A DNA stretch of 56,230 nucleotides from Candidatus Limnocylindrales bacterium. Lineage in GTDB: Bacteria > Moduliflexota > Moduliflexia > Moduliflexales > JAUQPW01. The stretch lies in NCBI GenBank assembly GCA_035559535.1, contig DATMBG010000016.1, positions 1 through 56,230 of the forward strand, read 5' to 3'. Below are positions 1 to 56,230 of the stretch, piece by piece (position 1 is the stretch's first letter; each line of letters begins with the position of its first letter). A program made the translations under genes and the position numbers. The notes beneath the pieces are model-generated. The model saw nothing but the letters and a program-made list of their open reading frames with translations, was not told the DNA's origin and ran no database searches.

Positions 1-3
1 GAA

Positions 4-1278
4 GTTGGAAGGCCGATAAGAACCAAACAGGGATTGAAACCTGAAATGTATACCTTTTCTCCCATTTTTTTTTCTAGGTTGGAAGGCCGATAAGAACCCA
101 ACAGGGATTGAAACTATTGACCAGCCAGACCCCCTCATTAAAAAGTTGGGTTGGAAGGCCGATAAGAACCCAACAGGGATTGAAACTTCTTTTTCTTCTT
201 TTATATTCCTGTTCCGTCTCGTTGGAAGGCCGATAAGAACCCAACAGGGATTGAAACAGCTCTACCGATTTTGAGAAAAAATGAACCAAACCGGTTGGAA
301 GGCCGATAAGAACCCAACAGGGATTGAAACTTGAATAGTGCCAATGCGCCGGAATATGTGAAGGAGTTGGAAGGCCGATAAGAACCCAACAGGGATTGAA
401 ACTCTTCTAATTCTTCTAAAAAATCCATCCAGGTCATGTTGGAAGGCCGATAAGAACCCAACAGGGATTGAAACACCTCTTTAGCTACAGAATATGCTCA
501 GTTAAATGCTGCGTTGGAAGGCCGATAAGAACCCAACAGGGATTGAAACTAAAATCAGCCGGCCCATTTTCATTGATTTTTTTCTGGGTTGGAAGGCCGA
601 TAAGAACCCAACAGGGATTGAAACCATCTCAAAATGCCGCTCCATTATTCTTCCGGTTTAGTTGGAAGGCCGATAAGAACCCAACAGGGATTGAAACGCC
701 TTTTTTATGATTAGCGGGATTTGGGGCATTTGGTTGGAAGGCCGATAAGAACCCAACAGGGATTGAAACATCTTTCAACTTCTCTCTACCATCAATAAAG
801 AACTTGTTGGAAGGCCGATAAGAACCCAACAGGGATTGAAACGGAAATCCAAAAGGGGGCGTTATTAAAGCTCTTTGCGTTGGAAGGCCGATAAGAACCC
901 AACAGGGATTGAAACTACAACCGCAAGGCTAGCCGTGGAGGGGAGTAGCAGGTTGGAAGGCCGATAAGAACCCAACAGGGATTGAAACTTTATAAGTTTA
1001 GGAGGTACCAGGAGTTCTGCGGGGGTTGGAAGGCCGATAAGAACCCAACAGGGATTGAAACATTTTTTTCACAAAAAAAAAGAAGGGCTGCTTTCCGTTG
1101 GAAGGCCGATAAGAACCCAACAGGGATTGAAACGAAAAACTTGGAATCCAAATCCCAGGGGAGTGGAAGTTGGAAGGCCGATAAGAACCCAACAGGGATT
1201 GAAACTCTGGACCGATTTTGGATTATATTCCTATTCCTTTGGTTGGAAGGCCGATAAGAACCCAACAGGGATTGAAAC
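4..1278 (+). CRISPR. CRISPR array, 18 repeats, 17 spacers
   Basis: Eighteen copies of a 37-bp repeat (begins GTTGGAAGGCC, ends GGGATTGAAAC) start at 4, 78, 150, 221, 294, 366, 438, 513, 588, 661, 733, 806, 879, 952, 1025, 1097, 1169 and 1242. The 17 spacers are 34-38 bp and all different. Seventeen repeats are identical; the first carries C to A at position 25. The ATTGAAAC end is the usual 3' end (crRNA 5' handle) of class 1 repeats, so transcription is probably rightward and the leader would lie left of the window. Sequence right of 1278 is not a typical AT-rich leader. Repeat bases 1-5 (GTTGG) can pair with 21-25 (CCAAC). No cas gene is in the window, so the subtype (I or III) cannot be assigned. 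The left end may be truncated by the window edge. Confidence 0.98.
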
Positions 1279-1338
1279 TGAAAGCTTAACGTTTGTCAGT
1301 TGCCCTTTGAAGATCTACCCAGGTGGAGTAGAAGCGAA

Positions 1339-1370
1339 GAGTAGGGGCGCATGGCTGTGCGCCCCTACTC
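1339..1370. repeat. GTAGGGGC-type palindrome
   Basis: A near-perfect 32-bp palindrome (arms GAGTAGGGGCGCA and TGCGCCCCTACTC) 60 bp past the CRISPR array. The same arms with variable centres recur at 2083, 2673, 12842, 15365, 17752, 17938 and 17994, so this is a dispersed family resembling REP elements. Confidence 0.85.
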
Positions 1371-1523
1371 TATTTTAAGGGGAGAGTAGTACTTTGTTTA
1401 CCTAGTTTTGTTTAACGTTTAAGTGGTCCTCACCCCCGGCCCCTCTCCCACGCTGCGGGAGAGGGGAGCTGGGGAGTGAAAGCAGCCCTATGAGGCCAAA
1501 ATTAAGTAAACAGTGTAGTAGTG

Positions 1524-1610
1524 CTTTGTAAAGTTAATTCTGTGTGATTCCCCTCACACCCCCAGACCTCCATAAGCACCAGGTTAAGCTGAAAAGCCCT
1601 GTCAGGGACG
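1524..1610. repeat. Dispersed AAAGTTGATCCTGTGT-type repeat
   Basis: The block starts TTTGTAAAGTTAATTCTGTG, passes a C-rich tract with CCTCCATAAGCACCAGG, and ends GAAAAGCCCTGTCAGGGACG. Related blocks are seen at 17792-17862, at 24351-24410 and, inverted, near 52060-52120. The terminal CCCTGTCAGGGACG part is also present at 18026-18045. It is non-coding and of unknown origin. Confidence 0.6.
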
Positions 1611-1642
1611 AACTGCCAGAAATTGGTTTCTCAAATCGGTAG

Positions 1643-1662
1643 CCCCCGACTTGCGTCGGGGG
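1643..1662. repeat. CCCCCGAC-TTGC-GTCGGGGG hairpin
   Basis: A perfect 8-bp GC stem with a TTGC loop. An identical copy lies at 52027-52046, and a variant with a 13-bp stem is at 6872-6899. This is a small dispersed palindrome without a T-run. Confidence 0.75.
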
Positions 1663-1754
1663 TTTCGGTCATCTGTGAAACAGGTCCCCCCGCCGAGGCT
1701 AACCGACTTGTCAACCGGGGACGGTTAGCCTACTTATTCCGCTCCCATCCCTCA

Positions 1755-1822
1755 CCCCCAGTTCCCCTCTTCTGTAGGGATGAGGGGCCCTTCATCCCTA
1801 CAGAAGAGGGGGAACTGGGGGG
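1755..1822. repeat. Large GC-rich hairpin
   Basis: The left arm 1755-1783 (CCCCCAGTTCCCCTCTTCTG...) and right arm 1792-1822 pair over about 28 bp with a single extra G. It lies inside the MITE-like element. There is no T-run on either side, so it is not an obvious terminator. Confidence 0.8.
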
Positions 1823-1911
1823 CCGGGGGGAGGATAGGGGGAGGGTGAGGGGAGAAGGGCCGAAGGTCAGGGCCACTTAAAAGTCAGGTAAAACTAAGTA
1901 AACAAGGTACT

Positions 1912-2315
1912 CAAGATGACCTTGTAAAAGTCCCGGTTTATCGGTATACTTTAAGTAAGGCTTTAAGGAAAGAGGAAATGAACCTGGATCTGAATTTCTC
2001 AATGACCTCTTTGGAATGGGAAGCGAATTGATGGGCTGATGGCTTTAAAGAAGGGGACTTTATCCGATGCAGAGCGGGCACAGTAGGGGCACGGCGGCGC
2101 CGTGCCCCTACTTCTCAAATTTCTCTACTTCAGGATAGAGGGAATCAGATCATCAACAAACCCATGGGGAAATGAAAGTCAGGGTAAAAAAGAGCCGTTC
2201 GATCAAATAAAACCAATTTTAATTTGAAACTTGTGATGTCTATATTAAAAATTAGATCCCTGTAAAGGTTCAAGGCAAAGTATGAAGTATCAAACAGATC
2301 ACGAAAGAAATCAAA
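1912..2315. other. Gap before hypA
   Basis: There is no coding frame of note. A GTAGGGGC-family palindrome at 2083-2111 (centre GGCGGCGCC) lies in it. The last 150 bp are AT-rich and presumably hold the hyp promoter, but no convincing -35/-10 pair was identified. Confidence 0.5.
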
Positions 2316-2672
2316 ATGCATGAGATGGGACTCGCTAAGGCTATTTTAACCGTAGCACTGAATGCGGCAGAAGGTCAAAAAGTGCAACGAATCTGTTTGC
2401 AGATTGGAAAATTGCAGATGGTGGCGCCGGATAGTCTTGAGTTCTCATTCCAATTGGTGGCCGAGGGTACAACAGCAGCAAAAGCTGTGCTGGAGATCGT
2501 GGAAGTCCCTCCTTGCCTACGCTGCAAGCAATGTGGAGCCCAAAGTGAATTCAATCATCCGCCGTTTACCTGCACACGCTGCGGTGTTTCTGATATGGAG
2601 ATTGTGTCAGGAAACCAGGTCTTAGTAGATGCCGTGGAGCTGGAAAACGGTGTTACCATCAAATGCCGATGA
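2316..2672 (+). CDS. hypA: Hydrogenase nickel incorporation protein HypA
   Basis: A protein of 118 residues, the usual HypA length. It starts MHEMGLAKAI; His2 after the initiator Met is the nickel ligand in the family. Two CxxC pairs (CKQC and CTRC, residues about 71-90) form the structural zinc site. HypA delivers Ni to the large subunit of [NiFe]-hydrogenase in the cytoplasm, normally with the GTPase HypB, which is not in this window. It opens the hyp cluster; hypF follows 101 bp after the stop, separated by a palindromic repeat. The Shine-Dalgarno is weak (GAAAG). The family call is firm. Confidence 0.95.
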   Translation: MHEMGLAKAILTVALNAAEGQKVQRICLQIGKLQMVAPDSLEFSFQLVAEGTTAAKAVLEIVEVPPCLRCKQCGAQSEFNHPPFTCTRCGVSDMEIVSGNQVLVDAVELENGVTIKCR

Positions 2673-2732
2673 GAGTAGGGGCACAAGGCCTTGTGCCCCT
2701 ACTCAAGGCACAAGGCCTTGTGCCCCTACTCA
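2673..2732. repeat. Tandem pair of GTAGGGGC palindromes between hypA and hypF
   Basis: Two consecutive copies of the GGCACAAGGCCTTGTGCC palindrome begin at the hypA stop. If read in the hypF frame they encode a short duplicated peptide (AQGLVPLLK twice), which argues that the upstream Met at 2663 is not the hypF start. Confidence 0.9.
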
Positions 2733-2773
2733 AGCCTATCATCTGTCAGACGATCATCAACGACCTGATACCC

Positions 2774-5236
2774 ATGAGTCTTAAAGAAATTAAGAAGATC
2801 CAGAATAAAGTCAAAATAGAAGGGAATAGACGTCTCAAGATTATTCTACGGGGAGCTGTTCAAGGGGTTGGATTTAGACCTTTTATCTACCGCCTGGCAA
2901 CCCAACTCGAACTTCAGGGCTGGGTCTTAAACTCTCCCGAGGGAGTGCTTATTGAAGTCGAAGGTAAAGAAGAAAATTTAAATGCCTTTTTGCTCCACTT
3001 AGATAAAGAAAAACCACCCAGATCAATAATCCAAAGCCTTGAGTTCTCTCTTCTGGACCCCGTGGGTTTTAATAGCTTCGAGATAAGAAAAAGCGAAGCA
3101 ACAGGGGAGAAAAGAGCCCTTGTTCTCCCTGAAATAGCTACCTGTTCTGAATGCAGGGAGGAAGTATTCGACTCTCTCGATCGTCGCTTTCTTTATCCGT
3201 TTACAAATTGTACAAACTGTGGCCCCCGCTTTACTATCATTGAGGCACTTCCCTACGATAGACAGAACACCTCCATGAAGATCTTCAAGATGTGTCCAGA
3301 ATGCCGCGATGAGTACGAAGAACCCCAAAATAGGCGGTTCCATGCCGAACCAAATGCTTGTTCTGCATGTGGACCAACCCTGGAACTCTGGACTCCGAAA
3401 AGAGAGCCTATCGCAAAGGGACATAGAGCCCTTATCGCTGCAGCCGAAGCGGTAAGAGGTGGAAAAATTCTAGCCCTAAAGGGTTTGGGCGGATTTCACC
3501 TTATCGTAGATGCAAGGAATGAAAAGGCTGTAATTAAACTTCGTGAAAGGAAAGGACGAGAAGAAAAACCTTTTGCCCTTATGTTTCCGTCTTTGGATAC
3601 GGTAAAAAAATATTGTGAGGTCTCATCCTTTGAAGAACGCCTTCTCTGCTCTCCGGAAAGCCCTATTGTACTTCTTAAAAGATACCCCACAGGAGTCCGG
3701 CAAACCGGTTCCCTGGCTGCCAGAGGGAAGTTAAGAACGATGAACAAAAAGATAGCTCCCAGTGTAGCTCCTCATAACCCTTATCTGGGTGTCATGCTAC
3801 CTTATACGCCCCTTCACCATCTCCTGATGCAAGAACTTGGCTTTCCTGTTGTGGCTACAAGTGGGAACCTGACCGATGAACCGATCGTAATTGATGAAAA
3901 AGAAGCTCTGATCCGCCTTCAAGGAATTGCCGATCTCTTTTTGGTCCATAACCGTCCCATTATAAGGCATGTGGATGATTCCATTGCACGCGTAATCCTG
4001 GGAAGAGAGCTCCTCCTCAGACGTGCAAGGGGATATGCCCCTCTTCCCATCCGCCCTGTACAAACCCTTAATGGTAGCCCCCCTCTTCCTTCCCCGTCCA
4101 CGGGGAGGGTAGGGTGGGGGCTATCGGGGGGAATTAATCGTGCACCCTTGCCTAAAATTCTGGCTGTAGGAGCTCATCTAAAAAATACCATAGCAATTTC
4201 TCTGGGAGACCAGATATTTATGAGTCAGCATATAGGCGACCTTGAAACACAGGAAGCTTATGAGGCTTTTCAAAGGGTTATAAGGGACTTTAAAAAGCTC
4301 TACGAATTTGAACCTGAAGGGGTTGCCTGCGATATGCATCCGGATTTCCTTTCTACTAAGTACGCGAAAAGCCTGGGCCTGCCTGTGATAGAGATTCAAC
4401 ACCATCACGCCCATGTGGCTGCCTGTATGGCAGAGAATGAGTTAGAAGGTCCTGTTTTAGGAGTCTCCTGGGATGGAACAGGATACGGTACTGATGGAAC
4501 TATCTGGGGTGGTGAATTCCTTTGGGCTGATTATATTTCATTTCGACGGGTTTACCACTTTAGAACCTTTAGACTCCCCGGGGGGGAGAAGGCAATCCAT
4601 GAACCAAGAAGGACAGCTCTGGGGATTCTCTATGAACTCTTTGGTGAAGAAGCCGAACAGGTTATGGAAAAAAAGGAGATCCCCTTTCTTCGAACCTTTT
4701 GTGAAGAGGAGCTTAGAATTCTCGGGCAGATGATAAGGAAAGGGATAAATTCTCCCCTTACATCAAGTGCTGGACGTATCTTTGACGCCGTAGCTGCTTT
4801 AATAAACTTGAGGCAACGGGTGAGTTTTGAAGGACAGGCAGCTATGGAACTTGAATACGTGACCAGAGAGGGAATCAACTCCTCCTATCCCTTTGAAATC
4901 ACAAACCAAGAAATTATAGATTGGACTCCAATGATTTTAGCCCTCTTAGAAGATCTTCAAAAAGGAACGTCAAAGGATGTGATAGGAACAAAGTTCCATA
5001 ATACCCTCTCTGAAATTATCCTGCAGGTAGCTCATCTTATGGGTATGGAGAAAGTCGTGTTAACAGGAGGTGTATTTCAAAATCGATACTTAACCGAGCG
5101 TACCTGGAGAAGACTTGAGGAAGAAGGATTCAAACCCTATATCCATCAGCGAGTACCCCCCAATGATGGGGGTATATCCTTTGGACAAGTCATGGTAGCT
5201 GCTTCCCGTTTTTTGACATCCGTCCAGGGCTGTTGA
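2774..5236 (+). CDS. hypF: Carbamoyltransferase HypF
   Basis: HypF converts carbamoyl phosphate to a thiocarbamate on HypE, the source of the CN ligands of the [NiFe] centre. Domains in order: acylphosphatase-like (about 19-108, RGAVQGVGFRPFIYR), a double zinc-finger region with CxxC pairs (about 124-200), YrdC-like (about 215-400, ending VAPHNPYLGVMLPYTPLHH), and Kae1-like with HHHAHVAA and GGVFQNRYL. The frame is open from 2663, but those codons are a palindromic repeat. ATG 2774 is preferred (820 residues, still slightly longer than typical), though its Shine-Dalgarno is poor. Residues of about 434-450 are encoded by another dispersed palindrome inserted in frame (see 4075-4123). Confidence 0.95.
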   Translation: MSLKEIKKIQNKVKIEGNRRLKIILRGAVQGVGFRPFIYRLATQLELQGWVLNSPEGVLIEVEGKEENLNAFLLHLDKEKPPRSIIQSLEFSLLDPVGFNSFEIRKSEATGEKRALVLPEIATCSECREEVFDSLDRRFLYPFTNCTNCGPRFTIIEALPYDRQNTSMKIFKMCPECRDEYEEPQNRRFHAEPNACSACGPTLELWTPKREPIAKGHRALIAAAEAVRGGKILALKGLGGFHLIVDARNEKAVIKLRERKGREEKPFALMFPSLDTVKKYCEVSSFEERLLCSPESPIVLLKRYPTGVRQTGSLAARGKLRTMNKKIAPSVAPHNPYLGVMLPYTPLHHLLMQELGFPVVATSGNLTDEPIVIDEKEALIRLQGIADLFLVHNRPIIRHVDDSIARVILGRELLLRRARGYAPLPIRPVQTLNGSPPLPSPSTGRVGWGLSGGINRAPLPKILAVGAHLKNTIAISLGDQIFMSQHIGDLETQEAYEAFQRVIRDFKKLYEFEPEGVACDMHPDFLSTKYAKSLGLPVIEIQHHHAHVAACMAENELEGPVLGVSWDGTGYGTDGTIWGGEFLWADYISFRRVYHFRTFRLPGGEKAIHEPRRTALGILYELFGEEAEQVMEKKEIPFLRTFCEEELRILGQMIRKGINSPLTSSAGRIFDAVAALINLRQRVSFEGQAAMELEYVTREGINSSYPFEITNQEIIDWTPMILALLEDLQKGTSKDVIGTKFHNTLSEIILQVAHLMGMEKVVLTGGVFQNRYLTERTWRRLEEEGFKPYIHQRVPPNDGGISFGQVMVAASRFLTSVQGC
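4075..4123 (+). repeat. Palindromic repeat inside hypF
   Basis: TAGCCCCC at 4075 and GGGGGCTA at 4123 bracket an inner TCCCCG-TCCA-CGGGGA stem. Related TCCCCGTGGACGGGGAGG or TCCATGGACGGGGAGG cores are intergenic at 18063-18085 and 21605-21622. Here it is read in frame, adding a Pro/Ser/Gly-rich linker between the YrdC-like and Kae1-like domains, after RGYAPLPI and before KILAVGAHLKNT, which are normally close together. Confidence 0.75.
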
Positions 5237-5245
5237 ATATTCAAC

Positions 5246-5278
5246 ATGGCAGGTCAAACGTCCCATTTGACCTGCCAT
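5246..5278. repeat. Hairpin between hypF and hypC
   Basis: A perfect 13-bp stem (ATGGCAGGTCAAA / TTTGACCTGCCAT) with a 7-base loop. It contains the GTCAAACG...TTTGAC motif seen at 8813, 24551 and 41905. There is no following T-run, so it is more likely a dispersed palindrome or mRNA-stability element than an intrinsic terminator. Confidence 0.7.
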
Positions 5279-5339
5279 ATAAGGGTAAAACTAACTTAAT
5301 CCCATACCTTTGATCCACGACTAAAAAGGAGATGAGAGA

Positions 5340-5597
5340 ATGTGTCTGGCAATTCCCGGAAAAGTAGTTGAAATTTTCCATGAAAACGGGCTTAAAATGG
5401 GTAAGGTCGATTTTGATGGGATCACCCGAAAAGCCTGTTTTGAATATGTACCGGATATACAGCTTGGGGATTATGTTCTGGTTCATGTAGGATTTGCCTT
5501 AAGCAAGGTTGATGAAGAAGAAGCCAAAAAGGTTTTTGAGTTCCTGGATCAGATGAATGAACTTGGAGAACTTAGAACCCTCCAGGAAGACAACTAA
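5340..5597 (+). CDS. hypC: Hydrogenase assembly chaperone HypC
   Basis: A protein of 85 residues with the family N-terminus MCLAIPGKVVEI; Cys2 binds the Fe(CN)2CO unit with HypD. GDYVLVHVGFAL is the second conserved block. A good Shine-Dalgarno (AAAAGGAG) lies about 8 bp upstream. It is a cytoplasmic chaperone that also contacts the hydrogenase large subunit. hypD follows 32 bp later, so the two are surely co-transcribed. Confidence 0.97.
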   Translation: MCLAIPGKVVEIFHENGLKMGKVDFDGITRKACFEYVPDIQLGDYVLVHVGFALSKVDEEEAKKVFEFLDQMNELGELRTLQEDN

Positions 5598-5629
5598 AAA
5601 TAGAGGTCATTTTTAGTAGGGTTTAAACC

Positions 5630-6739
5630 ATGAAATACCTTGATGAATATAGAAATGAAGAGACCATCTCTCGCATGGTAGATAAGATCCACCAGTTGGT
5701 GAAGCATCCCTGGGTTATCATGGAAGTCTGTGGCGGGCAGACCCATACGATTGTTAAATACGGAATCGATGAACTTCTTCCCAAAGAAGTTACGCTGGTT
5801 CACGGTCCTGGATGCCCGGTGTGTGTGACCTCCCTTGAGATGATCGACAAAGCCTTGGAAATAGCCTCTCGCCCCGACGTTATTTTCTGCTCCTTCGGAG
5901 ATATGCTGAGGGTTCCAGGTTCCAAAAGAGACCTCCTTGCCGTTAAATCGGAGGGAGGAGAGGTAAGAATCGTTTACTCCCCCCTGGATGCTCTGAAGAT
6001 AGCCCAGAATAATCCCCATAAGAAGGTGGTTTTTTTTGCTGTGGGTTTTGAGACAACGGCTCCGGCAAACGCCATGGCAGTATGGCAGGCCAAAAAGTTA
6101 GGGATAAAAAACTTTTCCCTCTTGGTCTCCCATGTCCTCGTCCCTCCTGTAATTGCCTCCATCCAACAGTCACCCCAGAATCGTATTCAGGGATACCTGG
6201 CTGCCGGACATGTCTGTACCATCATGGGGTGGAAAGAGTATGAACCGATTTCAGCCCATTATAAGGTTCCCATTGTAGTCACCGGGTTTGAACCTTTGGA
6301 TATACTCCAGGGTGTCTACCTGGTCGTAAAACAATTAGAGGAGGGAAGGGCCGGGGTTGAAAATCAGTATGCAAGAGCTGTAAAGCGCGAGGGAAATATA
6401 TCCGCTCAAAGGCTCATATTCAACGTTTTTGAAGTCACAGATAGAAAGTGGCGAGGAATAGGAATTATTCCGAAAAGTGGTTATAAGCTGAGGCATGAGT
6501 TCGGGGAATACGACGCAGAACGACTCTTTGAGGTTGATGAGATAAAGGCCCAGGAGTCTCCTGCCTGTATAAGCGGCCAGATTCTAAAAGGCTTAAAGAA
6601 ACCGCATGAGTGCCCAGCCTTCGGTAAAGAATGTACCCCCGGACATCCGCTGGGAGCCACCATGGTATCTTCGGAAGGAGCATGCGCCGCTTATTACAAC
6701 TATGGCAGATATTTAAAGCTACCAGCCATGAGTCCTTAA
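5630..6739 (+). CDS. hypD: Hydrogenase Fe-(CN)2CO assembly protein HypD
   Basis: A protein of 369 residues, the normal length. Conserved blocks are [25 protein letters not shown], and the C-terminal cysteines [13 protein letters not shown] and CAAYY, which hold the 4Fe-4S cluster. HypD is the scaffold on which the Fe(CN)2CO group is built with HypC and HypE. It lies 32 bp after hypC and 243 bp before hypE. No substitution in the hallmark motifs was seen. Confidence 0.97.
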
Positions 6740-6811
6740 TTGCCAACCCCTAAAGGATCCAAAATCTAAGATAAGAGACTCGTAGTCACAACAGGGAAGT
6801 GGAAAAGGCCG

Positions 6812-6899
6812 TTAGTAGGGGCACGGCGGCGCTATACCCGAACTCAGTGGGACGCCCATGCTCCCAAGCTTCCTCATCCCCCGCTTGCGGGGGATGAGG
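6812..6899. repeat. Repeat remnants between hypD and hypE
   Basis: A truncated GTAGGGGC-family arm (6816-6830) is followed by a hairpin CCTCATCCCCCGC / GCGGGGGATGAGG (6872-6899) related to the hairpins at 1643 and 52027. It has no T-run. The hyp genes are therefore interrupted by mobile-looking repeats at three junctions. Confidence 0.7.
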
Positions 6900-6982
6900 G
6901 GGAGAGAGAAGGAAATTATCTAACTTCTTTCCTCACCGACTTTTCCATAAAAAATCGGTGATTCAAAATAAAGAAGGCTTCA

Positions 6983-8038
6983 ATGTCCGAAAACGTCGAA
7001 TTCGTCCTTAGTTGTCCTTTACCAATAACAGATTATAAAAATATACTTCTCGGTCACGGAAGCGGAGGAAAACTATCCGCGGATCTGATAAAGAAAATAT
7101 TTCTTTCGCAATTTAAAAATCCCTATCTCGGACCTCTTAACGATGCGGCTGTTTTTGAGGTAAATGGAACAAGACTTGCGTTTACAACAGACTCCTATGT
7201 GGTAAATCCTATATTTTTTCCGGGAGGAGATATTGGAAAGCTTGCGGTTAATGGGACTATCAATGACCTTGCGGTAAGTGGTGCAAGACCTCTTTATATA
7301 AGTGCAGCCTTTATTCTTGAAGAGGGCTTTCCCGTAGAAAACCTATGGAAGATCGTTCTTTCCATGAAAAGCGCCTGCGAAGAAACCGGGGTTTTACTGG
7401 TTACAGGAGATACAAAAGTAGTAGATAAAGGAAAAGGAGATAAAGTTTTTATAAATACCTCGGGTATAGGGATAGTCGAAAAGGATATCCAGATCTCTTC
7501 TGACCGGGCAAGACCGGGGGATAAAGTCATCCTAAGTGGTGCAATAGGAATTCATGGGATTGCTATTCTGTCCGTCAGAGAAGGACTGGAATTTGAGACT
7601 CATATCTTAAGTGATACGGCCCCGTTAACCTCTCTGGTCATGGATATGTTGAGTGTAAGTACAAAAATCCATTGTATGCGGGATCCCACACGGGGCGGGA
7701 TTGCAAGTGCCCTCAATGAGATTGCCTCTAGCTCCAAAGTCGGAATCAGAATAGAAGAAAATAAAATCCCTATACCGAGAGAAGTCCAAGGAGCCTGCGA
7801 GATGTTAGGGTTGGACCCTCTGTATGTAGCCAACGAGGGAAAACTCATTGCCATCGTGGATAGAGAAGATGCCGAACGTATAGTTGAAAAGATGAAGACC
7901 CATGCTTTAGGTAGAGAAGCCGCTATTATCGGAGAAGTCCTTGATGATCACCCCGGTATAGTTTTTATGAAAACCCGAATAGGCGGTACACGGGTGGTTG
8001 ATATGTTGACCGGAGAGCAACTTCCAAGAATTTGTTGA
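6983..8038 (+). CDS. hypE: Carbamoyl dehydratase HypE
   Basis: A protein of 351 residues of the PurM/AIR-synthetase fold. It has a Gly-rich N-terminal HGSGG motif, NDAAVFE, TGDTKVV (ATP-binding loop) and MRDPTRGG. It ends PRIC: the C-terminal Cys accepts the carbamoyl group from HypF and is dehydrated to thiocyanate using ATP. The Shine-Dalgarno AGAAGG lies 6 bp before the ATG. It is the last hyp gene; hypB and hydrogenase subunits are not within the next 48 kb. Confidence 0.97.
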   Translation: MSENVEFVLSCPLPITDYKNILLGHGSGGKLSADLIKKIFLSQFKNPYLGPLNDAAVFEVNGTRLAFTTDSYVVNPIFFPGGDIGKLAVNGTINDLAVSGARPLYISAAFILEEGFPVENLWKIVLSMKSACEETGVLLVTGDTKVVDKGKGDKVFINTSGIGIVEKDIQISSDRARPGDKVILSGAIGIHGIAILSVREGLEFETHILSDTAPLTSLVMDMLSVSTKIHCMRDPTRGGIASALNEIASSSKVGIRIEENKIPIPREVQGACEMLGLDPLYVANEGKLIAIVDREDAERIVEKMKTHALGREAAIIGEVLDDHPGIVFMKTRIGGTRVVDMLTGEQLPRIC

Positions 8039-8142
8039 GAATAGCTACCCCTCGCCCCTGGCGGAGCTGGCTGATACCCATTAAAAATTGATATAAATAC
8101 CAAACCTTTTTCAGAGTCGACAAAAAGGAAAAATACACGGAA

Positions 8143-8763
8143 ATGAAAAGGTTATTCCTCTGGATCTTCTTTTTATCATCAGGATTATGGAGTTGTTCAA
8201 AATTACCCCGGGAATCTCCAGGACCTCTAACACCTATAACCCCGGAAGGAACTCTTGTGATTCGCTTCCAGGAATATGGGGCCTCTTTTACCAAAACCCA
8301 GAAAAACACCATTGAAAATTATGCAAAACCTATCCGAAGAATAATCCCGGCAGGGGAAAGCTGGATCTTAATTGCAAATTCATACTCGGATGAGGAATGG
8401 TTAAAAGCTTTCGGAAATTACTGCTCAGGATCAGGCCTCCTTAAGTCTAAAGGAGGTATTTTGATAGACAGGTTCTACGACGCTCATATCTGGATCGGGA
8501 TCTCCCTGAAAAGTGACCGATGCCTGAAGGCTTTTCAAGCTTATAAGTATTTGAAACCTGTCATCTCTAACCATGAGTCTCTCTTTAACGAAGAAATCAA
8601 ATACCACTTCTCTGAAATTTATAATCGATTAAATATAACCTGGACTCCCACCCTGTCTCCCCCGTCCATAGGAAGGAATAAGATGGAAGCTATACCCTAT
8701 ACCCTCAATAAAGAAGTCGCTAACCGCCTGATGTGCACAGACTATTGCTTTGATAAGTTGTAG
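8143..8763 (+). CDS. Putative lipoprotein, unknown function
   Basis: A protein of 206 residues. Residues 1-18 form a lipoprotein signal (basic MKRL, hydrophobic stretch, lipobox LWSC with Cys18). A Pro-rich stretch follows, then an uncharacterised domain of about 150 residues with scattered Cys (Cys93, and CTDYC near the end). The Shine-Dalgarno AAAAAGGA is somewhat distant from the ATG. It lies 104 bp after hypE, but nothing ties it to hydrogenase maturation. I do not recognise the family. Confidence 0.75.
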   Translation: MKRLFLWIFFLSSGLWSCSKLPRESPGPLTPITPEGTLVIRFQEYGASFTKTQKNTIENYAKPIRRIIPAGESWILIANSYSDEEWLKAFGNYCSGSGLLKSKGGILIDRFYDAHIWIGISLKSDRCLKAFQAYKYLKPVISNHESLFNEEIKYHFSEIYNRLNITWTPTLSPPSIGRNKMEAIPYTLNKEVANRLMCTDYCFDKL

Positions 8764-8812
8764 CAAACTCTATCTGCTCTCCTTTATGCATCAAAAGCTA
8801 CACCAAAACCTC

Positions 8813-8832
8813 TTATCAAACGAGACGTTTAA
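8813..8832. repeat. TCAAACGAGACGTTTAA palindrome
   Basis: A short palindrome of the TCAAACGAGACGTTTGA family, in the otherwise featureless 242-bp gap before the coiled-coil gene. Other copies are at 24551-24591 (two) and 41905-41926, with a relative at 5246-5278. Confidence 0.65.
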
Positions 8833-9005
8833 CCTCCCTGCGCTCTACCTTCCAAAGGTATAAAAACTTCTTGACGAGATATAGGGAAAAATAGTACAAC
8901 AAGTAATTAAAGCAGCACAGGGCACTATCAAAGTGCTTACAGGTCTTACCAAGGGGGATCTTTAATTATCATCGTAATTTCTTCTAAAGGGGAGGAGGAG
9001 GTACC

Positions 9006-12000
9006 ATGAACAGTAATTGGAAGGTGGCAACTTTTGTCTTTCTCTTTTTGTTTGTTCTTACAGGCGGTGGCTTTTACTGGAAGTATCTGGAAGCTTTCGA
9101 AAAGGGGAATCGGTTGAATCAGCTTCAAACCAGAATGCAACAGGATAAATCAACCCATTTAGAAGAAGTCAATGCGCTTAAAAAGCAGATCGATAATCTG
9201 AAATCGGAAAACCAGACTCTTTTAACAACCCTTAAAGCTAAAGCAGAACAGGAAGCTCTCTTGAATAAAAGTACCCAACGCGTTAAGGATCTGGAACAGG
9301 AACTGTCGGATTTAAGGACAAGACTCCAGGAAGAAGTGGAGGGACGGGAAAAGATCATATCAGAACAAAATGAAAAAATCCAGGGGTTGACGGAGCAATT
9401 AGAGGAAATGGAAAAAAATCGGGCAAACCTGGAAAATCAGGTCTCTGAAGGGACTCAAAAACTGTCGGCTTTGGAACAGAAATATCAAAAGGAAATAACT
9501 GCAAAAGAAACCGAGCTTGCCACGGCAAAGGATAAGATCAATCAACTGACCAAACAACTGGAAGAAATACAAACCAACCGCTCGGATTTAGAAAAACAGA
9601 TCACAGATCTGAAGGAAAAGTTTAAAGCAGACCTGGCCGATAAAGAAAATTCCCTTATAGAAGCCAATACTAAAATCGATCAACTCACAAAACAACTGGC
9701 CCAGAGCGAAGACGCCCGCTCTAAATTGGAAAAACAACTCTCAGACCTGAGCCAGAGGTTTCAAACCGAGGTCTCAAAACGTGAGGCTTCCCTCGTTGAG
9801 CTGACTAAAAAGGTGGGAGATCTGAATACTGCAAAGCTGGAAGCAGAGAAACGGCTGGCAAATCTCACAGAACTGCAACGGAATATTAAGGAGAAAGAAA
9901 AGCTCATAGAAGATCAGAAAAAACAGTTGGACCTGTTAAATCAACGATGGGAAACCACGGAAACAGAAAGATCTGAACTGGCCAAGCGGGTGAGTGATCT
10001 GGAAACCTTGTTGGCAGAAAAGACAGACAAAATAAAAAACCAGGAAACGGCTCTGGAGGAGAAAATTCGAGAAATTACTTCGCTGACCCGACAACTGGAG
10101 GATCTGAAGGCCGTTAAATCGGGCCTTGAAGCTCAACTGGCAGAAGCTCGCTCGGGTCTGGAAAATGAAATTAAAAATAAAGGAACCCTCATCGAAGAAC
10201 ACAATAACCTGGTAGCCTCCCTTACCCGACAATTAGATACGCTTAAGTCCGGAAAAGCTGAATTGGAAAAGCAAGTAACAGAACTTAAAACGGCCCTGGA
10301 AGAGCTCACGAAGAATAAAGAGGCCCTCGCAGAGGAGCTAAAAAAGAAAGAAGAGGCCCTCTCTGAACAGAATAGTCAAAATCAGGCCCTCAGGAGACAG
10401 TTGGAGGACCTCCAAACGGCCCGTGCCCAATTAGAACAACAACTGACAACACTAAAAGAAAATCTCCAAAAAGAATTGAAAACCAGAGACGCCTTAATCG
10501 AAGAATATGAACGTTTGATTACTTCGCTTAAAAAAGAGCTGGAGGAATTGAAATCCAGTAAAGCCGCCCTGGAACAACAGTTGAAGAACCTTCAATCTAA
10601 ACTGGAAGACCTCATCCAAAGCCGGAAAGACCTGATCCAGGAAGTAGAAAGAAGAGATAATCTTCTCAAGGAACAAAACCAACGCCTCACTGCTCTAACC
10701 CGAGAGTTAGAGGAAACCCAGGTTGCTAAAGGCCGATTGGAAATTCGGCAGATTGAGATAACCCGACAATTAGAGGACTCAAAGTCGGAGAAGGATAAGC
10801 TGGAAACTCAACTCCAGGAAGTAACGAAGCAGCTAGAAGAAGCCCGGGTAGCAATGGCCGATAAAACCCGACAACTGGAAGAAACCCAATCGGCTAAAGA
10901 TAGGCTGGAAACTCGATTAACCGGCCTGACCCAACAGTTAGAAGAAACCCAGGCCGCTAAGGATAAACTGGAAGCCCAACTGGCCAATAAAACCAAACAA
11001 CTGGAAGAAGCCCAATCGGTTAAAGACAGGCTGGAAACTCAACTGGTCGATAAAACCAAACAATTAGAGGAAACCCAGGCCGCTAAAGACAAACTGGAAA
11101 CTCAACTGGCCGATAAAACCAAACAACTGGAAGAAACTCAATCGGCTAAAGATAAGCTGGAAACTCAATTGACCAATCTAACCCAACAGTTAGAGGAAAC
11201 CCAAGCTGCTAAAGACAAACTGGGAACTCAACTGGCCGAGGTTGCCCGACAACTCCAGGACATCCAACTGACCAAAGATGGATTGGAAACTCAACTGGTC
11301 GATAAAACCAAACAATTAGAGGAAACCCAGGCCGCCAAGGATAAGCTGGAAACTCAATTGACCAATCTAACCCAACAGTTAGAGGAAGCCCGGTCGGCTA
11401 AAGGTAAATTGGAGGCTCAGTTGGCTGATCTGAAAGCAGCCTTTGAAAAGGATGCCCTGGTTCGGGAAACTAAAATCCAGGAACAGGCAACCCGAATCGC
11501 TACTTTGGTTCAACAGGTGGAGGAAGCCAGGGCCGCAAGATCCAATCTGGAACAACAATTTAAAGAGGTCAATCAAAAATTGGATGAGGTTATTAAAAGT
11601 AATGAAAAGCTTATCCAGGAACTTAAAAATAAAGAAAAAACCCTGGCCGAGCGTGAAAAGAAAATAGTAGACTTTGCTATGAAGGTAGGATATATAGCCG
11701 ATGTCAGTTTCGTTAAAGAAGATCTGGAACAGCAACTGGCAACCCTTACAGCCTGGTTTACCCGGGAGATTCAGGATAAAAAAGCTTTGATAGAAGCCCG
11801 TGAGAAGAAAATTGAGGAATTGACTACTCAGATTCGTGAGATTGAAACTAAAAAATCTCATTTAGAGAATGAGCTGGCCCGACTTAAAAAGGAATTGGAG
11901 GAGGAACGGAGTAAACAAGGAGTACGGGTTGCACAACTCACGGCACAAATTGAAGGTCTTACCAGGCAGATTCAAGAGATGGAGCGCATCCGAGCTGACC

Positions 12001-12869
12001 TGGAAAAACAATTATCCGATCTCAAGGTAAAGTTTGACCGGGAAATCGGGGAGAAAGATATCCACATTGCAGGATTACGCCAACAGATCGAAGAGAAGGA
12101 ATCTCAGATCACTTCTCTTAAAGAAAAGGAAAAGGAACGGGAAGCTTCTCTGGAACAACAACGAAAAGAAATTGAAAACTACAAGACCCAGATTGAGCAA
12201 CTTCAAGCCAAACTGGCTGAGCAGGAACAGGAAAGCCAGTATAAACTGGAGAAGCTGGAAGCCGTTTATAGTGAGCTCCTGGAAGAGCTCGGCAAAGGGA
12301 TAGAAGCCGGAAACATAGAGGTAGCTGCTATCCAACAAAAGCTGGCCCAACTGGAAGAAACCAGAAAAATTAAGATGGACCGGCTGAAAACTACCTATGA
12401 AAGTCTGGTCAGAAACCTGGCAGAAGAGATCAGACAACATACAGTAACGGTGGAACGAGCCAGGGAACAACTCTCGGTGAACATTATCGATCAGATTCTC
12501 TTTGACTCGGGAAGTGCAACCATTAAAAAAAGTGGCATTGAGGTTCTCAATAAAGTCGGCATGCTCCTGAAAAACCTGGACGATAAGGCTGTTCGAATCG
12601 AAGGACATACCGATAGCCGCCCCATTGGACCTGATCTACAACCTATCTTTCCGACTAATTGGGAACTCTCTGTGGCCAGAGCCGTAAACGTGGTGAGATA
12701 TTTGCAAGAAAAACTTAAACTGGATCCTACAAAATTGTCTGTTGCCGGCTATGCGCAGTATAAACCTGTCGCCAGTAACAGCACGGAGGAGGGAAGAGCT
12801 AAAAATCGACGGATTGAGATCGTGGTCTATTCGCTTCCACAGTACGGGCGCAATGCATTGCGCCCCTAA
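9006..12869 (+). CDS. Giant coiled-coil protein with C-terminal OmpA domain
   Basis: A protein of 1287 residues. Residues about 8-26 form one N-terminal membrane segment. Residues 35-1150 are an almost uninterrupted Lys/Glu/Gln/Leu heptad coiled coil, and about 1155-1278 an OmpA-like peptidoglycan-binding domain (ILFDSGSATIKKSG, IEGHTDSRPIG, NWELSVARA, AKNRRIEIVV). The Shine-Dalgarno GGGGAGGAGGAGG is strong. The likely role is a periplasm-spanning link from inner membrane to cell wall. Residues about 568-808 are made of 21-residue units. The last residues and the stop (YGRNALRP) are encoded by a dispersed palindrome, so the native C-terminus was probably replaced by insertion. Resemblance to SMC/myosin would be compositional only. 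Confidence 0.85.
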   Translation: MNSNWKVATFVFLFLFVLTGGGFYWKYLEAFEKGNRLNQLQTRMQQDKSTHLEEVNALKKQIDNLKSENQTLLTTLKAKAEQEALLNKSTQRVKDLEQELSDLRTRLQEEVEGREKIISEQNEKIQGLTEQLEEMEKNRANLENQVSEGTQKLSALEQKYQKEITAKETELATAKDKINQLTKQLEEIQTNRSDLEKQITDLKEKFKADLADKENSLIEANTKIDQLTKQLAQSEDARSKLEKQLSDLSQRFQTEVSKREASLVELTKKVGDLNTAKLEAEKRLANLTELQRNIKEKEKLIEDQKKQLDLLNQRWETTETERSELAKRVSDLETLLAEKTDKIKNQETALEEKIREITSLTRQLEDLKAVKSGLEAQLAEARSGLENEIKNKGTLIEEHNNLVASLTRQLDTLKSGKAELEKQVTELKTALEELTKNKEALAEELKKKEEALSEQNSQNQALRRQLEDLQTARAQLEQQLTTLKENLQKELKTRDALIEEYERLITSLKKELEELKSSKAALEQQLKNLQSKLEDLIQSRKDLIQEVERRDNLLKEQNQRLTALTRELEETQVAKGRLEIRQIEITRQLEDSKSEKDKLETQLQEVTKQLEEARVAMADKTRQLEETQSAKDRLETRLTGLTQQLEETQAAKDKLEAQLANKTKQLEEAQSVKDRLETQLVDKTKQLEETQAAKDKLETQLADKTKQLEETQSAKDKLETQLTNLTQQLEETQAAKDKLGTQLAEVARQLQDIQLTKDGLETQLVDKTKQLEETQAAKDKLETQLTNLTQQLEEARSAKGKLEAQLADLKAAFEKDALVRETKIQEQATRIATLVQQVEEARAARSNLEQQFKEVNQKLDEVIKSNEKLIQELKNKEKTLAEREKKIVDFAMKVGYIADVSFVKEDLEQQLATLTAWFTREIQDKKALIEAREKKIEELTTQIREIETKKSHLENELARLKKELEEERSKQGVRVAQLTAQIEGLTRQIQEMERIRADLEKQLSDLKVKFDREIGEKDIHIAGLRQQIEEKESQITSLKEKEKEREASLEQQRKEIENYKTQIEQLQAKLAEQEQESQYKLEKLEAVYSELLEELGKGIEAGNIEVAAIQQKLAQLEETRKIKMDRLKTTYESLVRNLAEEIRQHTVTVERAREQLSVNIIDQILFDSGSATIKKSGIEVLNKVGMLLKNLDDKAVRIEGHTDSRPIGPDLQPIFPTNWELSVARAVNVVRYLQEKLKLDPTKLSVAGYAQYKPVASNSTEEGRAKNRRIEIVVYSLPQYGRNALRP
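10705..11430 (+). repeat. 63-bp tandem repeats encoding 21-residue coiled-coil units
   Basis: About 11 units of 63 bp, each giving three heptads of the form KQLEETQAAKDKLETQLADKT. Two segments, near 11037-11085 and 11285-11335, are almost identical at the DNA level, including codon choice. This points to recent duplication or recombination and probable length polymorphism. Confidence 0.85.
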
Positions 12870-12899
12870 TACGGGCGGACGGCCGTCCGCCCGTACCCA
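12842..12899. repeat. Palindrome pair overlapping the OmpA gene stop
   Basis: ACGGGCGCAATGCATTGCGCCC is followed directly by a second palindrome, GGGCGGACGGCCGTCCGCCC. The TAA of the coiled-coil/OmpA gene (12867-12869) lies between the two, so the repeat provides the last codons. Confidence 0.85.
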
Positions 12900-12973
12900 T
12901 CCCTCGTTAAATTCGTGGGATAAGCTCCCAAAGGAGAAATATTTTCTCGGAGATTGAAATAGAGGTGCGTGTT

Positions 12974-15181
12974 ATGAGAAGACTTATCGGTTACGTGTTT
13001 ATAACGATGGTGTTTATTATCGGAACATTAACAACGAAGATTTCTCTAGGCGAAAACTTAAAAGATGAGCCGATTGATCTGGATCTAAATACTTTTATGC
13101 CGGTAGAAGAGGTCAAACCTGGAATGAAAGGAATTGGTAAAACGGTCTTTTCAGGTACACGGATCGATGAATTCCAGGTTGAAATCGTGGGGGTACTAAA
13201 AAATATAACCCCTCGAGGGGACATGATTTTGGCCAGGGTAACCGGAGGTCCTCTTCCTTTAGAACGAACCGGCGTTATCGCCGGTATGAGTGGTAGCCCT
13301 ATCTATATAAACGGTCGATTGGTAGGGGCTTTGGCTTATACCCTGAGCATTTTTCAAACGGAGCCCATGGCCGGAATAACGCCCATTCTGGAAATGATAG
13401 CAGAGTATGAACGGAATAAGGCAGACCTGGAGGGAAATAGAGGCCAGATCTTGAAGGCCGACCGCAAAGAGGAATCCTGTGTGAACAAATCTTGTGCATC
13501 CACCCCTCGGGATACCGCTTCCCTACCGACCTCTATGCTGGGAAGTCGGATTAAAATGTTCAATTTTTGGAACTCTGTGATGAATCCTTGGGCGCAGGAA
13601 TGGAACCTTTCAAGTCGACTCGGAACCTTTGAGGCTTCCCTTGAGGATCTGGATGTTGAAATTCAAAAATTAAAAGAATGGTTTGCCCTCCGTAATCCAG
13701 GATTCTCCTGGCCCATAGATAATAACCGACAAACCCAGGATTCCGAACCCTGGAGATTTTCCTTCCAGACATCGGGCCCGCCTGTGAGTGGGTTACCCTC
13801 TTCTTTTATACCTATTAAAACCCCCTTGACGCTGTCCGGCATCGATGAACGGGTTCTGAAAGAAATAACTCCTCTACTGGAAAGTTACGGGATTGTTCCC
13901 GTTCAAGGAGGCGAAGTAGCCGGTTTGTCGGGATCCATACAGGAAACCTTGACCCAAAACTCCTCTGCCTCTGCATCTTCAGCGGTGGAAATGCTACGCC
14001 CCGGTTCTTCTCTGGGAGTTCAACTCATTCGAGGAGATTTAACGGCAAGTGGTTTTGGTACCGTCACCTATGTCAATAAAAACCACCTGATCGCCTTCGG
14101 ACATCCTATGTTCGCAGCGGGTAAGGTAGATATCCCCATGACCACCTCCTACGTCCATATGGTTATGGCAAATCAAATCAACTCCTTTAAGATCGCATCT
14201 CCCCTTACCGTCATGGGAAGTATTCGACAAGACCGACGTACCGGTATTACAGGAGTCATGGGAAGTCCTCCTCAAATGGTGCCTTTAAAAGTGGTCGTGG
14301 AATCTGAAAAGGATCATCGAGTAAATGAATACAATTTTGAAATCATCAATGATGATTTCTTTGCACCGCTCTTTGTAAGAATCAGTTGCCTGAATTCACT
14401 CTTTGCTTCCTTTAGGGCCATCGGAGATGTTACCATTAAGGTTCAATCGGAGGTTTACTTAAAAGATCGGCCTCCCCTGATCCAGAAGAACGTTTTCTCT
14501 GGAGATGAAGCTTCGGTATTGGCTTCTTTAGCCTCCGTCAGGCCAGTAGGGATCTTGATGAATAACCCCTTTGAGGATGTTCAGGTGGAGAAGATTCTCA
14601 TTCACCTGTCGGTGTCGGAAAAACTGGAGGTGGCTAAGATCGAGGGGGCTCGGGTAAGCAGAGACGTGGTTAAACCGGGAGAATCTACCCGCTTGACGGT
14701 CTTTATCCAGCCTTTCCATGGTGAGTTAATTGCAGAAAAGGTCGATGTAACTATCCCAGAAAGCTCACCCCGGGGGGAATACCGATTGATGGTTTGTGAT
14801 TCGCAAATCATCAATACCTTTGAAAAATTTAGAGCCCCCCTGAACTTCGAACCCCAATCCCTGACCCAACTCATGAGCTTATTGGAAACTGAAGAACAGA
14901 ATAATGAAATTATCGTTCAGTTGATTCATCCGAAATCTGGAGTCACCATCAAAGGCCGGGAATTTTCATCTCCTCCGGTGTCCCTTCTGGCTATTATGAA
15001 TTCCTCCCGGCACGTGGGGGAAGGAGGCCCGACCCGAGGAACCATCTTCACACGACAGCGTATTCCTACCAACTATATGATATCCGGGTGTGAACTCCTC
15101 CCTATCACCGTAGACGACAAATATGGAATAGACTTAAATACGGACGGCAGTCCTAAAATTAAAAAAGGAGATAATCTATAG
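12974..15181 (+). CDS. SpoIVB-like peptidase S55 domain protein
   Basis: A protein of 735 residues from ATG 12974, with Shine-Dalgarno AGAGGTG 6 bp upstream; a GTG at 12965 in the same frame is less likely. The signal/anchor is residues 1-26. VKPGMKGIGKTVFSG and RTGVIAGMSGSPIYINGRLVG (candidate nucleophile Ser106 or Ser108 in the GMSGSP motif, Ser106 by analogy with SpoIVB) are followed at about 374 by IAFGHPMF (candidate His377) and a MGSIRQDRRTGITGVMG block. These are hallmarks of S55 serine peptidases. The order Ser-then-His is the reverse of Bacillus SpoIVB. A 200-residue C-terminal beta-rich part follows. It is probably an exported or periplasmic protease; the substrate is unknown. Confidence 0.8.
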   Translation: MRRLIGYVFITMVFIIGTLTTKISLGENLKDEPIDLDLNTFMPVEEVKPGMKGIGKTVFSGTRIDEFQVEIVGVLKNITPRGDMILARVTGGPLPLERTGVIAGMSGSPIYINGRLVGALAYTLSIFQTEPMAGITPILEMIAEYERNKADLEGNRGQILKADRKEESCVNKSCASTPRDTASLPTSMLGSRIKMFNFWNSVMNPWAQEWNLSSRLGTFEASLEDLDVEIQKLKEWFALRNPGFSWPIDNNRQTQDSEPWRFSFQTSGPPVSGLPSSFIPIKTPLTLSGIDERVLKEITPLLESYGIVPVQGGEVAGLSGSIQETLTQNSSASASSAVEMLRPGSSLGVQLIRGDLTASGFGTVTYVNKNHLIAFGHPMFAAGKVDIPMTTSYVHMVMANQINSFKIASPLTVMGSIRQDRRTGITGVMGSPPQMVPLKVVVESEKDHRVNEYNFEIINDDFFAPLFVRISCLNSLFASFRAIGDVTIKVQSEVYLKDRPPLIQKNVFSGDEASVLASLASVRPVGILMNNPFEDVQVEKILIHLSVSEKLEVAKIEGARVSRDVVKPGESTRLTVFIQPFHGELIAEKVDVTIPESSPRGEYRLMVCDSQIINTFEKFRAPLNFEPQSLTQLMSLLETEEQNNEIIVQLIHPKSGVTIKGREFSSPPVSLLAIMNSSRHVGEGGPTRGTIFTRQRIPTNYMISGCELLPITVDDKYGIDLNTDGSPKIKKGDNL

Positions 15182-15364
15182 TTAACCCGGAGTCCTTAGT
15201 CTGGAATCTGCAGTTCCCCGATATCCGGCTACCAGGGAAGAAGACAGATTGTGACGTGGGGAATGGATGACGGGGGACGCGGCGACTATCTTCGTCGTAT
15301 CTTTCCTGTCCCCACATTCCCATGTCCCTGCCTCCCCGTGTCCAATTCAGGAGGGGTATCTTTG

Positions 15365-15400
15365 GGGTAGGGGTGCAATGCCTTGCGCCCGTACTAGTTT
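15365..15400. repeat. GTAGGGGTGCAATGCCTTGCGCCC palindrome
   Basis: An imperfect GTAGGGGC-family copy between the S55 peptidase and beta-propeller genes. It gives the upstream open frame a repeat-encoded peptide and shows that frame is not the true N-terminus of the next gene. Confidence 0.8.
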
Positions 15401-15455
15401 TCCTGAAGAACACCAGATCCCGGATCCTGGACCCCGGACAACCAAAATTAGAAGT

Positions 15456-17636
15456 ATGAAGAAGTTTGTAAGGGCGAACCCCTTAGCATCCTCAAGGCAG
15501 GTCTGGGTGTTCGCCTTTTGGGTCATAGTCCTTTTGCTTTATCCGGGCCCGTTTTCTGTAGAGGCCGTGAATACCATGTTCTGGGAAACCAGATCCCAAC
15601 GGGATTTTAGTAGAGGAGAAGCCGATGGGGTCTCCATTACCAATGAAGGAGAGGTAGTGTTGTCTCCCAAATTAACGCCGGTTCTTAATACAGAGGATAA
15701 AGAGTTGTTCGTTTGGGCACTGGCTATGGATGCCGATGAAAACCTCTACGCGGCCACAGGAAACAACGGGCGCATCTTTAAAATCTCCAAGGAGGGAACC
15801 CCCTCCCTTTTTTTTGATTCTCCAGAGGTCAGTATCCTGAGTTTAGCCCTTGATGCACAGGGGCATATTTACGCTGGTAGTTCCCCCGATGGGGTCATTT
15901 ATAAAATAGATCCCCAGGGAACCTATCGAACCTTTTTTAATACCGGTGAAACCTACGTATGGGCTTTGGTTGTGGACACTTCCGGAAATATCTTCGCCGC
16001 TACAGGGGATAAAGGCCGAATCTATAAAATCTCCCCCGAAGGTAAAAGCCGTATTTTATTCGACTCCGGACAATCCCATATTACCGCACTCATCCCAGAT
16101 GGGCAGGGAGGGTTCTATGCAGGCAGTGAAGGGGATGGAATTATATATCGGGTAAGTCCTGAAGGAAAAGTCTCTGTCCTCTATGACGCGGAAGAAAACG
16201 AGATCCATGCCCTGGTCTTAGATCGCCAGGGAAACCTTTATGCTGCTGCCTTGGCCAGCCGAACGACAACCCCTGTTTCCAGGGATAAAAAACCCCCTGA
16301 AGAAAAGGATACTAAAGAAAAGCGAAGCATTAAAACCTCCAGCATTTACAAGATCACCCCGGAAGGAGCCGTTACAAAAATATGGAGCTCTCCCTCCAGC
16401 TTCGTCTATTCCATGATCCTGGATAAAAATGATAGACTCCTGGTTGGAACTGATGACCGAAGTACGGTCTATGAAATCTCCTCAGATGGAGAATTTACAA
16501 CCCTTTTCCGTACCGATAAAACCCAGGTCCTCTCCCTCCTTCAAGGAGCAAATCAGGATATCTACCTGGGAACCGGAGATACGGCCATGGTTTACAAAAT
16601 AGATCTACACGCCCGCGAAATGGGAACCTTAATATCCCCAACTTATGATGCTCAAATCATTTCAAAATGGGGAAAACTTTCCTGGAAAGGGACCCCCCAG
16701 GGAATAAAATTTATGACCCGAACCGGAAATACAGAAAAACCGGATAGTACCTGGAGTCCCTGGTCTGAGGAATATACCGATAAAGATGGAACCAATATTA
16801 CCAGCCCACCAGCTCGCTTTATTCAATGGAAAGCTATCTTAGAACCAACTCCGGACATGGATTCTCCGGTGCTCAAAGAGGTTACGATTTCTTATCTCCC
16901 AAAAAATCTGAGTCCTCGAATCAATCGACTGAATGTGATCTCCTTCCGGGAGGAACCACCGGCACCTCCTCCTGTAAAGGAAATCAAAAAACCCGATGAG
17001 AAGGATGAGAAAAGCGAAGAGAAAACGCCCCCTCCCCCAAGCCCCATCCGCCGGGTTAAAGTAGAACGAGGTAAAAAACTTATTACCTGGGTGGCCGAAG
17101 ATCCCAATAATGATACCCTGGCCTATGAGCTTTATTTTAAGGGAGAAGAGGAAAAAAATTGGAAGTTGCTGGAGGAAGATATCCGAGAAAACTCTTATCT
17201 CCTGGAGACCGAATCTTTACCCGATGGATGGTACCAGATCAAGATTAAAGCCAGTGATGCTCCTTCCAATCCCGACGATAAGGCGTTGACGGCAGAGAAA
17301 ATCAGTGAACCCTTCTTAATCGATAATACCCCTCCCGTAGTAAAATCTATTTCTACGCACCGAGATGCAACGACCGGGGATCTTCTGGTTTCCGTTCAGG
17401 CAATGGATAATGCAAGTCCACTTAAAAACGCACAATATTCCCTGGATGCCGGAGAGTGGAAAACCGTTTTTCCAAAAGATGAAATATTGGATTCGAAGGA
17501 AGAAGAATTCGAGATTTCTTTAAAAAACCTCTCTCCCGGAGAGCACACGCTGGTCTTTAAGGTCACAGATACCTCGGGAAATGTAGGAGCCGGAAAAACC
17601 GTTATTCAAAGCCCCTCCCCGCTCTCTCAAAAGTAG
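15456..17636 (+). CDS. Secreted beta-propeller protein with Ig-like tail
   Basis: A protein of 726 residues from ATG 15456; the frame is open from 15267 but those codons are repeat DNA. The signal segment is residues about 14-36, ending VEA. Residues about 75-370 hold six or more blades with a recurring pattern (VWALAMDADENLYAATG, GRIFKIS; LALDAQGHIYAGSS, GVIYKID) typical of NHL/SMP-30-like or quinoprotein propellers. A Pro/Glu/Lys-rich linker (PPAPPPVKEIKKPDEK) follows, then fibronectin/Ig-like beta domains (GWYQIKIKASDAPSNP; SPGEHTLVFKVTD). It is probably extracellular or periplasmic, in ligand or polymer binding. Its start lies 274 bp after the S55 gene. Confidence 0.8.
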   Translation: MKKFVRANPLASSRQVWVFAFWVIVLLLYPGPFSVEAVNTMFWETRSQRDFSRGEADGVSITNEGEVVLSPKLTPVLNTEDKELFVWALAMDADENLYAATGNNGRIFKISKEGTPSLFFDSPEVSILSLALDAQGHIYAGSSPDGVIYKIDPQGTYRTFFNTGETYVWALVVDTSGNIFAATGDKGRIYKISPEGKSRILFDSGQSHITALIPDGQGGFYAGSEGDGIIYRVSPEGKVSVLYDAEENEIHALVLDRQGNLYAAALASRTTTPVSRDKKPPEEKDTKEKRSIKTSSIYKITPEGAVTKIWSSPSSFVYSMILDKNDRLLVGTDDRSTVYEISSDGEFTTLFRTDKTQVLSLLQGANQDIYLGTGDTAMVYKIDLHAREMGTLISPTYDAQIISKWGKLSWKGTPQGIKFMTRTGNTEKPDSTWSPWSEEYTDKDGTNITSPPARFIQWKAILEPTPDMDSPVLKEVTISYLPKNLSPRINRLNVISFREEPPAPPPVKEIKKPDEKDEKSEEKTPPPPSPIRRVKVERGKKLITWVAEDPNNDTLAYELYFKGEEEKNWKLLEEDIRENSYLLETESLPDGWYQIKIKASDAPSNPDDKALTAEKISEPFLIDNTPPVVKSISTHRDATTGDLLVSVQAMDNASPLKNAQYSLDAGEWKTVFPKDEILDSKEEEFEISLKNLSPGEHTLVFKVTDTSGNVGAGKTVIQSPSPLSQK

Positions 17637-17751
17637 CCAGGGTTCAGGATTTCCTTCCTGCCAATAGGGGCCTGTGACAACAGGTCCCTACTCCTTCTTG
17701 TGGAGTGCAGGCCCCTTGCCGACTTCTCTTTAGACCGGGGAAGAATTCAGG

Positions 17752-18045
17752 TAGTAGGGGCACAAGGTCTTGTGCCCCTACTACCTGATATCCTGTAAAG
17801 TTGATCCTGTGTAATTTTCTACCCTTGCCCCCGACTTCCATACGCGCCGGGATAAGAAGGTTAACCCCAGCGGGGCAACCTGTTTAACAGCTTGAAAAAT
17901 TCTGATACTTTATCCCTCGACGAAAATGGGGGGTTACCTACTAGGGGCGCAATGCCTTGCGCCCTTTATCCTTCGACAAAAATCGGGGGTTACCTACTAG
18001 GGGCGCAATGCCTTGCGCCCCTACTACGTCCCTGACAGGGCTTTT
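17752..18045. repeat. Cluster of dispersed repeats, with a 56-bp tandem duplication
   Basis: This gene-free gap between convergent genes holds a GTAGGGGC palindrome (17752-17784), a TGTAAAGTTGATCCTGTG block (17792-17862), and two tandem 56-bp units starting CTTTATCC at 17908 and 17964, each ending in a TAGGGGCGCAATGCCTTGCG palindrome. A CCCTGACAGGGCTTTTCAG block follows. Another hairpin core (TCCCCGTGGACGGGGAGG, 18063-18085) lies just before the trmB stop. Confidence 0.85.
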
Positions 18046-18110
18046 CAGCCCCTACCCTGTGCCTCCCCGTGGACGGGGAGGGAAGAGGGGAGGAAGGGGG
18101 GAAGGGAATT

Positions 18111-18785
18111 TCATGTTTTCTTCTGGATACGTTGAGAATAATTTTTATCCAACCCCTTCTCAAAACTCCCATAGTAAATCTTCCGACCTTCTTTCCGATA
18201 CTTGATTTCGTAGTTACTAAGACCTTCTTTTTCTAAAACCCTCAGAGGGTTTTCCTCAGCCTGTGACGTATCGGCTGTTGTAAAGGGCCAGGAATGATCG
18301 ACCGGAGACAATTGGGTATACCGGGTTATCAGATCCAGGATGACCTGATAATAGCTCTCAACATCGGTAGCTATATTTAACCGACCTCCTGGAACCAACG
18401 TACGTTCCAACTGAATCACAAAATTTTCTTTGAAGAGCCGCCTTTTGGCATGCCTTCGCTTTGGCCAGGGATCCGGAAAATAAATGTGATAGGCAGATAT
18501 GGAGTTATCCGGGATAAATCGAGGAATAAATTCCTCAGCAAGGGCCATAACCAGTCGGATATTTTTCAGCCCCCGTTTTAGGATACGCTCACGGGTAATT
18601 CGAAAACATTTACGAGATCTTTCGATACCTAAATAATTTTTCCCGGGGTTTTCCCAGGCAGACCTGAGCAAAAATCGGCCTTTGCCAAACCCGATTTCGA
18701 TTTCCACAGGATTGGTATTCCCAAAAAGACTCTCCCATTCCAGAGGCTGTGGGAGTTTGGTAAGATCAAGCTCCAATTCTTCCAT
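18111..18785 (-). CDS. trmB: tRNA (guanine-N7-)-methyltransferase TrmB
   Basis: A protein of 224 residues of the Rossmann SAM-methyltransferase fold. It has the EIGFGKG SAM loop, YLGIERS, and the signature YFPDPWPKRRHAKRR (about 102-116). It makes m7G46 in tRNA. The start overlaps the end of ubiX by 20 bp, so the two are translationally coupled. The C-terminus (YYGSFEKGLDKN) is complete. Confidence 0.95.
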   Translation of the reverse strand: MEELELDLTKLPQPLEWESLFGNTNPVEIEIGFGKGRFLLRSAWENPGKNYLGIERSRKCFRITRERILKRGLKNIRLVMALAEEFIPRFIPDNSISAYHIYFPDPWPKRRHAKRRLFKENFVIQLERTLVPGGRLNIATDVESYYQVILDLITRYTQLSPVDHSWPFTTADTSQAEENPLRVLEKEGLSNYEIKYRKEGRKIYYGSFEKGLDKNYSQRIQKKT

Positions 18786-19386
18786 CTTCTTTCTTCAAAC
18801 CTCTCTTTCGTGCTTTTGGAGATTTCTCTTTCCATCTCGGCAAAAGAGGATAGTCTATTTCAAAATAATCCAGAACCCTCCCCAAAGTTTGATTGACAAC
18901 GTCTTCGATGGTTCTTGGTTGTGTATAAAAAGCCGGAGCCGGGAAAAATACTAAAGCCCCCATTTCAACCACGGCCAGCAGATCCTTCAGGTAATCGGGC
19001 GAGAGAGGGGTTTCCTGGATGAGCAAGGCCAGTTTTCGCTTTTCCTTTAAAACTACATCGGCAGCTCGGGAAATAAGGGTATCAGATAGGCAGTTGGCGA
19101 TGGTAAACAGAGTATCTCTGGAGCAGGGAACCAGAATCATGCCGAGGGTTCGAAAAGATCCACTGGCAATACTGGCCCCGATATCCTGATTATTATGAAA
19201 AACATGGGCCAGGGCTTTGACCTTCTCAACTTCCCAGTCGGTTTCCTGTTCAATCCGTCGCTCCCCTTCTTTGGAAATGATCAGGTGAACCTCTAGCTTC
19301 GGCTGCTGTCGAAGAATTTCAAGGAGACGAATTCCATAAATAACTCCCGAAGCTCCTGTAATACCGACAATGATTCTTCTTTTCAT
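18766..19386 (-). CDS. ubiX: Flavin prenyltransferase UbiX
   Basis: A protein of 206 residues. It has GITGASGVIYGIRLLE at the N-terminus (FMN site), then SGSFRTLGMILVPCS and LIQETPLS. It prenylates FMN to make the cofactor of UbiD-type decarboxylases; no ubiD is in the window. A basic tail after residue 185 is slightly longer than usual. It is upstream of, and overlaps, trmB. Confidence 0.93.
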   Translation of the reverse strand: MKRRIIVGITGASGVIYGIRLLEILRQQPKLEVHLIISKEGERRIEQETDWEVEKVKALAHVFHNNQDIGASIASGSFRTLGMILVPCSRDTLFTIANCLSDTLISRAADVVLKEKRKLALLIQETPLSPDYLKDLLAVVEMGALVFFPAPAFYTQPRTIEDVVNQTLGRVLDYFEIDYPLLPRWKEKSPKARKRGLKKEDGRIGA

Positions 19387-19435
19387 AGGATATAGTGAAG
19401 GGTGATGTATAAAAATACCCGGTCCGTGAGGATGG

Positions 19436-21610
19436 TTATTTTAATATATCTGCCAAGGACTCTGAAAGGCTACTCAATTTTGCAGGTTCAGGAGGTTCTT
19501 TGTCCGTCATCCCTCCATCACCTGCATAAAGAAGAATCAGCTTTTCCACACGAAGCACGCTATCTGCCAACTTAAAATCCAGAGGAAGGGTTCTATACAG
19601 GCTTATTTTTTTTATTTTCATCGGCTTTTCCAAATCAAATTGAGCATAATAATTATAACTTTCAAACCAGGGGCCTTTGCGGATATGGGTCACCCAGGCA
19701 GTATAAATCATGGCCCGATTGTGGGCGAGAAAAGGTTGAATATCCGGATTCCCGAAAGCCCACTCTGAGGTATGTTCGCCTACCAGAATGGGAAAGGATT
19801 GGATCTCTTCCTTATCCGAAGACAGGGTTAAGAAGGCTATGGCATTGGATTGGGGAAATCCTACGGAATTAGCCAGACTGGAGACCAGAATCAGGGACCT
19901 GGTCAAAGGAATCGAGTCCTCTTCTAATTTAATTTCCCAGGCCGGTTTATTCAAGGACAGGTAGAAAGGGGGTATACCCGGAACAGAATACCGGCGGGGG
20001 GCCTTGATGAACAGGAACAGGGGAATCAAAAGGAAAAGAATCCCTATACCGATTCTCCTTACCCTCTTGCTCCCCCCCTCCCAAGCCAGGAGAGGAGGGA
20101 TCAGATATCCCAGACATATCAGGAATCCAAATACCGGTACCCAGACTCCCCAGGAGGGCCAGAAGGATTCCGAGGCTAGGGTAGGATAAAAAAACAAAAT
20201 TTCTCGACCGAGATTTTCCGCCAGATCGACCTGGAAATTTCGGAATTTTCCTATCAAAGAGGGAATGTTACAATATCCCAGCAGGAGAGAGATCACCAGA
20301 CTTAAATTCACCAGGAAAACGATCAAGACAGGCCCGAAAGAGAAAGGAATGGGGCTATGGAAGGATGATCCGTCCTTTTTTCCAAACATGCGTCCAAAAA
20401 ATAACGCCATAAATCCTCCCAGGGCAGGAAGGAGGGGGATAATATCTTCCGGGTCAAAGGGTCTGACCAGCTCTGAACTGAAGGGACTGGCCGGAAAACC
20501 GTAACGGATCAGGCAGAGGAGAAGGTAAGCGAATAAGGCCGGGGTTAAGACTAAAAATTTCTTATTCAAACCTTCCCGGAGAAGAACGCCTGCGCCCAGG
20601 AAAGCCAATAGATAGAGGGGTGCATAGCTGAAAAGCCCGAGTTGTCTATCGAGAAGGAGTGCAAAGACGCCTTCCAGAAAAGAAGGGGGGTGGAAGGTCG
20701 GATTAGGAACTATAGTTTTAAAGGCAAGACCTAAAAGAACCATCATCAGAGCAAACAAAATCGCCCGGCTTTCGATGCTTGTTTGGGCAAGTTTTTCCAA
20801 AACCCACCATTTCCCCACCCTCAACAGGTACCCCAATAGATAGGCCCCCCCCAGAGTAACCCATCCCAGCCAGAGGGGTGTAAAACGTAAAGGAATCTGG
20901 ACCAAAGGAAAGTTGAAGGTCACTGAAAGCCAGACCAAAAACGAAGCGGTCAAAGAGCCGGATAAACTCAGACTTAACAGGAAAACTCCTGGAGTCAGGC
21001 AGGCAATCAAAAGGGTCTTAATAAAGAATCCCCCCACCCAAGTAAAAGGATAAGGAGAGGTTTGGGTCAGAGGGACCAGAAGGATATAACCTCCCAGGTT
21101 CAGGAAGAAAAGAAATAAAATCAACTTTCTCAAATCCAGATCCGGCTTTTCCAGGTTAGAAGAAACCCGCTGATCCAGGGTAAATAATTTAAGGCTAAAA
21201 TAGCTTAAAAAAATTCCTTTGATAAAAATTAAACTCAGCAAGAAGAGTTCAAACCAGAAATTAAAATCCCGGAGTCTTTCCCAGAAAAATTCCAAAGCCA
21301 GAAACGCAAGGGCGAAAGGATAGGTAAAGAGATCGACTTTCCGAGCAGTTCCTTTTATTTCTTGCCGGGTTCTAATTCGGAACAGCCATTCATAGAAGAA
21401 GAGGAAAGTAAGATAGACTAAAGGGATCCAGACCGCATACAGATAAGCTGCGGGAACGGGCAGAAAATTCTGAAAAGCAAGGTTCTGGGAAGGGGGGAAC
21501 AACCGGTATAGAAAAATTCCCAGAAGTACGGAAAAAATCAGGTTAATGAAAGGGTTAAACAGCTTCAAAGGGAACTGCTTGTTTGTAGGTCCCACCCCTT
21601 CCCTCTCCAT
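19436..21610 (-). CDS. Large polytopic membrane protein, possibly glycosyltransferase-like
   Basis: Up to 724 residues with at least 12 hydrophobic segments spread from residue 20 to about 550, then a C-terminal soluble domain of about 170 residues rich in beta-like strands. Motifs such as LLDRQLGLFSYAPLYLLA recall multi-spanning lipid-linked glycosyltransferases, but no family signature can be confirmed. The apparent ATG and first 14 codons lie within a perfect 34-bp inverted repeat, with no Shine-Dalgarno. Translation may begin at GTG 21595 or TTG 21568. It is downstream of the FG-GAP gene on the same strand. Confidence 0.7.
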   Translation of the reverse strand: MEREGVGPTNKQFPLKLFNPFINLIFSVLLGIFLYRLFPPSQNLAFQNFLPVPAAYLYAVWIPLVYLTFLFFYEWLFRIRTRQEIKGTARKVDLFTYPFALAFLALEFFWERLRDFNFWFELFLLSLIFIKGIFLSYFSLKLFTLDQRVSSNLEKPDLDLRKLILFLFFLNLGGYILLVPLTQTSPYPFTWVGGFFIKTLLIACLTPGVFLLSLSLSGSLTASFLVWLSVTFNFPLVQIPLRFTPLWLGWVTLGGAYLLGYLLRVGKWWVLEKLAQTSIESRAILFALMMVLLGLAFKTIVPNPTFHPPSFLEGVFALLLDRQLGLFSYAPLYLLAFLGAGVLLREGLNKKFLVLTPALFAYLLLCLIRYGFPASPFSSELVRPFDPEDIIPLLPALGGFMALFFGRMFGKKDGSSFHSPIPFSFGPVLIVFLVNLSLVISLLLGYCNIPSLIGKFRNFQVDLAENLGREILFFYPTLASESFWPSWGVWVPVFGFLICLGYLIPPLLAWEGGSKRVRRIGIGILFLLIPLFLFIKAPRRYSVPGIPPFYLSLNKPAWEIKLEEDSIPLTRSLILVSSLANSVGFPQSNAIAFLTLSSDKEEIQSFPILVGEHTSEWAFGNPDIQPFLAHNRAMIYTAWVTHIRKGPWFESYNYYAQFDLEKPMKIKKISLYRTLPLDFKLADSVLRVEKLILLYAGDGGMTDKEPPEPAKLSSLSESLADILK

Positions 21611-21652
21611 GGACGGGGAGGGAAGGGGTGGGACCTACAAACAAGCAGTTCC
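21571..21652. repeat. Perfect 34-bp inverted repeat
   Basis: The left arm 21571-21604 and right arm 21619-21652 are exact reverse complements (outer bases GGAACTGCTTGTTTGTAGG), with a 14-base loop containing CCATGG and ACGGGG. The core matches the TCCCCGTCCACGGGGA family at 4075 and 18063. There is no T-run. It contains the apparent start codon of the downstream membrane protein gene. Confidence 0.95.
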
Positions 21653-21713
21653 TGACTACACCAAAAGAAAGGAGCCACATATTTTACCATGGGCCCTGAC
21701 TTTATCCAAGGTA

Positions 21714-24128
21714 CTATTTGCCACCAGAAGCCGACACGGGAAGATCTCCGGCCAGTCCCCAAAACGATACCATGGGGAAAGCGGTATTGAACCCGGAGGA
21801 GGAGGTAGCAATATGCCATATTCCAAACCCAAAGGAGGTGTTAAAAATTCCCAGATCGGTTTTCCCATCCCCATCAAAATCCGCTGGAACTGGAAGATCT
21901 CCCTGGGCTCCAAAAACTCTTTGAACGGATTTACCGTTTACCAATGCGATCCAGGCTCCGGTACCGGGTCTCCAGACTGCTACATTGGCTTTAGTATCCC
22001 CATCGTAATCTGCCGGGACCGGTATATCTCCACTTTTTCCAAGATTGAAAATTTGAACGCCTCCTCCGGAGTTCAGGATAAACCATTGCCCCGTTGAAGA
22101 TCTGAAGACGGCCAGATCATCCTTTCCATCCCCATCGTAATCGGCAGGAGCCGGTATATCTCCGGCTTTTCCCCAGTTTAAGACCACGGGTAAACCCCCA
22201 CCGGAGGGAAGGATATACCAGTCTCCGGTTGAAGGTCTCCAGACGGCAAGATCGGTTTTCTGATCGCCATCATAATCCTTAGGAACCGGAATATCGCCTG
22301 ACTGGCCCCAGGTGAAAAGATTGTCCACTCCACCCAGAAGGAGATGCCAGTCTCCGGTTGAAGGTCTCCAGACGGCAAGATCTGCGATTCGGTCTCCATC
22401 ATAATCCCCCGGAGTTGGGATATCACCTGCAAGCCCGAAGGGAAAACCGAAAATGGAAGTTCCCTGTATAAACCACTGTCCGGTGGAAGGGGTATAGACT
22501 CCGATATCCGCCAGATTATCTCCATTATAATCTGCCAGGCCTGCAAGGGGGACGGATAATTCTGAGGGACTAATCCCTGATCCTGTATCGTTGAATAGTC
22601 CAGTTCCTCTGGCATTGGCCTTAAACTGGGGCCAGGGGAGTACCGACCCTCCTCCGGTTTGTTGCAAAATCTGAAGACTGGTCCCCTCGACCACGATCTC
22701 CTGACGTCCATCTCCATCTATGTCCCCAAGGGCAGGGGTATTATTTAGCAGGTTAGGAATAGAGGTACTGGAGAGAAGGGTTCCGTTGGCCCGAACGATG
22801 TTTAACTTTCCGAAAGCAACAACGATAATTTCAGGGATTCCATCCCCATCCACATCTCCAAGAACCGGGGAAGCCAGAAAACCTGTAGCCCCAGGTGCTG
22901 CTTTATCTAAGGTTACCGGAAAACCCGGAAGCAAAGCACCGGTATTTCCTTTAAATCCATAGAGCTTATCATCATCACTCCGGACAAATACCTCCAAAAT
23001 CCCATCTCCATCCACATCTCCCACAGCCGGAGAACTGGGAACCTGAAATCCTCCTGTGGTTCGACTCCAGAGGAGCCGACCCGTTTTGGTATCATAGGCA
23101 AAGACGGTTTGATTGGTCGCTCCACTGGGGGGTTGTTTAAAAGGTCGACCCGTTCCAAATACTATATCCAGACGACCGTCGTTATTTATATCGGCAAGGG
23201 CCGGGGTGGAATTAAAGACTTCATCAATATTGACAACCAGGTTGACCTTAGCCGGGCATAAGGGACAGAAAGGGTCGGGAGGACAATTAGCGGGTTTCAC
23301 AAAAGGGGTATTGGTATCGAATTTGCCGGTTTTTCCATCAATCACCAAAAGCCCACCCCCAGGCTTTGCCAGGGTAAAATTGACGGCGGCTGCACAGGGT
23401 CTTGCATCGTTGGCCTCAATTCCAAGAATAACTTCGGGTTGTGGATCATTATCAATATTGGCAATAACAGGTGAAGAAAAGATGGTATCTCCGGTTTTTA
23501 TCCCGTTATATAAAGTGGGTACACCCTGTTCATCCACCAGATCAGACCAAAAGGTGTTTCCATTGATATCCATCGCCCTGAGAATCTGATCGAAACTCCC
23601 CACTACAATGTCTAAAATTCCATCTCCATTTAGATCTCCCAGAGCAGGCGATACAATACTGCTATCCGGGACGTTATCCGGAGGATCTATACTCCGATTA
23701 TCAAAGACAAAAATCTGCCTTTGTAGAGGGGGAAGCAACCCTCCGGTATCCAGTAGTTTCAATAAAATCACACCCCCCGGACTCGTGGATTGAAAATTTA
23801 TATTTCCGGTTGTAACTACAATCTCCAGAAGCCCATCCCCGTCCATATCCGCTACAGCCGGAGTTCCTTGAACCGAAGTCGGAAAGCCGTTTATCCGCAA
23901 AGGAACCTGCCAGAGTAATCTGCCGGTCCCATCAAATCCGTTCAAATTACCGGCTTCATCCCCGGCTATAATCTTCAAAGTGGCGGGATTATTATCCAGA
24001 TTCACAATGCGAGGAGAGGTAAAAGGAGCCCTTCCAAGGTTATTTTGGGCAAAAACCAGACCCTCAAAAGCCCAGATGGCCAGAAGCATCCCTGCAAAAT
24101 AGCCCATAACTTGTCGCTTTGAGATCAT
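21714..24128 (-). CDS. Secreted FG-GAP/VCBS repeat protein
   Basis: A protein of 804 residues. The signal peptide is about 1-27 (ending VFA). The N-terminal two thirds hold integrin-alpha-like FG-GAP units with calcium loops such as DMDGDGLLEIVV, DLNGDGILDIVVG and DVDGDGIPEIIVV. The C-terminal third has five or six units of about 46 residues (GDIPVPADYDGDGKTDLAV, WRPSTGDWYIL). The Shine-Dalgarno AAAGGG lies 6-7 bp before the ATG. It is probably an extracellular calcium-binding propeller used in adhesion or surface display. There is no catalytic domain. Confidence 0.88.
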   Translation of the reverse strand: MISKRQVMGYFAGMLLAIWAFEGLVFAQNNLGRAPFTSPRIVNLDNNPATLKIIAGDEAGNLNGFDGTGRLLWQVPLRINGFPTSVQGTPAVADMDGDGLLEIVVTTGNINFQSTSPGGVILLKLLDTGGLLPPLQRQIFVFDNRSIDPPDNVPDSSIVSPALGDLNGDGILDIVVGSFDQILRAMDINGNTFWSDLVDEQGVPTLYNGIKTGDTIFSSPVIANIDNDPQPEVILGIEANDARPCAAAVNFTLAKPGGGLLVIDGKTGKFDTNTPFVKPANCPPDPFCPLCPAKVNLVVNIDEVFNSTPALADINNDGRLDIVFGTGRPFKQPPSGATNQTVFAYDTKTGRLLWSRTTGGFQVPSSPAVGDVDGDGILEVFVRSDDDKLYGFKGNTGALLPGFPVTLDKAAPGATGFLASPVLGDVDGDGIPEIIVVAFGKLNIVRANGTLLSSTSIPNLLNNTPALGDIDGDGRQEIVVEGTSLQILQQTGGGSVLPWPQFKANARGTGLFNDTGSGISPSELSVPLAGLADYNGDNLADIGVYTPSTGQWFIQGTSIFGFPFGLAGDIPTPGDYDGDRIADLAVWRPSTGDWHLLLGGVDNLFTWGQSGDIPVPKDYDGDQKTDLAVWRPSTGDWYILPSGGGLPVVLNWGKAGDIPAPADYDGDGKDDLAVFRSSTGQWFILNSGGGVQIFNLGKSGDIPVPADYDGDTKANVAVWRPGTGAWIALVNGKSVQRVFGAQGDLPVPADFDGDGKTDLGIFNTSFGFGIWHIATSSSGFNTAFPMVSFWGLAGDLPVSASGGK

Positions 24129-24741
24129 AAGTTTCCCTTTACTCTAAAGTACGCCTTCCGATATCAGCAAATCCCATACATCCTTTGCCTTGCCGTCCAG
24201 CGTATGGTTAGTTTATCTTGACCTATAGACAATGACTTTGATACAGTTTTTGATTTATAGCAAACTTAGTACCAGAGTCTTCAGAAGGTTAAACAAAGTG
24301 AATTATCTCCGGCTTACCCAACCCCTCTAAGCCTCCGGAAACTCATGCCTTGTAAAGCTGATGGGGTATAGTTCTCTTCCCTCACCTCCGGCCCCCCTAC
24401 GCGCCAGGATAAGGGGTCCCCACCCTATCCCTCGCCCGTTTCACAAGGAAGCCCCCCTTTCCTCTATATCCCCCCGCACGTGGGTGGAAGTGAAGGGAGG
24501 AAACTTCGCTTCAAAGTCCCTTCCCTTGCAAAGCGGGGAAAGGTTAGTAGGTTAAACGTCTCGTTTGACTCCCCCAAACGTCTCGTTTGACATTAAGGAG
24601 ATCCTTCTCAGGGATCTCACTCTTATCCTGGCGTCTAGGCTCCAGGCCTCTCTCCCAAGCTGTGGGAGAGAGGTGTAGGGGTAAGGGCAAAAATTTAACC
24701 CTACCCTAGACTGATTTTTTCAGGACAGAATCCCAGTATAT
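24129..24741. other. Repeat-rich gap
   Basis: No gene was found in this 613-bp gap. It holds a TGTAAAGCTGAT-type dispersed block (24351-24410), two consecutive AAACGTCTCGTTTGAC palindromes (24551-24591), and a CCTCTCTCCCAAGCTGTGGGAGAGAGG hairpin (about 24638-24668) related to the one near 1435-1465. Confidence 0.7.
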
Positions 24742-25974
24742 TTAGTTGGAGTTGTCAAGAGATTTTTGGACTACTTCCATCTCTTTCAGTTTCTTGTAAA
24801 TAAACTCGGCTGCCAGTCGGTGACCTTCCACATTCCAGTGCCCATCAGAGGCGTAATGAAACTGTATGGGCCGATCGGCTTTTTTAAGATAATCCCGAAA
24901 CAAGGGGGTCAGGGCAAGGAAAGGAATCGAATGCTCCTGACAGAAATCCTCCAGAATTTTATCGGGTTTGTCGATGTCCCAGTTTACGGAGGCATATCTC
25001 TTGAGCTGATCTGCAAAAGTACCATCGATAAAGGAATCCCGGTTAGTCAAGGAAACAAGCAAAAACCCGGCGTGATGGTCCCCGGCTTCTTTCTTGATTT
25101 TTAAGATCAATTTCTGGGTAATATCCCAGGCTTCCCGCCACTCCGGCGTAAGTCTGGGATTATAAAGACCCCAGAAATCCCTCTCGGTATGCTGAGGCAA
25201 AAACCATCTGCGAAGCCCGGGAGCAGTACGGATTTTTTGTAAAATAAATCGGTAAGTATAAAGATTCTCCCAGAAGGGAATGCGGATTGCCCGGGGTGGA
25301 ATGAGTTTCAGGTCGCCATTGCCATCTGGAATAAAGTAAGGACGATAGGCCCGTTCCCATTCGGTTCCTGCCATGGATTTTTCCAGCTTTAAGGAATTAT
25401 TTAAAACATCATTTAAGGATAAAAAAGCCAGAATAACAAGATCCGGTTGATAACGGAGTCCATATTCTTTAAGAAGTAGATATTCCTGACCGGTCCCGTA
25501 GGCCGCTACGCCTAAATTTAACACTTCAAATTTTTTCTTAGAGGGATTATCCTTGACCATGTCTCCATTCAAAAGGGTTTCCAGTATCTTGGCAAACGTC
25601 TGCTCCAACGGAACTTGAAGCCCTTCCGTCATGGAATCTCCCAGTACAATAATTCTAAAAACCCCCTCCGGTTTCTCCAAAGAATATTCCAGATCCCGAA
25701 ACCCGGCGGAGTTGATTCGGATCAGGTTGGAAAATTCCTGATTTTCCCACCGACCTTCTTTATTGGGAATCAAAGACCAGCCTAAAGAAGGATGGGGTTG
25801 CCAGAAGCTGGTCGGAGGTCGTTCATGGGGAGGCAGGGATACCAACAGCCGCAGGCCCACTTCCAAAAATAAAAAGCAGAGAAAAAGAACCCCGGTTAAT
25901 AAAAAAAGATTCTGTAAAATGGACTTCAAGTTCCTATAAAGGGCTCCCTTCATGGGAAGGTTTCGTGTCTTCAT
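24742..25974 (-). CDS. Membrane-anchored SGNH/GDSL hydrolase
   Basis: Up to 410 residues. One N-terminal membrane segment (about 20-45) is followed by a periplasmic SGNH domain: block I VLGDSMTEG (catalytic Ser in GDS), NLGVAAYGTGQE, LAFLSLND, and block V SDGHWNVEGH (Asp/His). Such proteins typically deacylate or O-acetylate surface glycans. The start overlaps the upstream PA14 gene by about 41 bp from ATG 25974, and ATG 25953 is an alternative; coupling to that gene is likely. Confidence 0.85.
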   Translation of the reverse strand: MKTRNLPMKGALYRNLKSILQNLFLLTGVLFLCFLFLEVGLRLLVSLPPHERPPTSFWQPHPSLGWSLIPNKEGRWENQEFSNLIRINSAGFRDLEYSLEKPEGVFRIIVLGDSMTEGLQVPLEQTFAKILETLLNGDMVKDNPSKKKFEVLNLGVAAYGTGQEYLLLKEYGLRYQPDLVILAFLSLNDVLNNSLKLEKSMAGTEWERAYRPYFIPDGNGDLKLIPPRAIRIPFWENLYTYRFILQKIRTAPGLRRWFLPQHTERDFWGLYNPRLTPEWREAWDITQKLILKIKKEAGDHHAGFLLVSLTNRDSFIDGTFADQLKRYASVNWDIDKPDKILEDFCQEHSIPFLALTPLFRDYLKKADRPIQFHYASDGHWNVEGHRLAAEFIYKKLKEMEVVQKSLDNSN

Positions 25975-28597
25975 ACCTGATAAATCGGATACGCTTAAAA
26001 TTTACCCCCAACTTCCTCATCTCCCCATAAATGTTTGGGGATATCCCATAAGCATACGTGAACTTAATTTTATTAAGGGCTTTTACCTTTTCCGCCGGGA
26101 AGACCACTTCATAATCCTTGTAAACGGGAGAATCTAAAACTACGGTATCGACTCGACTCCCATTAAGATAAATCTCCAGGGTTTGTACTTTATTAGAAAT
26201 TCTAAACGGAAAAGCCGTTATCAAGACTTTGTAAGGTCTATTTTCTTGAAGGGGAACGATCAATTCAGATTCCATTCCATCGGACCACCGGGACCGGTTA
26301 TCCTCCTTACCTTCCGGGCCGGAAAACCCGTTTAACAAGTAAATCGAAGCGCTTTTATCACCCAAAACGATCTCTTCCACTGTAACGGGATTTAAGCTTA
26401 AATAAGTTATTTTGTCAACTGTTACATAGTGTTTAAAGAATTTTCCATCGGGTAACCGAACAGGCCCTTCTGGATCCACCCGATCTATGAGAATTTTATC
26501 TTTTAATGAATAAAAAGGTTCAAAATCAGAGATTGTATCTCCCACCACACAGATATTCTTTAAATTTAGGACATTTCTGGTATTGGAAAGGGATCGATCC
26601 AGATCTCCTTCGAATACCGTCGCTTTCATTTTACCCAATCCACCTAGCACATACACATAGGAATTCAGGTAGGTTCCGATCACGGCTTCACAGCCGGAGT
26701 TACTAAGTACTTCTCCAGATTGAAAGGTTAAAGAAGTCGATAAGAACATCTCTTCTTTTCTCTCTTTCAGGAGATGGTTGCCTTTTCCCAGGGTCGTAAA
26801 CAAGGCCAGAAGTATACCTGTGGTACATAGACTAAATAGAATTTTTCTCTGGCCGATTAAAAAAATTCTCCAGACGGCCAATATGCTCACCGAGGAAGCC
26901 AGAAAAAGTAACTGGATCCCGGTTACAAAATACCGGGGATGGGCCAGGTTGGCATAAAACCATCCGTTAAAGAGGGGGATGATCAGACCGGAGACCCCCA
27001 GGATCAGCAGGCTCAACCAAAGGAAAAAATAAAAAATAGAAATCGCATCGTTTATCCTGTACCGAAACCAGATATAAAACCAGAGTAAAAAAAAGAACAT
27101 ATGGAGAATCCCAATACTTAGCCATACAGAAAGTGGAAGAAAATGATAGAGATTATAAACGGCTTCTCCCAAATAAGGTCGCACCTGATTCCAGGTCGCA
27201 AAACCCAGATACTCGGCATGATAGGGCGAAAGGTTTTTGAGGAGTGATACCCCTCCCAAAGAAATACCCCCATTCCACCAATACCACATCCTGATCTTCT
27301 TATTTACAAAGAAATCTACCATGGTAAAGGCTACAGCCAATATGGCCAGAAATAGTATCGTCAGATCGTTTATCCAGGATGCCAGAGCAGAAAAAACCAT
27401 CAGAGGAAGAAATCCTTTAGAAGAATGGATAAACTTTCTTAAAGCCAGGAGGATGGTCATACTTAGCAGAAACAAATACTCCGGGGCGAAAGCAATATCC
27501 AGGGTGGCATACTCCAGGGTATGGATATCTGGAATGGGGATAAAGGTAGGAATCAAAAAGATAAAACCCAGAGGCAGGAAAAAGAACTTCCATTTTCGGC
27601 CGGGATCCTCTAAGAAGAGGGGAACGGAAAAGCCAAGGGTAATAGAAAATGCCAGTAATAATGTGATAAAGGGAAGCAGACCGGTCGTACCCAAAAGCCC
27701 GAAATAAATTTTTGCCAACCAACAGATAAGATTTCCTCTTCTGGCCTGGCCCCAGTAGTAAATATTCTCAGCCAGAGGCGTATTTTCCACGATCATATTC
27801 AGTACAATGGCCGAATCTGAGTTAAAATAAACGGCTTTGGTGGGGTCTACAAAAGGGTAGATAAGAAAGGTAGTTATTATCACCGGAAGCGAAGACAAAA
27901 GATAATATTTCCAGGGTTGTTGGGGCCATAGGGTACCCTGTAAAGACCTTTTGAACAGGTAAAGTCCTGAGAAAGAACCGAGGATCCCCAACCAGGTCCA
28001 CTTAAGGAACTCCTTACCTCGATGAAATCCCTGTCGAAGTTTATAATCCCGGTTGTTGAAAGGATAGGGCGATAAAACGGAAGAAGGGATTTTTTCCAGG
28101 GGCTGATCTCCCAAAGCCCAGAACACATCCATACGATAGAAACCCCCGGCCTGAAAATACCTTATGTGGATGGGATAAACCCCGGGCTCCAGATTAATCT
28201 GACCTTTAACTTCTTTTAATCCATGGAGGCCCCCATTATCTACAACCCGCCGGTTATTCACAAAAAGATCGGACCCATCATCCGAAGCAGTCATAAAGGT
28301 GTAAGACCCGGGTTTCTCTATCCAGATGAACCCCTTCCACTCAACACTGAATTTATTTTCTGAAAACGCCCTACGACGCTTGTTTAGCACAGCCGTGGAA
28401 ATCTCAGAGTCTACGGTTATCAATTGAGGCTCCCCCTGCCAATTTGGATTTGCATAGTATTTACCCTCTAATCCAGAAGGGATTGCAAGATAGTAGGCCA
28501 GCAGATAGACCGTCCAGGATATAAGAAACAGGCCTGTGAGATAGAGAGTTTGCAGCTTTTTTAAGGGTATTTTCTTTAAGATTAACATAACTGCCAC
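25934..28597 (-). CDS. Polytopic membrane protein with PA14 domain
   Basis: A PA14-like lectin domain (about 45-190: GLEGKYYANPNW, DDGSDLFVNNRRVVDNGG, YPIHIRYFQAGG) follows a first membrane segment. At least ten hydrophobic segments follow (about 200-610), then a C-terminal beta-rich soluble domain of about 270 residues. GTG 28597 (887 residues) has AAGAAGGA 7 bp upstream and is preferred over ATG 28621. The build resembles membrane glycosyltransferases with exported carbohydrate-binding modules, but no catalytic motif is certain. The downstream SGNH hydrolase gene overlaps it. Confidence 0.75.
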   Translation of the reverse strand: MAVMLILKKIPLKKLQTLYLTGLFLISWTVYLLAYYLAIPSGLEGKYYANPNWQGEPQLITVDSEISTAVLNKRRRAFSENKFSVEWKGFIWIEKPGSYTFMTASDDGSDLFVNNRRVVDNGGLHGLKEVKGQINLEPGVYPIHIRYFQAGGFYRMDVFWALGDQPLEKIPSSVLSPYPFNNRDYKLRQGFHRGKEFLKWTWLGILGSFSGLYLFKRSLQGTLWPQQPWKYYLLSSLPVIITTFLIYPFVDPTKAVYFNSDSAIVLNMIVENTPLAENIYYWGQARRGNLICWLAKIYFGLLGTTGLLPFITLLLAFSITLGFSVPLFLEDPGRKWKFFFLPLGFIFLIPTFIPIPDIHTLEYATLDIAFAPEYLFLLSMTILLALRKFIHSSKGFLPLMVFSALASWINDLTILFLAILAVAFTMVDFFVNKKIRMWYWWNGGISLGGVSLLKNLSPYHAEYLGFATWNQVRPYLGEAVYNLYHFLPLSVWLSIGILHMFFFLLWFYIWFRYRINDAISIFYFFLWLSLLILGVSGLIIPLFNGWFYANLAHPRYFVTGIQLLFLASSVSILAVWRIFLIGQRKILFSLCTTGILLALFTTLGKGNHLLKERKEEMFLSTSLTFQSGEVLSNSGCEAVIGTYLNSYVYVLGGLGKMKATVFEGDLDRSLSNTRNVLNLKNICVVGDTISDFEPFYSLKDKILIDRVDPEGPVRLPDGKFFKHYVTVDKITYLSLNPVTVEEIVLGDKSASIYLLNGFSGPEGKEDNRSRWSDGMESELIVPLQENRPYKVLITAFPFRISNKVQTLEIYLNGSRVDTVVLDSPVYKDYEVVFPAEKVKALNKIKFTYAYGISPNIYGEMRKLGVNFKRIRFIRYEDTKPSHEGSPL

Positions 28598-28712
28598 AAT
28601 AAATCCTTCTTGACATGCCATCTAAAATATATTAGATACTTGAAGAACGTCCAGTAAACTTTTCAGGAAAACGAAAAACAAAGAAGGTTTTTAGATAAAA
28701 AAGCGCAATTTC

Positions 28713-30731
28713 ATGGAATCCAGAATATCTTCCCAGGAAAGACCTCGAATTCTTATCATATCCAGTGCCATTATTGACCAACAGATGTCCGGTCCGGCCA
28801 TTCGGTGTTTTGAATTTGCCAATGTCCTCAGCAAATCTTTCCAGGTAAGCCTAGTTACTCCTTCGGCCGGTAACCTGTCTTCAGAGCGGTTCCAGATTTT
28901 GACCTGTGAGCGCCATGAGGAAGATAAAATGCAAAAAATCGTGGAACACCACGATGTGATTCTCATCCAGGGGCAGGTTCTCGAATTTTTTCCTTTCTTG
29001 AAGGAGACTGAAAAAGTTTTAGTGGTGGATCTGTATTGTCCCTTTATTTTAGAGGAACTTGAGAAACAGCGAAGACTTTGGAGCAATGCTGCAACCGGTT
29101 CCCTCCAGGCCCTTGAAGAGCAACAAAGGATTCATGAGACTATTTCCAGAATTGTTCGGGATCAACTTTTGGCAGGGGATTATTTTCTTTGTGCCCATGA
29201 GCGGCAGAGGGATTTCTGGTTAGGGATGCTCTGCGGGCTGAATCGGGTGAATCCTTACACCTATCATCAAGATCCCTCTGCACGCCGTCTTCTCGATCTG
29301 GTTCCCTTCGGGATACCTTCTGAAAAACCCATACACTCCCGGCAAGTCTTAAAGGGGGTCTATAAAGGCATTACCGAGCAGGATAAGGTCTTGATATGGG
29401 GAGGGAGTATTCTGAACTGGCTGGATACCCTCACCTTGATTAAAGCCATGGATCGGATATCCCAGATGAGAAAGGACGTAAAGCTGTTCTTTATGGGTAC
29501 TGAACATCCCGACCAAATTCGAGAGAAGATGCTGGCCGATACCCTTAGCTTAAGCAAAAAGTTGGGTCTTACGGACAGAACGGTCTTTTTCCATACCTGG
29601 GTCCCTTATACCGAGCGGCAAAACTATTTTTTAGAAGCCGATATAGGCTTGAGTACCCATTTTTCCCATCTGGAAACCCGGTTTTCGTTTCGGACGCGTA
29701 TTCTGGATTACCTGTGGACGGGTCTTCCTATCATCGCAACCCGGGGGGATTACTTTAGTGAGTTGATTCAAACCCATCGCCTAGGCCTGACCGTCGAAGC
29801 AGAAAATGTAGAGGATTTAACCGCCGCTATCCTTAAGCTTGTGGAGGATCAGGACCTTCGCCAAAATTGCTCGGAAAATATCAAAGCCGTGGCACCCCGG
29901 TTTACCTGGGACGTTGTGACACAACCTCTGGTAGATTTTTGCCAGAACCCCGCCAAGGCAGCCGATAAGTGGCGTTGGAAGGCAGAACAAAACCTGGGAA
30001 TTTTCTCCCTTGAACAATCTGCAGGATTACCCATAACTCCCTGGAAGAGGGCTACCCTGACTTCCAGAAGCCATTTAGATAAACTCTACGAGCAAATCAT
30101 AACCAACCTTCGGGCTCAAAAAGCCGAAAAAATTGCCCTGCTGGAGCGAATTGCCGATCTCGAAGATAGGTCAAGGATGCCTTCAGGGAGTCCAGGTAAG
30201 TTTAAGGTTGGATCCTACCTGGTCTGGGCTACGAAGGGTGGGAATCACGTCCTGGGGCTGTTTAAAAACCTTCGGGCAGAGCGACGACGAAAAAAATTGA
30301 AGCTAAGCCAGTATCCTTCCTGCGAAATCCAGGGAGCAGATACGGTGGGGGAAAGTTTTATCGCTGTAAAGGATAACCTTTATCGGATCGATATTAAATT
30401 TGCCACCTATCTACGTCAGGTTCGCCATGATCTCCTCTTTCATCTCAAAGAAGACCGTAACGCCAAACAAGATCTCGCCTGTCTGAAAATCCCTACCTCT
30501 CAACTTCGGGATAATGCTTTTTATTCCTTTATTTTTCCTCAACAGATTCTCTCAGAGCGGAGATCCTATTATTTTTATTTAGAATCCCCGGATTCGGTCA
30601 AAGGGGACGCGGTTTCCGTTTGGTGTACCGAAGAAGCTCCTCCCGATCAGTTTCACTGTCAACCCATCCAACGCTATGAGCGGGGCTGGAAAGTTGGAGA
30701 TCACATTGTTTTTAGGGTTTATTATGTATAG
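28713..30731 (+). CDS. GT4-type glycosyltransferase with extra C-terminal domains
   Basis: A protein of 672 residues. Residues about 10-400 form a GT-B enzyme: PRILIISSAI, VLIWGGSILNWLDTLTLI, VFFHTWVPYTERQNYFLEADIGLS, and RILDYLWTGLPIIATRGD with the acceptor-site Glu nearby (SELI). A short coiled coil (about 450-485) and a beta domain of about 130 residues (SFIFPQQILSERRSYYFYLESPD) follow; the latter resembles accessory domains of surface-glycan glycosyltransferases. It is divergent from the PA14/SGNH genes, with about 115 bp between starts. It is a probable LPS or exopolysaccharide enzyme. Confidence 0.85.
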   Translation: MESRISSQERPRILIISSAIIDQQMSGPAIRCFEFANVLSKSFQVSLVTPSAGNLSSERFQILTCERHEEDKMQKIVEHHDVILIQGQVLEFFPFLKETEKVLVVDLYCPFILEELEKQRRLWSNAATGSLQALEEQQRIHETISRIVRDQLLAGDYFLCAHERQRDFWLGMLCGLNRVNPYTYHQDPSARRLLDLVPFGIPSEKPIHSRQVLKGVYKGITEQDKVLIWGGSILNWLDTLTLIKAMDRISQMRKDVKLFFMGTEHPDQIREKMLADTLSLSKKLGLTDRTVFFHTWVPYTERQNYFLEADIGLSTHFSHLETRFSFRTRILDYLWTGLPIIATRGDYFSELIQTHRLGLTVEAENVEDLTAAILKLVEDQDLRQNCSENIKAVAPRFTWDVVTQPLVDFCQNPAKAADKWRWKAEQNLGIFSLEQSAGLPITPWKRATLTSRSHLDKLYEQIITNLRAQKAEKIALLERIADLEDRSRMPSGSPGKFKVGSYLVWATKGGNHVLGLFKNLRAERRRKKLKLSQYPSCEIQGADTVGESFIAVKDNLYRIDIKFATYLRQVRHDLLFHLKEDRNAKQDLACLKIPTSQLRDNAFYSFIFPQQILSERRSYYFYLESPDSVKGDAVSVWCTEEAPPDQFHCQPIQRYERGWKVGDHIVFRVYYV

Positions 30732-30793
30732 TCCGCGGTCTGTTGTCCGATGCCTTCAAGTTCCGAACAACGGACAACGAACAACGGGCAACC
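30730..30793. repeat. Inverted short-word array (ACAACGG type)
   Basis: GTCCGCGGTCTGTTGTCCG is followed within 25 bp by CGGACAACGAACAACGGGC; the arms are inverted and built of repeated CAACG words. The alcohol dehydrogenase frame is open through it, but the true start is downstream. Same family as 37122-37182 and 39246-39375. Confidence 0.75.
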
Positions 30794-30803
30794 TCTAACC
30801 AAA

Positions 30804-31913
30804 ATGAAAGCAGCGGTTTTATACGAGTTAAATCAACCCGTTGTTGTGGAAGAATTAGAACTTGAAAAACCTAAAGAACGGGAAGTACTGGTTAAAATGG
30901 TAGCCAGTGGAGTCTGTCATAGTGATCTCTCTGTAACCAATGGTACGATTCCCTTACCTCTGCCTATTGTGTTGGGACATGAGGGAGCCGGCATTGTAGA
31001 AGAAGTAGGACCTGGAGTGACCGCTGTAAAACCAGGAGATCATGTCATTCTCTCCTGGGTACCGAATTGCGGTCGATGTTCTTTTTGTGCGACAGGAAAA
31101 TCCTATCTTTGCGAAGCCAGAGCGTTGACCCGAGGAGGGACCATGCTGGATGGAACCCGGCGGATCCATAAGGGGACGAAGGAATACAATCATATGTTGG
31201 GGGTTTCAACCATGGCAACCCATACCGTTGTCCCTGAGATCAGCCTGGTGCGTATTGATCCGGATATTCCCTTAAGGGAAGCCGCCCTGATCGGTTGTGG
31301 CGTCATGACGGGAGTTGGGGCGGTGATCAATACTGCCAGAGTGGAACCCGGCAGTCGCGTGGCGGTATTCGGAGCCGGAGGAGTCGGACTTAATGTAATC
31401 CAGGGGGCTGTTCTGGCCAGTGCAGAAACCATTATCGCGGTAGACCTCCTGGATCGTAAGCTGCAATTCGCCAAACAATTCGGAGCTACCCATCTTATCA
31501 ATGCTTCCAGGGAAGATCCCGTCCAGAAGATTAAAGATCTTACCGGGGGAGGTGTCGACTACGCCTTTGAAGCCATTGGACATGGAACCGTTATCACACA
31601 GGCTTACCAGGCTACCCGTCGCGGTGGAACTACGGTCGTTATTGGCGTGGCCGCTCCAGGAGTCCAGGCTTCGATACCGGCCAATACGCTGGTCCTTGAA
31701 GAAAAAACCCTTAAGGGTTCTTATTACGGCTCGGCTCGGGTTCAGGTCGATATTCCCAGGTTGGTTCGCCTTTATAAGTCAGGCCGGTTGAAATTAGGAG
31801 AGTTGATCAGTAACACCTATCCTTTAGAAGAGATCAATAAAGCCTTTGAAGATCTACAAAAAGGTGAGAATGCACGGGGCGTCCTGGTTCATTCCCAGGC
31901 AATTGACAATTAG
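30804..31913 (+). CDS. Zinc-dependent alcohol dehydrogenase
   Basis: A medium-chain dehydrogenase of 369 residues from ATG 30804. The catalytic zinc ligand is in SGVCHSD, then [12 protein letters not shown], structural zinc cysteines [15 protein letters not shown], and a Rossmann [13 protein letters not shown]. It resembles class III / mycothiol-type alcohol dehydrogenases that oxidise alcohols or aldehyde adducts with NAD. The frame is open from 30750, but the preceding 18 codons are repeat DNA. Its last residues (QAIDN) and stop are encoded by the AATTGACAATTAG repeat that follows, so the native end may have been altered. Confidence 0.9.
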
Positions 31914-32027
31914 CAATCAACCCATTCACAGTCAGCAATTAACAATTGACAATTAGCAATTAATAAACCTTAAGGGGTTAGTTCTCCGTTGTTAATTGTT
32001 TATTGTTCATTGTTCCATTGTTAATTG
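31899..32027. repeat. Inverted short-word array (CAATTGACAATTAG type)
   Basis: The left half has repeated CAATTGACAATTAGCAAT words (31899-31962), and the right half inverted words TTAATTGTTTATTGTTCATTG (31989-32027). The first copy contains the alcohol dehydrogenase stop and the last ends 6 bp before the bactofilin start. Confidence 0.85.
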
Positions 32028-32032
32028 AAACT

Positions 32033-32443
32033 ATGTCGGTGATAGATCAAGGTTTGGTTATAAATGGAGATATTTACGGAGATGAGGATTTACGGGTCAA
32101 AGGACATATTAAAGGAACAATTTTTCTCAAAAACGGAGGGATTTATATTGAAGAATCCGGGAAGGTAGAAGGAGATATTCTGGCGGTTCATATTTCCATT
32201 ATGGGTCATTTCCAGGGTAAAGCCATTGCTTTGGAAAAGCTAAAATTATCCTCCACTGCCCGAGTTGAAGGTGAACTCCAGGGAGCTCTGGTAGAGATTG
32301 AAGAAGGGGCTTTTTTCAAAGGTCAGTTGAATATCAAACAGATAGATCCGGTTGAGGCAGAAATAAAGGATTTTAAATCCCTCTCCGAAGAAGATTATGA
32401 GAGATTACGCCAGTGGCGGGTCCGAAATAAGATTACCGTATAG
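32033..32443 (+). CDS. Bactofilin family cytoskeletal protein
   Basis: A protein of 136 residues from ATG 32033; an upstream in-frame ATG at 32003 lies in repeat DNA. The DUF583/bactofilin right-handed beta-helix core is clear: VINGDIYGDEDLRVKGHIKG, GKVEGDILA, ARVEGELQGALVEI. It polymerises without nucleotide to localise cell-wall or polysaccharide machinery. The C-terminal 30 residues are acidic. It ends 2 bp from the convergent gene. Confidence 0.9.
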   Translation: MSVIDQGLVINGDIYGDEDLRVKGHIKGTIFLKNGGIYIEESGKVEGDILAVHISIMGHFQGKAIALEKLKLSSTARVEGELQGALVEIEEGAFFKGQLNIKQIDPVEAEIKDFKSLSEEDYERLRQWRVRNKITV

Positions 32444-32444
32444 G

Positions 32445-33488
32445 TCAGGAAACGGAACTTCGAAGTTGCTTGATATGTTCCAGGGTTGCACGGCATCGGG
32501 CCAGGACAAGAGGATATTCTTCCCGGAGGGTCCTTATAACCCCCTCCAGGATATATTGATCTGCTTTGAGATCTAAGCCTTGAATATCCTCTTTCCTGTG
32601 AACACGTTCATACTGACGGATCAGTTGCTCGGCTGTGCTGATGATAATGGCTGTATGGAGTTTTTCGGTTATTTGATTTAGATCAAAGGGAAAATTCTTG
32701 GCGTAATTCTCTAACTTTTCCTGGATGACTTGCTGATACTCCTCGTAAATCTCTATGGCGTTCTCCTCGCAGTAGGTCTTGAACAATTCGGGATCTTCCC
32801 CGGAGACCAGGATGATCTCTAAATCCTCTAACAGCAGCTTGTAAAACTGAAGTTGTTCCTTAAAAAAGGACCTGCCGATTTCCTCGGTGGATAGCCCCCA
32901 AAGTTGGGAACAGACATCCTGAGCCAGCTTGATTCGACCCTGGATGGCTTCCTGATCTTTAGCCAGTTTAGCACCAAAAAGAACCACCGAACTTGGGTCG
33001 TTTTTCCCCTGACTGAGCAGGTGCTCCGACCAACCTGCCACTTCAATAACCATGGTCAGAAAGGGAGTCTCTTCGATCTGATTTAAAAATCCGGTTTTAA
33101 GGAATCTATGGACCTTTAAAGAAAGGGAGATAAACTGCTGGATCCGGTCCTGGGGCTTGTTCTCAGAAAGGAATCGTTCTAAAATCCACTGGGCTTTGTC
33201 TACCAAAGGAACCGGACTGAGCCCATCTAAAACCTCTGTAAGATCCTGCTGAAGAGAAATAACCTGGCTTTCGAGCTTTTTTAATTCAGCCTTACCCGGA
33301 TTAAATCGGGGCTTTAGCAGGGCTTTTCGATAAAATTCATCCAGAATGGGTAAGAGTTTTTCTATTTTATACTCCACTTCAGTATAAGCCGGATCGGTAA
33401 GATTTGGATCCAATAACTGCAGGGAAACCTTAAGACCGTCTATACACTGTTCCAACTGGCTTACAATATCATCCTCTTGAACCAGCAT
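32445..33488 (-). CDS. Uncharacterised helical protein
   Basis: A protein of 347 residues, almost wholly alpha-helical by composition (Leu, Glu, Gln, Lys), with no signal peptide or membrane segment. Acidic N-terminus. I recognise no family. It is last in the run of - strand genes from the tgt-sec cluster and 49 bp downstream of a membrane-anchored coiled-coil gene, so the two may be co-transcribed. Confidence 0.7.
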   Translation of the reverse strand: MLVQEDDIVSQLEQCIDGLKVSLQLLDPNLTDPAYTEVEYKIEKLLPILDEFYRKALLKPRFNPGKAELKKLESQVISLQQDLTEVLDGLSPVPLVDKAQWILERFLSENKPQDRIQQFISLSLKVHRFLKTGFLNQIEETPFLTMVIEVAGWSEHLLSQGKNDPSSVVLFGAKLAKDQEAIQGRIKLAQDVCSQLWGLSTEEIGRSFFKEQLQFYKLLLEDLEIILVSGEDPELFKTYCEENAIEIYEEYQQVIQEKLENYAKNFPFDLNQITEKLHTAIIISTAEQLIRQYERVHRKEDIQGLDLKADQYILEGVIRTLREEYPLVLARCRATLEHIKQLRSSVS

Positions 33489-33537
33489 AATTCTGGATGT
33501 GGGTTATTTGGCTTTAACTATATCCCTTTACAAGGAA

Positions 33538-34311
33538 TTATTTCATCTCGAAAGCTGTATCAATCTGATTTAAAACGTTCTCTAATTTTGAGATTACAGA
33601 ATCCTCCCCTTGATTTACCCTGGCCATTACCGTATCAAGATTCTGAATTACCTGTTCTTTATCTGGGAGATGAGATTGGACAGCCATGGATTTGATTCTC
33701 TGAAGGTGAGATTGAAGAGTTTTATAGGAAGTACCGGTATAAATATCCCATTTAGCCTGTAAGAGAGCACTTTTAAGCTGTTCTGTACGCAGATCTGTAG
33801 CAATTTGATCCAGTTGGGTTTGTATTCGGGCAAGTTGATTCCGAACCCCCTCGAGACGGTTGGACACCTCATTTAAAGAATTAAGCCGGGGTTGAAGGGT
33901 ATTCAGTTGTTGGGTTGTTTCTCGGTAAGCTGTGTTAAGATGGGTTAAATTTTCATTGACTTTGGCCAGGTCTTCTTCGATAACCTTACGAAAGGTATTT
34001 AAGTCGGTTAGATTTTCTTCTAATTGATGGATGTTGGCGGGAATGGCAGTTTCGGTAGTTCCGGGTTCGGATTTCCCTTTACCGGTTGGATAGACGACCA
34101 CGTAGAAGGCAAACAGAAGAGCAACAAACGAAAGAGCCAGTGAGAGATAACTTGCAGATTCTGAAAAACTATCTCCGCGATAGATCGGAGAACCGTCTGG
34201 TGTATCGGGGGGGGATATAAAATCCTTTTTTACCTGACTTTTTTGCATATTCTCTAAGGCTTCCAGTTCTGCAAGTCCACGTTTCTTCATCATTTCGATC
34301 TCTTTTTCCAT
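33538..34311 (-). CDS. Single-pass coiled-coil membrane protein
   Basis: A protein of 257 residues. A cytoplasmic N-terminus of about 50 residues, one membrane segment (about 52-73, YLSLALSFVALLFAFYVVV), then a long coiled coil (about 95-205) and a helical tail. The Shine-Dalgarno GGGAGGA lies 7 bp before the ATG. No recognised domain. Organisation resembles chemoreceptor-like or division-type scaffolds, but only topologically. Confidence 0.75.
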   Translation of the reverse strand: MEKEIEMMKKRGLAELEALENMQKSQVKKDFISPPDTPDGSPIYRGDSFSESASYLSLALSFVALLFAFYVVVYPTGKGKSEPGTTETAIPANIHQLEENLTDLNTFRKVIEEDLAKVNENLTHLNTAYRETTQQLNTLQPRLNSLNEVSNRLEGVRNQLARIQTQLDQIATDLRTEQLKSALLQAKWDIYTGTSYKTLQSHLQRIKSMAVQSHLPDKEQVIQNLDTVMARVNQGEDSVISKLENVLNQIDTAFEMK

Positions 34312-34617
34312 CCTGTAATCCTCCCTTCCTTTGCAAGTGATAGAAAAACCTAACTCCAGATAAAACCATGAACAGAATTTGAATAAAAACTACCCGGCAG
34401 AAAGAGAAACCCCTGGGGGATTTTTCACCCTCATACAATTTAACCGGTTCCTAGAAATCAGCAAGAAGAATTTAACTTGATGGAAGATAAATAGTCTTTT
34501 GAATCATCCAGAGAGTGAAATACTGCCGGTTCTCTCCGGTGAAAGGAAGATTTGCTTTACGACAAGATCAGAATCATATCGGGTCCTAATAAGGCTATGA
34601 TTGTTTTAACCGGGTTT
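34312..34617. other. Gap, nothing recognised
   Basis: A 306-bp gap between two - strand genes. It contains the leader of the coiled-coil gene and no repeat family member that I can identify. Confidence 0.5.
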
Positions 34618-35892
34618 TTAGAGAATCGACTTAAGGGATTCCAGCGTTTTACGAACTCTCCATTGGTGATACTTTTCCATCACAAATCGAATACGGGGAT
34701 ATTGTTTAACAATATCGGCCAGAGCTGTCTGAGACAGTTTTAGGAGCTCTGTATTATCGGCGATGGCGGTTGCTGTAGCCGAACGGGGTTCCCGGGTAAG
34801 GAGTGCAGACTCCCCAAAGAAATCTCCTTTTTCCAGGGTAGAGAGATAAAGTTCTTTTTGATCCTTTGCAGCTTTCTTAATCACACTCACCTCATCGTCT
34901 TCCATGAGGGTGGTATAAATTCCCACACGACCCGATTTAACGATATAGAGAGAATCTCCGGGAGTGCCTTCTTTAAAGATAATAGCGCCTTGGGGGAAGG
35001 TCTCTAAGGTTAAATGCTTTGCAATGGATAAACGCTCTTCCGGTTTCAAATCGCTAAACAGCGGGACTAAGGCCAGGGTTAACTTAAGTTCTCGGCTATT
35101 ATAAACCTCTTCCAGTACCATCCGGGTTTTCGGAAATTTTATAAGCAAAGGTTTTAAGATAGCTTCCGAGATCTCCAGGACTTTACAGGGAGTTTCTGCG
35201 ATCATGGTGGTCTGCCGACTGGTTTGGGCCAGAAGGGATAATTCTCCAAAAAAATCTCCTGGACCCAGAGGCTCTAAAGCCACAGAGGCCCCTTCTTTAT
35301 TCTTTACGCTGGTTTTAACCTTCCCCTCTAAAATAATAAAAAGTGAGGCCCTCTTCTCTCCTTCCGGGGGGATCACCTGGTTAGTGTTAAATTCCCTGAG
35401 AGTTGCCATTTTTTTAAGAAAAGTAAGATCTGAGGGATCGATATGGGATAAGAGAGAAATTTTTTCCAGGGGATAAGAAAACCCTCCCTCTTTGGAAACT
35501 TCTGTCTGGGGGGATTGCCCTGACCTGGAAATCGCCTTTTCGGGAAATCCCGTGTCTTCAAGAGGCTCAGCCCTTACTCCCCTCTGGAAATAGAGATTTG
35601 CCAACCGCTCATGGGCTTCTTTTCTGGATGGATCAAGCCTTACGATAATCTTATTAACGGCAATCGCCTTGACCAGATGACCTTCTTCTGCATACCGGAT
35701 GGCCGCTTCGGTATAAGCCTTGATGGCCGCTTCCTTATCCCCCGTTTTAGCATAAGCATCTCCCAATTTGAGCTGTACATCAATATTTTTAGGATTCTTC
35801 TCCAGGAGCTTTTTGTATTCCTCAATCTGAGAAGAGGTATCTTTTTCCTTTGAAACCAGTTTCTTAAGATCTCCTAAACCCTTAGGAAGCAT
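34618..35892 (-). CDS. TPR protein with two cyclic-nucleotide-binding domains
   Basis: A protein of 424 residues. Residues about 20-105 are TPR helices (VQLKLGDAYAKTGDKEAAIKA, EAHERLANLYFQRG). Two cNMP-binding domains follow, about 150-265 and 280-405. Their phosphate-binding cassettes are FGELSLLAQTSRQTTM and FGESALLTREPRSATA, with the Glu and Arg that bind the cyclic phosphate kept in both. No DNA-binding or kinase domain, so it is a probable cytoplasmic signal adaptor. It is 94 bp after secF on the same strand. Confidence 0.88.
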   Translation of the reverse strand: MLPKGLGDLKKLVSKEKDTSSQIEEYKKLLEKNPKNIDVQLKLGDAYAKTGDKEAAIKAYTEAAIRYAEEGHLVKAIAVNKIIVRLDPSRKEAHERLANLYFQRGVRAEPLEDTGFPEKAISRSGQSPQTEVSKEGGFSYPLEKISLLSHIDPSDLTFLKKMATLREFNTNQVIPPEGEKRASLFIILEGKVKTSVKNKEGASVALEPLGPGDFFGELSLLAQTSRQTTMIAETPCKVLEISEAILKPLLIKFPKTRMVLEEVYNSRELKLTLALVPLFSDLKPEERLSIAKHLTLETFPQGAIIFKEGTPGDSLYIVKSGRVGIYTTLMEDDEVSVIKKAAKDQKELYLSTLEKGDFFGESALLTREPRSATATAIADNTELLKLSQTALADIVKQYPRIRFVMEKYHQWRVRKTLESLKSIL

Positions 35893-35986
35893 AACTCGAT
35901 CCTCAATCTCAAACCCTAAACTTGACTGGAAGGTAGTCGAAGCGGGAAGGTGGAAGAGGTAGTTTCTACCTTCTATCTTTCTTTAT

Positions 35987-37108
35987 TTAGTGCTTAGGGC
36001 TATAACTTTTCTTTTTAGAGATATTTTGCCAGACTACTAAAATAGGGCTTGCTACAAATATAGACGAATAGGTTCCCGTGACAACTCCAACTAGCATTGC
36101 AAAAGCAAAGCCATTGATGACTTCTCCCCCTCGAAGATACAGAATAAGGGTAACGATAAAGACCGTAAAAGCCGTTAAAATGGTTCGACTGAGGGTTTGA
36201 TTAATACTCATATTGACAATTTCTTCAAAGGGCTTACTTCGATAGTAAAGTCGAAGATTTTCTCGGATTCGGTCAAAAACAACGATGGTATCATTGACCG
36301 AATATCCAATGAGGGTTAAAATAGCGGCTACAACAGGTAGTGTAACTTCTCGATTGGTAATAGAAAACATACCGATCGTCACAATCACATCGTGGATCAG
36401 CGCGATAATAGCTGCAAAAGCGAATCGAAGATCTAAAATGATACAGACCACCAAAACTGCCACCAGGGCAACCGAAGTCAAAAGTGGAATATACATCCAC
36501 TCCAGGGAAGATAAAGCGATGGTCAACAGAGCGATTCCGGTGATAACGGCTATGGAAGTGACTGACTCGTAATCAAACCGCCAGCCTAAATAGAGGACCA
36601 TTCCGGCAATGGCAAATAAAAGGGCTAATTGAGCCTGGCGGGTCAATTCTCCTCCTACCTGAGGTCCTACACTCTCGATGCGTCTAACTTCAAAGGGATT
36701 ATCCCCCAATTTATTTTTAAGGCCCTCTACGACCTTACTCCCCACATTTTCTCCTGAAGCGCTTTGCTCTACACGGATGAGAATATCTCTATCACTTCCA
36801 AACTGCTGAATAATACTATCTCCCAGACCAACCGTTTGAAGGGTCTCTCGAATCTGATCGATTTGAACTGGTTTTTCAAAACGTACCTCGACCAGAGCTC
36901 CACCCTTGAAATCGATCCCTAAATCAAATCCACCTTTTATGATTACCGAACCGAGGCCCACAACGGCAGTAACAAGGGAAACAATAAAGGCTATTTTCCT
37001 TTTGCCGACAAAATCATAATTAATTCGTTTAAAAAGATACGAACTATAAACCTTTTGAGACTTACCCTTAACTGGGGTCTTTTCGACTTTTTCTGCTTTT
37101 GGTTGCAT
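35987..37108 (-). CDS. secF: Protein translocase subunit SecF
   Basis: A protein of 373 residues with a basic N-terminal extension of about 25. Six membrane segments; the first periplasmic loop includes FDLGIDFKGGALVEVRFE, and VFDRIRENLR (segment 4/5) is the SecF signature. With SecD and YajC it uses the proton gradient to help proteins leave SecYEG. It is 81 bp after secD, with a palindromic word array between. Confidence 0.96.
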   Translation of the reverse strand: MQPKAEKVEKTPVKGKSQKVYSSYLFKRINYDFVGKRKIAFIVSLVTAVVGLGSVIIKGGFDLGIDFKGGALVEVRFEKPVQIDQIRETLQTVGLGDSIIQQFGSDRDILIRVEQSASGENVGSKVVEGLKNKLGDNPFEVRRIESVGPQVGGELTRQAQLALLFAIAGMVLYLGWRFDYESVTSIAVITGIALLTIALSSLEWMYIPLLTSVALVAVLVVCIILDLRFAFAAIIALIHDVIVTIGMFSITNREVTLPVVAAILTLIGYSVNDTIVVFDRIRENLRLYYRSKPFEEIVNMSINQTLSRTILTAFTVFIVTLILYLRGGEVINGFAFAMLVGVVTGTYSSIFVASPILVVWQNISKKKSYSPKH

Positions 37109-37121
37109 TTTTTTTAGTCCA

Positions 37122-37182
37122 TGGTTGCCGTCCGTTGCCGTTCGTTAATAATCCACGGATAATGGGCAACGGGCAACGGACC
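37122..37182. repeat. Inverted short-word array between secD and secF
   Basis: GTTGCCGTCCGTTGCCGTTC (37124) and GGGCAACGGGCAACGGAC (37164-37181) are inverted. Same CAACG word family as 30730-30793 and 39246-39375. Confidence 0.75.
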
Positions 37183-37189
37183 GATGACA

Positions 37190-38749
37190 TTAAATACTCA
37201 GCGTCTTAACATTCCTCCCTGCCAGCATAAGATCGAACATCATCTTCGTCACGGTAATAGCAGTAAATAGGGTTGTCAAAATTCCGATACTAAGGGTTAC
37301 TGCAAATCCTTTAACGGGACCTGTACCAAATTGAAAAAGGATAATTCCTGAAAGGAGGGTGGTTAAATTGGCATCGATAATGGTAACGAAAGCTCTGGAG
37401 AAACCATTCTCAACGGCAGAGCGGACGGTTTTGCCCAGATCCAGTTCCTCACGGATTCGTTCAAAAATCAGAATGTTTGCATCCACCGCCATTCCAATGG
37501 TTAAGGCAATTCCTGCAATACCGGGTAACGTCAATGTTGCCCCAAAACCGGCCAGGGCTCCCACAAGCAGAAGAATATTAATCGCAAGGGCGATATTGGC
37601 AATCAGGCCGGATAACTTATAATAGGCAATCATAAAAATAACGACCAAAGCTGCTCCCATAAGGGAAGCCTGAATACCTAAACGGATAGAATCCTGTCCT
37701 AGAGAAGGTCCTACTGTACGATCTTCCAGGATCTTAACCGGCGCCGGTAAGGCACCGGCTCGAAGAACAATGGCCAGATCCGAGGCCTCTTCGACCGTGA
37801 AATTCCCGGTGATCTGCCCTTTATCCGTAATCTTGGAGCGAATCACAGGGGCTGATTGAACTTTGTTGTCCAGCACAATAGCCAACTGCTTATCGATATT
37901 GGCTTCGGTCAACTCCCCAAATTTTCGAGAACCTTCCCGGCCGAATTCAAAGCTTACAGCCGGCATATTATATTCATCCCGACTGGTCCGGGCATCTTTC
38001 AGATCGGCCCCGGTGACCTTCGCTTCTTTTTCTAGCAAATAGTACCGGCTAACTTTCCCCTCACCGGTTTTACCGGAAGAAGCCTGGGGAAGTATCTCCG
38101 TACCCTCCGGAATCTTTCCCCCATATCGCTGGAGGAGTTCTTCCTGGCTTGCAGCCACATCTCTAACCAGTTGAAACCGAAGCTCTGCGGTTTTCCCTAC
38201 CAACTCCTTTGCACGTTCCGGATCATTGATTCCTGCCAGCTCTACAATAATTCGGTTTTCCCCCTCCCGTTGAATAATAGGTTCCCGAACCCCAAACTGA
38301 TCCACCCGATTCCGGATAGTTCTCAGGGCCTGTTGCAGAGCATTCTCCTTAATATTCTGAATGGCTTTACTCTCCAATCCAAGGACAAGTCTGGTATTAT
38401 CCGAAGGGGGAGGTTTCCTCTCAAAGTTGGGAAGATTGTCCCGAACTATCTTCATAACCCCGGATTCAGATTGGGGATCTACCAGTTGCAAGGTCAGGCT
38501 ATGATCCGGGTTAACCGACAAAAGCTGATATTTAATTTTGTTTTTATTTAATTCTTTTTCTAAAAAATCTTTGGCCCTGATCACTTCATTCTGCACCGCT
38601 TTATCCGTTTCAACTTCCAGAGCCAGGTGAATGCCACCCTGTAAGTCCAGACCCAGGTTTAGTTTCTCCCGGGGTGGATAAATAGCCCATCCTGCTGCTA
38701 TCAGTAAAAGAATAGTAAGACCTAATCGCCACTTTAAATCGCTTTTCAA
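37190..38749 (-). CDS. secD: Protein translocase subunit SecD
   Basis: A protein of 519 residues. LNLGLDLQGGIHLALEVE follows the first membrane segment, then the P1 periplasmic domain with RNRVDQFGVREPIIQREG, and five C-terminal segments with VDANILIFERIREEL. The start appears to be TTG 38749 (KSDLKWRL); no ATG fits the conserved N-terminus better. Second gene of the yajC-secD-secF run. Confidence 0.96.
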   Translation of the reverse strand: MKSDLKWRLGLTILLLIAAGWAIYPPREKLNLGLDLQGGIHLALEVETDKAVQNEVIRAKDFLEKELNKNKIKYQLLSVNPDHSLTLQLVDPQSESGVMKIVRDNLPNFERKPPPSDNTRLVLGLESKAIQNIKENALQQALRTIRNRVDQFGVREPIIQREGENRIIVELAGINDPERAKELVGKTAELRFQLVRDVAASQEELLQRYGGKIPEGTEILPQASSGKTGEGKVSRYYLLEKEAKVTGADLKDARTSRDEYNMPAVSFEFGREGSRKFGELTEANIDKQLAIVLDNKVQSAPVIRSKITDKGQITGNFTVEEASDLAIVLRAGALPAPVKILEDRTVGPSLGQDSIRLGIQASLMGAALVVIFMIAYYKLSGLIANIALAINILLLVGALAGFGATLTLPGIAGIALTIGMAVDANILIFERIREELDLGKTVRSAVENGFSRAFVTIIDANLTTLLSGIILFQFGTGPVKGFAVTLSIGILTTLFTAITVTKMMFDLMLAGRNVKTLSI

Positions 38750-38765
38750 GGAACTCTTTTATAAA

Positions 38766-38860
38766 GAGTATGGGAGTATGGAAGTATGGAAGTATGGGAG
38801 TATGAGAAAATTTACCCCCATACCCCCATACTCCCACACTCCTATACTCCCATACTCCCT
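38766..38860. repeat. Inverted short-word array (AGTATGGGAGTATGG type)
   Basis: The left arm is a run of GAGTATGGGAGTATGGAAG words and the right arm the inverse CCCATACTCCCACACTCC. It fills the gap between yajC and secD. Same family at 45101-45187 and 49553-49636. Confidence 0.9.
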
Positions 38861-38876
38861 ATAGACTCCCCATGTC

Positions 38877-39239
38877 TCATTCAGAAGTAGACCCTTCTCC
38901 GTTATTGCTGGCCTCGTTCTGGAACCCAGCTATGGCGTTGCGGGAAACCTTCACCTTCACTTGGTCAGCAATCCTGAGTTGTACATAGGAATCATTCAAC
39001 CCGACAATGGTCCCATACAGCCCACCGGTTGTAATCACCTTATCCCCCTTTTTGAGATTGGCAAGCATGTCCCTGATCTCTTTCTGGCGCTTTTGCTGGG
39101 GTCTGATTAGCAGAAAGTAGAAAATTACGAACATGATGATCAGGGGAGTAAAGGAAAGTAAACCTTCTATGGGACTCCCTCCAGGTGCCGGAGCACCTGC
39201 CAATAATTTGGCTATATCCGATAATCCTATAAGTTGCAC
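38877..39239 (-). CDS. yajC: Preprotein translocase subunit YajC
   Basis: A protein of 120 residues from GTG 39239. One membrane segment (IIMFVIFYFLLIRPQQKRQKE) and the conserved LKKGDKVITTGGLYGTIVGL. The N-terminal Ala/Gly/Pro-rich stretch before the membrane segment is typical. It lies between tgt and secD. Confidence 0.96.
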   Translation of the reverse strand: MQLIGLSDIAKLLAGAPAPGGSPIEGLLSFTPLIIMFVIFYFLLIRPQQKRQKEIRDMLANLKKGDKVITTGGLYGTIVGLNDSYVQLRIADQVKVKVSRNAIAGFQNEASNNGEGSTSE

Positions 39240-39245
39240 AGCCTT

Positions 39246-39375
39246 TTGTCCGTCATCTGTTACCCGTTGTCTGTGGGCATAGGGTTGATGGCACTTTTTT
39301 ACGGTTTAACTTTTTAAAATTGAAGAGAAAGGATTCTCCACCCGGAACAACGGACAATAGACAACGAACAATTGA
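39246..39375. repeat. Inverted short-word array between tgt and yajC
   Basis: The left arm 39246-39276 (TTGTCCGTCATCTGTTACCC) and right arm 39341-39375 (CCGGAACAACGGACAATAG) are inverted, with a 65-bp AT-rich centre. Member of the CAACG word family. Confidence 0.7.
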
Positions 39376-39379
39376 CCTG

Positions 39380-41126
<1,747 letters not shown>

Positions 41127-41155
41127 TTGACGTAAAGCCCAATTTGGCTTATATA
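41127..41155 (+). promoter_or_regulatory. Putative sigma-70 promoter for the LysM gene
   Basis: TTGACG (41127-41132), 17-bp spacer, TATATA (41150-41155), followed by the start codon about 98 bp downstream. Upstream sequence is AT-rich. Inferred from consensus match only. Confidence 0.55.
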
Positions 41156-41252
41156 CTACCACATATTTTAGCAGAATATTTTAGCAGAGTATAAAGACAT
41201 TACCTCAAGGCTTCGGATAAATCCGAACAATTCTATAAGGGAAGGGTTATTT

Positions 41253-41900
41253 ATGATAAGGAACAATCTAAAAGAGTATATATCCCGTTCTCAAAGGGAT
41301 AAAATAAAACCTATTGCAATGATAGTTGGTAGTCTTGTCATCATCGGTATATTGGCAGGTTCTATGTACTGGGCGGCCAGGTCGGATAGCAAGAAAGACC
41401 ATGTCAGTGCAAAGGTTGAGACGACGAGTCCTGTCAAAACTAATAATCCGGAGATCAAACCAGATAGTAGAGAATCAAAGGCTGAGGTTAAAACCTCTGA
41501 TGCCAATACCCAGACCCAGGCTCAAGAGATCAAAAGCTTAGAAGACGAGATTGCGCGACTCCGCAAGCAAAATGAAGAATTGTCCTTGAAGGTAAAGAAC
41601 TTAGAAAAACAGCTTCGTGACACTGCAACTGCTACCAATCGGACTACCGTTACCAAACCTGAAGCCGTCGAAGAGAAAAAACTTGAAACCGCCAAATCTT
41701 CCGAAGAGAAAAAGCTGGCAAAATCCGTAGATAAATCCCGAGGGAAGGAAAATAAAATTTCCTATACGGTAAAAAAGGGGGATACCCTGTGGAGTATCGC
41801 CGATAAATACGGGGTCAGTGTCAATGCTATCAAAGAGTGGAATAATTTACGGGATGAAAAACTTGCGATAGGGGAAGAAATTACGGTTATAAAGCCTTAA
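41253..41900 (+). CDS. Membrane-anchored LysM-domain protein
   Basis: A protein of 215 residues. Basic N-terminus, one membrane segment (about 20-42), Ser/Thr/Lys-rich linker, short coiled coil (about 90-125), another charged linker, and a C-terminal LysM domain (about 169-213: YTVKKGDTLWSIADKYGVSVNAI, LAIGEEITV). It binds peptidoglycan in the periplasm. Shine-Dalgarno AAGGGAAGGG. The next gene, a cyclase-like receptor, starts 42 bp later. Confidence 0.9.
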   Translation: MIRNNLKEYISRSQRDKIKPIAMIVGSLVIIGILAGSMYWAARSDSKKDHVSAKVETTSPVKTNNPEIKPDSRESKAEVKTSDANTQTQAQEIKSLEDEIARLRKQNEELSLKVKNLEKQLRDTATATNRTTVTKPEAVEEKKLETAKSSEEKKLAKSVDKSRGKENKISYTVKKGDTLWSIADKYGVSVNAIKEWNNLRDEKLAIGEEITVIKP

Positions 41901-41904
41901 AAAC

Positions 41905-41926
41905 ATCAAACGAGGGCGTTTGACCT
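41905..41926. repeat. TCAAACGAGGGCGTTTGA palindrome
   Basis: A 7-bp stem with short loop in the 42-bp gap between the LysM and cyclase genes. Member of the TCAAACG...CGTTTGA family. Confidence 0.65.
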
Positions 41927-41942
41927 ACTAATACAGTCTTCC

Positions 41943-43331
41943 ATGCAGGTATCTATAACTCTAAAGGCTAAGCTATGTCTGCTCATCCTGGGACTCCTTA
42001 TCCTGACTATTTTGGGCGTTGGAATTTTATTCATTCTCTCGGAAAGAGATACTTTATATACCCTTATGAAGAACCAGGGGGAAGCACTGGTTACCGACCT
42101 GGCTCAAACCAGTGCCGAACCCCTCTTAAATGAAGATGACCTGATCCTCAATTCCCTGGTGAGGAATGCAAGCTCGAAAAGATCGGTTGAAGCCGCCTTT
42201 GTTGTGGATAACCAGGGTATCGTACGCGCCCATTCGGAGGCAGAGTTTATAGGAGTAAAATTTACACTTCCTGCCGGGCTTAAAGAGGCCTATGAAGCTC
42301 AGCATCAAATTATCGCCCAACCTTATACTACCCCTAAGGGGGTTCCTACGCTTTATTTTCTACGTCCTATATTTTACAACAATCTTCAGCTTGGTACGGC
42401 CCATTTGGAACTCTCCCAGGATGTTATAAATACGGCTGTCCGGGAGGCCATTCATAGAATTATAGGATTTTTAATCGGTGCAATTATTCTCGGAAGTATC
42501 GCTTCCCTGGGCCTGGCTTCCTGGATCTTAACTCCCATCTATGATCTTATAGAAGGAACCAAAGCCATAGCCGGGGGAAACTATCAATACCGATTACCGG
42601 TTAAATCCCAGGATGAGATCGGTACGCTGACCCAGGCTTTCAATTCCATGGCCCAGACCCTTCAGCATAAGGAGCGGGTAGAACGGGCGTTTGGTAAATA
42701 TGTATCCGGCCAGATTGCAGAATGGATCCTTAAAAATCCCCAGATCTATGTGGGAGGTATCCGGCAAGAAGTGACCGTTCTGTTTGCGAGTATTCGAGGA
42801 TTTACATCCCTGGCCGAAACCATTCCGCCGGAACAAGTGGTCGAATTGTTAAATCGATATCTAACGGTCATGACCCGGGTCATCTTTGATTTTAATGGAC
42901 TTCTGGATAAATTTATGGGAGATGCCATCATGGCCGTCTTTGGAGCTCCCGTGTTGAGGCAAGAAAATCACGCCGAGATGGCCGTTAGAGCAGCCCTTAA
43001 AATCCAGGAAGAAATTCAAAAGTTAGGTGATCAGCTTCAACGGGAAGGAAAAAAATATGTTGGCGTTGGAATCGGGATCAATTCCGGAGAAGTCGTCTCG
43101 GGTAACATGGGATCCCTGGAGCGATTAGAATATACAGTCCTGGGGGATAATGTTCATATTGCTTCCCGACTTGAGTCTGTCGCCGGTAGCGGCCAAATTC
43201 TTATTACCGAGGCCGTCTATCAAAAAGTTAAAAACCTGATCGATGTGGATCCATTACCCCCCATGCCCATCAAAGGACGAACGAAACCACTCCTCAGTTA
43301 TGAGGTAAAAAAACTGAAAAACAACACATAA
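41943..43331 (+). CDS. Membrane sensor with HAMP and class III nucleotidyl cyclase domain (altered active site)
   Basis: A protein of 462 residues. Two membrane segments (about 9-32 and 167-190) enclose a periplasmic sensor region, then HAMP (about 190-245, SQDEIGTLTQAFNSMAQTL) and a class III adenylate/guanylate cyclase domain (about 270-455). Kept: Asp327 (second metal ligand), Lys323 (adenine-selecting) in LDKFMGDAIMAVFG, and Arg409. Changed: the first metal Asp is Ser283 (VLFASIRGFT instead of VLFADIRGFT) and the transition-state Asn is His405 (GDNVHIASRLE). A homodimer should therefore be impaired or regulatory. A TPR/cNMP-binding protein is encoded about 6 kb away. Confidence 0.88.
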   Translation: MQVSITLKAKLCLLILGLLILTILGVGILFILSERDTLYTLMKNQGEALVTDLAQTSAEPLLNEDDLILNSLVRNASSKRSVEAAFVVDNQGIVRAHSEAEFIGVKFTLPAGLKEAYEAQHQIIAQPYTTPKGVPTLYFLRPIFYNNLQLGTAHLELSQDVINTAVREAIHRIIGFLIGAIILGSIASLGLASWILTPIYDLIEGTKAIAGGNYQYRLPVKSQDEIGTLTQAFNSMAQTLQHKERVERAFGKYVSGQIAEWILKNPQIYVGGIRQEVTVLFASIRGFTSLAETIPPEQVVELLNRYLTVMTRVIFDFNGLLDKFMGDAIMAVFGAPVLRQENHAEMAVRAALKIQEEIQKLGDQLQREGKKYVGVGIGINSGEVVSGNMGSLERLEYTVLGDNVHIASRLESVAGSGQILITEAVYQKVKNLIDVDPLPPMPIKGRTKPLLSYEVKKLKNNT

Positions 43332-43632
43332 CAGACGGCAATCCTATCCCAGCAGGTAGTAAAAAGAAACCACCCGGTAAGATCGGTCTCAGATTGAACT
43401 ATTTTCCTTAAAGCCGTAGCCCTCTCCGGCTCACCCTGGATGGGGAAGTACAATTTTGGCCACCGGCTCTCCAGGGAATTCGTAACTCAACAGATAAGGC
43501 GTCATTCCTGGCGAAGCCAGCTCCCGTTGATGGATGGCTTCACCACGGAGTTTATTTTGAGCCCTTCGATAAACTCAAGACAAACTTTACCGAAGGATTC
43601 TTTGCCATAACAGACTACTTTATAAGTCCAGA
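43332..43632. other. Gap with low-grade repeats
   Basis: 301 bp between convergent genes. A block GTCATTCCTGGCGAAGCC is followed by a block CCCTTCGATAAACTCAAGAC; both look like common intergenic filler. An open stretch of about 43 codons on the - strand ending at 43431 has no plausible start or Shine-Dalgarno. Confidence 0.4.
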
Positions 43633-43926
43633 TTACGTCCGATTTTTTTCTACAAATTTGGCTAAAGAATTGATGCTGGCAAATGCCTTCATACCGGTTT
43701 CCATATCGGTAATGGAAACCCCAAATTCAGTCTCCAGAGCAACCACAACTTCCAAAGCTGCCATAGAATCGACCCCAAGCTTTGTCAGGGGAGTATCATC
43801 CCCAATTTCATGGGGGGTTAGATTAAGACCGGTCGCCTGAATCAGAATCTCTTTAAGTCTTTTTTTCAAAGCTGCGTCGGCCACACTCCGTCGGGTAGGG
43901 AACAACACGTAGCAAATAGTACTCAT
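43633..43926 (-). CDS. Acyl carrier protein
   Basis: 97 residues as drawn from ATG 43926, somewhat long for an ACP; GTG 43884 or 43908 could be the true start. GVDSMAALEVVVALE carries the Ser that receives 4'-phosphopantetheine, followed by an acidic helix. It is not beside fatty-acid synthesis genes, so a dedicated ACP (lipid, polyketide or peptide modification) is likely. The upstream partner gene ends 32 bp before. Confidence 0.85.
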   Translation of the reverse strand: MSTICYVLFPTRRSVADAALKKRLKEILIQATGLNLTPHEIGDDTPLTKLGVDSMAALEVVVALETEFGVSITDMETGMKAFASINSLAKFVEKNRT

Positions 43927-43958
43927 CCATTCTTCGCCACATGCCGTCTACGCTGTTT

Positions 43959-44399
43959 TTACGTTTGTCCTTCCTGTAAGGGACTGACTGCGATAAACCG
44001 ATAAACCTCTCCGGGTCCTACATCAAACGCAAATGAGAAGGCCCCATTGGCATCGGGAGGAGGCAAGAAATCTATATACTCCCGGGGTCCATGACCTTCC
44101 CTGAAAATCCAGAGCTCCGCACGGGGGGAATCATTCCAGATGACTCCATGGACAGAAGGACCACTTCGATAGCCACACGAACAGACAATCATGTCAAAAT
44201 CCGGTATCGTTACCCCTTGATTTAACTCCAGCTCCTCAGACCCCGTGGGAGGCGCATCGATATCTTTCCAGTACTCAACCACCAAAATATCGCTTCGACC
44301 GGAGTCCCGATTTTCAATATAAGCCTCGGAACCGTAGAACCCTTTTGTAACCCTGCGAACATTCCCCTCAGTGGACTTCCTATCCTTCTTAACGGACAT
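43959..44399 (-). CDS. Unknown small protein paired with ACP
   Basis: A protein of 146 residues, no signal peptide or membrane segment. Beta-rich by pattern, with CSCGYRSGPSVHG and FSFAFDVGPGEVYRFIAVSP. A charged N-terminus of about 25 residues. Strong Shine-Dalgarno AAGGAGAG. No family recognised. The ACP gene follows 32 bp downstream, so a shared operon is likely. Confidence 0.7.
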   Translation of the reverse strand: MSVKKDRKSTEGNVRRVTKGFYGSEAYIENRDSGRSDILVVEYWKDIDAPPTGSEELELNQGVTIPDFDMIVCSCGYRSGPSVHGVIWNDSPRAELWIFREGHGPREYIDFLPPPDANGAFSFAFDVGPGEVYRFIAVSPLQEGQT

Positions 44400-44608
44400 A
44401 ATTCTCTCCTTATTCCACCATACCGAAATAACGTTTATTAAAAAACAACGATTAAAATAAAACCTTTCGGTGTGTCTCTAAGCTATCTTCAACTTCCAAG
44501 TAAAGTGGCATAAAGAGAGGGATTTGTCAAGAAAAAGCTATCGAAAAAACAAAATTTGAGCAATAAAGGACCTTGTTTTTATCCCCTTTTCTCCTTTATT
44601 ATTAATTC

Positions 44609-45082
44609 ATGAATCCCTTAACCCATTTTGATGATCAAGGTCAGGCCCACATGGTAGATGTGAGCGATAAGGCTTCCACCCGGCGAGAAGCTGTAGCCCA
44701 GGGGGTAGTTTACATGAAGCCGGAAACCTTCCGGATGATTGTGAATCAGAAAATTGCCAAGGGTGACGTATTCGGCGTGGCCCGGATAGCCGGGATTATG
44801 GCAGCTAAAAAAACCAGTGAACTGATTCCTCTCTGCCATCCACTGGCCATTACAGGAATCGATATCTTTTTTAATCCCGTAGAGGCAGAGAGTAAAATTG
44901 AAATCCGGGCCGAAGTCCGTATCACAGATAAAACAGGGGTCGAAATGGAAGCCCTTACCGCGGTCTCCATTGCAGCTTTAACTATTTACGATATGTGTAA
45001 AGCCGTAGACCGCGGAATGAGAATCTCCGATATTCACCTCGTCAAAAAAACCGGGGGTAAAAGCGGAACGTTTATCGCATAA
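44609..45082 (+). CDS. moaC: Cyclic pyranopterin monophosphate synthase MoaC
   Basis: A protein of 157 residues, usual length. [28 protein letters not shown] (His near active site) and [25 protein letters not shown] are all present; Asp/Lys catalytic residues in the last block are kept. Second half of the GTP to cPMP step of molybdenum cofactor synthesis. No other moa gene in the window. Confidence 0.97.
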
Positions 45083-45100
45083 ATTCAAGGTTAAGGAGGC

Positions 45101-45187
45101 GTGTGGGAGTGGGGGGGGGGTATGGAAGTATGGGAGTGGGGGGTATGGAAGTTCTAACTTCCACACTCCCATACCCCCATACTTCTA
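45101..45187. repeat. Inverted short-word array (AGTATGGGAGT type)
   Basis: A left arm of GTGTGGGAGTGG and GTATGGAAGTATGGGAGTGG words, the centre GGAAGTTCTAACTTCC, and the inverse CCACACTCCCATACCCCCAT. It lies between convergent moaC and the TPR gene, where it could act as a bidirectional hairpin. Confidence 0.88.
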
Positions 45188-46519
45188 TTATCTCTGCTCT
45201 CCCGGCGCAGGTTGTGGGGGTTGACCGGGGGGTCCTGATGGCGGAGCCTGGCCGGTCGAAGGAGGTGATTGTTCAGCAGGCTGCCCGGGACTTGCAGGCT
45301 TCCCTGCAGGGGGTTGTACGGGAGATTGAGCTGGAGGAGTCGGAGCACCCGAAGTGGGAGCTTGAGGTGCAGGAGCCGAAGGTTGGGAAGACGGTTGGGT
45401 AGGCGTTTGGACACCGGAAGCCGGAGCTTGGGGTGCAGGAGCCGGAGGCTGGACAGACGGGGCTTTTCTCTGTGATTTTCCCGCTACAGCTTTTACTTTA
45501 GACCTCCGAAGGCTTTTCTTTTTCTTTTTGTAAGCGGGCTTCGAGATTTCTTCCTTTGCTTTCTCCGGTTTGGAAAAGCTTGCCAATCTCACCTCTTCTT
45601 GCCTCTTCAGGGCCGTCTGTAAATCATCGTAATATTCCTTCAAAGATCTCAACTGAAAGGCTTTTTGAAATGCTTCCACCGCCTGATCGTACTTTCCTTC
45701 CCGGTACAAATCCTTTCCATAAAGATGATAAGCTTTAGCTAAAAGCGTAGTCACCTCTCCATCTGAAGGATTCAGTTGAATTACCCTGTTAAACTCTGAA
45801 ATCGCCTTACCAGGGTCTTTTCGTTCAAGATAGAGGTTACCCAACAGTGTATGGGTGGCTGCATCGTTGGGATTTAATTCTACCAGTTTTAATAGGCTTG
45901 CTTCGGCTTGATCATAAGACTTATCGGTCAGATAGGTTTGAGCTAAAGAGATATAACCGTCTCTAAAATTGGGATCCAGGGCAAGAGCCTGATTAATCTC
46001 CTGGATAGCTTCGGGTTTCTTACCCTGGACTAAATAAATTTTGCCAAGGAGGAGATGGGCCTGGGGATAATTTGGATTTAATTGGAGCGCCTGGTTGCTT
46101 TCCATTGTAGCGGCATTGAAAAAAAAGGTTTTCTCGGTCTCTAGAGTGGTCTCCGGATAATTCTTGAGATTCGTCCGCTGATAAGCTATCAAAGCCTCCC
46201 CTTTTTGATAATATTTATCTGCCAATTGATAATGGGCCTCTGCAGAATTCGGATTCTTTGCTACATTTTCCTGGGCCTTCATAATTTGACCATCTAAACC
46301 ATTCCAGCCGGTATTGAGATGATTCAATTTCAGTTCTCGTAATTCTGGATTATCAATTTTACGATACTCCTGGGCAGCCTGATAATAGAGGTGTTGCCTT
46401 TCATACTTTTCCCCTTCTTCCAGAGGACCCCCCCAGGCTGTTGTCAAGCTTATCAGGCTGACCAGAAAAGGACCCGACCCGTAAAACTTCAAAGCTTTTA
46501 TTAAGATTTTTGATCTCAC
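45188..46519 (-). CDS. TPR protein with Pro/Ala/Gln-rich tail
   Basis: A protein of 443 residues from GTG 46519 (Shine-Dalgarno AAAAGGAGG 6 bp upstream). N-terminal signal-like segment (about 14-30). About five TPR units between 40 and 300 (AHLLLGKIYLVQGKKPEAIQE, AATHTLLGNLYLERKDPGKAI). Then a Lys-rich stretch (KKKKKSLRRSKVK) and a low-complexity Pro/Ala/Gln/Ser tail (about 350-443). Probably exported scaffold; no catalytic domain. Confidence 0.8.
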   Translation of the reverse strand: MRSKILIKALKFYGSGPFLVSLISLTTAWGGPLEEGEKYERQHLYYQAAQEYRKIDNPELRELKLNHLNTGWNGLDGQIMKAQENVAKNPNSAEAHYQLADKYYQKGEALIAYQRTNLKNYPETTLETEKTFFFNAATMESNQALQLNPNYPQAHLLLGKIYLVQGKKPEAIQEINQALALDPNFRDGYISLAQTYLTDKSYDQAEASLLKLVELNPNDAATHTLLGNLYLERKDPGKAISEFNRVIQLNPSDGEVTTLLAKAYHLYGKDLYREGKYDQAVEAFQKAFQLRSLKEYYDDLQTALKRQEEVRLASFSKPEKAKEEISKPAYKKKKKSLRRSKVKAVAGKSQRKAPSVQPPAPAPQAPASGVQTPTQPSSQPSAPAPQAPTSGAPTPPAQSPVQPPAGKPASPGQPAEQSPPSTGQAPPSGPPGQPPQPAPGEQR

Positions 46520-46700
46520 CGTTATCCTCCTTTTAAGTAAGCTAGCTGTTTAGCCAAGGTAAAACCGCCCAGTCCATCTTTTTGTGATAGATATCTTGAC
46601 AAAACTTGAGGTAACAGTCAATATTTATCTTGTACTTTATTTTAAATAATTTGGAATCTCCATTACGTTAAATAAAACCCTTGAAACATGGGAGAGTAAA

Positions 46701-47537
46701 ATGATCACAGTTCGTATAGCTAAAAGTGCAGGATTTTGCTTTGGAGTTCGGGACGCCATCCAGATTGCTCTGGATACAGCCCAAAGTAAACAAGGGCCTG
46801 TCCACATGCTGGGACATATTGTGCATAACGAACACGTGGTTAAGTCTATCCATGAAGCCGGAGTAAAAGTGGTAAATCAGGTCCAGGATATCGACTCGGG
46901 GATTCTTTTAATTCGGGCCCATGGAGCGGTCCCCAGTATTTATGAAGAAGCTAAAAAGCGAGGACTTCAGGTGGTCGATGCAACCTGTCCCCTTGTTTTA
47001 GAAATCCATGAATATGCCCGAGAGCTTGAAAAAGAAGGCTACCGGGTGGTAATTATCGGAGATCACGGGCATGATGAGGTGATAGGAATTTCCGGTCAGG
47101 TTAAAGACGCCATCGTTATCGCCAAACCGGAGGAAGCAGATAAAGTCGGTCGAATGAAAAAAATAGGGGTCGTCGTCCAATCCACCCAAAACATTGAAAA
47201 CGTCCAGAAGATTGTAGCCAAGTTGGTAGGTAAATGCCAGGAATTAAAGTTTATTAATACCATCTGTGGGCCTACAACCGCTCACCAGAATGAGATTCGG
47301 ACCATGCCCCTGGAAAACGATGTGATGATCATTGTAGGTTCTTTTACCAGCGCCAATACCAAGCGACTCACGGCTATCTCCCAATCCCTCAACCCTCGAA
47401 CCTACCAGGTAGAGTCTGCTGCCGACCTGAATCCAGCCTGGTTCCATGGAGCCCAAACGGTTGGTGTCTCTGCAGGAGCCTCCACGCCGGATTCGATTAT
47501 TAACGAGGTCGTGGAAAAGATTAAATCGTTGGGTTGA
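46701..47537 (+). CDS. ispH: 4-hydroxy-3-methylbut-2-enyl diphosphate reductase IspH
   Basis: A protein of 278 residues. Cluster cysteines Cys13 (AGFCFGVRDA), Cys96 (DATCPLV) and Cys189 (NTICGPTT), proton donor Glu126 in HDEVIG, and QST at 160-162. Last step of the MEP isoprenoid pathway, giving IPP and DMAPP. Shine-Dalgarno GGGAGAG. GPTTAHQNEI replaces the more common ATTNRQ. A GT21-like gene is 52 bp downstream. Confidence 0.95.
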   Translation: MITVRIAKSAGFCFGVRDAIQIALDTAQSKQGPVHMLGHIVHNEHVVKSIHEAGVKVVNQVQDIDSGILLIRAHGAVPSIYEEAKKRGLQVVDATCPLVLEIHEYARELEKEGYRVVIIGDHGHDEVIGISGQVKDAIVIAKPEEADKVGRMKKIGVVVQSTQNIENVQKIVAKLVGKCQELKFINTICGPTTAHQNEIRTMPLENDVMIIVGSFTSANTKRLTAISQSLNPRTYQVESAADLNPAWFHGAQTVGVSAGASTPDSIINEVVEKIKSLG

Positions 47538-47589
47538 TGATCCCAGGATAATGATCTGTTACCCACCTGCAAACCATGAACGATGAACC

Positions 47590-48894
47590 ATGGGAGTGGG
47601 AATTGAATTCCTGTTTTTTCTCTTCGGAGGGCTGGTTATCCTTGAAAACCTCTATACCTTATGGGGGGGACTGAGATATCATCATCGTATCCGACGTTTC
47701 CTAACCAAAGATTCACCTCCAACTTTCCAGTCTTGTAAGGCGGTTGTCATCATCCCCTGTAAAGGTCTTGACCCCGGTTTTAAAGAGAATGTTCAGGCTT
47801 TCTTCCAGCAAGATTATCCTGTCTATCATATTTTATTTGTGACGGCCACTCCAGAGGATCCGGCCTTTCCCGTACTTCACCAGATCATTCGAGAAAATCC
47901 CCGGATCCCTGCAAAGGTCTTGATCGCCGGATGGGGATCCCGGTGCAGTCAGAAGATCCATAATTTGAGAATTGCCATTCAGAACACAGACCCTGAAGAT
48001 GAGATCTATGTATTTGCAGATTCTGATATTCGTCCTCATCCTCAATGGCTTAGAAACCTGATCAACCCCTTGTTAGAAGAATGGGAGGGTACGCCCTTAG
48101 AAGACCAGGAAAACCTGGGTCAAATCCCCCCTTTTTCCCGTCTTTCCCTCCTCCCACCCTTCCATAAACCTATAGGTGCAACCACGGGATACCGCTGGTA
48201 TCTCCCGGACCGGAGAAATCTCGGATCCCTTCTCCGGGTTATCTGGAATGGAAATGTTTTACCCATTTTAGAAGATCCTAAGCTTAACTTTGCCTGGGGA
48301 GGATCTACGGCCATCCCAAGAAAATTATTTGAAAAAACCGGGGTCCTCCAATCCTGGGAAGGGGCATTAAGCGATGATTATGCTCTGACCTGGGCCTTAA
48401 AAAAAAGAGGTTATCGGATCTTATTCGTTCCTCAAGGCCTGACACTCTCCCATGAAAACTGTAGTTTGAGGGAATTTCTGGAATGGAGCACCCGACAGAT
48501 GGTCATTACCCGGGTCTATCATCCTCTCCTCTGGAAATTGGGAGCTTTTTCTTTTACTGTTTACAATGGAACGCTGGGTCTTGGTCTGGCTTTAATTTTA
48601 AACAGCCGAAACCCGAACATCTGGGTTTGGGGCATCCTGGGAAGTCTGGGAATTTTTCCTCTCCTTAAAAGCTACCTCCGTTTAAAGACCGTTCTTGAGA
48701 TTTTACCGACAGATCAAAAGCAGCTTAAAAAATACCGATGGAGTTATATTCTCTTATCTCCCCTGGTAGCCATCCTGAATTTTTACATTTGCCTCCACTC
48801 TGCGCTTACCCGACGCATTACCTGGCGAGGAATCACCTATGAAATGAAGTCTCCAACAGAAACCATCTTCCTGGGAAAGAATAAAAAAATTTAA
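47590..48894 (+). CDS. Ceramide-glucosyltransferase-like (GT21) glycosyltransferase
   Basis: A protein of 434 residues. N-terminal membrane segment (about 8-24), GT-A core with VVIIPCKGLDPGFKENVQAF, FADSDIRP (DxD), LSDDYALTWALKKRGYRI, and RQMVITR, then C-terminal membrane segments (about 325-420). This D,D,D,(R/Q)xxxxR pattern belongs to GT2/GT21 enzymes such as HpnI or ceramide glucosyltransferase. An unusual insertion (about 158-195) separates the strand after DxD from GATTGYRW. Proximity to ispH suggests an isoprenoid-derived lipid acceptor, but that is inference. Confidence 0.85.
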   Translation: MGVGIEFLFFLFGGLVILENLYTLWGGLRYHHRIRRFLTKDSPPTFQSCKAVVIIPCKGLDPGFKENVQAFFQQDYPVYHILFVTATPEDPAFPVLHQIIRENPRIPAKVLIAGWGSRCSQKIHNLRIAIQNTDPEDEIYVFADSDIRPHPQWLRNLINPLLEEWEGTPLEDQENLGQIPPFSRLSLLPPFHKPIGATTGYRWYLPDRRNLGSLLRVIWNGNVLPILEDPKLNFAWGGSTAIPRKLFEKTGVLQSWEGALSDDYALTWALKKRGYRILFVPQGLTLSHENCSLREFLEWSTRQMVITRVYHPLLWKLGAFSFTVYNGTLGLGLALILNSRNPNIWVWGILGSLGIFPLLKSYLRLKTVLEILPTDQKQLKKYRWSYILLSPLVAILNFYICLHSALTRRITWRGITYEMKSPTETIFLGKNKKI

Positions 48895-48953
48895 AAGATG
48901 AAAGCCTTGGCAGAATCCTTGACAAGGACGAAGGACTACTTTACTATTTATAC

Positions 48954-49433
48954 ATGGGTTTTTTTAATCAATCAGATTTTAAATTTTATCTTCGACGATT
49001 GGAAGAGCTGCTGGATCTTTATCTGGTAAAAAAAGCTCCTTCGCTGCCTGCCGATTGGAAAGAGCTTTTTGTTAATTTTGCTCCCTGGCTCGCCATTCTT
49101 ATCATTATCTTTTCGTTACCTGTTCTGTTAATTACCTTTGGACTCGGTGCATTGATTTTACCTTTTAGTTTTTTAGGGGGAGCCAGCCGAGGCTTTCACT
49201 ATGGATTTGATTACTTTTCAACCCTGATTTTTGTGGGAAGCTCCCTGGTTTTAAATATTATGGCCCTTCCCGGGCTTTTCAAGCGAACACGAAGATCCTG
49301 GTATTTGGTTTATTATACAGCCCTTTTAAGTGGAATTTATAACATTTTAACCCTTAGTTTGATGGGTTTTATCCTGGGATCCGGGATTATTTTATATATT
49401 CTCTTTCAGATTAAAGAATATTATACAAATTAG
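48954..49433 (+). CDS. Conserved small integral membrane protein
   Basis: A protein of 159 residues. A conserved-looking N-terminus (LEELLDLYLVKKAPSLPADWKE), then four hydrophobic segments (about 43-70, 85-105, 117-130, 135-152) and a basic patch FKRTRRSW. The layout matches a widespread unnamed membrane family; function unknown. It lies 59 bp after the GT gene. Confidence 0.75.
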   Translation: MGFFNQSDFKFYLRRLEELLDLYLVKKAPSLPADWKELFVNFAPWLAILIIIFSLPVLLITFGLGALILPFSFLGGASRGFHYGFDYFSTLIFVGSSLVLNIMALPGLFKRTRRSWYLVYYTALLSGIYNILTLSLMGFILGSGIILYILFQIKEYYTN

Positions 49434-49495
49434 TACCTTGTTCGGGGGTGAGGGCCACTTAAAAGTCAAGCAAAACTAAGTAAACAAGGTACTAC
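49434..49495. mobile_element. Short copy of the MITE-like terminus
   Basis: GTACCTTG (49433-49440) and GGCCACTTAAAAGTCAAGCA to GGTACT (49453-49492). The latter matches 1871-1910 in 38 of 40 bases. The outer GTACCTTG/CAAGGTAC is inverted, so this is probably a deletion derivative of the 1389-1911 element. Confidence 0.7.
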
Positions 49496-49552
49496 TAAAG
49501 TAAAAAGACATCGCGCTTTTGCAGGTTTTTATTAGTTATTGATTCTGTTTAT

Positions 49553-49636
49553 CCACGAAGAGGGAAGTATGGAAGTATGGAGGTACAGAAGTTAGAACTT
49601 CCACACTCCCATACTTCCATACTTCCCTCTTCGTGG
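49553..49636. repeat. Perfect 28-bp inverted repeat of AGTATGGAAGT words
   Basis: The left arm 49553-49580 (CCACGAAGAGGGAAGTATGG...) and right arm 49609-49636 are exact reverse complements. The 28-bp centre itself holds GAAGTTAGAACTTC. Upstream of tsaD. Confidence 0.92.
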
Positions 49637-49667
49637 TATCTTTGTGTCCATATAAGATGAGAGAGTT

Positions 49668-50669
49668 ATGTTAATTTTAGGTATTGAATCATCCTGTGAT
49701 GATACGGCGGCTGCGGTTGTAGAGGACGGGGTTAAGATCCTTTCCAATGTTATTTCTTCTCAAAACGAATTTCACCAAAAATATGGGGGGATCGTTCCGG
49801 AAATTGCTTCTCGGAAGCATGTAGAGTTGATTTTGTATGTTATTGATGAAGCCTTAAAGAAAGCCGGAATTACCCTGGATGATCCGGAGGCTATCGCAGT
49901 GACCTATAAGCCTGGGTTGGTAGGATCTTTGTTGGTTGGACTTTCGGCAGCCAAAGCTATAGCCTATGCACGTCGTAAACCGTTGGTCGGGGTCAACCAT
50001 ATCGAAGCCCATGCCTATGCGAATTTTATGGAACACCCGGATCTGGAAGTACCTCATCTGGATTTAACGGTGTCAGGGGGGCATACGTTATTGGTTTATA
50101 TTAAGTCTCCAACAGAACATGAGATTCTCGGTGGAACCGTGGATGATGCGGTAGGAGAAGCCTATGATAAAATCGCTAAATTTTTGAATCTGGGATTTCC
50201 CGGAGGGCCCATTATCGATCGACTTGCCAAAGGTGGAGATCCCAAAGCCATTGATTTTCCTCGGCCACTTTTGAACAGTGGAGATTATAATTTCAGTTTT
50301 AGTGGGTTAAAAACAGCCGTAACCTACTTTGTTAGAGAAGCCAAAGCACAGGGTAAAGAGGTTCGAGAAGAAGACCTGTTGGCTAGTTTTCAACAGGCAG
50401 CGGTGGATGTACTGGTTGCAAAACTCTTGAAAGCCAGTGAGGAAAAACGGGTTTCTACCGTCACTTTATCCGGCGGGGTCGCTGCCAACAGCCTGTTACG
50501 GAAAACCTTATCCGAAAAAGGCCGTGAGTTGGGTTTAAAAGTGGTTTATCCCAGTCTGGCTTTGTGTACGGATAACGCTGCCATTATAGCCGGACTCGGA
50601 TATCATCTCTTTAAAAAAGGGGTACGGAGTGGCTTAGACTTAAGTGCCAAAGCCAATCTGGAGTTCTAA
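49668..50669 (+). CDS. tsaD: tRNA N6-adenosine threonylcarbamoyltransferase TsaD
   Basis: A protein of 333 residues. LGIESSCDDTAAAVV (ASKHA phosphate motif), NHIEAHAYA (metal-binding His pair), SGGHTLL, and GGVAANSLLR. It transfers threonylcarbamoyl from TC-AMP to A37 of ANN-decoding tRNAs. tsaC is 9 bp downstream. No key residue missing. Confidence 0.97.
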   Translation: MLILGIESSCDDTAAAVVEDGVKILSNVISSQNEFHQKYGGIVPEIASRKHVELILYVIDEALKKAGITLDDPEAIAVTYKPGLVGSLLVGLSAAKAIAYARRKPLVGVNHIEAHAYANFMEHPDLEVPHLDLTVSGGHTLLVYIKSPTEHEILGGTVDDAVGEAYDKIAKFLNLGFPGGPIIDRLAKGGDPKAIDFPRPLLNSGDYNFSFSGLKTAVTYFVREAKAQGKEVREEDLLASFQQAAVDVLVAKLLKASEEKRVSTVTLSGGVAANSLLRKTLSEKGRELGLKVVYPSLALCTDNAAIIAGLGYHLFKKGVRSGLDLSAKANLEF

Positions 50670-50678
50670 TTAGTATCC

Positions 50679-51332
50679 ATGATCCGACAACCGCCTATAA
50701 GAGACTGCCGATATGGCTTGGATCTTCAGATCCTTCAAGAAGCTGTAGAGATCCTACGAGAGGGGGGAATTGTTGTCTGCCCTACCGATACGGGGTATTT
50801 GCTGGGAGGGGATGGTCTTCGGGAAGAGGTTATCCGAAAAATTTTTGAAATTAAAGGACGTTCCTTCAATAAACCGATTCATCTGGTGGTATCGGATAAG
50901 GAGATGGCTCAGCGACTGGCCGTCTGGAATGAAAAAGCGGAAAAGTTGTTTCGAGAACTTCTCCCAGGGCCACTCACCCTCATTCTTAAAAAAAAGGAAA
51001 TCGTTCCAGACCTGCTGGTTAGTGGAACCGGAAAAATCGGATTACGGATGCCTGGAAATAATCTGGTTCTGCAATTGGTAGCGGCCGCCGGGGTACCTAT
51101 TACCGCTACCAGTGCCAATAGCTCCGGAAAGGAATCCCCTTTTACCGTAGAAGAAGTGCTCCAACAACTGGAGGAAGGACTGGAAAGGGTCGATTTAATT
51201 TTGGATCAGGGAGAGACCCTTTATCGAAGGTCATCGACTATTGTGGATATATCGGAAGAGACACCGAAGGTTTTAAGGGAAGGACCTATCTCCCCTCAGC
51301 AAATCTTTACAATTTTAGGCTCTTCCTATTGA
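50679..51332 (+). CDS. tsaC: L-threonylcarbamoyladenylate synthase (TsaC/Sua5 type)
   Basis: A protein of 217 residues of the YrdC/TsaC fold: IVVCPTDTGYLLGG, KGRSFNKPIHLVV (KRxxxKP-like pocket), LLPGPLTLIL, GLRMPGN, TSANSSGKESP. Makes threonylcarbamoyl-AMP from Thr, bicarbonate and ATP for TsaD. Co-transcription with tsaD is almost certain (9-bp gap). No Sua5 C-terminal domain. Confidence 0.93.
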   Translation: MIRQPPIRDCRYGLDLQILQEAVEILREGGIVVCPTDTGYLLGGDGLREEVIRKIFEIKGRSFNKPIHLVVSDKEMAQRLAVWNEKAEKLFRELLPGPLTLILKKKEIVPDLLVSGTGKIGLRMPGNNLVLQLVAAAGVPITATSANSSGKESPFTVEEVLQQLEEGLERVDLILDQGETLYRRSSTIVDISEETPKVLREGPISPQQIFTILGSSY

Positions 51333-51376
51333 CAGAGAACTTATCTACCTCGTATATTAAAACTTGCTTATCTGGT

Positions 51377-51451
51377 GTCCCCATCGTCTAGCCCGGCTTA
51401 GGACATCGCCCTTTCACGGCGGCAACGGGGGTTCAAATCCCCCTGGGGACG
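51377..51451 (+). tRNA. tRNA-Glu (TTC)
   Basis: 75 nt, clean cloverleaf: acceptor GTCCCCA / TGGGGAC, anticodon stem TCGCC / GGCGG with loop CTTTCAC (anticodon TTC at 51413-51415), T arm GGGGG-TTCAAAT-CCCCC, discriminator G at 51451. No CCA is encoded. Lies 44 bp after tsaC. Confidence 0.95.
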
Positions 51452-51462
51452 TTCAATCAGTT

Positions 51463-51497
51463 AAGGGATTACCGGAGTGTAATCCCTTTTTTATTTT
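51463..51497 (+). terminator. Rho-independent terminator after tRNA-Glu
   Basis: A 10-bp perfect stem AAGGGATTAC / GTAATCCCTT with loop CGGAGT, followed by TTTTATTTTT. Immediately after the tRNA, so it ends tRNA and possibly tsaD-tsaC transcription. Confidence 0.92.
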
Positions 51498-51664
51498 TGA
51501 AGGTCTTAAACCTAAGAAAGGGGTGAAAGATTCACCCCGGGATGAAAGAATTTTCAGGCTTTTATCTCTAAATACCTTACCTTTGCCTCTAACTGCCTGC
51601 ACAGGAATTCAGGAACTCTCCCCATTTACCGCTCGTCGACTCACTTTAACTACCTGGATAAGGA

Positions 51665-51859
51665 TTAAGGAGCTGGTGTAGGACCTACCGGAAAGTCTAT
51701 TGGAAGGGCTTTACCAATAGCCGTAGCTTCAGGGCTACACTCGGAGTGTCCGAATCCACCGGTACTAACGGGATGGCCTTGAGCATTTAAGGTAATATAA
51801 TAAAAAGCATTATCGAAAGTAGAAAACGAGTTTTTGTGGACATAGATCTTCTCCTTCAT
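51665..51859 (-). CDS. Possible small protein
   Basis: A 64-residue frame with balanced composition (FSTFDNAFYYITLNAQGHPV, then GGFGHSECSPEATAIGKALP), start ATG 51859, and no clear Shine-Dalgarno. No signal peptide or known motif. It is alone in a gap between the tRNA and treY; could be spurious. Confidence 0.3.
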   Translation of the reverse strand: MKEKIYVHKNSFSTFDNAFYYITLNAQGHPVSTGGFGHSECSPEATAIGKALPIDFPVGPTPAP

Positions 51860-52622
51860 TGTTTATCCCAGGGTCTTGAATTTAAAAAACCATGGGATAA
51901 TAAGAAAAATAGGAACCTATTTAAAATAAACCCAAATATCGAGGGTCTATCACCGCTTCCGCTACGTGGGGGGAGGTTTCCTTCGGAGCTTGAAACGGAG
52001 CTTGAAAAAATTCTGGATTTCTGAATCCCCCGACTTGCGTCGGGGGCCACCAACCATTCGTCCCTGCCGGGACTTTTCAGCTTAACTTGGCGTGTAGGGA
52101 GTTAGGGGGTCAGGTTGGTAAAAAGATACCCTTGGAAGGGGGATAGTATCGGTCAGAAGATAAAATTTTATTTAAAATAAGATAAAAAGGGATATATTTG
52201 AGTATAATTATCTAAACTTACTTTTAAAATTTATTTTCTGCTGGTTATTAATGAGGGGGAGCAGGGCTTTCAGGGGTAGTTAACCTAGAAGGCTTTTTAG
52301 AGAAAGCTTGTAGATAGGCCCCCTTTCCCGACCCTTCCCCCACTGGGGCAGGAGGACTTTGCTCCGAAGTTCCCTCTCCTGCCAAACGAGGGGAGGGACA
52401 GGGTGGGAGCGCGCTTACTAACCCGCACTTCCACAAAAACCTCCTCCAGAAAGGAGAAGCGAGGGGGTAAAGAAAGAATGGTTTTTAAATTTAACTCTAC
52501 AGGATGCTTATACGATTTAAAATTCGGGTAAAATTAGGGGCCCCTGGCTTTGAGGTAAGAATAAATCAAAACCTTTAAAGTCAGGAGTGTAGGCGTCCGG
52601 CCTGCCTGTCTCCTCTAACTTT
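51860..52622. other. Repeat-rich gap before treY
   Basis: No convincing gene. Holds a CCCCCGACTTGCGTCGGGGG hairpin (52027-52046), an inverted AAGTTAAGC/CCTGCCGGGAC block (about 52060-52120), AT-rich DNA (52145-52250), and a degenerate C-rich/G-rich repeat near 52318-52412 (CCCTTCCCCCACTGGGGCAGG). Confidence 0.6.
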
Positions 52623-55600
52623 ATGGAAAACCATCTAAATACCCTGATCCAACAGATCAGCTCTTTTACCAGGATCCCCATCTCCGTTTATCGCCTTCAA
52701 TTCAATCATACTTTTACCTTTCGGGATGCCCAACGGCTCATTCCCTATCTCTACGAGCTAGGGATCAGCGACTGTTACGCCTCTCCTTACATGAAGGCAC
52801 GACCGGGAAGCCTGCACGGTTATGATATCATAGATCATAATGCCCTTAATCCAGAAATCGGAACAGAGGAAGATTACCAAGCATTCGTGCAGGAATTGAG
52901 AGCACACGGCATGGGCCATATTCTCGATTTTGTACCCAATCATGTTGGAATTGCAGAAAGTAGTAATCCCTGGTGGCAGGATGTTCTCGAGAATGGTCCG
53001 AGTTCCCGCTTTGCCTCTTTTTTCGATATCGATTGGAAACCTTTGAAACCCGAATTGGAGAACAAAGTCCTTCTTCCTATTTTAGGGGATCAATACGGTA
53101 AAGTTTTGGAAAATCAAGAACTGATTTTGACCTTTGAAGAGGGTGCGTTTTTTGTTCGGTATCATCAACATAAATTACCCATTGCGCCCCGGACCTCTGC
53201 CCATATCTTAAAACATCGCCTTTCTGAACTGGAGAAAATCCTCGGAAGTGAACATCCGCACTTTCTGGAATATCAAAGTATTCTGACCGCTTTAAGCTAC
53301 CTCCCCCCACGTACTGAAAAGGATCCACAAAAAATTGCCGAGAGACATCGCGAAAAGGAAATCATCAAAAAACGACTTGCCAATCTATGTAGCGAGAGCC
53401 CCGAGGTCAGAGCTTTTATTGAAGAGAACATCCGGATCTTCAACGGTGTAAAAGGGGATCCCCGGAGTTTTGACCTTTTGGATGCACTTTTAGATGCCCA
53501 GGCCTACCGTTTAGCCCATTGGTATGTAGCCGGCGAGGAGATCAACTATCGTCGGTTTTTTGATATTAACGAACTGGCCGCGATTCGTATGGAAAACCCG
53601 GAGGTCTTCCAGGAAACCCACCGGCTCCTCTTTCAATTGATCCGGGAAGGGAAAGTAACCGGTCTGAGGATTGATCACTCTGATGGTCTCTTCAATCCAG
53701 CACAATACTTTTTACAACTCCAGAAAAATTGCCTGCTTCAGTGGGCAAAAAGTCAAGAAGGGGAGAAGGAGAGAAAGGAAGAAGGAGAAGAGGAAGAAAC
53801 CTTCCAGCACTTATTGTTTCAACGTTTCGAGGCAGAATGGAGGAAGAATCCCCATGCCCCTCTGGTACGCCCCTTTTATTTAATTGCAGAAAAGATTTTG
53901 AGCGAAGGGGAAAACCTGCCGGAGGATTGGGTTATCTATGGTACGGTGGGATATGATTTCATGAATACCCTCAATGGGCTTTTCGTGAATAGATTCCATG
54001 AAAGGGCCTTTACCACCCTTTATGCCAAATTTATCGGAACGCGGATTCACTTTCCGGATCTGGTTTATGAGAAAAAGAAGTACATTATGGAAGTTGCAAT
54101 GTCCAGTGAGATTAATGTCCTGGGTCATCAGTTGAATCGAATTTCAGAGAAAAATAGAAAATTCAGAGACTTTACCTTAAACAGCTTAACCAATGCAGTT
54201 CGGGAGATTATCGCCTGTTTTCCCATCTATAGAACCTATATAGGAAGTTATAACGATACCGTTACAGAAAGGGATCGAGTGTATATTCACCAGGCAGTTG
54301 AAACTGCTAAAAAGAAAGGACATATTATCGGCTTATCTGTTTTTGATTTTGTGAAGGATATTCTGCTCCTCAAGGATCTGGAAACATTGGATGAGTCAGA
54401 CCGTATCGAGCAAAAGAATTTTGTGATGAGATTTCAACAATTCACCGGTCCGGTGATGGCTAAAGGCCTTGAAGATACGGCATTTTACATTTACAACCGT
54501 CTGCTATCTTTGAATGAAGTGGGCGGAAATCCTCAAAAATTCGGGATTTCTGTAGATACGTTTCATAAAAAGAACCTGGAACGCCTTAAACACTGGCCCT
54601 ATTCTCTACTTTCCACCTCAACCCACGATACCAAACGGGGAGAAGACGTTCGGGCCCGTATTAACGTCCTTTCTGAACTTCCCCAGGAATGGAGGAGTTG
54701 TCTGACCCGATGGAGTCGGCTCAATAAAAAGAAAAAAATAGTCGTCAACGGTCAATGGGTTCCCGATCCCAATGAAGAATATCTGCTTTATCAAACCCTG
54801 CTGGGGGCCTGGCCCTTTCAGATGAAGAATCAGGAAGAATATCAGACCTTTCAAGAGAGAATTCAAGAATACATGCAAAAAGCGATTAAAGAGGCCAAGA
54901 TCCATACCAGTTGGATTAACCCCAATAAAGAATATGACGAGGCGGTCAGGGCTTTTGTGGCCGCCATTCTGGATAACTCTAAGCCCAATCCTTTCCTGGA
55001 AGATTTTAAAATCTTTCAAAGAAAAATTGCCGATTACGGTATCTATAATTCCCTTTCCCAGACACTTCTCAAGTTAACTTCTCCGGGAATCCCGGAGATT
55101 TATCAGGGTAGTGAACTTTGGAACCTCAGTCTGGTAGATCCAGATAATCGAAGGCCCGTAGACTATACCCTAAGACGTCAGATGCTCTCTGCCTTAAAGG
55201 AGCGGATCTTTGGATCCTCCTCATCCCCCCTTCCCCCAGGTTGGGAGAGCCAGGAGGTAAAGGGAGATCTGATCAAGCTGGTCAGGGAACTAGTCGAGAC
55301 CAGAGAGGATGGTCGGATTAAGTTATATGTGATCTATCGAACCCTGACCTATCGGCGAACAAAAAAGGAGCTTTTTCTAAAAGGGTCTTATATTCCCTTA
55401 AAAAATAGAGGGGGTAAAAAGGATCAGGTCTGTGCTTTTATCCGAAAATATGAAGACCAGGCCATCATAGTGGTTGTGCCCAGACTTCTGACTCGAATTC
55501 TACGGGCTCCAGAAGAGTTACCCCTGGGTCAGCAGGTATGGGGAGATTCTTTTCTCGTACTTCCCCATGAGAAAGCTGGACAAAGATATTATAATATTTT

Positions 55601-55703
55601 CAGCGGAGAAACCCTGGAGACCGGTCAGAGAAATGAAACCGTTATCCTGCCCCTCAATCGTATTTTTGCAAACTTTCCGGTGGCGTTATTGGAACGACGT
55701 TAA
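52623..55703 (+). CDS. treY: Malto-oligosyltrehalose synthase TreY
   Basis: A protein of 1026 residues, slightly longer than most TreY. GH13 regions: YRLQFNHTFTFRDA at the N-terminus, LDFVPNHVG, GLRIDHSDGL (nucleophile Asp), later STHDTKRGEDVRARI, and PGIPEIYQGSELWNLSLVDPDNRRPVDY. It isomerises the reducing-end bond of malto-oligosaccharides to trehalose; the partner TreZ is not in the window. A Glu/Lys-rich insertion (about 378-396) and a Pro/Ser stretch near 868-878 add length. No obvious Shine-Dalgarno. Its last 50 bp overlap the convergent YfhO-like gene. Confidence 0.95.
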   Translation: MENHLNTLIQQISSFTRIPISVYRLQFNHTFTFRDAQRLIPYLYELGISDCYASPYMKARPGSLHGYDIIDHNALNPEIGTEEDYQAFVQELRAHGMGHILDFVPNHVGIAESSNPWWQDVLENGPSSRFASFFDIDWKPLKPELENKVLLPILGDQYGKVLENQELILTFEEGAFFVRYHQHKLPIAPRTSAHILKHRLSELEKILGSEHPHFLEYQSILTALSYLPPRTEKDPQKIAERHREKEIIKKRLANLCSESPEVRAFIEENIRIFNGVKGDPRSFDLLDALLDAQAYRLAHWYVAGEEINYRRFFDINELAAIRMENPEVFQETHRLLFQLIREGKVTGLRIDHSDGLFNPAQYFLQLQKNCLLQWAKSQEGEKERKEEGEEEETFQHLLFQRFEAEWRKNPHAPLVRPFYLIAEKILSEGENLPEDWVIYGTVGYDFMNTLNGLFVNRFHERAFTTLYAKFIGTRIHFPDLVYEKKKYIMEVAMSSEINVLGHQLNRISEKNRKFRDFTLNSLTNAVREIIACFPIYRTYIGSYNDTVTERDRVYIHQAVETAKKKGHIIGLSVFDFVKDILLLKDLETLDESDRIEQKNFVMRFQQFTGPVMAKGLEDTAFYIYNRLLSLNEVGGNPQKFGISVDTFHKKNLERLKHWPYSLLSTSTHDTKRGEDVRARINVLSELPQEWRSCLTRWSRLNKKKKIVVNGQWVPDPNEEYLLYQTLLGAWPFQMKNQEEYQTFQERIQEYMQKAIKEAKIHTSWINPNKEYDEAVRAFVAAILDNSKPNPFLEDFKIFQRKIADYGIYNSLSQTLLKLTSPGIPEIYQGSELWNLSLVDPDNRRPVDYTLRRQMLSALKERIFGSSSSPLPPGWESQEVKGDLIKLVRELVETREDGRIKLYVIYRTLTYRRTKKELFLKGSYIPLKNRGGKKDQVCAFIRKYEDQAIIVVVPRLLTRILRAPEELPLGQQVWGDSFLVLPHEKAGQRYYNIFSGETLETGQRNETVILPLNRIFANFPVALLERR

Positions 55704-56230
55704 AAAGGAGTCTTCTCTTCCCTAAGGGATAAACCCATATAGCGGCCAGGGTCCCACATCCTACCAGACTCAACCAGGCCCCTAATTTATAGGATACCGG
55801 CTGATACCTGAGTTCTACCCGATGGACTCCTGATTCTACATAGAGGGATCGAATAAAATAATCCGTCAGGTATACTTTCCTTTCCCGACCGTCTACATAT
55901 CCTTTCCATCCCGGAAAGTAAGCATCTCCCAATACGATAAACCCATCATGTTCCATTCTGGCCTTTAGGATGACGCGATTGGGTGTATAGGCTTCGATCT
56001 CTACATCCGATTTGTCCTCCACCGGAGCCCCGTAACCTGTTAACATCCCCACCTCTTCTACGTTCTCTTCTAAAAGGATCTGTCTTCGCAGATCAAAGGA
56101 AGCATCCTTCAACCGCTGAATCACCTCCTCAGGATCTGATACCACAAAAGCCCGATGCACCACAAAAACCCGAGGAAAGGCTTGCTCGTTGCGATAAACA
56201 TTGGCTTCTTGTTGGTAGACCAGGGTGAAG
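55654..56230 (-). CDS. YfhO-like membrane protein, C-terminal part (partial)
   Basis: The frame is open to the right edge, so the start is outside. Visible part of about 190 residues: YRNEQAFPRVFVVHRA, a beta-rich domain (about NRVILKARMEHDGFIVLGDA, YFPGWKGYVDGRERKVY), HRVELRYQPVSYKLGAWLS, and one terminal membrane segment. The pattern of an FPR motif followed by YYPGW-DG is typical of the YfhO family, polytopic proteins proposed to take part in glycosylation of cell-wall polymers. An apparent GTG start at 56163 is internal. Overlaps treY tail to tail by 50 bp. Confidence 0.8.
   Translation of the reverse strand, partial: FTLVYQQEANVYRNEQAFPRVFVVHRAFVVSDPEEVIQRLKDASFDLRRQILLEENVEEVGMLTGYGAPVEDKSDVEIEAYTPNRVILKARMEHDGFIVLGDAYFPGWKGYVDGRERKVYLTDYFIRSLYVESGVHRVELRYQPVSYKLGAWLSLVGCGTLAAIWVYPLGKRRLLFNVVPITPPESLQKYD

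Follow-up and report, generated by a model that had tools for sequence, protein, structure and literature searches.

A sensor-bearing class III cyclase homologue with Ser and His at two catalytic columns as a putative pseudo-cyclase receptor

The window analyzed in this work, a stretch of 56,230 nucleotides from the genome of Candidatus Limnocylindrales bacterium (contig DATMBG010000016.1), encodes a protein of 462 aa in which a sensor and a HAMP domain are combined with a class III cyclase fold, and in which two residues of the catalytic core are replaced. The question raised by this locus is whether such a protein is still an enzyme, provides one half of an enzyme, or has become a receptor whose output is not a cyclic nucleotide.

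Domain architecture and catalytic columns

The gene (41943..43331, + strand, ATG start) displays the order sCache-like sensor, HAMP and class III cyclase, the last of these being the putative pseudo-cyclase. The periplasmic single-Cache-like sensor (residues 43-170, 42069..42452, +) is matched over nearly its full length by the Pfam family sCache_3_2 with 28.0 bits, just under the cut-off of 28.4, and is flanked by two hydrophobic helices located by hydropathy at residues of about 10-34 and 170-197. The HAMP domain (residues 191-241, 42513..42665, +; Pfam E 1.1e-14) and the catalytically degenerate cyclase fold (residues 275-448, 42765..43286, +; Pfam Guanylate_cyc E 2.9e-28) complete the protein. 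Homology to the class III nucleotide cyclases (PF00211) is established by both the significant profile match and the fold. The AlphaFold2 model of the 462-aa protein (mean pLDDT 86.7, pTM 0.56) shows long helices, a Cache-like sheet and a cyclase fold, as expected; being driven by the homologue alignment, it cannot prove nucleotide binding by the pocket. Using Foldseek, the cyclase domain was superposed on Cya2 (2w01) with a TM(target) of 0.90 and an rmsd of 1.7 A, and on the CyaB crystal structure (3r5g) with a TM(target) of about 0.90.

The catalytic columns were read against an unfiltered set of 124 non-identical homologous domains, all of them from outside the genus. Ser283 (AGT, 42789..42791, +) replaces the first metal-binding Asp, which is present in 122/122 homologues having a residue at this position, and His405 (CAT, 43155..43157, +) replaces the transition-state Asn, present in 121 of the 124. 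These are the sole deviations of the protein among the 24 columns that are at least 90% conserved in the set. The rest of the pocket is complete. The purine-selecting Lys323 (42909..42911, +), the second metal ligand Asp327 (42921..42923, +) and the transition-state/phosphate Arg409 (43167..43169, +) are kept, as are Thr398 (43134..43136, +), the second purine-selecting residue, of class IIIb type, and Lys444 in the conserved KG motif (43272..43274, +). Lys444 is a probable triphosphate-binding residue, on the assumption that its role is that described in mammalian adenylyl cyclase. Lys323 and Thr398 together constitute the class IIIb purine-selecting pair, and the protein is presumed from its residue spacing and from Thr398 to belong to this subtype as generally understood. 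The columns of a competent cyclase are thus occupied by the usual residues at 327 and 409 and by others at 283 and 405, where Asn at column 405 is usual in competent cyclases and not strictly required. All of the elements listed in the original prediction (the HAMP domain, Ser283 with its AGT codon at 42789, Lys323, Asp327, His405 with its CAT codon at 43155 and Arg409) were recovered.

No acidic residue that could stand in as a metal ligand occurs in the sequence within six positions of Ser283. The motif surrounding this residue, F-x-D-I-x-G-F-T, was found in its Asp form in 92 of 385 genomes. Its Ser form, searched as the exact motif with AGY codons alone, is confined among real cyclases of these 385 genomes to this gene and its orthologue in a sister species. 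Ser-form matches in genomes L189 and L190 were rejected, as they sit in open frames of 18 and 51 codons. The nearest sensor-HAMP cyclases found originate from candidate division WOR-3 (L041), Deltaproteobacteria (L043) and FCPU426 (L042 and L045). Such sensor-HAMP class IIIb adenylyl cyclases share the order of sensor, HAMP and cyclase with the 462-aa protein and are 32-42% identical to it over the alignment. All four keep the series Asp/Lys/Asp/Thr/Asn/Arg, whereas the 462-aa protein has Ser and His.

Readings of the substituted domain

The two substitutions do not carry the same weight. Two-metal catalysis in class III cyclases depends on the first metal Asp; since this residue is universal in the homologues and no acid is found nearby, it is on Ser283 that the predicted loss of activity depends. 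At the other column, Rv1900c possesses a His, which has been taken as showing that Asn is not required (PMC4886424), and the active Ma1120 possesses an Ala, the introduction of Asn causing its activity to drop or vanish (PMC4215837). Both resemble the 462-aa protein in the replaced Asn column and the conserved Arg, and differ from it in that they are described as active cyclases, while the 462-aa protein also lacks the first metal Asp (PMC4886424, PMC4215837). The original prediction had counted both replacements as losses of residues needed for catalysis. This remains valid for Ser283, where an indispensable residue is gone, and is not supported for His405, given that proteins with His (Rv1900c) or Ala (Ma1120) at this column are described as cyclases; Ser283 is therefore regarded as the inactivating change. 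A partial parallel is offered by the Rv2561-like mycobacterial homologues, which are also class III-like with one metal Asp missing (PMC4886424), but which are soluble, belong to another subfamily and are devoid of a Cache-HAMP sensor.

The best reading, taken as a single joint claim and given a probability of roughly one half, is that of a catalytically silent and probably nucleotide-binding pseudo-cyclase homodimer. The pseudo-cyclase put forward originally is favored, as far as sequence can tell, by a sensor, a HAMP domain and a remaining nucleotide pocket that are all intact. The sequence shows the domain anatomy, the two substitutions, their occurrence in both genomes of the genus, purifying selection and a pocket otherwise complete. 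For this protein we infer catalytic inactivity, a homodimeric state and nucleotide binding, and its mode of action can be briefly summarized as follows. The gene product would be a dimeric inner-membrane receptor in which the periplasmic Cache-like domain would sense a small ligand and the HAMP domain would pass the signal through the membrane as a twist or a shift. The output would be a class III cyclase dimer without cyclic nucleotide synthesis, silent because Ser283 cannot hold two catalytic metals. Since Lys323, Thr398, Asp327, Arg409 and Lys444 are retained, the capacity of the domain to bind ATP or a related nucleotide has most likely been preserved. The signal would then be transmitted by conformation or docking, the domain acting as a nucleotide-gated scaffold or inhibitor and not as an enzyme. 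The pseudo-cyclase would thus probably signal without producing cAMP or cGMP.

HAMP receptors normally homodimerise, which, together with the lack of an intact HAMP-cyclase partner in the sister genome, was counted in favor of a homodimer. Signalling outputs formed by degenerate GGDEF or pseudokinase domains are well known. By analogy drawn from general knowledge, degenerate GGDEF receptors would be comparable in that a nucleotide-making domain has turned into a receptor output, although they belong to another family and concern another messenger. Within the cyclases themselves, the C2-C2 homodimer of the mammalian transmembrane adenylyl cyclases (tmAC) is devoid of metal residues and inactive, and still binds forskolin at its pseudo-sites (PMC4174876). 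No description of a sensor-bearing bacterial class III pseudo-cyclase with an otherwise complete pocket was found in the open-access literature.

Mammalian C2 domains also illustrate that a metal-less chain can provide the other half of a catalytic site (PMC4174876), and the 462-aa protein could accordingly be read as the C2-like half of a heterodimeric cyclase. The partner would supply both metal Asps and this chain Lys323, Thr398 and Arg409, with His405 replacing Asn as in Rv1900c, in order to form one composite, sensor-controlled site. Such an arrangement is unlikely. It is true that the lost metal Asp and the retained purine and Arg residues match the mammalian C2 pattern, pseudo-site dimer included (PMC4174876), that Asn replacements are known in cyclases described as active, and that several paralogues retain both metal Asps. 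However, a C2-type domain lacks the metal Asps, keeps Asn and Arg and works with C1, whereas here Asn is replaced by His405 and Asp327, superfluous for a dedicated C2-like half, is kept. No conserved C1-type partner was found. No cyclase gene adjoins the gene in either species, and the only other HAMP-like cyclase, the full-residue paralogue L175, retains only its two ends in the sister species, whose genome still encodes the pseudo-cyclase. The remaining paralogues carry CHASE2, REC, FHA-GAF, DUF5939 or AAA/TPR modules or no recognised sensor, and these differences make it unlikely that their linkers would match that of the pseudo-cyclase. The suggestion of the original prediction that the protein is one half of a heterodimer is consequently weakened. 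As to L175 itself, the orthologue of this dCache-HAMP-cyclase in the sister genome (G001:C71:23535-24275) is left with residues 16-133 and 655-741 and has no catalytic domain; this truncation may be a deletion or an assembly fault.

A further reading, in which the protein remains an enzyme that cyclises ATP or another NTP weakly or in an altered way, with a single metal or with the help of Ser, is rather improbable. Both His (Rv1900c) and Ala (Ma1120) at the Asn column are compatible with activity (PMC4886424, PMC4215837), the remaining pocket is intact, and a pseudoenzyme called from its sequence can turn out to be active (PMC10211241). Ser is moreover polar, and, as a point against the best reading, Asp327 with the main-chain carbonyl might still hold one metal and allow slow turnover. 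These points are opposed by the occurrence of the first metal Asp in every one of the 122 homologues with a residue at its column, and by the dependence of two-metal catalysis on this very residue, for which no neighbouring acid substitutes.

A dominant-negative function, in which non-productive mixed dimers with intact cyclases would lower cAMP when the sensor is engaged, is highly improbable: intact class III paralogues are encoded in both genomes and the dimer-forming fold is predicted to be intact in the model, but their unlike sensors and linkers argue against mixing.

The sister-species orthologue and purifying selection

The orthologue resides in the syntenic region of the only other genome of the genus in the analysis (G001:C62 = JAUQPW010000057.1), which is a separate assembly. 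The comparison covered four genomes of the order; the next relatives listed have no more than the domain in common. The ORF is full-length in both genomes, with 93% identity at the protein level and 92.4% at the nucleotide level, and the AGT (Ser) and CAT (His) codons are identical. The two species are separated by 32 changes in 462 residues, none of them between residues 294 and 385. An orthologue with the normal Asp and Asn was the observation that, according to the original prediction, would speak for a sequence error or a strain mutation; within the genus the comparison turned out in favor of the prediction, the orthologue having Ser and His. Identical residues in an independently assembled genome rule out a sequencing error or strain mutation. 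In addition, the conversion of GAT or GAC to AGT requires at least two base changes, so that a single base error cannot account for Ser283. Two REC-PAS-cyclases (L185 and L186, same order) were considered as further orthologues and rejected because their sensors differ; the substitution is known from two species only.

Between these two species, the catalytic domain shows a dN of 0.026 and a dS of 0.272, corresponding to a dN/dS of 0.095. The same ratio is 0.112 and 0.039 for two fully intact paralogues and 0.216 for the sensor part of the protein. At a dS of about 0.25, the retention of the two codons is not significant alone, while the domain-wide constraint is. The catalytic domain is under strong purifying selection, to a degree resembling that of intact paralogues, and therefore belongs to a protein that is maintained and not decaying. 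A recently dead gene in decay, or an assembly error, is hardly credible: two catalytic residues are gone and about half of the cyclase domains of the genome are without a core residue, but the substitutions recur in the independent assembly, within a full-length ORF and a degenerate domain constrained at the above ratio.

Neighbouring genes and other class III domains

A coiled-coil LysM protein with a single-helix anchor (41253..41900, +) is encoded 42 bp upstream of the cyclase gene. This gene order is common to both species, and the LysM protein is a probable operon partner of the pseudo-cyclase gene. In a promoter scan, promoter-like sites did not exceed chance expectation.

A TPR protein with two cNMP-binding domains (34618..35892, -), located 6 kb from the cyclase gene, had been proposed as a read-out partner. 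Glu and Arg are present in both of its phosphate cassettes. The gene is on the opposite strand, downstream of yajC-secD-secF, and its product is one of many such proteins, 14 and 15 cNMP domain matches being found in the two genomes. Given the opposite strand and the numerous cNMP domains, distance by itself establishes no specific link, and a pseudo-cyclase that makes no cNMP would not supply such a protein; the proposed read-out is thus weakened. In the interval 34618-39239 (-), the TPR/cNMP gene directly follows yajC-secD-secF, an order that is the same in the sister genome. A TPR gene found beside the intact homologue in L042 was considered as a counterpart and rejected, since it is without a cNMP domain and displays general TPR similarity only. 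On the other side of the cyclase gene, the interval 43633-44399 (-) encodes an acyl-carrier-like protein (PP-binding, 97 aa) adjoining a protein of 146 aa without a Pfam match, the latter being 99% identical in the sister species.

The genome from which the window originates contains 16 class III domains, nine of which are substituted at one or more of the core columns 283, 327, 405 and 409. For seven of these nine, the orthologue in the sister species is substituted as well. Most substituted paralogues deviate at many further conserved columns; the window protein is the case in which only the two catalytic columns are changed.

Two other loci of this family can be mentioned. At L176:4052-7834 (G000:C51:232051-235833), an FHA-GAF-cyclase-PP2C gene (core DKDTVR) is adjacent to an FHA-GAF-cyclase gene (DKGTTR); both metal Asps are present in the first cyclase, whereas the second is without one. 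Judged from its residues, this pair is more plausible as a heterodimeric bacterial cyclase than the window protein. At L180:4347-7079, a kinase-FHA-GAF protein ends in a C-terminal class III domain with the core RRGINY (HRGINH in the sister genome), in which both metal Asps are lost.

It is tentatively proposed, with doubts that outweigh our confidence, that the window encodes a transmembrane receptor employing a cyclase domain as a non-catalytic, nucleotide-binding output, its lineage being one in which roughly half the class III domains are core-deficient yet constrained. If confirmed, the pseudo-cyclase would imply that the cAMP/cGMP synthesis of such genomes is overestimated when PF00211 domains are counted, and would provide a clean test case of a cyclase fold whose role is to read nucleotides and not to produce a messenger. 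A non-catalytic receptor of this kind, if true, would suggest that the cyclase fold is used more widely for non-enzymatic purposes.
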